Source: Paracoccaceae bacterium (GTDB taxonomy: Bacteria; Pseudomonadota; Alphaproteobacteria; Rhodobacterales; Rhodobacteraceae). From it: a stretch of 38,980 nucleotides of DNA. The DNA lies in NCBI GenBank assembly GCA_023260655.1, contig JALQUU010000025.1, positions 1-38,980 of the forward strand, written 5' to 3'. The notes under the pieces were generated by a model that did no database searches, was not told the DNA's origin, and saw only the letters and a program-made list of their open reading frames with translations. Shown here one piece after another: positions 1-38,980 of the stretch. How positions within the stretch are numbered: the first letter of the stretch is position 1; every line of letters begins with the position of its first letter. Position numbers and translations under genes: made by a program.

Positions 1-2
1 CG

Positions 3-140
3 CGTGGCACGGTTACTTCGAATCTTGCGCTGGAGGCCTCCAGCCTCTCCGAAATATACGCTCTGGCAGATCCGGCCGTTGATCAGGACTTCGCCAAGAC
101 CGTTGCGGATGCTTCGCTCGTCGCACCTGCTCGCGAGTAA
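3..140 (+). CDS. C-terminal tail of a RodZ-like protein (partial)
   Basis: An open frame enters from the left edge and ends at TAA 138-140, giving 45 residues that finish VADASLVAPARE. Codon use looks like a real gene (GC-rich third positions). The tail resembles the end of the helix-turn-helix / DUF4115 (RodZ-like) proteins that often precede ispG in Rhodobacteraceae. Those are membrane-anchored cytoskeletal proteins involved in cell shape. Only the tail is visible, with no HTH or membrane segment in the window, so the name rests mainly on position next to ispG and a weak match to remembered tails. The 58-base gap to ispG shows no terminator. Confidence 0.5.
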   Translation, partial: RGTVTSNLALEASSLSEIYALADPAVDQDFAKTVADASLVAPARE

Positions 141-198
141 TTGCAGCGCCCTCCCGGACGTACTATTTAGCCACTAAGAAAGTGGCTGGGGAAATCGC

Positions 199-1320
199 AT
201 GTCTTTGAACCATATCCGTCCGTGGCGAAACATCGAGCGGCGGAAGTCGCGCCAGATCATGGTTGGCTCGGTTCCTGTGGGCGGTGACGCACCGATCACG
301 GTGCAAACGATGACAAACACCCTGACCACAGATGTCAAAGGCACTCTGGATCAGGTGATCCGCTCAGCCGAGGCAGGGGCGGATATCGTGCGTGTCTCTG
401 TGCCGGACGAAGCATCCGCGAAAGCGCTCAAAGAGATCGTTCGCGAAAGCCCTGTGCCGATCGTGGCTGATATCCACTTCCATTACCGCCGTGGGATCGA
501 AGCCGCCGAAGCGGGCGCGGCCTGCTTGAGGATCAATCCGGGCAATATCGGGGATGAGAAGCGCGTGCGCGAGGTGATCAAGGCCGCGCGGGACAATAAC
601 TGCTCGATCCGGATCGGGGTGAATGCTGGCTCGTTGGAAAAGCATTTGCTTGAAAAGTATGGCGAGCCCACGCCGGACGCGATGGTGGAAAGCGGCCTCG
701 ATCATATCAAGATCCTTCAGGACAACGACTTTCACGAATTCAAGATATCCTGCAAAGCCTCTGACGTGTTCATGGCCGCTGCGGCCTACCAGATGTTGGC
801 GGACGCCACCGATGCCCCCATCCATCTCGGGATTACAGAAGCGGGCGGCCTGATGTCGGGCACAATCAAATCCGCGATTGGCCTCGGCAACCTCCTGTGG
901 ATGGGCATCGGTGATACGATCCGCGTCTCTCTTTCGGCGGATCCGGTCGAAGAAGTGAAAGTTGGCTACGAGATTCTGAAGTCCCTCGGGTTGCGCCATC
1001 GCGGCGTCAATATCATCTCCTGCCCGTCCTGTGCCCGTCAGGGCTTCGACGTGATTAAGACTGTGGAGGCCCTCGAAACGCGGCTCCAGCACATAAGGAC
1101 CCCGATGAGTCTCTCCATCATTGGCTGCGTTGTGAACGGGCCCGGCGAAGCGCTGATGACCGATGTCGGCTTCACGGGCGGCGGTAACGGGGCAGGGATG
1201 GTCTATCTCGCGGGCAAGCAAAGCCACAAGCTCGGCAATGAGCAGATGATCGAGCACATCGTCGAGCAGGTCGAGCGCAAGGCCGCCGAGCTGGAGGCCT
1301 TGGCCAAAGCCGAGGCGTGA
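199..1320 (+). CDS. ispG: 4-hydroxy-3-methylbut-2-enyl diphosphate synthase (flavodoxin/ferredoxin)
   Basis: This cytosolic [4Fe-4S] enzyme catalyses the penultimate step of the non-mevalonate (MEP) isoprenoid pathway, converting ME-cPP to HMBPP. The 373-residue length is normal for the bacterial short form. The TIM-barrel half carries the typical VQTMTNT start and DIVRVSVPD. The iron-sulfur half carries CPSC (Cys275, Cys278), then [10 protein letters not shown] with Cys310 and Glu317. These match the three cluster ligands and the catalytic Glu of the E. coli enzyme. The start ATG at 199 follows a purine-rich GGGGAAA stretch. The TGA stop directly abuts the TGA of the convergent selO, with no terminator between them. 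Confidence 0.97.
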
Positions 1321-2739
1321 TCAGGTTCCGCAGAATGTGCGTTGTACTGCGTTTTCCGGCGTTGCAGGCACCCGCGCCCATGCGAATTCGGGCCGTGGGT
1401 CAAACGGCATCGTTACCGCTTCCAGCAGTCTGTTGAAAACCGAATAATCGCCGCGAGCGCCCGCTTGCAAAGCTTCTTCAACCAAGTGGTTGCGGGGGAT
1501 TTGCTGCGGGTTGGCCTGCTGCATGATCGATCGCGGGTCAGGCTCGTTGGCGATGCGGGCCTTCCACCGCTCGGCCCAAGCGTCAAACGCTGCTGGGTCG
1601 AGGAATTGGTCGCGTGCTGCCTCATCCGTAGCCAATGCACGGAACGTATTGGTGAAATCGGCTTGACCTTCTTGCATGAGCGACAAGAGATCGTCGATCA
1701 TTGGAAGGTCCGTGGAGTTGGGGCTAGAGAGACCGATCTTGCGGCCAAAAGCGTGCAACCGTGCCTTTTCGATGATCCCAGAGAAGTCATCGATGGATTG
1801 CTGCCAAGTCTTCAAAACCGCATCGGGCGAAGGTTCCAGAAGCAAAAGCGCGGAGGCCAATTGCGCGAGGTTCCAAACGATGATCCGCGCTTGGTTCGAA
1901 TAGGCGTAGCGTCCGAACTGGTCGATGGAGGAATAGACTGTATCTCTATGAAAAGTCTCTATAAAGGCGGCAGGGCCATAGTCAATCGTTTCGCCGGAAA
2001 GGCTGGTGTTGTCAGTATTCATGACACCGTGAATAAAGCCGAGCCCCATCCAGCTTGCGACGAGTTTGGCTTGCCGCAGCATCACAGCTTGCAGCATTTC
2101 AAAAGGCGTTTCGCAGTCGGGATAGTGGCGGGTTCTGACATGCTCGAAGAGGGCGCGAACACCGTCGATATCGCCCCGTGATGCGAAAAACTCAAAGGTG
2201 CCAACACGGATGTGAGACGCGGCAACGCGAACCAGAACGGCACCCGGAAGAGCGGTTTCGCGATAGATGTGATCCCCGGTCGAGAACGCCGCCAGAGCGC
2301 GGGTGCTGGGAATTCCAACAGCGTGCATGAACTCGCTCAGAAGGTACTCTCGCAGCACTGGGCCAATCCCGGCTCGGCCATCCCCGTTCCGCGAATAGGG
2401 GGTGCGCCCCGATCCCTTGAGTTGGATATCGAAACGCTTGCCGTCTGGTGCCAGCACTTCGCCCAGCAGAAGAGCGCGTCCATCGCCGAGTTGCGGAGAG
2501 AAACCGCCGAACTGATGGCCGGCGTAGACTTGGGCGAGAGGGTCGAAGCCTTCAGGGATCGTTCCGGTCTTGAGAAGGTCCGTTAGCAGATCGGAGGCCG
2601 TGCTTTCAAGTCCGAGCTCGCTCGCGAGGCCTTCATTGAAAGCAACGGGCTTAGCTGCCGGAAAGCGCATGGGCGAAAGGCGTGTAAAGAGCCTTTCGGG
2701 CAGGCGCGCATAGCTATTGTCGATCGTTGCCCAGGCCAT
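1321..2739 (-). CDS. selO: Protein adenylyltransferase SelO (YdiU/UPF0061 family)
   Basis: This is a pseudokinase-fold enzyme. Family members bind ATP in a flipped orientation and AMPylate Ser/Thr/Tyr of redox proteins. Visible motifs are KGSGRTPYSR (Lys108), the NTDN loop (241-244) and IDYGP (Asp253, metal-binding Asp of the DFG-like site). The protein ends RTFCGT: a Cys third from the end, where eukaryotic homologues carry selenocysteine. At 472 residues it is at the usual bacterial length. The start ATG has a GGAGG site about 6 bases upstream. It lies 19 bases downstream of the acetyltransferase gene and is probably the last gene of that leftward operon. Its stop abuts the ispG stop (see findings). 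Confidence 0.95.
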   Translation of the reverse strand: MAWATIDNSYARLPERLFTRLSPMRFPAAKPVAFNEGLASELGLESTASDLLTDLLKTGTIPEGFDPLAQVYAGHQFGGFSPQLGDGRALLLGEVLAPDGKRFDIQLKGSGRTPYSRNGDGRAGIGPVLREYLLSEFMHAVGIPSTRALAAFSTGDHIYRETALPGAVLVRVAASHIRVGTFEFFASRGDIDGVRALFEHVRTRHYPDCETPFEMLQAVMLRQAKLVASWMGLGFIHGVMNTDNTSLSGETIDYGPAAFIETFHRDTVYSSIDQFGRYAYSNQARIIVWNLAQLASALLLLEPSPDAVLKTWQQSIDDFSGIIEKARLHAFGRKIGLSSPNSTDLPMIDDLLSLMQEGQADFTNTFRALATDEAARDQFLDPAAFDAWAERWKARIANEPDPRSIMQQANPQQIPRNHLVEEALQAGARGDYSVFNRLLEAVTMPFDPRPEFAWARVPATPENAVQRTFCGT

Positions 2740-2758
2740 ATTGCGCCTCCACGATTAA

Positions 2759-3196
2759 TCAGAGCTTACGGACGAAAAGCTGCCCGCCATCCTGCGACCG
2801 GAACCCGGTTCTGTTAAAAAGAGTGGTCGCCTCAGCAGGAACATAGGCCGAGAGATGCGAGACGCCAGAGCCCGCCAAGGCTGTGCCGAGCCCTAGGAGC
2901 ACGTCGCTCGCCATACCGCGCCCGCGCACGCCTGTGCGGATCCAGAGTTGTTCGATGTGCCCCACCAATCCGCCCGCTTCGGGCGACCAGCCAAACGAGA
3001 GACACGCGAAGCCCACGGGGCTAACGCGCGGGCCAAGGAGCCAGACCGCGCCATGGGGCGTGCCTTCGCAGAGCGGGCGATAGGCCGCATCGAGCTTTTC
3101 AGAGGTCCGGCTGCGGCCCGCTTCGGTATCGGCTTGAGCGGCAAGCGCGATCAGGCGCGGCGCGTCGTCGGAAGTGCAAAGGTGAAGGGCGGTCAA
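2759..3196 (-). CDS. GNAT-family N-acetyltransferase
   Basis: A small acetyl-CoA-dependent acyltransferase of about 145 residues whose substrate cannot be told from sequence. The GNAT core is visible: beta-4 with HIEQLWIRTGVRGRGMASDVLL (the RGRGMA pyrophosphate loop), then LSAYVPAEATTLFNRTGF, the usual C-terminal signature, and a final Phe-Val-Arg strand. The open frame extends far upstream, but that part is antisense-like and Arg/His-rich inside the nucleoside hydrolase gene. I choose TTG 3196-3194, which overlaps the preceding TGA as TTGA, a translational-coupling arrangement. The N-terminus then reads MTALHLCTSDDAPRLIALA. It probably forms an operon with the nucleoside hydrolase and selO. 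Confidence 0.85.
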   Translation of the reverse strand: MTALHLCTSDDAPRLIALAAQADTEAGRSRTSEKLDAAYRPLCEGTPHGAVWLLGPRVSPVGFACLSFGWSPEAGGLVGHIEQLWIRTGVRGRGMASDVLLGLGTALAGSGVSHLSAYVPAEATTLFNRTGFRSQDGGQLFVRKL

Positions 3197-4134
3197 TATC
3201 TGGCCAATCGTTCGGTGAGGAGGGCAAAGAAACCGTCTGCATCGATGTCCCCCAAAAACATTGCGTTCGGGGTTCTTTCGGTTACGCGCCACCAGTCGGC
3301 GACGGTCATGCCAAGGGTGAGTTCGGAGGCGGTTTCGATTTCGACATTTATGAACCGACCCGTGAACAGGGTGGGTTCGAGCAGGTAGGCGATCACGCAT
3401 GGGTCATGCAGAGGTGCGCCTTCACTGCCGTATTTCTCCTTGTCGAAACGTTCAAAAAAGTCTGTCATCTCGGCGACGGCGATAGCAACGGCTGATCCAA
3501 GTGCCCGGAATTTGTCGTTCCGCTCCTTGGTGACAAGGGCTTTGTGGGTGACATCGAGCGGGACCACCGTGATCGGAACCCCTGAGGAAAAGACGATCTT
3601 GGCCGCTTCCGGATCGACGTAAATGTTGAACTCTGCCGCAGGCGTGATGTTGCCTACTTCGAAATAGGCCCCGCCCATCAGAACGATTTCCGCGATCTTC
3701 GGGAGGATGTCAGGCGCGCGTTCGATGGCAGTTGCGATATTCGTCAGTGGGCCGAGGGGGCAGAGGGTTACGGACCCTGCGGGTTCTGACCGGAGCGTGT
3801 CGATGAGGAAATCGACGGCATTTTGCGGCTGCAACTGCATGGTCGGTTCGGGCAGGGTAGGGCCATCAAGCCCTGTTTTCCCATGCACGTGTTCTGCCGT
3901 CACAAGATGGCGTTTAAGCGGTGTGTCGCATCCGGCTAAAACCTTGATATCGCGCCGGTTTGCAAGTTCGCAAATCTTGAGCGCGTTCACCGAGGTGAGC
4001 CGCAAAGGCACGTTTCCGGCAACGCAGGTGATGCCCAGAACGTCGAGTTCCTCGCCGCTCGCGAGTGCTAGAAGTATGGCGACGGCATCGTCCTGACCCG
4101 GGTCAGTGTCGATGATGATTTTGCGCTTTTGCAT
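3193..4134 (-). CDS. Nucleoside hydrolase (IUNH/Rih family)
   Basis: Hydrolyses the N-glycosidic bond of ribonucleosides in purine/pyrimidine salvage; acts in the cytoplasm and is calcium dependent. The N-terminus MQKRKIIIDTDPGQDDA holds the family's Asp cluster (Asp11, Asp15, Asp16), and a late HDPCVIAYLLEP segment supplies the fourth Asp ligand. At 313 residues it is full length. A start 13 codons upstream is possible, but the chosen ATG follows ACGGGGA at the right distance and matches the family start. The base specificity (inosine-uridine, pyrimidine or purine) cannot be decided. The stop overlaps the acetyltransferase start. Confidence 0.93.
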   Translation of the reverse strand: MQKRKIIIDTDPGQDDAVAILLALASGEELDVLGITCVAGNVPLRLTSVNALKICELANRRDIKVLAGCDTPLKRHLVTAEHVHGKTGLDGPTLPEPTMQLQPQNAVDFLIDTLRSEPAGSVTLCPLGPLTNIATAIERAPDILPKIAEIVLMGGAYFEVGNITPAAEFNIYVDPEAAKIVFSSGVPITVVPLDVTHKALVTKERNDKFRALGSAVAIAVAEMTDFFERFDKEKYGSEGAPLHDPCVIAYLLEPTLFTGRFINVEIETASELTLGMTVADWWRVTERTPNAMFLGDIDADGFFALLTERLARY

Positions 4135-4228
4135 GAGATTCCCCGTTTGGGGGACGGTGCACTTTTGGCACATCGCTGTCCAGAAGCTCCGGCGTGTTTC
4201 GAAACGAGCTTGGCGTTCTGGGCAGGAT

Positions 4229-4254
4229 CATGCCGGACCCTGAGGCCCGGCATG
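4229..4254 (-). terminator. Hairpin between substrate-binding protein and nucleoside hydrolase genes
   Basis: The sequence CATGCCGG (4229-4236) is matched by CCGGCATG (4247-4254), and the stem can extend to 11 pairs with one mismatch and a 4-base loop. It sits 16 bases after the iron-binding-protein stop. No T-run follows on the minus strand, so it could be a weak terminator, or an mRNA-stabilising hairpin that lets the first gene be expressed more strongly than those downstream. Confidence 0.45.
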
Positions 4255-4269
4255 GAGTTTTGTTATTGA

Positions 4270-5274
4270 TCAGCCGTCGAAGTTGACGGTCTCGATCAGG
4301 CGCAAGGCTTCGGGGCGCAAGCGCGCGAGATCCATCAGGTTGACGGTGTCCGCCGTGAAGCTGCCCCAGCCTTTAACCAAAGCGTCAGGCTCTGTGCCGG
4401 GAGCGATCGGGTATTCGGCGTTGGCCTCGGCATAGATTGCCTGCGCAGCCGGCGAAGAGAGCAACTCCATCATTTTCAAAGCGTTTTCTTTGTTCGGTGC
4501 GGCTTTGGTCATGGCGATTCCAGAGATATTCACATGCGTGCCGCCGTCAGCGAAGGTCGGGAACTCGATGCGCACGGAGTCTGCCCAAGCCTGCTGCTCG
4601 GGATCCTTCAGCATCTGCGCCATGTAATAAGTGTTGCCCAGCGAGATATCACATTCACCGGCCCAGATGGATTTTACCTGGCTACGGTCATTGCCTTCGG
4701 GCTTTTTGGCGAGGTTCGCTTTTACGCCTTCCAGCCACTCTTTGGTTTTCTCTTCGCCGAGGTGGTGCAGCACTGCGGCGACGAGCCCGACGTTATAGGC
4801 ATGCGTGCCGGGGCGGGTGCAGATGCGGCCTTTCCATTTGGGATCGGCCAGATCCTCGTAAGTGGTGATTTCGCCAGGGGCCACGCGATCTTTCGAGGCG
4901 TAGACGATACGGGCACGGGTTGTGAGGCCCCACCAGTGGTTTGCCGGATCATGGTAGATTTCCGGAACGTTCGCCTTGAGTACATCGCTTTCTACGGGCT
5001 GGGTAACGCCTGCATCAACGATTTCCGCGAGGCGCGCGACATCTACTGTGAGGACCAGATCGGCGGGGGAACGATCGCCCTCGGCGACCAGACGCTCGAC
5101 CATGCCTTTTTCGAGGAAGGCGACGTTCACTTTGATGCCTGTTTCGGCGGTGAACGCGTCGACCAGCGGCTGGATCAGCTCCGGCTGGCGGTAGGAGTAG
5201 ACATTGACCTCTTCGGCCAGTGCGGCTGCAGTGGACGAGAGAAGAACTGCGGTGGAAAGCAGGAACGAGCGCAT
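4270..5274 (-). CDS. Iron(III)-type ABC transporter substrate-binding protein (FbpA/FutA-like)
   Basis: A periplasmic solute-binding protein of 334 residues. A signal peptide is visible (MRSFLLSTAVLLSSTAAALAEEV, cleavage after ALA). The mature start VNVYSYRQPELIQPLVDAF is typical of the ferric-binding FbpA/FutA group. The double tyrosine in GNTYYMAQM is the usual Fe3+-phenolate ligand pair, and HVNISGIAM and the C-terminal YPIAPG also fit. No permease or ATPase gene is in the window, so it is an orphan component here. Good SD GGAGG just before ATG. The 77-base upstream spacer has a TTGACT element, but no clear -10 or recognised iron box. Confidence 0.9.
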   Translation of the reverse strand: MRSFLLSTAVLLSSTAAALAEEVNVYSYRQPELIQPLVDAFTAETGIKVNVAFLEKGMVERLVAEGDRSPADLVLTVDVARLAEIVDAGVTQPVESDVLKANVPEIYHDPANHWWGLTTRARIVYASKDRVAPGEITTYEDLADPKWKGRICTRPGTHAYNVGLVAAVLHHLGEEKTKEWLEGVKANLAKKPEGNDRSQVKSIWAGECDISLGNTYYMAQMLKDPEQQAWADSVRIEFPTFADGGTHVNISGIAMTKAAPNKENALKMMELLSSPAAQAIYAEANAEYPIAPGTEPDALVKGWGSFTADTVNLMDLARLRPEALRLIETVNFDG

Positions 5275-5351
5275 GATGCCTCCGGTTGGAAATTTGCGCC
5301 TTAATTCCCGACAAAACTACTCAAGTCAATACCTGATTGAAAAAATCAGAA

Positions 5352-6173
5352 TTAAGCCTGACGCTTTTCAACCCGTTTCGCTTCGTTCCAAAGGGCGTCC
5401 ATTTCTTCGAGATTTGACTTCTCCGGAGAGGAGCCACGGGCCGCAAGGGACTGTTCGATATAGGAAAAGCGGCGCTCGAACTTGGCATTGGTCCGCCGGA
5501 GGGCCGCTTCTGGATCGATATCCCAATGGCGGGCGAGGTTGGCGATCACGAAAAGGAGATCGCCGAACTCTTCTTCGACATCCATTGATGTTCCTGTAGC
5601 GCGGGCTTCGCGAATTTCGCCGACTTCTTCGAGCAACTTGTCAATGACATGCCCATCATCGGGCCAATCGAAGCCGACACGGGCGGCGCGTTTCTGGAGT
5701 TTGACCGCGCGGAGGAGCGCGGGGAGCCCGAGGGCGACACCTTCCAGCACGCCTTTTTGCGCTTTCCGTTTGCGCTCCTCGGCCTTGATCCTCTCCCAGT
5801 CGATGGTTTGTTGATCGGCGGACTTATCGCGACTTTCCGAACCGAAGACGTGCGGATGGCGTTCGATCATCTTGTCGGCCATACCGTTGGCCACATCGTT
5901 GAACGAAAAATAGCCGGCCTCTTGGGCCATCTGGGCGTGGAAAACCGACTGGAACAACAAGTCGCCCAACTCGCCTTTCAACTCGCCCCATTCGCCGCGC
6001 TCGATTGCATCGGCCACTTCATAGGCTTCTTCGATGGTGTAGGGGGCGATGGTGGCAAAGGTTTGCTCGATATCCCAAGGGCAGCCGGTTTGCGGATCGC
6101 GCAGCGCCTGCATGATCTGGAGGAGGCGATTGATTCCAGAGGTTTCCTCTGCGGAAGGGATCGGGTCGGGCAT
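5352..6173 (-). CDS. mazG: Nucleoside triphosphate pyrophosphohydrolase MazG
   Basis: Hydrolyses (d)NTPs to NMP plus pyrophosphate, in nucleotide-pool cleaning and, in E. coli, in lowering ppGpp signalling. Both tandem MazG domains are present. The first has CPWDIEQTFATIAPYTIEEAYEV with EEAYEV, and GELGDLLFQ, the Mg2+-binding EExxE/ExxD set. The second has LLEEVGEIREA and EEFGDLLFVIANLARH. Start at MPDPIPSAEETSG (273 residues) is chosen over an upstream Met 18 codons earlier because it matches family N-termini and leaves room for the divergent promoter. It is transcribed divergently from the M20 amidohydrolase across 65 bases. Confidence 0.95.
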   Translation of the reverse strand: MPDPIPSAEETSGINRLLQIMQALRDPQTGCPWDIEQTFATIAPYTIEEAYEVADAIERGEWGELKGELGDLLFQSVFHAQMAQEAGYFSFNDVANGMADKMIERHPHVFGSESRDKSADQQTIDWERIKAEERKRKAQKGVLEGVALGLPALLRAVKLQKRAARVGFDWPDDGHVIDKLLEEVGEIREARATGTSMDVEEEFGDLLFVIANLARHWDIDPEAALRRTNAKFERRFSYIEQSLAARGSSPEKSNLEEMDALWNEAKRVEKRQA

Positions 6174-6238
6174 TGCGGTTGTCCGTGCATTCGTGTTGTT
6201 TGGCAAAGCCTGACCTAGCGCCCTCAAGGAGTCCAGAC

Positions 6239-7405
6239 ATGCCCGTTATCAATCGTATCGCCGGATATACCGAAGAGATGGCAACGTGGCGCCAGCATTT
6301 GCATGCCCATCCCGAGTTGGCTTTCGCTTGCCACCAGACGGCCGATTTCGTGGCCGAGCGCTTGGCGGAGTTCGGAGTGGATGAGGTGCATCGGGGTTTT
6401 GCGCAATCGGGTTTGGTCGCTCTTGTGCATGGCAAAGGTAAAGGGCCCGTTATCGGCTTGCGCGCTGATATGGATGCATTGCCGATCCACGAGGAAACCG
6501 GGCTGGATTACGCGTCGAAAGTGGCTGGTGTGATGCATGCCTGCGGCCATGATGGCCATACCACGATGCTTCTGGGGGCAGCCAAATACCTTTGTGAGAC
6601 GCGGAACTTCTCGGGCACGGTCGCGCTGATTTTCCAACCTGCAGAGGAAGACGGGGGTGGCGCGGGAGTGATGGTGGAAGAGGGCGTTCTGGACCGCTTC
6701 AAGATTGACGAGGTCTATGCGCTGCACAATGCGCCGGGGGTGCCGGAGGGGCAGTTCTATACCAACCCAGGCCCGATCATGGCGGCCGTCGATACGTTTC
6801 ACATCCATGTCAAAGGTCGCGGTGGCCACGGGGCAATGCCGCATGAAACCGCCGATCCGGTGATAGCGGCCTGCGGTATCGTGCAGGCGATCCAGACCAT
6901 CGTCAGCCGCAACCACTATGCGCTCGATGATCTGGTGGTCTCGGTCACACAGATCCATACCGGTTCGGCAGAAAACATCGTGCCGGAGACAGCCTATATC
7001 AACGGCACCGTGCGAACCTTCGACAAGGCGGTGCAGGCGATGGTGCAGCGGCGTATGGCCGAGATCGTGGAAGGTGTTGCCAAAGGTTACGGCGTGACCG
7101 CGGAGTTGACTTATGACGTTTGGTATCCGGCCACAGTGAATAGCGTGCGGGAGACCGAGTTTGCGGCCGAAGTGGCTCGCGATGTTGTGGGAGAGGCCAT
7201 GGTCGAGCCGGAAGCGGGGCGTGAAATGGGGGCGGAGGATTTCGCCTATTTCCTCGAAGCGCGCCCCGGTGCCTACTTGTTCCTCGGGCAGGGTGAGGGG
7301 GCGAGGCTCCACCACGCCAAATACAATTTCAACGATTCCGTTGCTCCGATCGGCGCGTCTTTCTTCGCGCGGCTCGTCGAGCGCAAACTGCCACTGGAGG
7401 GGTGA
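6239..7405 (+). CDS. M20-family amidohydrolase (hippurate hydrolase / N-acyl-amino acid deacylase type)
   Basis: A di-metal amidohydrolase of 388 residues that cleaves N-acyl or N-carbamoyl amino acids, as in the HipO/AbgB/IAA-amino acid hydrolase group. Motifs: RADMDALPI (residues 76-83), HACGHDGHTTMLLGAA with Cys102 and His104 as metal ligands, the catalytic Glu pair in QPAEEDGGGAG (136-137), and the closing EDFAYFLEARPGAYLFLG. The Met in MPVINRIAGY follows AAGGAG at ideal spacing, so this start is firm. It is followed 3 bases later by a ureohydrolase, which suggests a shared amide or guanidino-nitrogen catabolic role. The exact substrate is not determinable. Confidence 0.93.
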   Translation: MPVINRIAGYTEEMATWRQHLHAHPELAFACHQTADFVAERLAEFGVDEVHRGFAQSGLVALVHGKGKGPVIGLRADMDALPIHEETGLDYASKVAGVMHACGHDGHTTMLLGAAKYLCETRNFSGTVALIFQPAEEDGGGAGVMVEEGVLDRFKIDEVYALHNAPGVPEGQFYTNPGPIMAAVDTFHIHVKGRGGHGAMPHETADPVIAACGIVQAIQTIVSRNHYALDDLVVSVTQIHTGSAENIVPETAYINGTVRTFDKAVQAMVQRRMAEIVEGVAKGYGVTAELTYDVWYPATVNSVRETEFAAEVARDVVGEAMVEPEAGREMGAEDFAYFLEARPGAYLFLGQGEGARLHHAKYNFNDSVAPIGASFFARLVERKLPLEG

Positions 7406-7408
7406 ACC

Positions 7409-8371
7409 ATGGCTTTGGAAGATGCAAAAACGCAGGTCGATCAGGCTTTCACGCGGAGTGAATTGCGTGGCCTTTCCTTTGAGAATGCCTTTGGCGGGGC
7501 CGTGAGTTTCCTGCGGCGGAAATATACGAAGGACCTCGCAGGTGCGCAGATTGCGGTAACCGGCGTTCCCTTCGATCAGGCTGTTACCCATCGCACTGGC
7601 CCGCGTTTCGGGCCTCGCGCTATTCGGGAGGCCTCCTGCCTGCAGCCCTACGATCCGCCCTACGGCTGGGGCTTCGATCCGCTGGGCGAGTTTGCCGTGG
7701 TGGACTACGGCGATCTGGCGTTCGACTATGCGAAGATCTCGGATTTTCCCGCAGCCCTCGAAGCCCACGCGGCGGGCATTCTGGCGAGCGATACCGCTAT
7801 GATCACGCTTGGAGGTGACCACTTCATCACCCTGCCGATCCTGCGCGCCCATGCGGCGAAATACGGGCCCCTTTCGTTCATCCAGTTCGATGCCCATTCG
7901 GACCTCTGGCAGGACGATGACATGAGCCGGATCGACCACGGCACCTTTATGTACAAGGCTGTAAAACTGGGCCTCGTCGATCCGAAAACCTCGGTGCAGA
8001 TCGGTATCCGGACGGAATGCTCGGACTATCTGGGCGTGAACGTGATCGATGCGCGGGAAGTGCATGAGACGGGGGCGGCGGCTGTGGCCAAGAAGTTGAA
8101 AGGGATCGTTGGCGAACGGCCGACCTACCTGACCTTCGACATCGACTGCCTCGATCCGGCCTATGCACCCGGCACCGGAACGCCGGTTTGGGGCGGGCTT
8201 TCGAGTTCGCAGGCGGCCATCATTCTGCGCGATATCGCGGGCATCAATCTGGTGGGTGGCGATGTGGTGGAAGTGTCGCCGCCCTTCGACCACGGCAATA
8301 TCACGGCTGTGGCGGGCGCTCATGTGGCGATGGAGCTGATCGCACTTTGGGGTTGGACGCGGCGGGGGTGA
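7409..8371 (+). CDS. speB: Agmatinase-family ureohydrolase
   Basis: A Mn2+ enzyme releasing urea from a guanidino compound. The complete binuclear site is seen: GGDH (His138), FDAHSD (Asp161, His163, Asp165) and DIDCLDPA (Asp244, Asp246). HG in RIDHGTF and the C-terminal EVSPPFDHGNITA also match. The 320 residues are typical of proteobacterial agmatinase or guanidinobutyrase. These activities cannot be separated by eye, so the symbol is by family convention. Start ATG lies 3 bases after the M20 stop, indicating one operon. An acyl-amide hydrolase upstream would suit degradation of an acylated or guanidino amino acid, but that is inference. Confidence 0.88.
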   Translation: MALEDAKTQVDQAFTRSELRGLSFENAFGGAVSFLRRKYTKDLAGAQIAVTGVPFDQAVTHRTGPRFGPRAIREASCLQPYDPPYGWGFDPLGEFAVVDYGDLAFDYAKISDFPAALEAHAAGILASDTAMITLGGDHFITLPILRAHAAKYGPLSFIQFDAHSDLWQDDDMSRIDHGTFMYKAVKLGLVDPKTSVQIGIRTECSDYLGVNVIDAREVHETGAAAVAKKLKGIVGERPTYLTFDIDCLDPAYAPGTGTPVWGGLSSSQAAIILRDIAGINLVGGDVVEVSPPFDHGNITAVAGAHVAMELIALWGWTRRG

Positions 8372-8373
8372 GC

Positions 8374-8769
8374 ATGGCCAAGGTGGCGTATTTCCTAATT
8401 TTCGCTCTGGTTGCCTTCGGCCTATATGTGCGGTTGGCGCCTTCTTCTGTGGCGCGCTGGCATGTTCCCATTGAGGGGGGCGATGCAGCGTTCGCGGGTG
8501 GCCTACGCAAGGTGTTGCCGGGTCAAGGCGGGCAGTTGCCGACTTTGGTGGCGATCATCGAAAAAGAACCACGCACGCGGCTGCTTGCCGGATCTTTGGC
8601 GGAAGGGCGGCTGACCTTCGTCACCCGCTCGCGCCTTTGGGGGTTTCCTGATTACGCCACTTTGGAAGCGCGCGGAGAGGACCTCGTGATCTACTCGCGC
8701 CTGCGGTTCGGCCGCTCGGATCTGGGCGTAAACTCAGCCCGGGTGGCGCGCTGGATCGCTGGGCTTTGA
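8374..8769 (+). CDS. DUF1499-family protein
   Basis: A 131-residue protein with an N-terminal hydrophobic segment (about residues 4-18, probable signal anchor). It carries the family pattern [37 protein letters not shown]. The biochemical function of DUF1499 is not known to me. Start ATG is 2 bases after the ureohydrolase stop, so it is the third gene of that operon. A longer upstream frame is only antisense-like sequence in the ureohydrolase gene. Its last 36 bases overlap the end of the convergent small gene. Confidence 0.85.
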   Translation: MAKVAYFLIFALVAFGLYVRLAPSSVARWHVPIEGGDAAFAGGLRKVLPGQGGQLPTLVAIIEKEPRTRLLAGSLAEGRLTFVTRSRLWGFPDYATLEARGEDLVIYSRLRFGRSDLGVNSARVARWIAGL

Positions 8770-9015
8770 GATCGCGGAAACCTCGCAGCTTTCCCGAACT
8801 TTCCGCCACATCGGCACGTTCAGGGACATCTGGCATTGGGCGATAAAGCTTTTGCCATCCACAGTGAGGCAGATGGACTCGCCAAGTTCGACGCGATTTC
8901 GCTGTTTGTCTGTGCAGTAACAATCCGGCGCTTTGGGCGCAGCATGGGGCGGCTTTTGCGGCGCATCTTCCGCAAAGGCGGGCAGGGGCAGAAGGCAGAG
9001 GACCAAATACCGCAT
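8734..9015 (-). CDS. Small secreted cysteine-containing protein (unknown function)
   Basis: A 93-residue product with a clear signal peptide ([19 protein letters not shown]). A Pro-rich linker follows, then a compact domain with [30 protein letters not shown] and a late SCEVS. The five mature-part cysteines suggest disulfides in the periplasm. It resembles a conserved Roseobacter hypothetical protein with no known role. It is transcribed divergently from prfA; TATTCT/TATGGT-like -10 material lies upstream. The 3' end overlaps the DUF1499 gene by 36 bases, so the C-terminal ~12 residues are constrained by both genes. Confidence 0.75.
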
Positions 9016-9077
9016 TAGGCGAGAATACCATAAGCTTGCCCCTTGACCAATCCTCTGCCTTCGGGAATGCCAAGGCC

Positions 9078-10127
9078 ATGATACCGGAAGACAGATTACG
9101 CCAGATCGAACAACGCTATGAATTCCTTGAAGCCAAGATGGCGGCAGGGGGCGGTGATGTTGTGGCGCTCGGGCGGGAATATACCGAGCTTGGCCCCGTG
9201 ATCCGACAGATTACGGCGTGGCGGGCTTTGCGTGACCAGATGCAGGAAGCGCAATCGCTTCTGGCCGATCCCGAATTCCGCGACTTGGCGGAAGTGGAAC
9301 TGGGCGAGTTGAAAAGCAAACTCCCCGATGCCGAACAGGCGTTGCGCGTTGCGCTCTTGCCGAAAGATGCGCGGGATGCGCGGCCTGCCATCCTCGAAAT
9401 TCGCCCCGGTACAGGAGGCGAGGAAGCCGCGCTTTTTGCAGGTGATCTGCTGCGGATGTATCAGCGCTTTGCGGAAAAGAGCGGCTGGTCTTTCCAACTT
9501 TTGGAGCTTCAGAACACCGATCTGGGCGGCATCAAGGAAGCCGTTGCGCGGATCGCGGGTGAGGGCGTATTCGCGCGGCTCAAGTTCGAATCCGGTGTGC
9601 ACCGCGTGCAGCGGGTTCCGGTGACTGAAGCCGGTGGGCGTATCCATACCTCGGCGGCCACCGTGGCGGTTCTGCCCGAGGCCGAAGAGGTGGACGTGCA
9701 TATCCCGGCGGAAGACATCCGTATCGACACGATGCGGTCTTCGGGCGCGGGCGGCCAACACGTCAACACCACGGATTCGGCGGTGCGCATCACGCACTTG
9801 CCCACGGGCATCATCGTGACCTCTTCGGAAAAGAGCCAGCACCAGAACCGCGCCAATGCCATGGCGGTTTTGCGCGCGCGGCTTTTCGAACTGGAAGAGG
9901 CGCGCGCTGCCTCGGAACGTGCGGCGGACAGGCGGGCGCAGGTCGGTTCGGGTGACCGTTCGGAACGCATCCGCACTTATAACTTCCCGCAAGGTCGCCT
10001 CACCGATCACCGCATCAACCTTACGGTCTATAACCTTGACCGGATTGTCGAGGGCGAGCTTGCCGAAATCGTCGATGCTTTGGTTGCCGATCATCAAGCG
10101 GCCCTTCTGGCGGAGATGGGCGCGTGA
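9078..10127 (+). CDS. prfA: Peptide chain release factor 1
   Basis: Terminates translation at UAA and UAG. At 349 residues it is full length. The codon-recognition tripeptide region reads [19 protein letters not shown] at 181-183, versus PAT in E. coli (a common alphaproteobacterial variant). The catalytic GGQ loop [10 protein letters not shown] is at 225-227. The start ATG at 9078 gives [21 protein letters not shown]; an upstream TTG in frame is ignored. It overlaps prmC by GTGA, and prmC methylates the GGQ glutamine, so the pair is functionally coupled. Because RF1 is intact, TAG is expected to be a stop codon in this organism (relevant to the amber-interrupted gene at 34.2-35.0 kb). Confidence 0.97.
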
Positions 10128-10945
10128 CTGTTGCTGAGGCGCTGCGGGAGGCCTTGAAACGCGCTGAGGGCGTAGAAGATGCGGCGCGCGATGTCCGGCA
10201 GTTGCTGGCGTTTCATCTGGGCATCTCGCAGGAACGGTTACTGCTTTCTGGGCCTGAAACCTTACCAAACCCTGAAACTTGGGAGCGGCTAATGGAGCGG
10301 CTGCTTCAAGGCGAGCCGGTCACCCGGATCATTGGCAAGCGGCAGTTCTGGGGGCGGGAGTTCGTGATTTCCCCGGCGGTGCTCGATCCGCGCCCCGATA
10401 CGGAAACCCTGATTGATGCTGCCTTGCGCAACCCTGCGCCCGAACGGCTGATCGACCTCGGCACCGGATCGGGGTGCATCGCGATTACGCTTCTCGCCGA
10501 ATGGCCGGGTGCAACGGGCATTGCCACGGATATTTCCCGCGAGGCCTTGCAGATTGCGCGCGTAAACGCCGAAGCCCAAGCCGTGGCCGATCGGCTTACG
10601 CTTCTCGCATCGGATTGGTGGGCTGGCGTCGAGGGGCAATTCGATCTGATTGTCTCGAACCCGCCCTATATTTCTGAAGCAGAAATGTCAGGTTTAAGCG
10701 CCTCGGTGCGTGACTTCGATCCCGCTGGGGCCCTCACGCCCGGGGGTGACGGATTGGCAGCCTATCGCGAGATTTGCGAAGGATTCGAAGCACATCTAGC
10801 CCTGGGCGGGCGTGTCTTCTTCGAGATTGGCTGGCAACAGGGCGCTGACGTTCTGGCTCTACTGGAAAGCCACGGATTGATCGAAACCGCGATCCTGGCT
10901 GATCTCGAAGGGCGGGATCGGGTCGTGACCGGGAAAAAACTCTGA
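10124..10945 (+). CDS. prmC: Release-factor glutamine N5-methyltransferase
   Basis: An AdoMet-dependent methylase that modifies the GGQ glutamine of RF1 and RF2. The SAM-binding motif [10 protein letters not shown] lies at 111-120 and the substrate-glutamine motif NPPY at 179-182. The N-terminal helical domain ends in the family stretch [17 protein letters not shown]. At 273 residues it is normal length. The start GTG 10124 overlaps the prfA TGA (GTGA), implying translational coupling. No terminator is obvious in the 193-base gap after it. Confidence 0.96.
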
Positions 10946-11138
10946 AACCCGCGCAATTGCAGCATTTCTGCTTGTATCGCCCCGCTATGCGTGCTTAATC
11001 GCTCTCAGTCGTAGCGGAGAAACGTTTTGCGTTCCCGCCGATGAAAAGCCAAAAATCGCGGACTCGGGCAGGCTTTGGTGCGGATAGCACAGGTTCCGGG
11101 TCAAAGCTTCTAGCATTCTGGCCGGAAAAAAAGGTCAC

Positions 11139-11783
11139 ATGAGATCTTCTAAGTCACGCTCGCGGAACAAAGCGAACCGCAACAATTCGAACCAGGGCCG
11201 CAATCTTGGAAACGTCATTAATCGGGTCTTCGACAGTTCGGGGCCGGAGGGTAAGGTTCGTGGAACCCCCCAGCAGATTATTGATAAATATAACCAGCTT
11301 GCGCGGGATGCGACGCTCGGGAACGACCGCGTGGCGGCCGAGAATTTCCAGCAGCATGCCGAACATTATCTGCGGCTTCTGGCCGAAGCACATCGCGAAA
11401 TGGATCGCCATCGCGAGGAACAGGAGCGCCTGAACCGTGAGCGCCAGTCCGAGCGTGAACGTGAACGCGCGGCCCGTCAGGATCGGGATGGCAATGGCCA
11501 TCCGCAGGGCGAACGTCGTGACCGGGATCGGGATCGCAACCGTGATAACGATGCGGCCCAAAACACTATGGATCTGGCCGATGCTCCCCAGCCGGAAGTG
11601 ATCGATCCGCGCGAGGAACAGGAAGAAAGCGCACTGGTGGAAACACCGGAAAACCGCCCGTCCGAGGCACCGGCAGAGGCGGCTCAGGATAAGCCGAAAC
11701 CCTCTCGTCCGCGCCGCCCGCCGAAACCGAAAGCGGAGAAAACACCGGCATCTGACGCCACGCCATCAGACGCCGCTGAGTAA
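11139..11783 (+). CDS. DUF4167 domain protein
   Basis: A 214-residue highly charged protein of alphaproteobacterial type. The N-terminal ~75 residues form the DUF4167 region (NKANRNNSNQGRNLGNVINRVFDSSGPEGKVRGTPQQIIDKY...QHAEHYLRLL, split here for length). After that comes a long Arg/Glu/Asp-rich low-complexity stretch (about 80-130) that should be helical or disordered. The tail is acidic then Pro/Lys-rich (KPSRPRRPPKPK), which suggests nucleic-acid binding. The function is unknown. The ATG follows AAAAAAAGG. A monocistronic unit is likely, with a 193-base upstream gap and a strong terminator after it. Confidence 0.85.
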   Translation: MRSSKSRSRNKANRNNSNQGRNLGNVINRVFDSSGPEGKVRGTPQQIIDKYNQLARDATLGNDRVAAENFQQHAEHYLRLLAEAHREMDRHREEQERLNRERQSERERERAARQDRDGNGHPQGERRDRDRDRNRDNDAAQNTMDLADAPQPEVIDPREEQEESALVETPENRPSEAPAEAAQDKPKPSRPRRPPKPKAEKTPASDATPSDAAE

Positions 11784-11804
11784 GACGATTAAAAATTCGC
11801 ACAC

Positions 11805-11831
11805 CCCCGGAGCCCCGCGCCCGGGGTTTTT
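11805..11831 (+). terminator. Rho-independent terminator after the DUF4167 gene
   Basis: CCCCGG (11805-11810) pairs with CCGGGG (11821-11826) around a 10-base loop, followed immediately by TTTTT. It lies 22 bases past the stop codon and before the rhodanese gene. Confidence 0.8.
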
Positions 11832-11887
11832 GCATTGCAATCCCCGTGCATCCGCCGCAGGCTATTCATCCGAGCAAGGAGGCGATC

Positions 11888-12280
11888 ATGGCATTGGGAT
11901 ACAAGGATCTTTTGGCACGGGCAGACGCAAAGGTGGCGTCCGTCGAACCGGAGCAGGCGGCTACCACCCACAGTGATGAGGCCTATGTTTTCGTGGATAT
12001 CCGCGATCCTCGCGAGTTGGAGCGCGAGGGCATGGTGCCTAACGCGAAACACGCGCCGCGCGGGATGCTGGAGTTCTGGATCGACCCCGAAAGCCCCTAT
12101 CACAAGCCGTGGCTTGCCAAAGAGAAGACCTTCGTCTTCTACTGCGCGTCCGGCTGGCGTTCGCTTCTCGCCGCGGAAATCGCACAGGAAATGGGCCTCA
12201 AAGCGATGAGCCTGCGGGGAGGGTTCTCAGGTTGGAAAGCCGCGGGCCACGCTGTGCAGGAGCGCAAACCCAATCACTGA
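11888..12280 (+). CDS. Single-domain rhodanese (sulfurtransferase)
   Basis: A 130-residue protein with one rhodanese domain. [26 protein letters not shown] is the CH2A-like segment, and YCASGWRS is the active-site loop with catalytic Cys86. The closing [13 protein letters not shown] is typical. Sulfur acceptor and physiological role cannot be read from sequence. Start ATG 11888 is preceded by AAGGAGG at good spacing, so the start is firm. The last 7 bases overlap the end of rsmA on the other strand. Confidence 0.92.
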
Positions 12281-13113
12281 GCGACGATCCTTGCGAGGGC
12301 ACAGAACCGCTCCAGATCGACGGTCTCGGCGCGATCCGTAGGCTTGATATCCGCCGCGATCAGCTTGTCTTCAAGATCCGGCGTCAGCCCTTTCAAAGCT
12401 GCGCGCAGCATCTTCCGGCGCTGGTTGAAAGCCATCGCAACGACCCGTTCCAGCACCTTGGCATCCGCCGGAAAACGCGGTGTTTCCAAGGCCTTGAGAT
12501 GCACAACTGCACTATGGACCTTGGGCGGCGGCGAGAAGGCTTCGGGTGGCAAAGTCAGGACAATGCGGGCGTCAGTACGCCACTGGGCCAGAAGCGCCAA
12601 ACGTCCGTAGGCCTTGTCGCCTGCCTTCGCCACGATGCGTTCGGCGACTTCTTTCTGGAACATCAGCGTCAGGCTCTCCCAGGCTGGCGGCCATTCCCGA
12701 GGCGTTAACCACCGCACCAGGAGCTCTGTGCCCACGTTATAGGGCAGGTTCGCCACGATCTTGATCGGCGGCACGAGATGCGCCAGAGGGTCAACCTCCA
12801 GAGCATCGGCGTTGAGCACCGAAAGCCGCCCCGGATAGGCTTCAGAAATCTCTTCCAAAGCTGGCAAGCACCGAGAATCCTTTTCAATTGCAAGGACTTG
12901 GCGCGCCCCTTCGGCCAACAATCCGCGCGTCAAACCGCCCGGTCCTGGCCCGACTTCCAGCACATCCGTCCCCGTCAGATCACCTGCTGCACGCGCGATG
13001 CGGGCGGTCAGATTGAGGTCGAGCAAGAAGTTCTGCCCAAGAGCTTTCTTGGCCGCGATGCCATGGCGGGCGATCACGTCTTTGAGGGGCGGGAGGGAAT
13101 CGATACGGCTCAT
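12274..13113 (-). CDS. rsmA: 16S rRNA dimethyladenosine transferase (KsgA)
   Basis: Dimethylates A1518 and A1519 in helix 45 of 16S rRNA during 30S maturation. It has [11 protein letters not shown] at 22-32, the SAM motif [12 protein letters not shown] at 51-62 and the catalytic NLPYNV. The C-terminal domain [14 protein letters not shown] and [13 protein letters not shown] are also characteristic. Length 279 residues. It closes the lptD-surA-pdxA-rsmA order that is conserved in many proteobacteria. Here it is separated from pdxA by 200 bases carrying a structured repeat region, so it may have its own promoter. Confidence 0.97.
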
Positions 13114-13154
13114 GGCTCTTGATGGCAGGGGAACGGGGCAAGGAGCAAGCGCTC

Positions 13155-13242
13155 GTTAACAGAAGGCAGAAATGGCGTTTCCGAAGCGTATGGATTGCGT
13201 ATGGCAAGCGTATGGCTTGCGTACTGACGCTTCGCTGTTAAC
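13155..13242. repeat. Nested inverted repeat with an 11-base tandem motif
   Basis: Outer arms GTTAACAG (13155-13162) and CTGTTAAC (13235-13242) are perfect complements. Inner arms CGAAGCGT (13182-13189) and ACGCTTCG (13227-13234) are also perfect, and GCAAGC / GCTTGC (13204-13209 / 13215-13220) form the tip. Between them GCGTATGG recurs three times at 11-base spacing (about 13186, 13197, 13208), with a partial fourth. It lies in the pdxA-rsmA gap, just upstream of rsmA. It could be an operator array or an RNA structure; I recognise no known family. Confidence 0.6.
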
Positions 13243-13260
13243 CCGCGCCCATATTTCGCT

Positions 13261-13307
13261 TTTAAAAATATCCTGGGGGGAGCCGAAGGCGGGGGGCAGA
13301 GCCCCCC
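13261..13307 (-). repeat. Gene-end repeat, copy 1 (GC hairpin + CCCCCAGGATATTTT)
   Basis: Read on the minus strand just after the pdxA stop: a GGGGGGC-TCT-GCCCCCC hairpin (13291-13307), a spacer CGCCTTCGGCT, then CCCCCAGGATATTTTT and AAAGCGA. The same order occurs after holC (21943-21995). The hairpin plus T-rich tail could act as a terminator. Confidence 0.75.
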
Positions 13308-13313
13308 TCTGCC

Positions 13314-14294
13314 TCACCCGTTGCCCCCACGCGCGGCGGCCATTTGGGCGGCCATCCGGAGCGCGTTCAGTGTCGAGGTTTCATCGGCGATACCTTTGCC
13401 CGCGATATCGAAGGCCGTGCCATGGTCGGGCGAGGTGCGGATGAACGGAAGCCCCAGCGTCACGTTCACGCCGCCTGCGAAGTCGATGGTCTTGATCGGG
13501 ATCAGCGCCTGATCGTGATACATGCAGATCGCGGTGTCGTAGCGGGCGCGGGCGGCGGCGTGGAACATCGTGTCGGCGGGCAGGGGGCCGAACACATCAA
13601 AGCCCCGCGCGCGGTAATCCGCGACGAGCGGCGCGATGAAATCGAGCTCTTCGCGCCCCATCGCGCCGCCTTCGCCCGCGTGTGGGTTTAGGCCGGCGAT
13701 TGCGATTCGCGGTGCGTCGAGGCCGAAATCGCGCTGGAGGGCGGCGTGGGTGATGTCGATGGTGGCGCGCAGCAACTCGGGCGTCAGGGCTTTGGGCACG
13801 TCAGCAAGGGCGATATGGATCGTGGCTGGCACGGCGCGCAACTCGTCACAGGCGAGCATCATTACCACGTCCGTCTGGCCCGCGAGATGCGCGAGGTATT
13901 CGGTATGGCCGGGGAAGGCTAAGCCTGCGCCGTCTTTCAGCGCCTTCTTGTGAATGGGAAGCGTGCAGACTGCGCTGGCCGCACCGGAAGTCGTGAGTTC
14001 GACCGCGCGGGCGATCACATCAATCACCCCTTGCGCATGGGCGGTTTGCGCAACACCCGGAACGCGGGGGCCGTCGAAGTGGTGGGGCAGAACGGGAAGG
14101 CCTTGGGCCAGCGCCGCTCCGGCCTCGGTGGGGTCATTGATCACAACGAAGGGCGTGCCTTCGGGCAGGTGCAGCGGATCACCGATCAGGAAAAACGCAG
14201 GTGCCTCTGCGCGGCGTGCCCAGAGTTTGGCCGCGATTTCCAGCCCGACGCCTGCCGGTTCGCCACAGGTCAGGGCAATCGGTGCGAGGGTCAT
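13314..14294 (-). CDS. pdxA: 4-hydroxythreonine-4-phosphate dehydrogenase
   Basis: NAD-dependent step of the DXP-dependent pyridoxal phosphate pathway. The 326 residues begin LAPIALTCGEPAGVGLEIAAKLW. They contain the three metal-binding His motifs: FPGHTEYLA, MFHAAARARYDTAICMYHDQAL and SPDHGTAFDIAGKG. Full length with no anomalies. The ATG overlaps the surA TGA by 4 bases (ATGA). The order lptD-surA-pdxA-rsmA is the classic proteobacterial arrangement that links outer-membrane assembly genes with a PLP gene. Confidence 0.96.
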   Translation of the reverse strand: MTLAPIALTCGEPAGVGLEIAAKLWARRAEAPAFFLIGDPLHLPEGTPFVVINDPTEAGAALAQGLPVLPHHFDGPRVPGVAQTAHAQGVIDVIARAVELTTSGAASAVCTLPIHKKALKDGAGLAFPGHTEYLAHLAGQTDVVMMLACDELRAVPATIHIALADVPKALTPELLRATIDITHAALQRDFGLDAPRIAIAGLNPHAGEGGAMGREELDFIAPLVADYRARGFDVFGPLPADTMFHAAARARYDTAICMYHDQALIPIKTIDFAGGVNVTLGLPFIRTSPDHGTAFDIAGKGIADETSTLNALRMAAQMAAARGGNG

Positions 14295-15505
14295 TTTTCG
14301 ATGATGCGGGCGTCGGCCTTCAGCTCTTCGAGATAGCCGTTGGCGTAGCGCTCAAGGCGGCTGTTCTGGAGCTGCGCCATGACATCTTCGCGCACCACGT
14401 CGGCCGCGATGGCAGGAGTGCGGGTGCAGAGCATGACCATCATCAGCGCATCGTAACGGGTGAGCGCCGTGGAAACCTCATGGCGGTCGAGTTTGGCCAG
14501 TTCGAGCGCGATATCGGCGGGAATTTCGGCGGGCTTTTTCGAGACCCGCTCCAGAAGTTCGGCAGGTTTGCCTTTGGCTACGCCATAAAGATCGTCGCAG
14601 GTGTCGATATCGGCTTTGATCTTGGCGGCTTCGGCCTGAGCGGCACCGGAGTGCGCGCCCGGGATCAGGTAGGTGGCGTATTCGATGGCAGCATAGTCCG
14701 GATCGCTGCTGCCCGATTCCTCGATGGCGCGGAGCTGGAACACGGCCACGGCATTCGGCAGCGGAACCGGATCGGTCACTTGCCCGGGTGCGAGTGCCAG
14801 AATCGCGGGGCGGAGCGCGGGGGGCAGGTTCGAGATCGGCATCCAGTTGATCTTGCCGCCAGTGCCACTGGTGGGCGCGGCGGAATATTGGCGTGCAGCG
14901 CGGGCGAAGGCTTCGAGCGAGGTGATCTGCGACAGCTCAGTGGCTTGTTCCTGAACGGCAGCCGCATTTTCAGGTGTGGCCGGAATGATGATTTCGGACA
15001 AGAGCACGCGCACGGCCGAGCCGCTGCCTGCGGCTTGGATCGCGCGATCCACGTCACGTTCCGAGACTTGCACCTTGCGCGCAAAACGGGCCTGCACGAC
15101 GCTGCGCCATGCGATGCCTGTTTGCACGAAAGACACAAAGCTCTCTTTCGAGACCCCGCCGCTGCTGATGGCTTGCAGAAAGTCCTCGGTGTCGAGGTTC
15201 ACGCGGCCGGCGAATTCGGCCATGCCGGCTTCGATCTCGTCTTGCTTGGGCATAAGGCCGAGGGTTTGGGCCGCTTCGAGCTTGAGGCGCTCTTCCACGA
15301 GTTGCTTGCGCGCGCGTTCGACCGGGTCATCCGGGGCGCGGAGAAAGGCGAGGAGTTTTGCGCGCTGGTCGATCTCGTAATTGGTCACAACCTTATCGTT
15401 GACGATATAGGCGGGCGAGAAGAGCCCCTGTGCCGATGTCAGGCCGGGTGAGAGCACCAGCGAGGAAGCCAGAGCGAAGAAAAAGGTCCGCAATGTGGGG
15501 CGCAT
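14291..15505 (-). CDS. surA: Periplasmic peptidyl-prolyl isomerase/chaperone SurA-like
   Basis: Escorts unfolded outer-membrane proteins, including LptD, across the periplasm. The 404 residues start with a signal peptide (MRPTLRTFFFALASSLVLSPGLTSAQG). A SurA N-terminal domain follows (VNDKVVTNYEIDQRAKLLAFL...LVEERLKLEAA), then a parvulin-like region (SEIIIPAT...SAAPTSGTGGKINWMPISNLPPALRPAILALAPGQVTDPV, here in pieces). Only one clear parvulin module is seen, as is usual in alphaproteobacteria. I start at the second Met because it begins the signal peptide; the 20 codons before it look non-coding. The gap to lptD is 13 bases. Confidence 0.92.
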   Translation of the reverse strand: MRPTLRTFFFALASSLVLSPGLTSAQGLFSPAYIVNDKVVTNYEIDQRAKLLAFLRAPDDPVERARKQLVEERLKLEAAQTLGLMPKQDEIEAGMAEFAGRVNLDTEDFLQAISSGGVSKESFVSFVQTGIAWRSVVQARFARKVQVSERDVDRAIQAAGSGSAVRVLLSEIIIPATPENAAAVQEQATELSQITSLEAFARAARQYSAAPTSGTGGKINWMPISNLPPALRPAILALAPGQVTDPVPLPNAVAVFQLRAIEESGSSDPDYAAIEYATYLIPGAHSGAAQAEAAKIKADIDTCDDLYGVAKGKPAELLERVSKKPAEIPADIALELAKLDRHEVSTALTRYDALMMVMLCTRTPAIAADVVREDVMAQLQNSRLERYANGYLEELKADARIIEK

Positions 15506-15518
15506 GGGTCGTCTCCCG

Positions 15519-17642
15519 TCAGTTGTGGCAGGTTTTGGTATAACTGGTATCGCGTGTCTTTGCACTGAACCCGCCTAGAGACACGGTAAAGCCGAAATCG
15601 GTCGAGGGTGCAACGATCGTTGATGAGGTGAAGCGGCGTGAAGCGGTGAGATTGACCTCGACGCACTCGTTTTTGAACTGGAGGCCGAGGCCGGCTTCGG
15701 CGGTCTGGTCGGAGGCGACATCGTAGCGCCAGTTGGTTTTAGCGCGCCAATGTCTGCCCATGCGCCAGTGGCCGTCGAGGGTCCATTCGGAAATGTCGGC
15801 TGCGCGGGCTTCGGTGGCGTCTTGGCCGAGCCAGACATAGGAGGCGTAGAGGCCGTAGCGGGGGCGGTCGAACGCGGTGCGGGCTTCGGCTTTGGAGCCA
15901 CCTGTGCGGCCTGCGTCGATCAATGTGCGGAGGGTGAAGTCGAGGCCCTTGGCGTGGCGGAACTGGGCGGCGAGGAGCACGTCCGAGGAGAGGCCTGCGA
16001 GACCGGATGAGCGGGAAAAATCGGGGTGTGCCACATCGTGGAACACTTGGCCGAGGCTTAAGGACGAGCGCCAGCCATCGCTGCCCTGACGGGTCCAGTT
16101 GAGGCCATAGGCGAGGCTTTGGCCACGGTCGCGGCGGTCGGCGGCGGGGAAGCGGGAGAGCGACAGGAGGTTGCCCTCGTCGAACTCGACGCGGGTGCTT
16201 TCCTCGTTCGGGTGGCGCGATACCGAGCCGCCGACCCAGCCCAGCATCACCGCAGGTTCGATGATATGGGTGGCTTGGGCAGTCTGGCGCATCCACGGCC
16301 AGCGGAGCGTGAGGCTGCCATAGGGCGTGGCCTCGGCTTCGTGGTTGGGGGAGGTGGTATCTTGGTTGACCCAGAAGCTGTCTACGGAGACGCCAAGTGT
16401 GGTTTGGGCCTGTAGGCCGGGGCCGAAGGTCCAGCCGCGGAGCCATTCGGCGCCAGCGTTCATGCGGGACAGGTCGCGGCCCGTGATGTCGGTGTTGGAA
16501 TAGCGGTAATGGGAATGCGCCTCGGCAGTGACACGGATTTCGCCACCGATCCCGGCGGGGAAGAGGCGCTGTTCGTGGATGCCGTCACCGACGATGGAGG
16601 GGATGGTGGAGTTGAGTTCGGTGTCGCGGAGCGTCTGGTAGCCGATGATGGAGGCGCGGGAATAGCTGTTGCGCTTCACGCGGGTGAAGGCCAGTTCGCT
16701 GTCGAGGCGGTCTTTGTCGGTATAGCTGTATTCGACGGCATAGGCTTTGTCGGACACGGCTTCGATATCGAAGGTGAGTTTCCAGTCATTCGCGAGATCG
16801 AAGCGGCCGTTGCCTTCGAACCAGATGCGGCCAGCACCGTGGCGGAGATCGTCGTCGCTTAAAGCGCCGTTGAAGAGAATGTCGCCTGCGGTGAAAGCCT
16901 GACGGTAGCGCCATTCGAGGGTGCGCGTATGCGGCGAGAGATAAGGCGTGAGCGTCAGATCCTTGTGATCACCGATGCGCAGGAAATAGGGCACCTTGAG
17001 CCCGAGCCCGAGATCGGAGTTCTGCCGCAGTTGCGGGATCAGGAAGCCGGAAGCGCGCGCCAGCGTCGGATCGGGCAGGCGGAGGCGCGGGAGCCAGAAC
17101 ACGGGCACGTCGAGGATTTGGAGCGTGGCGCTGTCGAAATAAAGCTGCTGTTCGGCTTGATCGTGGATCACGCGCTTGGCGCGGATTTGCCAGAGCGGCG
17201 GGGTATCCGCGCCGCAGACACGGCAGGAGGTGGCTGCGACCTGATAAAGCTGGGTGTAGCGCCCGCCGATACGGTCGATGCTTTGGGCCGCGAGTTGCGT
17301 TTGCCGATCGAAGATCATACGCGCGCCGATGAGGAGCCCATCCCGCAAATCGGCGCTGAGTTCGCCTGCATCGGCCAGAACGATAACATCCTCGCCCTCG
17401 GTCAGCGTGATCGGGCCTTCGAGCGTGAGCGTGTCTTTCTCGCGATCATAGATGACGCGCGCGGCCTTGAGGCGGCGTTCGCCTTGCAGGGCTTCGACAT
17501 TGCCTGTGGCGACAAGGCGCGTTTTGCCTTCGATCTTGAGGGCATCAGAGATGAGGATAGCGGGCGCCTCCGCGCCAGTTTGTGAAACGGCACCGAAGGG
17601 CAAAAGCGAAACAAGGGCAGTGGCAAGAAGGAGGCGGTGCAT
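15519..17642 (-). CDS. lptD: LPS-assembly protein LptD
   Basis: Outer-membrane beta-barrel that, with LptE, inserts lipopolysaccharide into the outer leaflet. The 707 residues have a signal peptide (MHRLLLATALVSLLPFGAVSQTGA). An OstA/LptA-like jellyroll follows (LVATGNVEALQGERRLKAARVIYDREKDTLTLEGPITL, split), then VAATSCRVCGADTPPLWQI with the cysteine pair, and a long C-terminal barrel ending near a late NECVEV Cys. The Cys residues are candidates for the LptD disulfides. The start ATG 17642 overlaps the lptG stop by one base (TAATG). The open frame continues upstream only as antisense-like Arg/His-rich sequence. Confidence 0.95.
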   Translation of the reverse strand: MHRLLLATALVSLLPFGAVSQTGAEAPAILISDALKIEGKTRLVATGNVEALQGERRLKAARVIYDREKDTLTLEGPITLTEGEDVIVLADAGELSADLRDGLLIGARMIFDRQTQLAAQSIDRIGGRYTQLYQVAATSCRVCGADTPPLWQIRAKRVIHDQAEQQLYFDSATLQILDVPVFWLPRLRLPDPTLARASGFLIPQLRQNSDLGLGLKVPYFLRIGDHKDLTLTPYLSPHTRTLEWRYRQAFTAGDILFNGALSDDDLRHGAGRIWFEGNGRFDLANDWKLTFDIEAVSDKAYAVEYSYTDKDRLDSELAFTRVKRNSYSRASIIGYQTLRDTELNSTIPSIVGDGIHEQRLFPAGIGGEIRVTAEAHSHYRYSNTDITGRDLSRMNAGAEWLRGWTFGPGLQAQTTLGVSVDSFWVNQDTTSPNHEAEATPYGSLTLRWPWMRQTAQATHIIEPAVMLGWVGGSVSRHPNEESTRVEFDEGNLLSLSRFPAADRRDRGQSLAYGLNWTRQGSDGWRSSLSLGQVFHDVAHPDFSRSSGLAGLSSDVLLAAQFRHAKGLDFTLRTLIDAGRTGGSKAEARTAFDRPRYGLYASYVWLGQDATEARAADISEWTLDGHWRMGRHWRAKTNWRYDVASDQTAEAGLGLQFKNECVEVNLTASRRFTSSTIVAPSTDFGFTVSLGGFSAKTRDTSYTKTCHN

Positions 17643-18736
17643 TATCCGTCCTCCATATGCAGAAGCAGGCCAAGCGCAAGCAGGATTGACGCGATGGGCG
17701 GTGTCCATGCGGCCAAGAGCACGGGAATTTGCCCGTTCTCGCCGAGGATCTGGCTGAAGTTGCGGATATAATAGAGCGTGAAGCCCAAGAGGACGGCAGC
17801 GAGAACCGCGATGCCTGTGCGCCCGAAACGGGCGTGGCGCATGGTGAAGGCCGAGGAGATCAGCACCATCGCAGTGAGGAAGAGGGGCCGCGCGAGTTCC
17901 ATGTAGAACCAGACGATATGGCGGCGGGCGGAGAAGCCTGCGGTTTCCAACTGCGCGATATAGGCAGGCAAATCCCAGATCGAGATGGTGGAGGGCGCAC
18001 CGAAGCTGTCGCGGATGCGGTCTTCGGTGAGGGACGAGGCCACTTGCACCTTGGAAAGCTTTTCGGCGGCGGCTTCGGGGTTCACGCCGTCTTCGAAGGT
18101 CCAGATCTTGGCGGCGTCGATTTCCCATGCGCCTTTGACCAGGGTGGCGCGGCTGCCTTCGATGCGGCGCAGTGGCCCGCCTTCGGTGGCGTAGGACATG
18201 AAGGTGACGTTTTCGAGCCGTGTGCCATCGGCATTCGAACGTTCCGCGCGGATCACGGTCTGGCCTTCGGTATCGCCTTGGCGGAGCCAGAGCCCTTCAC
18301 CAGACAGCGAGAGCACGTCGGCACCGCCGGATTCGTAACGCGCGTAGAGTTTTTCGTAGCGCTTGGAGGTGGCGGCCACGAGCGGGTTGAACACGGCGAC
18401 GCCGAGGATGCCGATCAGGAGCGAGACCGCGACAGGGGCCATGAGCGTGCGGAGGCCCGAGCGCCCGACAGCGCGCGCCACGACGAGTTCGGAAGACCGC
18501 GCGAGGCCCAGGAAAAGCGCGACGGTGGAGAGGATCATCACCAAGGGCAGCACGTTGTAGATGCCTTGGGGGGCATTGAGAAGCGTGAGGCCGAGAACTT
18601 CGGTGAAAGACGTGTCGGCCGAAAAGCGCCGGACCTGTTCCACCAGATCGATCAGCGCCATGAGAATGAAGAAGACCGTGAAGAGGCCTGCGAAGATCAC
18701 AGCGAAGCGGCGGGCGAAATAGAGATGGAGCGTCAT
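17642..18736 (-). CDS. lptG: LPS export ABC transporter permease LptG
   Basis: Inner-membrane permease that, with LptF and the ATPase LptB, extracts LPS. The 364 residues begin MTLHLYFARRFAVIFAGLFTVFFILMALIDLVEQVRRF. They show three N-terminal membrane segments (to ~125), a periplasmic beta-jellyroll (~130-270, GLWLRQGDTEGQTVIRAE) and three C-terminal segments. ATG 18736 overlaps the lptF stop as ATGA, so start and coupling are firm. Extra upstream codons in the same frame lie inside lptF and are not used. The ATPase gene lptB is not in the window. Confidence 0.95.
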   Translation of the reverse strand: MTLHLYFARRFAVIFAGLFTVFFILMALIDLVEQVRRFSADTSFTEVLGLTLLNAPQGIYNVLPLVMILSTVALFLGLARSSELVVARAVGRSGLRTLMAPVAVSLLIGILGVAVFNPLVAATSKRYEKLYARYESGGADVLSLSGEGLWLRQGDTEGQTVIRAERSNADGTRLENVTFMSYATEGGPLRRIEGSRATLVKGAWEIDAAKIWTFEDGVNPEAAAEKLSKVQVASSLTEDRIRDSFGAPSTISIWDLPAYIAQLETAGFSARRHIVWFYMELARPLFLTAMVLISSAFTMRHARFGRTGIAVLAAVLLGFTLYYIRNFSQILGENGQIPVLLAAWTPPIASILLALGLLLHMEDG

Positions 18737-19860
18737 GCCGGTGCTCCTTTCGGGGCGCGCGGCATTCGGCGGTTGCGGCCGGAATAGGCGAGAAGGCCAG
18801 CGGAGATCGCGAAACCGAGCGCCACGGGGGCATAGACCAGCGGCCAGAGATCGGCATTGGCGCGGACGGGATCGCTTGCGAGGCCTTCGACGAATTTGAT
18901 GAGGACAAGAAGCAAAAGAGCACCCACAATCTGCTTCCAGACCCCGAAGCGCGAGAAACCACCGACGAGAAGCGTGGAGAAGCCGATGAGAGCGGCGACG
19001 ATGCAAAGGAGCGGTTGCGAGAACCGCATATGGGCTTCCTCTAAGATGCGCCCGCGCGAGGTGGAGGCTTCCAGCGCGGCGGCTTCGGGATTGGTCAGGA
19101 GTTCAAACGTCGAGATCGTGCGTTGCGTGCGCCCGACGGCATCGGGGGCTTTGATGAGGCGGCCGATATCGTAGGAGAAATCCTTGAAATGGGTCACGGA
19201 AAGCCGCTCGGAGGTGGTGCTGAGGGTTTGCACCATGCCTTCGAACATGACGAGGCGGGTGTTGCCTTCGACGCTCAGAAGATGGGCGCGGGCGGCGGAA
19301 TAGATCACGGCACGGTCGGGCGAGCGGCGGTCGGAGAGGAAGATGTCTTCCAATTGCCCGGTTGGCGAGATTTCACGGACGTAGAAGGTTATGCCCGCAG
19401 CGGGATGCAGGAATGTGCCTTCCGTGAGGAGTTTCGAGGTGACGTTCTGCGCGATTTCGGCTTCGCGGACGCGGAGCTGTTGCAGCGAGGCGGGCACGAG
19501 AAGATGGGTGAGGAGGCTCATCATCGCGGCAATGACGAGGCCGAAGAAGAAGACGGGCCGTGCAAGACGCCACGGCGAGAAGCCGGTGGCCTGCATCACG
19601 ACAAGCTCGCTTTCGGAGGAGAGGCGGTTCGTGACGTAGACGGAGGCTGCGAAGGTGGACATCGGCAGCACGAGGCGGATCACGTTGGGCAGGGTGAGAG
19701 CGGTGAACTCGGCGAAAACGCGCGCGGATTGGCCATCGCCGACCAGTTGGTCAAAGAGGCGGACGGCCTGATTGATCCAGTAGATCGAGACGAGGACGAG
19801 CGCGAAGAATCCGAACTGGACCATGAGCTGCGCCAGAAGGTATCTGTCGAATCTGGCCAA
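18733..19860 (-). CDS. lptF: LPS export ABC transporter permease LptF
   Basis: Partner of LptG in the inner-membrane LptB2FG complex. The 375 residues begin (M)ARFDRYLLAQLMVQFGFFALVLVSIYWINQAVRLFDQL. They carry the typical ESELVVMQATGFSPWRLARPV coupling segment, a periplasmic domain and three terminal membrane spans. The start is a TTG at 19860, preceded by GGGGGA at short spacing; no better start matches the family N-terminus. It heads the leftward lptF-lptG-lptD-surA-pdxA operon. A TATAGT -10-like box at 19899-19904 with only a weak -35 may be its promoter. Confidence 0.94.
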   Translation of the reverse strand: MARFDRYLLAQLMVQFGFFALVLVSIYWINQAVRLFDQLVGDGQSARVFAEFTALTLPNVIRLVLPMSTFAASVYVTNRLSSESELVVMQATGFSPWRLARPVFFFGLVIAAMMSLLTHLLVPASLQQLRVREAEIAQNVTSKLLTEGTFLHPAAGITFYVREISPTGQLEDIFLSDRRSPDRAVIYSAARAHLLSVEGNTRLVMFEGMVQTLSTTSERLSVTHFKDFSYDIGRLIKAPDAVGRTQRTISTFELLTNPEAAALEASTSRGRILEEAHMRFSQPLLCIVAALIGFSTLLVGGFSRFGVWKQIVGALLLLVLIKFVEGLASDPVRANADLWPLVYAPVALGFAISAGLLAYSGRNRRMPRAPKGAPA

Positions 19861-20007
19861 TCGTCCCCCAACATCTGCCGATCCCGTTTTGCGGGAACAC
19901 TATACCAATGGTCGGGCAGGGGAAACTGCGATCTGGTCAAAGTGGCATGCGCGGGTTAGGTCTTTGGCAAGTGATTGCCTGCGGGCAGGAAATTGGAGGG
20001 GCGAGCG

Positions 20008-21480
20008 ATGACGCGACCGGTCGAAATCAAGGTTATTGGCACGAACACGGAGGGCCTTGCGGCGCTCGAAGGCCGCGTTGCGGTGGTCGTGGGGGCCGAT
20101 GGCAAGATGGATCCGGTGGCGAAAACGCTGAACCGAGCTTCTAAAGGTGCTTTGGCGCGGTTTGTCGGCTCCGAGGCTTTCGCCAAGATGAAGGCGGGGC
20201 AAGTACAGGCGCTGAGCTGGCCTGCCGGGCTTTCGGTGGATTCGCTCGATGTGGTGAAACTCGAACGCCGCCCAACGCCGGAAGAAGCGCGGAAGGCAGG
20301 CGCGGCACTGGCCAAGGCCAAGGGGCGCGCGGCGCTTCTGATCGCGGCCGGGCCGATGGCGCGGGCGGATGAGCTGGCGGCGGCGCTGGCGCTGCGGGCG
20401 TACGAATTCACCGACCACAAGAGCGAGCGCCCCGAGGGCACGCCCGGTGCGGTGACGCTGATGGTGACGAAACCGGAAGTGGTTTCTGAGGCGCTGGCGC
20501 CGCGGATGGCTGTGGTGGACGGCGTGTTCTGGACCCGCGATCTTGTCTCGGAACCGGCAAACGTGTTGACGACGACGAGTTTTGCCGAACGCCTGAAAGA
20601 GCTTTCGGGCCTTGGCGTGAGTGTGGAAGTGCTGGACGAGCCGGAGTTGGAAAAGCTCGGCATGCGCGCGCTTCTGGCGGTGGGGCAGGGTTCGGCCAGC
20701 CCGTCGAAAGTGGTGGTGATGCAGTGGAACGGCGGCACCAAAGGTGAGGCCCCGCTGGCACTGATCGGCAAGGGGGTCGTGTTCGACACCGGGGGTATCT
20801 CGCTGAAGCCTGCGGTGGGCATGGAAGAAATGACCATGGATATGGGCGGCGCGGGCACGGTTGCGGGCGTGATGAAGGCATTGGCACTGCGCAAGGCCAA
20901 GGCCAATGTTGTGGCTTTGGTGGGGCTTGTGGAAAACATGCCCTCCGGCACCGCGACGCGCCCGGGTGACGTGCTGCGTTCGATGAAGGGCGATACGATC
21001 GAGGTCGTCAACACCGATGCGGAAGGGCGTTTGGTGCTCGCTGATGTGCTCTGGTACGCGCAGGAGCGGTTCGAACCGAAGGGGGTTATCGATCTGGCGA
21101 CTTTGACAGGCGCGATCATCATCGCGCTTGGCCATGACAAAGCGGGGGTTTTCGCCAATGACGACGCCTTTGCGCGGCAGTTCATGAAAGCGGCCGAGCA
21201 TGAGGGCGAAGGCGCGTGGCGGATGCCGTTGGGCGGCTATTACCACGACATCATCAAGAGCCGGATTGCCGATGTGAAGAACTCGGGCGGTCGCCCTGCG
21301 GGCTCGGCGACGGCGGCAGTCTTCCTTGAGCGCTTCATCAAGCCGGGAGTGCCGTGGATCCACCTCGATATCGCGGGCGTCTGCTCGACACCGGGGGAAA
21401 CCACGGTGGCACCGAAAGGCGCGACGGGCTGGGGCGTGCGCGCGCTTGACCGCATGATCGCAGAGACAGAAACCGAGTAA
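20008..21480 (+). CDS. pepA: Leucyl aminopeptidase (M17 family)
   Basis: Cytosolic di-zinc aminopeptidase releasing N-terminal residues in peptide turnover; some homologues also bind DNA. The 490-residue protein has the two M17 metal/catalytic blocks: GKGVVFDTGGISLKP followed by MTMDMGGAG, and NTDAEGRLVLADVLWYA. The C-terminal part has DIAGVCSTPGETTVAPKGATGWGVR (split). ATG 20008 follows GGAGGGGCGA. It is divergent from lptF across 147 bases and is followed 3 bases later by holC, the usual pepA-holC pairing of proteobacteria. Confidence 0.96.
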   Translation: MTRPVEIKVIGTNTEGLAALEGRVAVVVGADGKMDPVAKTLNRASKGALARFVGSEAFAKMKAGQVQALSWPAGLSVDSLDVVKLERRPTPEEARKAGAALAKAKGRAALLIAAGPMARADELAAALALRAYEFTDHKSERPEGTPGAVTLMVTKPEVVSEALAPRMAVVDGVFWTRDLVSEPANVLTTTSFAERLKELSGLGVSVEVLDEPELEKLGMRALLAVGQGSASPSKVVVMQWNGGTKGEAPLALIGKGVVFDTGGISLKPAVGMEEMTMDMGGAGTVAGVMKALALRKAKANVVALVGLVENMPSGTATRPGDVLRSMKGDTIEVVNTDAEGRLVLADVLWYAQERFEPKGVIDLATLTGAIIIALGHDKAGVFANDDAFARQFMKAAEHEGEGAWRMPLGGYYHDIIKSRIADVKNSGGRPAGSATAAVFLERFIKPGVPWIHLDIAGVCSTPGETTVAPKGATGWGVRALDRMIAETETE

Positions 21481-21483
21481 ACC

Positions 21484-21939
21484 ATGGGTGCTGCGCTTTT
21501 CTACCACCTGACCCAAGGCCCTGTGGACCAGACCGCGCCCGCTTTGCTTACGCGGGCGCTGAAACAGGGCTGGCGGGTGGCGGTGCGGGGCACCGAGCGG
21601 CAGCGGCTTGAGTGGCTCGATGAAAAGCTGTGGTTGGGGCCGGAAGAGGAATTCCTGCCGCATGGGTTGGAAGGCGGGCCGCAGGACGTGTTGCAACCGG
21701 TGCTTCTGTGCGAGGGCCAACCCGCAAATGATCCACACTGCCTCATGTGCATTGACGGCGCCGACGCCGCCCCCGAGGAGGTGGTGCGCTACGAGCGGGT
21801 GTGGATCCTCTTTGACGGGCACGACCCCACTGCGGTGGAACGCGCGCGCGGCCAGTGGCGGGCGTTGACCGGAGCGGGCTGCGCCGCGCAATACTGGAGC
21901 GAAGAGAGCGGGCGGTGGGAGAAGAAGGCCGAGGCCTGA
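21484..21939 (+). CDS. holC: DNA polymerase III subunit chi
   Basis: Chi links the clamp loader to single-stranded DNA-binding protein at the replication fork. The 151-residue protein begins GAALFYHLTQGPVDQTAPALLTRALKQGWRVAVRG, the family's typical opening, and contains LDEKLWLGPEEEFLPHG and YERVWILFDGHDPTAVERARGQWRAL (split). It is full length. It begins 3 bases after pepA. A gene-end repeat with a GC hairpin follows its stop within 4 bases. Confidence 0.94.
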   Translation: MGAALFYHLTQGPVDQTAPALLTRALKQGWRVAVRGTERQRLEWLDEKLWLGPEEEFLPHGLEGGPQDVLQPVLLCEGQPANDPHCLMCIDGADAAPEEVVRYERVWILFDGHDPTAVERARGQWRALTGAGCAAQYWSEESGRWEKKAEA

Positions 21940-21942
21940 GAA

Positions 21943-21995
21943 GGGGCTTTGCCCCCTCTGCCTGCGGCATTCACCCCCAGGATATTTTGCAAAGC
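21943..21995 (+). repeat. Gene-end repeat, copy 2 (GC hairpin + CCCCCAGGATATTTT)
   Basis: Directly after the holC stop: a GGGGC-TTT-GCCCC hairpin (21943-21955), then a spacer with CTGCGGCAT, CACCCCCAGGATATTTT (21971-21987) and CAAAGCGA. It shares the 15-base core CCCCCAGGATATTTT and the flanking AAAGCGA with the copy after pdxA, in the same orientation relative to the gene it follows. It may serve as the holC terminator and also borders the EamA gene's ribosome-binding site. Confidence 0.75.
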
Positions 21996-22008
21996 GAGAG
22001 CAGGGGCG

Positions 22009-23172
22009 ATGGAGCGTAAGGACCGGATAGATGCGATCGGTGCGGTGGCTCTGGTGGGCTTTGCTTCGGTGCTCGCCTTCAATCAGGTGGTGGTGCAGCA
22101 TGGGACGGGCGGGTTCCAGCCTGTGTTCATGGCAGGACTCAGGAGCCTTGGCGCGCTGATGGTGCTGGGGCTGTGGATGCGTGTTCGGGGTATTCCGGTT
22201 CGGGTGCCTCAGGGTACGTTGCGGCCGGGGCTTTTGATGGGCGGGCTTTTTGCTTTCGAGTTTCTGGCGCTTTTCTGGGCGCTCGATCATACGACCGTGG
22301 CGCGGGCCTCGATCCTTTTCTATTCGATGCCGGTGATGACGGCACTTTCGGCGCATTTCCTGTTGCCGGGAGAGCGGTTGACGCGGGTGCGGGGCTTGGG
22401 GCTTGGCTTGGCGATGCTCGGTGTGGTGATCGTGCTGGCACGACCGGGGCCGGGGGAAGCTTCTCTGGCGGGGGATCTGGCGGCTCTGGCGGGGGCGGCG
22501 GGGTGGACGGGGATTGCGCTTCTGGTGCGGATATCGCCTTTGGCAAAGGAACCTGCCGAGATGCAGTTGGGGTGGCAACTCTCTGTTTCTACGGTAATTT
22601 TGTTGGGTGTGTCGCCGTTCTTTGGGCCGTTTCTTCGCGAGTTGGAACCTTTGCACATTCTGGGGCTTTGCTATCAGATCGTGGCGGTTGCGAGTTTCGG
22701 GTTTCTCTTCTGGTTCTTTCTGATGAAGCGCTATCCGGCGTCGGGTGTTGCGAGTTTCAGCTTCCTTTCGCCGGTGTTGGCGGTGGTACTGGGCTGGCTC
22801 TTGCTCGGGGAAGAGATGCGCGGAACGACTGTGGTGGCACTCGTGCTGGTGGCGCTCGGGATTACGCCGATTGATCAGGTAGCGTTCGAGCACGTGCGCG
22901 GGCATCCAGCCGCGCAGGAACATGCCGGGGAGCACGTAGAAGGGCGCGTCTGGCAAGGAGAGCCTTTGGGCGAGCGCGCCATCGGCAGGATGGGTGATGA
23001 TTTCCCAGCCAAGGTTTTTCGTGATTTCAACGAGTTCCGCTTCGGCCTTGATGCAATCGTCACAGCTCTCCTTGGTGAAGAAGGTGATGCTGTTCGGGGC
23101 GGCCATGTGCTGAAGAGCGCTGCCCCATGGGCCTCGATGAGGGCGAGGTCAGCGGCTTTGTCGTCGGCGTAG
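22009..23172 (+). CDS. EamA/DMT-superfamily transporter with a frameshifted 3' end
   Basis: Ten-span inner-membrane metabolite exporter of the drug/metabolite transporter group; the substrate is unknown. The N-terminus is MERKDRIDAIGAVALVGFASVLAFNQVVV. EamA repeats end at GTTVVALVLVALGITPID, near base 22877 (~290 residues, the family length). Beyond that the frame runs on for ~97 residues that are merely antisense to the neighbouring DsbA-like gene, so the true protein should stop near 22880. Removing one G from the GG at 22878-22879 would give GITPIDQ followed by TAG. The listed end is the literal stop of the open frame. The start follows AGGGGCG. Confidence 0.8.
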   Translation: MERKDRIDAIGAVALVGFASVLAFNQVVVQHGTGGFQPVFMAGLRSLGALMVLGLWMRVRGIPVRVPQGTLRPGLLMGGLFAFEFLALFWALDHTTVARASILFYSMPVMTALSAHFLLPGERLTRVRGLGLGLAMLGVVIVLARPGPGEASLAGDLAALAGAAGWTGIALLVRISPLAKEPAEMQLGWQLSVSTVILLGVSPFFGPFLRELEPLHILGLCYQIVAVASFGFLFWFFLMKRYPASGVASFSFLSPVLAVVLGWLLLGEEMRGTTVVALVLVALGITPIDQVAFEHVRGHPAAQEHAGEHVEGRVWQGEPLGERAIGRMGDDFPAKVFRDFNEFRFGLDAIVTALLGEEGDAVRGGHVLKSAAPWASMRARSAALSSA

Positions 23173-23354
23173 AGGTCGATCGGGGGCGGGTTTAGTGCCG
23201 CTTCGATCGGTGAGGGATCGGCGAGAAGTGCGGCGCGAAGCTCGGTGCGGAAGGCTTGGCGTTCAGGCTCCGTGAGGGGAAGGCCTGTGCCTGCAGCCCC
23301 GAGCGCCGGAACGCTCAGGGCCGATCCGATGAGGGCGGCTTTGGAGGCCTTCAT
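22875..23354 (-). pseudogene. Broken DsbA-like thioredoxin-fold protein (two compensating frameshifts)
   Basis: The N-terminal part, in frame from ATG 23354, is MKASKAALIGSALSVPAL...LTEPERQAFRTELRAALLADPSPIEAAL. It parallels the start of the adjacent DsbA. The middle is only sensible in another frame: HMAAPNSITFFTKESCDDCIKAEAELVEI...PFYVLPGMFLRGWMPAHVLERY, with a CDDC redox motif and cis-Pro-like region. One base is missing near 23112-23117 (TTCAG where TTCCAG would restore the frame), and one extra G sits near 22878. The outer frame still reaches the native-looking TGA at 22875, giving a nonsense middle of ~78 codons. The start overlaps the dsbA stop (ATGA). It is either a pseudogene or sequencing errors. 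Confidence 0.75.
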
Positions 23355-24100
23355 TTTGCGCGGGCGTCGGCCACCATCTGGGTCATTGCATCGAGCGGCA
23401 TGTAACCGCGCAGGAGGCTGTCATCGAGCACGAAGGTTGGCGTGCCGTTGATCGAGAGGCGGCCCGCGAGCGAGTGGTTCGAGGCGATGACGCCGCTAAC
23501 CTCGGGCGCATCCATGCGTGCGAGGATCGTTTTGGCGTCAAGGCCTTCCTCGTTGGCGATGCGGGTGAAGGCATCGTTACCCATCGAACCTTTGAAGGTG
23601 ATGAGGCGGTCATGGACGCGCTTGTAAGCGTCGGCGCCCGCGACCTGCTGGACGGCGATGGCGAAGCGCGAGGCCAGCACGCTTTCCTCGCCGAGGATCG
23701 GGAATTCCTTCACGATGAAGCGGATCTTGCCATCGGCTTCGATGAGCTGCTGCACCTCGTCATGGGCTTTGCGGCAATAGCCACAGCGGTAGTCGATGAA
23801 TTCGACGAGGGTGATGTCGCCATCGGGATTGCCGCCGACCCAGGAATAACCGTCATCGAAGATGTCCTTGGCGTTGATCTGCACCATATCGGCATCGCCG
23901 CGCGCCTGTGCATCGGCTTGGCGCTTTTCCAGCTCGGCCACGGCTTCCATGATGACCTCGGGGTTTTCCATTAGGTAAGCCCGCACTTCGGCGCGGAAGG
24001 CGCTACGCTCGGCGTCGGACATTTGAGCGATGTCGAAGGCTGTGGCTTGGCTGGCCAGAGCGGTGAGAGCGAGGGCCATGGCTGTGAGGGTGCGGGTCAT
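23351..24100 (-). CDS. DsbA-family thiol:disulfide oxidoreductase (Com1-like)
   Basis: Periplasmic disulfide oxidase/isomerase of 249 residues. It has a signal peptide (MTRTLTAMALALTALASQATAF) and an N-terminal helical arm (MSDAERSAFRAEVRAYLMENPEVIMEAVAELE). The thioredoxin fold carries CGYC (Cys106, Cys109) in FIDYRCGYCRKAHDEV, and the cis-Pro loop is INGTPTFVLDD. I start at the second Met, which begins the signal peptide; the 13 codons upstream lie in the intergenic gap. It sits 16 bases after the M48 peptidase gene and overlaps the start of the broken paralogue, forming a leftward operon for envelope protein quality control. Confidence 0.94.
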   Translation of the reverse strand: MTRTLTAMALALTALASQATAFDIAQMSDAERSAFRAEVRAYLMENPEVIMEAVAELEKRQADAQARGDADMVQINAKDIFDDGYSWVGGNPDGDITLVEFIDYRCGYCRKAHDEVQQLIEADGKIRFIVKEFPILGEESVLASRFAIAVQQVAGADAYKRVHDRLITFKGSMGNDAFTRIANEEGLDAKTILARMDAPEVSGVIASNHSLAGRLSINGTPTFVLDDSLLRGYMPLDAMTQMVADARAK

Positions 24101-24116
24101 GCGGGTCTCCTGCGGG

Positions 24117-25430
24117 TTATTTCTTTTGTTTCTGGGCATGCTCGGCGGCAGAAATCACATCCTGCGCGCGAAGCCAAGCGGAAGAGCCACGGGGCAAAAG
24201 CCCTGCGGCGCGGGTTGCGTTGATGCCGGCGTCTTTCCAGCGGCCTGCGAGGGCGTAGCGTTCGGCGGTGGCAAGGGAGGCTTGGCCCATCTGGCCTGTC
24301 TGGGCATAGGCGGTGCCAAGATCGCGGAGTGCCGTGGGATCGGAGGTGTCTGCGGCGCGGGCGCGTTCGAGGGATTGGATCGCGCCTTTGGGATTGCCGG
24401 CGGCGAGTTGCGCGCGACCGAGGCCTGCGATCACTTGGGTATCCTTGGGCGCAAGGCGGGAGGCCTCCGTGTAGGCGGCGAGCGCGCCTTTAGCATCGCG
24501 GCTTTCGATCAGGATCTGGCCTTTGAGGTCGTGGAGATAGGGATCGGAGGGGCGAAGGCGGATCGCGGCGTCAATGGCTTGGCGGGCTTTGGTGGCGTTC
24601 GACTGGCGGTGGAATGCCACGGCTTGGCGCAAGAGCGTGATGTCATCTTTGCCCAAAGCCTGCCCGGTCTGACGGAGCGTAACGGCGGGGGCGCGCAGGA
24701 ACGCGGCGAGCTTGCCTTGGGCGCGGGCGAACCAGTAATCCGCCGTTAGATCGGGATCGCGGCGGGTTTCGGTGCCGATCTGGGCCATAACGGCATTGAG
24801 GCGATCGCGGCTCAAGGGGTGGGTGCGGCTGTAAGGGTCTTGGCGGGTGGTGGAGAGGAGTTCTTGATCCTTGAAGAGGCCAAGCACGTCGGCATAGCCG
24901 TAGGGATCGACGCCTGCGCGACGCATGTAGGCGAGGCCTGAGGCATCAGCCGCACTTTCCTCGGCGCGGGTATGGCCAAAGAGTACGCGTGCGGCGGATG
25001 ATCTGACACCGAGCGCAAGCCCGCCTGCGGCTTCACCGCCACCCGAGGCAGCGGCGGCGATGGCAAGCGCGGCCCCCAAGCCCGAAATCGTATTGGCGCG
25101 GCGGATATTGTCGAGGCGGCGGGTCATGTGGCCACCTGCGATATGGGCGGCTTCATGGGCGATCACGGATTGCAATTGGGCGGCTGTGGAGAGGCGCAGG
25201 ATGAGGCCCGAGTGGAGAAAGATATGGTCGCGGTCCAGCACAAAGGCGTTCATCTGCGCGTCATGCAGCACGATAATGCGGGAGCGGGAAGAGGATAGCC
25301 CCGCAGCGGCAAGGATGGGGCGGGCGAGTTCGGAGAGCGCGTGTTCGATATCGCCGTCGCGCAGGATCGATTGCGCCTGCGCGGGCAGGGCGGCGAGGAT
25401 CCAGAGAAGGGCGGCGAAGAAGCGGCGCAT
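24117..25430 (-). CDS. M48 family metalloprotease with TPR repeats (BepA/YfgC-like)
   Basis: A secreted zinc protease of 437 residues. The signal peptide is MRRFFAALLWILAALPAQAQ. The catalytic HEAAH is at 92-96 in VIAHEAAHIAGGH, and the third ligand Glu is in RAEESAADASG (157-158). After ~300 the protein is TPR-rich (helical pairs such as PYLHDLKGQILIESRDAKGALAAYTEASRLAPKD, split). BepA homologues help mature or degrade LptD and other outer-membrane proteins, which fits a window that also encodes LptD and SurA. It is divergent from the aminotransferase across 63 bases and is the first gene of the dsbA operon. Confidence 0.92.
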   Translation of the reverse strand: MRRFFAALLWILAALPAQAQSILRDGDIEHALSELARPILAAAGLSSSRSRIIVLHDAQMNAFVLDRDHIFLHSGLILRLSTAAQLQSVIAHEAAHIAGGHMTRRLDNIRRANTISGLGAALAIAAAASGGGEAAGGLALGVRSSAARVLFGHTRAEESAADASGLAYMRRAGVDPYGYADVLGLFKDQELLSTTRQDPYSRTHPLSRDRLNAVMAQIGTETRRDPDLTADYWFARAQGKLAAFLRAPAVTLRQTGQALGKDDITLLRQAVAFHRQSNATKARQAIDAAIRLRPSDPYLHDLKGQILIESRDAKGALAAYTEASRLAPKDTQVIAGLGRAQLAAGNPKGAIQSLERARAADTSDPTALRDLGTAYAQTGQMGQASLATAERYALAGRWKDAGINATRAAGLLPRGSSAWLRAQDVISAAEHAQKQKK

Positions 25431-25493
25431 TGCGTTCAGGCGTTTCCTGTGGTTGGTCGGGGGCGAGCATGGGCGAGCGGAAAGGGGAAAACA

Positions 25494-26642
25494 ATGCGGT
25501 TATCGCGGCGCGGGGCGGTTGATCCCTTTATTGTGATGGACGTGATGGAGAAAGCCCGCCAAGCCGAAGCAGCAGGGCGGCGGATCATCCATATGGAAGT
25601 GGGCCAGCCGGGAACGGCAGCCCCCGAGGGCGCACGGGCGGCTTTGGCGGAAGCAATGGCGCGGGAGCCTCTAGGCTATACGGTTGCCTTGGGTCTTCCG
25701 GCGCTGCGGGCGCGCATCGCGCGGATGTATGGCGAGCGGCACGGGATTGATCTGAACCCCGAGCGTGTGGTGGTGACGCCGGGATCGTCGGGGGCGTTCA
25801 TCCTGTCCTTCACGGCGCTGTTTGATACGGGTGCAAAGGTCGGGATCGGGGCGCCGGGCTATCCGAGCTATCGCCAGATCCTGCGGGCGCTCGATCTGGC
25901 GCCGATCGATATTCCGGCGCGGGAAGAGGCGAAGTTCCAGCTGCAGCCATCGGATCTGGAAGGGTATTCCTTGGATGGGCTCTTGATGGCCTCGCCCTCG
26001 AACCCGACGGGGACGATGCTTTCCAAGCCCGAGTTGGCGGCCTTGATGGGCTGGGCGCAAGAGAAGGGCGCGGCCTTTATCTCGGACGAGATCTATCACG
26101 GGATCGAATACGAGGCGAAGGCGGTGACGGCGCTGGAAGTGGGCGATGACTGCCATGTCATCAACTCCTTCTCGAAATATTACAGCATGACCGGATGGCG
26201 CGTAGGCTGGATGGTAGTTCCCGAGGATCACTTTCGGGCAGTGGAGCGGATCGCGCAGAACATGTTCATTTGCCCGCCCCATGCGGCGCAGGTGACGGCT
26301 TTGGCAGCGATGGATTGCGAGGATGAATTGCAGGCGAACCTCGCGGGTTATGAGGAAAACCGCCGCTTGATGCTGGAAGGCTTGCCGAAAGCGGGCTTCA
26401 CGCGGATCGCGCCGCCCGATGGCGCGTTTTATGTCTATGCGGATGTCTCGGACCTGACCGAAGACAGCTTGAGCTTTGCCGCAGAAATCCTTGAAAAGGC
26501 GGGTGTTGCGGTCACGCCGGGGCTTGATTTCGACCCCGAACGCGGTGGGCGGACCTTGCGGTTTTCCTATGCGCGGGCCACGGCGGATATCGAGGAAGGG
26601 CTATCGCGGCTCACCGCTTTCATGGCGGCGCGCAACGGCTAA
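25494..26642 (+). CDS. Class I/II PLP-dependent aminotransferase
   Basis: A fold-type I aminotransferase of 382 residues. Visible are the PLP-site PGSSGAFILSF, SPSNPTGTM (168-176), DEIYHGIEY (Asp198, Tyr201), the Schiff-base Lys228 in NSFSKYYSMTGWRVGW, and the late Arg motif LRFSYARA. This looks like the aspartate/aromatic-type aminotransferases often found near cell-wall amidase genes in Rhodobacteraceae. The amino donor is not determinable. ATG 25494 follows AAAGGGGAAA; a longer upstream frame is antisense to the M48 gene. Confidence 0.92.
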   Translation: MRLSRRGAVDPFIVMDVMEKARQAEAAGRRIIHMEVGQPGTAAPEGARAALAEAMAREPLGYTVALGLPALRARIARMYGERHGIDLNPERVVVTPGSSGAFILSFTALFDTGAKVGIGAPGYPSYRQILRALDLAPIDIPAREEAKFQLQPSDLEGYSLDGLLMASPSNPTGTMLSKPELAALMGWAQEKGAAFISDEIYHGIEYEAKAVTALEVGDDCHVINSFSKYYSMTGWRVGWMVVPEDHFRAVERIAQNMFICPPHAAQVTALAAMDCEDELQANLAGYEENRRLMLEGLPKAGFTRIAPPDGAFYVYADVSDLTEDSLSFAAEILEKAGVAVTPGLDFDPERGGRTLRFSYARATADIEEGLSRLTAFMAARNG

Positions 26643-26714
26643 GACCCGTGCGGTAAGGGGTGCGAATCCTCTCGTCTTCCGCTAGGGTTGCGGAAACAAC
26701 AGCCGGACGGGCGG

Positions 26715-27920
26715 ATGAGCAGGTTCCTTTTCATACTCGCGATGGTTCTCGCCTGCTTTGGGGTGAGTGCTACGGCGCAGGGTTTTGGCGCTTTGGCCCG
26801 CGTCGAGGCCGAGGCGCGGATCACGGATAAGGGGCAGGGGCTCGATGTGAACCTGCCGTTGAGCCAAGGCGTGCCGTGGCGGCTTTACACGCTCGATGTG
26901 CCGCGCCGTGTGGTTCTGGACTTCCGTGAAGTGGATTGGAGCGGTTTGCCACTCGATTTCGACCGCGCGGAGGCCGCGCTTTCTGTGCGTACGGGAGGGT
27001 TCCGGCCGGGGTGGAGCCGGATGGTGATCGAGCTTGGCCGCCCTTTATCGGTGGCGGAAGCGGGGATGCGGGTGGATCCGGTGACGAACAAGGCGCATCT
27101 GAATCTGCGTCTGACCCCGACAGATCCGGAGAGTTTCGCACTGGCGGCCGGCGCGCCGCATGATCCGCGGTGGGATTTGCCGCCGCCTGCGGTTGTGGTG
27201 CCGAAGCGCAAGCCTGACGGTCCGTTTCTGGTGGTGATCGATCCCGGCCACGGGGGCATCGATCCGGGGGCGGAGCGGGAAGGGTTGAATGAGAAATCGC
27301 TCATGCTGACCTTTGCCAAGGAGTTGACCGAGGAATTGCGCCGTGCGGGGCTGGAAGTGGTGCTGACGCGCGACGAGGATGAGTTCGTGTCGCTGGTAGG
27401 CCGTGTGGCGATTGCCCATGAGGTGCGGGCGGATCTGTTCCTGTCGCTGCATGCCGATGCGCTTTCGGAAGGGCAAGCCACGGGCACGACGCTGCATCTC
27501 TTGTCACGCAGTGCGAGCGACGAGGCGACGGCACTGCTGGCCGAGCGCCATGACCGCGACGACTTGCTGAGTGGCGTCGATCTGACAGGACAGGATGATG
27601 AAGTGGCTTCGATCCTGATGGATCTGGCCCGCGCCGAGACCGAGCCGCGCGCCGAAGCGCTGGCAAAGACGCTTTTGGGGTCGATCAAGAAGGATGGATT
27701 GCCGCTGGCCAAACGCTCATTCCGGCGGGGGGCGTTTTCGGTGTTGAAGGCGGCGGATATCCCGTCGATCCTGATCGAAGTCGGTTTCATGTCGTCGCCA
27801 CGCGATCTGGCGAATTTGCGAGACGCGGCGTGGCGGGCGCGGTTGGCAGGGGCGATCCGGAGCGGAATTCTGCAATGGATCGAAACCGATCAGGCGCGGG
27901 CACCGATGGTGCGGCAATAG
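26715..27920 (+). CDS. amiC: N-acetylmuramoyl-L-alanine amidase (AmiC-like)
   Basis: A periplasmic zinc amidase that splits daughter-cell peptidoglycan by removing the stem peptide. It has 401 residues: a signal peptide (MSRFLFILAMVLACFGVSATAQG), an AMIN domain (~25-140) and an Amidase_3 domain. The zinc ligands are in VVIDPGHGGIDPGA (His179), LNEKS (Glu193) and LFLSLHADAL (His246). The closing catalytic Glu is in SILIEVGFMSSPRDLANL. The ATG is chosen because it begins the signal peptide. It lies 72 bases after the aminotransferase gene and 90 before the PBP1A gene, a common Roseobacter pairing. Confidence 0.94.
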   Translation: MSRFLFILAMVLACFGVSATAQGFGALARVEAEARITDKGQGLDVNLPLSQGVPWRLYTLDVPRRVVLDFREVDWSGLPLDFDRAEAALSVRTGGFRPGWSRMVIELGRPLSVAEAGMRVDPVTNKAHLNLRLTPTDPESFALAAGAPHDPRWDLPPPAVVVPKRKPDGPFLVVIDPGHGGIDPGAEREGLNEKSLMLTFAKELTEELRRAGLEVVLTRDEDEFVSLVGRVAIAHEVRADLFLSLHADALSEGQATGTTLHLLSRSASDEATALLAERHDRDDLLSGVDLTGQDDEVASILMDLARAETEPRAEALAKTLLGSIKKDGLPLAKRSFRRGAFSVLKAADIPSILIEVGFMSSPRDLANLRDAAWRARLAGAIRSGILQWIETDQARAPMVRQ

Positions 27921-27955
27921 TTGGCGGGTTCCCGCAACTATAAGGTAATCGTGTT

Positions 27956-27984
27956 TTGACGCGCTTCGCGCGCGCGTGTAGAGA
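27956..27984 (+). promoter_or_regulatory. Candidate promoter for the PBP1A gene
   Basis: TTGACG (27956-27961) and TAGAGA (27979-27984) are separated by 17 bases. Transcription would begin about 27991, only 5 bases before GTG 27996, which favours GTG 28011 as the translational start. The spacer is a GCGC-rich palindrome-like run. Confidence 0.4.
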
Positions 27985-28010
27985 AGCCGAAAGCAGTGAA
28001 AGGCGCATTT

Positions 28011-30566
28011 GTGATCCGGCTTGTATTGTCCTTCTTCGGCGGCATTTTCACCCTCGTGACGATGGGTCTTTTCGCCGTGGCCGTATCGATCGGAGCGGTG
28101 TTCTACATCTACGGGCGCGATCTGCCGAGCCACGAGAGCCTTGCGCAATACACACCGCCGACGATCAGCCGGATCTATTCGTCGGAAGGCCAGATGATCG
28201 ACGAATTCGCAAAGGAACGCCGCCTGTTCACGCCTGCGGAGCAGATCCCGGATCTGGTGAAACACTCGTTCATCTCGGCAGAAGACAAAAATTTCTACAG
28301 CCACCACGGCTATGATATGCGCGGCATCGCATCGGCGGTGGTGGACGCGGTAAAGAGCCGGGGCCGTGATGTGCGCGGGGCGTCCACCATCACGCAGCAG
28401 GTGATGAAGAACTTCCTCTTGGGTGGCGAGAAGAAATTCGAGCGCAAAATCAAGGAGATCATCCTTGCGACGCGTCTCGAAGAGACCCTGCCCAAGGACA
28501 AGATCCTCGAGCTTTACCTCAACGAGATTTTCCTTGGCCAGAATTCCTACGGCGTGACGGCTGCGGCCCAGACCTATTTCAACAAGACCCTCGCGGAGCT
28601 TGCGCCCCACGAGGCCGCTTTCCTTGCATCGCTGCCGAAAGCACCTTCGGATTACCATCCGGTGCGCCGGAAAGATCGTTTGCAGCAGCGCCGGAACTTC
28701 GTTCTGAAAGAGATGAAGGAGAACGGCTATATCTCGGAAGAGGTCTACACGGCCGAAGTGGCGATGCCCCTACGCTCGGTGCAGAACGGCGATTTCGACG
28801 GGTTCAAGAATGCGCTGCCGCCACGTGACTATTTCACCGACGAGATTCGCCGCCAGCTGAGCCAGAACTTCGGGGAAGACGAGTTTTTCTCGGGCGGTAT
28901 GACGGTGCGCGCCACTGTCGACCCGGCGATGCAGACGGAAGCGGCGAAGGCCTTGCGCCGTGCCTTGGAGAAGTTTGACCGTGGTTCCGGCGTATGGCGC
29001 GGCACGGGCAAGACCCTGTCGGCTGAGGCTTTGAAGGACGAGGCAAGCTGGCGTGAGGCCTTGGCCAAGTCCGAACTGGCCCGCGATATCGATCTGGAAA
29101 GCGTCTGGCATCCGGCGGTCGTTCTGACGCTCACCGACAAGGGTGCACGGATCGGGATTGATGGTGTGGCCGAGGATGCCGAAGGGCATTGGATCGTTTC
29201 GAAGGACGTGACCTGGGCCCGTAAGCGGCTCGAAGATGGCAGGCTTGGCAAGAAAGCGCAAAAACCGGGAGATCTGGTGGACGTGGGCGATCTGGTTTAC
29301 GTGCGCGCCATGACTGACGACAAGACAGGTGAATTCATTCGCTGGTCTTTGCGGCAAGTGCCGGACGTGCAGGGCGGGTTCATGGCGATGGACGTGAATT
29401 CGGGCCGTGTGATCGCGATGCAAGGCGGCTTCAGCTACCAGCACTCGGTGTTCAACCGTGCAACGCAGGCCAAACGCCAGCCGGGTTCGTCGTTCAAGCC
29501 GTTCGTTTACGCGGCCGCTCTGGATAGCGGCTATACGCCTGCGACCATCGTGATCGACGCGCCTATCGAGATCAACACACCGCAGGGCCTCTGGCGGCCG
29601 AAGAACTCCTCGAACAAGTATTACGGCCCGACGCCGATGCGGACTGGGATCGAACAGTCGCGAAACCTCATGACCATCCGCCTTGCGCAGGAAGTCGGGA
29701 TGGATGTGGTGGCCGATTATGCTGAGCGTTTCGGGGTGTATGACCGGATGAACCCGTTCCTTGCCAATGCGCTCGGGGCCGAGGAAAGCACGCTTTTCCG
29801 CATGGTGGCGGCTTATGCGATGTTTGCCAATGGCGGGCGGCGCGTGGAACCGACACTGGTGGACCGCATTCAGGACCGCTACGGCAACACGATTTATCGC
29901 CATGACAAGCGCGTCTGTGAGGATTGCGCGACGGAAGCTGTGCCAACTGGCCTCAGCCCGCGCATCGTCTCGAACCAGGAACGCATGATGAACGAGGTCA
30001 CAGCCTACCAGCTCACCTCGATGATGGCAGGTGTGGTGGAGCGCGGCACGGCGGCGCGGACGGTGAACCTGCCTGTGCCCGTGGCGGGCAAGACCGGCAC
30101 GACGAACGATGCGCTCGATGTGTGGTTCATCGGTTTCACGAACTCCATCGTGGCGGGCTGCTACATCGGCTATGACACGCCGCGTTCGATGGGCGATGGC
30201 GCGTCGGGCGGCGGGGTTTGTGGCCCGGTGTTTCAGGAATTCATGACTGAAGCCGTGAAGAAATACGGCGGCGGACGGTTCCGCATTCCGCAGGATGGCC
30301 ATTTCATCAAGATCGACCGCTTCACAGGGGCTCGCCTTCCCGATGATGCCGAAGGTGAAAATGTCGTTGCCGAATTCTTCCGCGACGGCGAGGAGCCGAT
30401 CTTCGGCATCACCTATGATGGTGGTTTCGCTATGGGGTCGAACCTGCCGTTGGTCGAGGAACTGACCGGAGACCGCGGCAAGAACGTGACCACCTCCACT
30501 GGCAAGCAAGCCGTGGTGGGGCCGAAAGCGAGCTTCGGCTCGCTCTCGTCGGGCGGGCTTTACTGA
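28011..30566 (+). CDS. mrcA: Penicillin-binding protein 1A (bifunctional transglycosylase/transpeptidase)
   Basis: Polymerises and cross-links peptidoglycan from the inner membrane. An N-terminal membrane anchor (MIRLVLSFFGGIFTLVTMGLFAVAV, split) is followed by the GT51 domain with SAEDKNFYSHHG (catalytic Glu91), GASTITQQ and EIFLGQNSYG. An OB-like insert (~300-460) comes next. The transpeptidase has SSFK (Ser493, Lys496), SRN (550-552) and KTGT (694-697). The chosen GTG 28011 (851 residues) follows GAAAGG and matches family N-termini; GTG 27996 would add five residues. It faces the broken DUF2189 gene, 13 bases away. Confidence 0.95.
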   Translation: MIRLVLSFFGGIFTLVTMGLFAVAVSIGAVFYIYGRDLPSHESLAQYTPPTISRIYSSEGQMIDEFAKERRLFTPAEQIPDLVKHSFISAEDKNFYSHHGYDMRGIASAVVDAVKSRGRDVRGASTITQQVMKNFLLGGEKKFERKIKEIILATRLEETLPKDKILELYLNEIFLGQNSYGVTAAAQTYFNKTLAELAPHEAAFLASLPKAPSDYHPVRRKDRLQQRRNFVLKEMKENGYISEEVYTAEVAMPLRSVQNGDFDGFKNALPPRDYFTDEIRRQLSQNFGEDEFFSGGMTVRATVDPAMQTEAAKALRRALEKFDRGSGVWRGTGKTLSAEALKDEASWREALAKSELARDIDLESVWHPAVVLTLTDKGARIGIDGVAEDAEGHWIVSKDVTWARKRLEDGRLGKKAQKPGDLVDVGDLVYVRAMTDDKTGEFIRWSLRQVPDVQGGFMAMDVNSGRVIAMQGGFSYQHSVFNRATQAKRQPGSSFKPFVYAAALDSGYTPATIVIDAPIEINTPQGLWRPKNSSNKYYGPTPMRTGIEQSRNLMTIRLAQEVGMDVVADYAERFGVYDRMNPFLANALGAEESTLFRMVAAYAMFANGGRRVEPTLVDRIQDRYGNTIYRHDKRVCEDCATEAVPTGLSPRIVSNQERMMNEVTAYQLTSMMAGVVERGTAARTVNLPVPVAGKTGTTNDALDVWFIGFTNSIVAGCYIGYDTPRSMGDGASGGGVCGPVFQEFMTEAVKKYGGGRFRIPQDGHFIKIDRFTGARLPDDAEGENVVAEFFRDGEEPIFGITYDGGFAMGSNLPLVEELTGDRGKNVTTSTGKQAVVGPKASFGSLSSGGLY

Positions 30567-30579
30567 TGGATCAGGCGGA

Positions 30580-31398
30580 TCAGGTGGGTTCGCCCGCCTC
30601 GTCCAGTTCTTCCGCTTCCTCGCGCATGCCTTCTTCAACAATCAGCCGATAGAGATGCCATGTGCCATGCCCGAAAAGGGGCAGGATGAAGAAAAGGCCG
30701 AGGAACAAGGGCATCATCGCCACGAAGGTGAGTAGGGCGATGAAGAGGCCCCAGGCCAGCATCGGGCCGGGATTGGCGACGACGGTCTGGAAACTCGCTA
30801 TCATGGCGGAGACTTAATCCACTTCGCGGTCGAGGAGCATAGGCAGGGAAATCGCGGTGATGGCGAAGAGTAGGAGCGCGAAGACTGCGCCCACCAACGA
30901 GCCGACGGCGAGCATCATCAGCCCGTTTCCGGTGAGATAGATGGCAAAGCTCGACGAGATATTGGTCATGGTCGAAAGGCCCAGAAACAGCGCGAAAATC
31001 ATGTGGCCGATGAAGAACCAGAAGAGAAAGATAAAGAGCACGAGCGCCGAGATCGACGGGAGTTGACGCCGCGACTGGAGGGCGATGACGCCGAAGATCT
31101 GGTAGAGGTCGAGCGGGCGGCCCTGTTCGATGCGGCGGCTTACCTCGTAGAGCCCGACAGCCGCGAAAGGCCCGACAAGCGGGAAGCCCACGGCGGCAAA
31201 GATGAGCCAGTAGCTTTGGCCTGTCTTGTAGGCCACACCGAAGATGATGAGGCCAAGGATCACGTAAACGGTGGAAAAGACGATGCCGAAGGTGGGGGCG
31301 CGTTTGATATCGGCTACCGCGCGGCGGAGCGCCTCACCGATCATGGACATATGCACCGTGCCGATTGGCGGCACGCCGTGTTCGAGATCATGCGGCAT
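30580..31398 (-). pseudogene. DUF2189 membrane protein interrupted by an in-frame TAA
   Basis: Two pieces lie in one frame. Residues 1-194 run from MPHDLEHGVPPIGTVHMS to LPMLLDREVD. Then comes TAA (30816-30814), then VSAMIASFQTVVANPGPMLAWGLFIALLTFV and GHGTWHLYRLIVEEG (74 residues from the ATG at 30804). Together they give ~272 codons, the normal DUF2189 length, with about six membrane spans. The stop falls in the conserved DREVD-x-VxAMIASF junction, where one residue (often Phe) belongs. The downstream ATG has no clear SD, so re-initiation is possible but unproven. It is either a nonsense mutation or a sequencing error. Confidence 0.8.
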
Positions 31399-31476
31399 GG
31401 TTCCTCCCTTCCCCCGAAGGGGCTCGCCGAATGCATGCGCGTTCGTGAATAGATTGGCGCGAGCGAGGGGGTTAAA

Positions 31477-32898
31477 TCAAGCTATGCGTGCAGGCATGCG
31501 CGTATTTGGCCAATCGGTGGCCTCGTGCCAGCCTTGCGCGAGCCGGAGGAGGGAAGCATCAGAGCCGTAGGGGCCGAAGAGCTGCAGGCCCATCGGCAGG
31601 CCATTCGCGCCGAAGCCTGCGGGCACGGCGGTGCAGGGAAGGCCCAAGAGGGACACAGGCACCACGACTTCCATCCAGCGGTGGTAAGTATCCATGCTGC
31701 GGCCCGCGATTTCCTTCGGACTGACCCACTCAACGGGGAAGGGCCATGTCTGGGCGGTGGGCAGGACGAGCGCGTCATAGCTCTGGAGGAGGCGCGCGGC
31801 GGTTTGGTACCAGCGCGAGCGGATCGCCGAGAGGCGCAGGACTTCCGCGCCGGACAGAGCGAGGCCGGTTTCGATTTCCCAGATCGCATCGGCTTTGAGG
31901 CCCGCACGCTTGGCGGGATCGTTGTAGAAAGCGCCCAAGCGGCCCGCATTGGCGAAGGCGCGGAGGCCGAGCCAGCTGTCCCAGATTTCTTCGGCGGGGA
32001 AGGGTGCTTGAACCTCTTCGACGATGGCCCCTGCGGCTTCCATCTGCTTGAGTGCGGCGCGGCAGGTATCGAGCACGCCTGCCTCCATCGGGTAGGCGCC
32101 GCCCCAGTCACCGAGCCAGCCGATGCGCGCGCCTTGCAGGTGGTTGCCTTGCGCGGGAACGAGCGGGCCTTCTTCCTTGCGGGCGAGGGGCACGCGCGGG
32201 TCCGGCCCGGCTTGAGTTTCGAGGAGCGCTGCCAGATCGCGCGGGCTGCGCGCCATCGGGCCGAGGGTTGCGAGGGGATGGAGGAAGACATCGCCCACCG
32301 GATCGTTCGGAACGAGACCCCATGTGGGGCGGTGGCCGTAAACGTTGCACCAGCCTGCCGGATTGCGGAGGCTGCCCATCATGTCTGAGCCATCGGCCAC
32401 GCAAACCTGCCGCATCGCCAGAGCCGCTGCTGCGCCTCCCGAAGAGCCGCCCGCGCTGCGGCCCGTGTCATAGGGATTGCCCGTGGCTCCGTGCACAGGA
32501 TTGAACGTGTGCGAGCCCAGCCCGAATTCGGGCGTATTGGTTTTGCCGATGAAGATCGCGCCCTCGTCGCGCATGCGCGAAATGACCAGATCGTCTTCCG
32601 GCGCGATGAAATCCTTGAAGAGCGGCGAGCCCCAGCTGGTGGTGAGGCCCTTCACATTCGCGAGGTCTTTGACCGCGACCGGAATGCCGTGGAGCCAGCC
32701 CTTGCGGGGCGTTTCATCGGCGGTGCGGGCGGCGTCGAGGAGCGTTTCGCGGGGCAGCATCGAGATCACGGCGTTGACGGCACCATTCGTCGAGTCGATC
32801 TGCGCGAGGGTGGCTTCCATCAGTTCTACGGCGGAAATATCGCCGGATTCCAACGCGGCGGAAATCGCGAGCGCGTCGCGGTTCAGAATATCGTCCAT
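31477..32898 (-). CDS. Amidase-signature family hydrolase
   Basis: A Ser-cisSer-Lys amidase of 473 residues acting on an unknown amide. The triad is complete: Lys77 in IPVAVKDLANVKG, cis-Ser152 in GRSAGGSSGGAAAALA and nucleophile Ser176 in GSDMMGSLRNPAGWCNVYG. The C-terminal VSLLGLPCTAVPAGFGANGLPMGLQLFG (split) is typical. There is no GatB neighbour, so it is not the GatA of the tRNA amidotransferase. Start ATG follows GGGAGAG. It is separated from prfB by 73 bases and may be expressed with the downstream DUF2189 gene. Confidence 0.93.
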   Translation of the reverse strand: MDDILNRDALAISAALESGDISAVELMEATLAQIDSTNGAVNAVISMLPRETLLDAARTADETPRKGWLHGIPVAVKDLANVKGLTTSWGSPLFKDFIAPEDDLVISRMRDEGAIFIGKTNTPEFGLGSHTFNPVHGATGNPYDTGRSAGGSSGGAAAALAMRQVCVADGSDMMGSLRNPAGWCNVYGHRPTWGLVPNDPVGDVFLHPLATLGPMARSPRDLAALLETQAGPDPRVPLARKEEGPLVPAQGNHLQGARIGWLGDWGGAYPMEAGVLDTCRAALKQMEAAGAIVEEVQAPFPAEEIWDSWLGLRAFANAGRLGAFYNDPAKRAGLKADAIWEIETGLALSGAEVLRLSAIRSRWYQTAARLLQSYDALVLPTAQTWPFPVEWVSPKEIAGRSMDTYHRWMEVVVPVSLLGLPCTAVPAGFGANGLPMGLQLFGPYGSDASLLRLAQGWHEATDWPNTRMPARIA

Positions 32899-32971
32899 GG
32901 CTCTCTCCCTCGGTCCCGAAGCGCACAGTGGCGGATATTTAGGGGCTGTTCAAGTATACGCGATAGGCCAA

Positions 32972-34099
32972 TCAATCCGAGGCGTTGGCTTCGGCGCGGG
33001 ACTTGCCCGCCACGTCCATTGCCAGCGTTGCGGCCATGAATTCGTCGATCTCGCCGTCGAGCACGCCTTGGGTGTCGGAGGTCTCGAAGCCTGTCCGCAG
33101 GTCTTTCACCATCTGGTAGGGCTGGAGGACGTAGGAGCGGATCTGGTTGCCCCAGCCTGCGTCGCCCTTGGCTTCGTGGGCGGCGTTGATGGCAGCGTTC
33201 CGCTTGTCGAGTTCGAGCTGGTAGAGGCGCGACTTCAGGGTTTTCATCGCGATGTCACGGTTCTGGTGCTGCGACTTTTCCGAAGAGGTCACGACGATGC
33301 CGGTCGGGAAGTGGGTGATCCGGACGGCGGAGTCGGTCTTGTTCACGTGCTGGCCACCGGCACCCGAGGAACGGTAGGTATCGATGCGGATATCCTTGTC
33401 CTGCACGTCAATCTCGATGTTGTCATCGACCACCGGATAAACCCAGACCGAAGTAAAGGATGTATGGCGGCGCGCAGCGCTGTCATAGGGCGAGATACGT
33501 ACGAGGCGGTGCACACCGGATTCGGACTTCAGCCAGCCATAGGCGTTGTGGCCGGAAATCTTGTAGGTGACCGATTTGATGCCCGCTTCTTCGCCGTAGT
33601 TCACCGACTGCATTTCCACGGTGTAGCCCTTGCGCTCCGCCCAGCGGACATACATGCGCGCAAGCATCGAGGCCCAGTCGCAGCTTTCGGTGCCGCCTGC
33701 GCCCGCGTTGACTTCGAGGAAGGTGTCGTTGGCATCGGCTTCGCCATTGAGAAGGGCTTCAAGCTCCTTCTCGGCGGCGATCTTGCGGAGGTCTTTCAGC
33801 GCGTTCTCGGCTTCCGTGATAACAGAAGCGTCGTCTTCCATTTCGCCAAGTTCGATGAGTTCGATATTGTCCCGTAGATCGGTTTCGATCTTGCGGACCG
33901 CTTCGAGCGCATCCACGAGCGCCTGACGTTCGCGCATCAGTTTCTGAGCTTTTTCAGGGTTGTCCCAGAGCGTCGGATCTTCAACGCGGGCGTTGAATTC
34001 TTCGAGGCGATACTTCGCCGTTTCGTAATCCATGCGCTGCTTCAACAGTACGATGGATTTTTCGATCTCGGCAACGGTGTTTTGAGCCTCGGCGCGCAT
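32972..34099 (-). CDS. prfB: Peptide chain release factor 2
   Basis: Terminates at UGA and UAA. The 375 residues are complete, with GGQ at 248-250 ([14 protein letters not shown]). The anticodon-like tripeptide is SPY (203-205, ISPYDSAARRHTSF) instead of the SPF of E. coli. The reading frame is continuous from ATG 34099 (MRAEAQNTVAEIEKSIVLLKQRMD, split). There is no in-frame UGA near codon 26, so the programmed +1 frameshift that autoregulates E. coli prfB is absent. The frame upstream of this ATG is non-coding. Confidence 0.97.
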   Translation of the reverse strand: MRAEAQNTVAEIEKSIVLLKQRMDYETAKYRLEEFNARVEDPTLWDNPEKAQKLMRERQALVDALEAVRKIETDLRDNIELIELGEMEDDASVITEAENALKDLRKIAAEKELEALLNGEADANDTFLEVNAGAGGTESCDWASMLARMYVRWAERKGYTVEMQSVNYGEEAGIKSVTYKISGHNAYGWLKSESGVHRLVRISPYDSAARRHTSFTSVWVYPVVDDNIEIDVQDKDIRIDTYRSSGAGGQHVNKTDSAVRITHFPTGIVVTSSEKSQHQNRDIAMKTLKSRLYQLELDKRNAAINAAHEAKGDAGWGNQIRSYVLQPYQMVKDLRTGFETSDTQGVLDGEIDEFMAATLAMDVAGKSRAEANASD

Positions 34100-34164
34100 C
34101 TGTGATATCCCGGAACTTCTTCGGGCGGGGTTTAGCCCAGCCGGACCAGCGGGGCAAGATGGCC

Positions 34165-34983
34165 TTAGCGGAAAGGCTCTGCCGGACGGAGCAAGCGGCG
34201 GTGGAAGGGTTGAAGATCGTCGAGCCCGCAAAAGCTGGTACCGCGCGCGGCGCGCATCACCTTGTCACGATCAACGCCCAGATGCTCGAAAACCAAGCGC
34301 GTAACGCGGACGGACATCGTTCTTTCCCGCGAGGTGCGTGTGACGTAGCCCTCGAAGAAGTTGTACTGGAATGACACAGCTCGTGTCAGGAAGTTAAACG
34401 TTCCTGTATTCGCGCCGCGCCGCGAGATCATGATCGCAACGCCGTCTTCCTGCTTCATAGCGAAGCCCCGAAACTCGCGTGACGCGGAATTCATACCCAA
34501 TCCGAGATCGGCCATCGCTTTGCGGGCCTCATAGCCGCGAACGAACGTGTAGTCGCCTTGGCGGAAAACATAGATCAGGCCTTGGATGAATTTTGTGTCA
34601 TCGGTGAAGGAACGCCGCGACAAGCAATAGAAGCCCGAGGGCAGGGTCTCTTCCTCGATTAAGGCCGACTACGTGCCAAAGCTGGCGTCAACGACGGGAT
34701 GGAACAGAAAACCTTTTCTGGTTTCTTCAATGTTGCCACAGGGTTCTAGGAGAATCCGCGCGTCGACGTTGAAGAAGGTGCAGATGCGATGCAGGACATT
34801 GGGGCGCGGAAAGCTGTCGCCTGCGAGCTAGCGATTGAACTGGGTGCGGTTGATGTCGAGGTCTCGGCAGAGCGCTGCGACAGAAGGATATTGGTTCGCC
34901 AGCAAGCGAAGATTGGCACCAAACATGCCGCGCAACTCTGCTGGAGTCGCTCGCGTGGAGCGATTCAGATATTCGCGTGCCAC
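34165..34983 (-). pseudogene. XRE-type transcriptional regulator with two in-frame TAG codons
   Basis: From GTG 34983 (after GGGGAT) one frame runs 272 codons: VAREYLNRSTRATPAELRG, then FGANLRLLANQYPSVAALC, then RDLDINRTQFNR. TAG follows at codon 52 (34830-34828). It continues LAGDSFPRPNVLHRICTFF, NVDARILLEP and on to ASFGT, with TAG at codon 105 (34671-34669). Then come LPSGFYCLSRRSFTDDTKFI and the C-terminal domain ending DDLQPFHRRLLRPAEPFR. The HTH is residues ~35-85. The family is a Roseobacter XRE regulator with an uncharacterised C-terminal domain. The first TAG replaces what is normally Tyr (NRYLAG). The rest is undisturbed, so inactivation is recent or an artefact. Confidence 0.75.
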
Positions 34984-35003
34984 CCAGATCCCCAGAGGTG
35001 TTT

Positions 35004-35024
35004 GAAAGGATTATACATCCTTTC
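35004..35024. promoter_or_regulatory. Perfect inverted repeat over the regulator's -10 box
   Basis: Arms GAAAGGAT (35004-35011) and ATCCTTTC (35017-35024) are exact complements around 5 bases. On the minus strand the repeat contains TATAAT (35015-35010), about 27 bases before the regulator's GTG. A repressor bound here would block RNA polymerase, so autoregulation by the XRE protein is the natural guess. No good -35 is seen. Confidence 0.6.
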
Positions 35025-35149
35025 GGATTGTTCGTCCGGTCGTTATGAGACGCCAAAACGCATCTGTCGAGACGCTATGCGGCGTCATTGGGAAATCCCG
35101 AATGACAAAAAGGACCGCTCGAAGTTTCTGTTTTGCGGGATAGGCTTGG

Positions 35150-35553
35150 TTGGCAAACTCAACGAATATCCAAGTGGATATAGGGAGGCGACCGCTGTTC
35201 GGAGTTGTTCTGTGGGCGGACCCGGTGGATCGTAAAGCAGTGATCTGGTGCGAGGATCATGGCGACCTAGCGTATTTCAAGGGGAGCCTCCACGAAGGCG
35301 GTTTTCCGAGATCGATTCCGGTGATCTGGTGCAATTCGAGTTGCAGCGTGAGCGAAGCGTGCGTTTGGCGCTAAATCCGCGTCTTGTGGCCGAGGGGCGA
35401 TTCCCGAGCCTTGCCGACAGTCTCTACAAGCCTGCGCCAGTTGCGGCCACCGTTACAGCCAAGTCTGATCTTACGGGGCAAGTGGTGTCTCTCGCGGCAG
35501 CGATCCGCAACCGCATTTCCTCTGCGAGCAGCCGGCTTCCGATAGCCGGATAA
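35150..35553 (+). pseudogene. Small conserved Roseobacter-type gene, frameshifted
   Basis: The first frame (TTG 35150) reads IQVDIGRRPLFGVVLWADP and VDRKAVIWCEDHGDLAYFKG. After ~35300 the sense moves to the +2 frame: FSEIDSGDLVQFELQRERSV and RLALNPRLVAEGRFPSLADS, ending at TAA 35551-35553. One base is lacking around 35298-35304 (the GGCGG/TTTTCC region). The joined product would be ~134 residues. It resembles small Rhodobacteraceae proteins with a WCEDHGDLAY motif and no function known to me. The start is uncertain; GTG 35174 is an alternative. It is divergent from the XRE pseudogene. Confidence 0.55.
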
Positions 35554-35558
35554 GAAAA

Positions 35559-35590
35559 GGCCCCGGCGGAATAACTCGGGGCCTTCATTT
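35559..35590. terminator. Bidirectional terminator between the small gene and ilvN
   Basis: GGCCCCG (35559-35565) pairs with CGGGGCC (35577-35583) around an 11-base loop. On the plus strand TTCATTT follows. On the minus strand, 20 bases after the ilvN stop, the hairpin is followed by TTTTCTTA. It can therefore terminate both convergent genes. Confidence 0.8.
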
Positions 35591-35603
35591 GCGTCGCGCG
35601 AAA

Positions 35604-36164
35604 TCAGGCCCCGCGCGAAAGTGCCGCAACCCCGGTCCGCGCCACTTCGACGAGCCCGAGCGGGCGCATCAGATCAGCGAAGGCGTCGATCTTGTCGGGT
35701 GTGCCGGTTATTTCGAACACGAAGCTCTTCAGCGTCGAATCGACAACCGATGCGCGGAAGATGTCTGCAAGACGGAGCGCCTCGACGCGCTTCTCGCCTT
35801 CGCCCGCCACTTTCAGAAGCGCCAGTTCCCGCTCCACCGAGGGGCCTTCAACCGTGAGGTCATGCACCTCGTGCACAGGCACGATCCGGCCCAGCTGCGC
35901 CTTGATCTGTTCGATCACCTGCGGCGTGCCCGTGGTGCAGATGGTGATGCGCGAACGGTGGCCCGCGTGATCGATTTCGGCAACCGTGAGGCTGTCGATG
36001 TTGTAGCCACGGCCCGAGAAGAGGCCGATGACACGGGCGAGGACACCCGCTTCGTTATCGACCACCACGGCAAGCGTGTGCTTCTCGATCACGTCCGAGA
36101 AATTCGGGCGCAGGTTATAGGCGGAGTGGCTGTTCGAGCCTTTTTTGATGTTTAGCGCGGCCAT
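35604..36164 (-). CDS. ilvN: Acetolactate synthase small (regulatory) subunit
   Basis: Regulatory subunit that confers valine feedback on acetohydroxyacid synthase. The 186 residues contain an ACT domain (HTLAVVVDNEAGVLARVIGLFSGRGYNIDSLTVAEID, split, residues ~29-65). A C-terminal domain includes VHEVHDLTVEGPSVERELALLKV and the closing EITGTPDKIDAFADLMRPLGLVEVARTGVAALSRG (split). It is the length of IlvH/IlvN proteins of alphaproteobacteria; the symbol ilvH is equally used. It lies 22 bases after ilvB in one operon, controlled by the attenuator upstream of ilvB. Confidence 0.96.
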   Translation of the reverse strand: MAALNIKKGSNSHSAYNLRPNFSDVIEKHTLAVVVDNEAGVLARVIGLFSGRGYNIDSLTVAEIDHAGHRSRITICTTGTPQVIEQIKAQLGRIVPVHEVHDLTVEGPSVERELALLKVAGEGEKRVEALRLADIFRASVVDSTLKSFVFEITGTPDKIDAFADLMRPLGLVEVARTGVAALSRGA

Positions 36165-36186
36165 TTCCTCGCGTCCTTTTCCCGAA

Positions 36187-37941
36187 TTACACTAGCACCG
36201 CACCCTTGGCGCCAATCGCGCCTTGGGTATCGGCATCGCCGAGCAGCATTTCGTTATGGGCCTTGCCCGAGGGGATCATCGGGAAGCAGTTCTCGTGCTT
36301 CTCGACGAGCACGTCGAGGATATAGGGGCCTTCGTACTTGATCATTTCCATGATCGCGTCGTCGAGATCCTTCGGATTATCGACCTTGGCGCCCTTGCAG
36401 CCGAAGGCTTCCGCGAGCTTCACGAAATCGGGCAGCGACTCAGACCAGCTTTGCGAGTAACGCTCGCCGTGCAGGAGTTGCTGCCACTGGCGCACCATGC
36501 CGAGGCGTTCGTTGTTGAGGATGAACTGCTTCACAGGTGCGCGATACTGCACAGCGGTGCCCATTTCCTGCATGTTCATCAGCCACGAGGCTTCGCCTGC
36601 CACGTTGATCACCAGCGCATCGGGATGCGCCATTTGCACGCCGATGGATGCGGGCAAGCCGTAGCCCATGGTGCCGAGGCCACCGGAGGTCATCCAGCGG
36701 TTCGGGTCTTCGAAGCCGAGGAATTGCGCCGCCCACATCTGGTGCTGGCCCACTTCGGTGGTCACGTAGCGGTCCATGCCCTTGGTCAGCTCTTCAAGGC
36801 GCTGGAGGGCGTATTGCGGCTTGATGGTGGTTTCGGATCCTTTGTAGGAGAGGCAGTTCACCTTCTTCCACTCGTTGATCTGGGTCCACCACTTGGCAAT
36901 CGCCTCGCGGTTCACCTTGCGGCCGCGCGATTTCCAGACCTTCAGGAGGTCTTCGAGCACATGGCCCACATCGCCCACGATCGGGATATCCACGCGTACC
37001 ACCTTGTTGATGGAGGAGGGGTCGATATCGATATGCGCCTTCTTGGAATGCGGCGAGAAGGCATCCAGGCGGCCGGTGATGCGGTCATCGAAACGCGCGC
37101 CGATGTTGATCAGTAGGTCGCAGCCGTGCATCGCGAGGTTGGCTTCGTAAAGCCCGTGCATGCCGAGCATCCCGAGCCAGTTCGCGCCCGAAGCCGGATA
37201 GGAGCCGAGGCCCATCAGCGTGGAGGTGATCGGAATGCCCGTGGCGTCCACAAACTCACGCAGCAGCTGGCTTGCGGCCTTGCCGGAGTTGATCACGCCG
37301 CCGCCGGTGTAGAACACAGGGCGCTTGGCGGTTTCGAGGGCGGCCACCAGTTCGGTGATCGCATCGAGATCGCCTTTCACTTGCGGCTTGTAGCGTTTGC
37401 TGCCGCCTTTCACAGGGGCCTGATAGGTGCCCGTGGCGAATTGTACATCCTTCGGAATGTCGATCAGCACCGGGCCAGGGCGGCCCGAGGTGGCGACGTG
37501 GAAGGCTTCGTGCAGGGTCGCGGCCAGCGCGTTGGTGTCCTTCACCAGCCAGTTATGCTTGGTGCAGGGGCGGGTGATGCCGACCGTATCGGCTTCCTGG
37601 AAGGCGTCCGAGCCGATCATAAACGTGGGCACCTGACCCGTGAGAACGATGATCGGGATCGAGTCCATCAGCGCGTCGGTGAGGCCCGTGACAGCATTGG
37701 TAGCACCGGGGCCGGAGGTGACGAGGGCAACGCCGGGTTTGCCGGTCGAGCGGGCATAGCCTTCGGCCATGTGCACAGCGCCCTGTTCGTGGCGCACCAG
37801 CACGTGCTTGATATCGTTTTGTTGGAAGATTTCGTCGTAGATCGGTAGCACTGCGCCACCGGGATAGCCGAATACCGTGTCAACACCCTGATCCTTCAGG
37901 GCTTGAACCACCATTTTCGCTCCGGTCATTTGACGTGTCAT
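36187..37941 (-). CDS. ilvB: Acetolactate synthase large (catalytic) subunit
   Basis: ThDP-dependent first step of valine, leucine and isoleucine synthesis. The 584 residues have catalytic Glu52 in VRHEQGAVHMAEGYAR, GYPGGAVLPIYD, FAD-region VTSGPGATNAVTG and MGYGLPASIG. The Mg-ThDP motif reads AGEASWLMNMQEM (Gly449-Glu450-Ala451) followed by LNN (Asn476-477). The usual GDG/GDA thus has Glu in place of Asp; I recall the same in other Rhodobacteraceae, so it is probably a lineage trait and not damage. The start follows AACGGAG. The leader encodes an attenuation peptide, so expression should follow branched-chain aminoacyl-tRNA supply. Confidence 0.96.
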   Translation of the reverse strand: MTRQMTGAKMVVQALKDQGVDTVFGYPGGAVLPIYDEIFQQNDIKHVLVRHEQGAVHMAEGYARSTGKPGVALVTSGPGATNAVTGLTDALMDSIPIIVLTGQVPTFMIGSDAFQEADTVGITRPCTKHNWLVKDTNALAATLHEAFHVATSGRPGPVLIDIPKDVQFATGTYQAPVKGGSKRYKPQVKGDLDAITELVAALETAKRPVFYTGGGVINSGKAASQLLREFVDATGIPITSTLMGLGSYPASGANWLGMLGMHGLYEANLAMHGCDLLINIGARFDDRITGRLDAFSPHSKKAHIDIDPSSINKVVRVDIPIVGDVGHVLEDLLKVWKSRGRKVNREAIAKWWTQINEWKKVNCLSYKGSETTIKPQYALQRLEELTKGMDRYVTTEVGQHQMWAAQFLGFEDPNRWMTSGGLGTMGYGLPASIGVQMAHPDALVINVAGEASWLMNMQEMGTAVQYRAPVKQFILNNERLGMVRQWQQLLHGERYSQSWSESLPDFVKLAEAFGCKGAKVDNPKDLDDAIMEMIKYEGPYILDVLVEKHENCFPMIPSGKAHNEMLLGDADTQGAIGAKGAVLV

Positions 37942-37979
37942 TCTTGTGCTCCGTTACAGACGTCTACCGTTTTGCCAAC

Positions 37980-38007
37980 AAAAAGCCCCCGTCTTTCGAT
38001 CGGGGGC
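37980..38007 (-). terminator. ilvB attenuator (rho-independent terminator in the leader)
   Basis: On the minus strand, 5' arm GCCCCCG (38007-38001), 9-base loop, 3' arm CGGGGGC (37991-37985), then TTTTT (37984-37980). It lies 39 bases upstream of the ilvB ATG and 23 bases past the leader-peptide stop, a position fitting transcription attenuation rather than the end of an upstream gene. Confidence 0.85.
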
Positions 38008-38047
38008 GCATGGGGTTTATTCTGGCACCGTTAACGGCCCATGCGCC
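38005..38047 (-). promoter_or_regulatory. Candidate antiterminator pairing in the ilvB leader
   Basis: GGCGCATGGG (38047-38038, leader codons 11-14) is fully complementary to CCCATGCGCC (38014-38005). The second strand overlaps the first 3 bases of the terminator's 5' arm. A ribosome stalled on the LVVIV codons would leave the first strand free and favour this pairing; a ribosome at the leader stop would cover it and let the terminator form. Confidence 0.65.
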
Positions 38048-38078
38048 ATGTCTCCACAATGACTACCAGAAAAGGCAT
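38031..38078 (-). CDS. ilv operon leader peptide
   Basis: A 15-residue frame, MPFLVVIVETWRMGR, with ATG 38078-38076 and TAA 38033-38031. The SD is the purine-rich GAAGGGTGAGG, ending 4 bases before ATG. Residues 4-8 are Leu-Val-Val-Ile-Val, all branched-chain products of the operon, as in leader peptides of ilv/leu attenuators. It stands 89 bases before ilvB with the terminator and the antiterminator strand placed as expected. It is too short to be found by length-based gene calling. The peptide itself probably has no function after translation. This interpretation rests on the sequence plus the known attenuation logic; it has not been tested here. Confidence 0.85.
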   Translation of the reverse strand: MPFLVVIVETWRMGR

Positions 38079-38109
38079 TCGCCTCACCCTTCTATTGACG
38101 TGGGCGGAC

Positions 38110-38136
38110 ATTATGCGTGCTGCACGGCAGCGTCAA
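38110..38136 (-). promoter_or_regulatory. Candidate promoter of the ilvB leader
   Basis: On the minus strand TTGACG (38136-38131) and CATAAT (38115-38110) are separated by 15 bases, shorter than the ideal 17. Transcription would start near 38103, giving a leader of about 160 bases that contains the peptide and attenuator. Confidence 0.55.
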
Positions 38137-38142
38137 CCGCGA

Positions 38143-38155
38143 AAAATTCAATTTT
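38143..38155. promoter_or_regulatory. A/T-rich palindrome just upstream of the ilvB promoter
   Basis: AAAATT-N-AATTTT lies 6 bases upstream of the -35 element. On the minus strand the flank reads CAGAAAATT, which fits the first half of the Lrp consensus as I remember it, but the second half does not. It may be an UP element or an operator. Confidence 0.35.
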
Positions 38156-38232
38156 CTGTCGCGGGTAGGGGAAATTTCTTTACGAAAATTGCGCAAAGCT
38201 CGTTCCTGGCCGCATGATCCGGAAAAACGGCC

Positions 38233-38505
38233 TTACCTGAGGTGGGTCGCGCCTTCGGGAAGGCGGATATTGGCCACTTGTTCAGCAATCGGATCGACAG
38301 CAAGCGGATGGGTTTCGGCGCTGTAATCTTCCGACGGTTTCATCGGTTGCCATTCACCGCGCAGATATATCTCGACTGCCGAGAAGCGCGTTTTGTAGCC
38401 CATCTTAGCACTGCCCGGCACCCAATAGCCCAGATAGACATAGGGCAGGCCCATTTCGCGGGCGATCTCGATATGGTCGAGGATCGCATAGGTGCCAAGG
38501 CTGTC
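38233..38505 (-). CDS. bpt: Aspartate/glutamate leucyltransferase, C-terminal part only (truncated at a junction)
   Basis: The 3' part of the leucyl/aspartyl-tRNA-protein transferase gene, which adds Leu to N-terminal Asp/Glu to target proteins for ClpS/ClpAP. Seen: [18 protein letters not shown] and [19 protein letters not shown], then [18 protein letters not shown], ending LPEGATHLR with TAA. These 90 residues are the C-terminal third; the N-terminal Cys-rich part should lie upstream (higher coordinates) but is replaced by MurE sequence. The frame runs through the join by chance. Base composition left of ~38505 matches the rest of the window. No terminator with a T-run follows it. Confidence 0.85.
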
Positions 38506-38980
38506 GGCCTCGCGCTCGGCGGCGGCGGCCATCAGCGGACGCTTGCCCGGATCGCGGTCGCCGCCGCAGCCGACCAGGCAGCGCAGCCGGCCGCCACGCT
38601 GGTCGGCCAGCGGACGCAGTGCCTGCAGCGCCTTCTCGAGCGCATCGGGCGTGTGACAGTAGTCGACCAGCACCAGCGGCTGCGCGGCCTCGTCGCCCGG
38701 CCAGGCCGACTGCATGCGGCCCGGTACCGGCGTCAGCGCGACAGCCGCTGCCACGGCAGCGGCCAGGTCGTGGCCGTGCGCGCGCGCCACGGCTAGCGCG
38801 CTGAGCAGGTTGTAGAGGTTGTACTCGCCGACCAGCGGCAGGCTGATGGCCTGCGGCGCGCAGTCCCGGCCGTCGGCCTGGCGCTCGACCAGCTCGAAGC
38901 GCAGCCCGGTGTCGGTCAGCGACCAGCCGAACTCTGGCCCGTGGTCGAACCCGTCATCAAAAACGCCGACTCGCTCCGTG
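38506..38980 (-). CDS. murE: Internal fragment of a betaproteobacterial-like MurE ligase (foreign segment)
   Basis: The open frame runs in from the window edge: [69 protein letters not shown] and [19 protein letters not shown], then AEREAD. This is the middle/C-terminal domain of UDP-MurNAc-tripeptide synthetase ([12 protein letters not shown], VDYxHTPDAL and [12 protein letters not shown] are family blocks), in a style I associate with Burkholderiales. GC is near 70%, higher than the rest. It is cut at ~38505, where it should continue into TSDNPR. The last ~45 bases (38936-38980) are less GC-rich and fit MurE poorly, so a second junction there is possible. Confidence 0.8.

Follow-up and report, generated by a model that had tools for sequence, protein, structure and literature searches.

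The DNA analyzed here (the window) is a stretch of 38,980 nucleotides (nt) from a draft genome of a Paracoccaceae bacterium, in which two genes converge on a common 3′ end at positions 22851 to 22900. On the plus strand lies an EamA/DMT-type transporter gene, whose homology part of 290 codons (22009 to 22878; homologues cover residues 1 to 290) belongs to the Pfam family EamA (PF00892), with a score of 111.9 bits against a gathering cut-off of 28.2. Its frame runs on for 97 codons and a stop (22879 to 23172), antisense to a small DsbA-like gene on the minus strand. The latter consists of an N-terminal half (23104 to 23354), which was recognized by alignment with homologues and starts with what resembles a signal peptide by eye, and a C-terminal half (22879 to 23097), which aligns with 30 distinct homologues and carries both the CDDC motif and a Pro-Phe-Tyr-Val loop in a frame of its own. 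The start of the DsbA-like gene overlaps by four bases (23351 to 23354) the stop of an intact upstream gene on the same strand (23351 to 24139), which encodes a DsbA/ScsC-type protein of 262 amino acids (aa). This neighbor matches Pfam DSBA, Thioredoxin_4, and ScsC_N above the cut-off and is 77% identical to its counterpart in the sister genome G003. The order of the flanking genes, which we take from their sequences to encode a leucyl aminopeptidase, the DNA polymerase chi subunit, and an M48-type peptidase, is the same in the genus-mate G002, and the transporter is absent from the corresponding place there. The chi-subunit-like gene directly adjoins the DsbA-like gene in G002; in the window and at the G003 locus (L003), the transporter stands beside it.

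The small CxxC protein is split across two minus-strand frames, the N-terminal half being readable to about 23103 and the C-terminal half from about 23097. Frameshift-tolerant alignment to the G002 protein put the change of frame at 23098, with a best placement of about 23095 to 23103. The open reading frame that a gene caller would give (22875 to 23354, 159 aa) keeps the N-terminal frame throughout and lacks a CxxC, and a Pfam search with its scrambled stretch (22878 to 23114) gave no match at an E value of 1. CDDC lies in the second frame, which opens at 23106. This second frame, as an extension of the CDDC half, runs open to 19900 and could itself be called as a gene of 1068 aa (19900 to 23106, minus strand). 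An earlier, sequence-only reading of this DNA had proposed that the frames are scrambled within an outer frame that stays open, and this is what we found. That reading had put a missing base near 23115 and nonsense in the middle of the 159-aa product; a break does exist, but 23098 is its better position, and the nonsense without CDDC makes up the C-terminal half rather than the middle.

Both genes run through their common 3′ end without a stop. The transporter frame stays open to 23172, 97 codons beyond residue 290, where the homologues examined have a stop, so that the stop is missing as reported; the run-on gave no Pfam match. The CDDC frame continues for 992 codons beyond a Tyr codon at 22879 to 22881. 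Between a minus-strand TGA (complement of 22875 to 22877) and a plus-strand TAG (22880 to 22882) lies a pair of G residues at 22878 and 22879. L003, the one close relative in which the genes overlap in this way, served as the reference for length at this end, and the window proved to be a net 16 nt shorter, with 20 nt fewer in one part and 4 nt more in another. This net difference led us to drop the idea of a simple loss of 20 nt with respect to the sister.

Homologues of both genes were surveyed at 118 loci, comprising the 41 loci of one search and the best-scoring loci of five others, a sample in which divergent members are underrepresented. For the transporter, matches below 45% identity or short of residue 280 were dropped, the window's own locus was left out, and homologues were counted as distinct according to the final 200 nt of the matching stretch. 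The 62 loci retained (53 distinct) end 1 to 22 aa beyond residue 290, with a median of 6; no distinct homologue (0/53) runs on for more than 22 aa, and none for 50 aa or more. The long tail, which the earlier reading had suggested looking for in relatives, was thus shared by none. For the DsbA-like protein, after removal of matches short of residue 160, 40 loci (30 distinct) were retained, all ending 2 to 22 residues past the last conserved Tyr; 30 of the 30 distinct homologues read across the place of the break in a single frame, and 29 have a CxxC. The homologue L027 (1498 to 2001) has no CxxC, with a short alignment gap there, and the remainder of it is kept. Both genes are intact and convergent, with a 23-bp overlap, in L003 and in L052 (UBA8790), apparently the same locus, and they lie 104 nt apart in L059 (UBA3069), L029, and L093, which also appear to be one locus. 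The intact state of both genes is therefore clear from relatives. Wherever the two halves of the window gene cover a position that hardly varies in the family alignment (A3), they carry the conserved residue. Since both halves hold these residues and both stops are absent where homologues stop, the pattern is more than chance.

Codon positions were then compared with those of two relatives. In the N-terminal part, differences from L003 peak at the third positions of the N-terminal frame (43/81 versus 24/78 and 26/81), and in the C-terminal part at those of the C-terminal frame (42/71 versus 24/71 and 18/71). The same holds against G002, with 44/80 third positions versus 29/80 and 32/80 in the N-terminal part and 38/70 versus 22/70 and 20/70 in the C-terminal part. 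The transporter body likewise has an excess at third positions (118/257 versus 64/256 and 33/257). Its run-on has none at its own third positions, which differ at 24/71 sites from L003 and at 22/70 from G002; over 22885 to 23097, the 24/71 of the tail frame compare with 42/71 at third positions of the DsbA-like frame in L003. When the tail was searched with tblastn, its weak matches in L003 and L004 lay on the strand opposite to the conserved DsbA-like gene, and they were read as the mirror of that gene. L003 has stops in all three antisense frames of this gene, and L004 has one antisense frame open almost throughout. From the third-position excess and the conserved residues in both halves, we reasoned that the two pieces formed one working gene until very recently. 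Judged by these substitutions, both genes were under selection until very recently, or are so still. No relaxed constraint was found in the DsbA-like gene besides the frame break, although a very young pseudogene would look alike.

The sequence-only reading had seen the G pair as holding an extra G and had held that one edit mending two genes argues strongly for an error or a very recent mutation. The arithmetic is right, as TGA and TAG flank the pair and the loss of one G stops both genes; within 25 nt of the site, it is the only one-base change that does so. Within 50 nt, however, one deletion outcome and three insertion outcomes stop both genes, so that an extra G is one of several one-base readings. 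One of the insertion outcomes brings both ends into the range of homologues (3 and 5 residues), whereas deletion of the G leaves 0 residues after the Tyr (at least 2 in homologues) and 0 after residue 290 (at least 1 in homologues), making both proteins shorter than every homologue examined. Moreover, of 1284 doubly open 25-nt regions taken at random from the window, 80 acquire both stops through the deletion of one base and 322 through some one-base change; in 50-nt regions, the figures are 235/1500 and 709/1500. Because such repairs are frequent in random regions and insertion alternatives exist, the one-edit argument carries little weight. These counts weaken the argument and leave the choice between error and mutation unchanged: the changes do look recent or artefactual, with no further decay seen, but not by reason of a single edit.

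Concerning the family of the small protein, none of 32 members (the 30 homologues and the two window pieces) matched Pfam DSBA (PF01323) at an E value of 0.01, and it was therefore not filed as DSBA. At the same threshold, ten members matched Glrx-like, ten Thioredoxin_2, and four ScsC_N (PF18312). The protein has the CxxC followed by a conserved Pro loop of a thioredoxin-like oxidoreductase. A profile search of the PDB gave as the best match 4xvw, "DsbA-like protein" (E value of 4.9e-10). Other matches were 6mhh, "Metal resistance protein" (E value of 4.7e-7), 4gxz, "Suppression of copper sensitivity protein" (E value of 6.2e-6), a protein disulfide oxidoreductase, and thioredoxins. A structural model of the sister protein was poor (built from 2 sequences, pLDDT of 52); Foldseek ranked thioredoxins at the top, with 0 matches at an E value of 0.001 or less. 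On these profile matches, the protein is classed as DsbA/ScsC-like, not DSBA. It is probably periplasmic, and its likely role would be to exchange thiols and disulfides there, alongside the intact DsbA.

The source genome is a draft assembly in 265 contigs, with contigs down to 500 bp, an estimated completeness of 77.53%, and contamination of 4.35%; these fragmentation and completeness figures point to a metagenome bin. Frame breaks elsewhere were sought by comparing 41 draft pieces totaling 512,843 bases, the window among them, with 80 G002 pieces (1.6 Mb). Placing G002 proteins on the draft (261 genes, 243,390 nt) yielded 11 break candidates, and placing draft proteins on G002 (340 genes, 301,413 nt) yielded 3. 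A break was counted as strong if it came without an internal stop and if the 15 residues on each side included at least 6 identical ones, with 10 or more on one side. After frameshift-tolerant alignment, by this criterion set post hoc and with one control relative, 5 of 11 candidates in the draft and 0 of 3 in G002 were strong. Two of the five lie in the window, namely, 23098 in the DsbA-like gene and a one-base break that disrupts a small conserved gene near 35310 (35195 to 35550; 117 aa in G002, no Pfam match). The others lie in L163 near 3276 (contig C186 of the draft, G000), where an FlgI gene has a one-base frame change flanked by 15/15 and 14/15 identical residues, in L165 near 4473, and in L167 near 180; outside the window, which was chosen for its frameshift, the comparison is thus 3 versus 0. 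Candidates in L131, L132, and L177 were set aside for an internal stop and those in L163 near 4342, L164, and L171 for weaker flanks. In the reverse direction, L230 has an internal stop, L220 fails the flank identity, and L222 passes numerically but falls on a tRNA-Leu gene, like its L165 query, and is not a broken protein gene. A higher rate of frame breaks in the draft is suggestive only.

The intact copies in relatives suggest that the locus holds no new biology but either a mistake in the sequence or a very recent mutation. The explanation we favor over a fresh real lesion, and think probable, is a consensus error in the draft, in view of the fragmented assembly, the intact sister locus, the ends of homologues, the codon-position pattern, the conserved residues, and the other frame breaks. 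Under this explanation, an EamA transporter gene and a gene for a small CxxC thioredoxin-like protein would be an unremarkable convergent pair whose 3′ ends abut or overlap; one small length error would lie within the DsbA-like gene near 23098 and another at the common 3′ end near 22878, both introduced during sequencing or assembly and not carried by the cells. Several points stand against it. The net difference of 16 nt exceeds a typical consensus error, although at this divergence it may be ordinary. By eye, the breaks do not lie within long homopolymers. The excess of breaks is small (5 versus 0) under a post hoc criterion and a single control relative.

Less probable, but a serious contender, is a real and very recent lesion, by which the DsbA-like gene became a pseudogene and a short indel at the common end removed the transporter stop, leaving a meaningless 97-aa tail. 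The DsbA-like gene seems dispensable: genus-mate G001 has no match to its C-terminal half or to the neighboring DsbA at an E value of 0.001, and any match to the sister protein was found in 146 of 394 family genomes, many of the matches listed covering only the N-terminal stretch common to the DsbA paralogue. The adjoining intact paralogue, the net 16-nt departure from the sister, and the homologue L027 without a CxxC fit a lesion as well. Nevertheless, neither half shows other decay, two lesions would fall in one gene of about 480 nt with no others seen, and the draft has frame breaks elsewhere, including that in FlgI. A consensus joining alleles of two populations, with the breaks as joins, would suit the contamination estimate and the fragmentation, but we regard it as highly improbable, given that divergence from the sister is alike on either side of the break in the DsbA-like gene (93/240 and 84/213 sites). 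It is scarcely credible that the changes are real and fixed and that the transporter has gained, as a nascent protein extension, a C-terminal tail of 97 aa encoded antisense to a thioredoxin-like gene. Programmed frameshifting combined with a genuine transporter tail, for which every frame concerned is open, has a negligible chance and was rejected, as all 30 distinct DsbA-like homologues keep one frame, none of the 53 transporters has the tail, substitutions do not follow the tail frame, and no slippery heptamer was noticed by eye at the break.

The locus matters mainly as a caution to annotators. A gene caller would accept the 159-aa product as sound, half of it nonsense; the transporter would receive a false tail; and the CDDC frame could be called as an antisense open reading frame. 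If real, the lesion would be a small example of one change at a common end hitting two convergent genes together.

Compared with known systems, the transporter resembles EamA (DMT) proteins in that two of its stretches match PF00892 well above the cut-off, and it differs from them in a frame that runs on for 97 aa versus 1 to 22 aa. The small protein shares with ScsC/DsbA-type thiol oxidoreductases the CxxC, the ScsC_N match in 4 of 32 members, and a gene that adjoins a DsbA/ScsC gene; at 168 aa in L003 and 159 aa in L004, it is shorter than its 262-aa neighbor, and it lacks the PF01323 match. Finally, isolated frame breaks in otherwise conserved genes are reminiscent of the gene-fragmenting indel errors of draft assemblies. 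Such errors in long-read assemblies are the topic of PMC12007338, whereas the genome here is a draft of many contigs.
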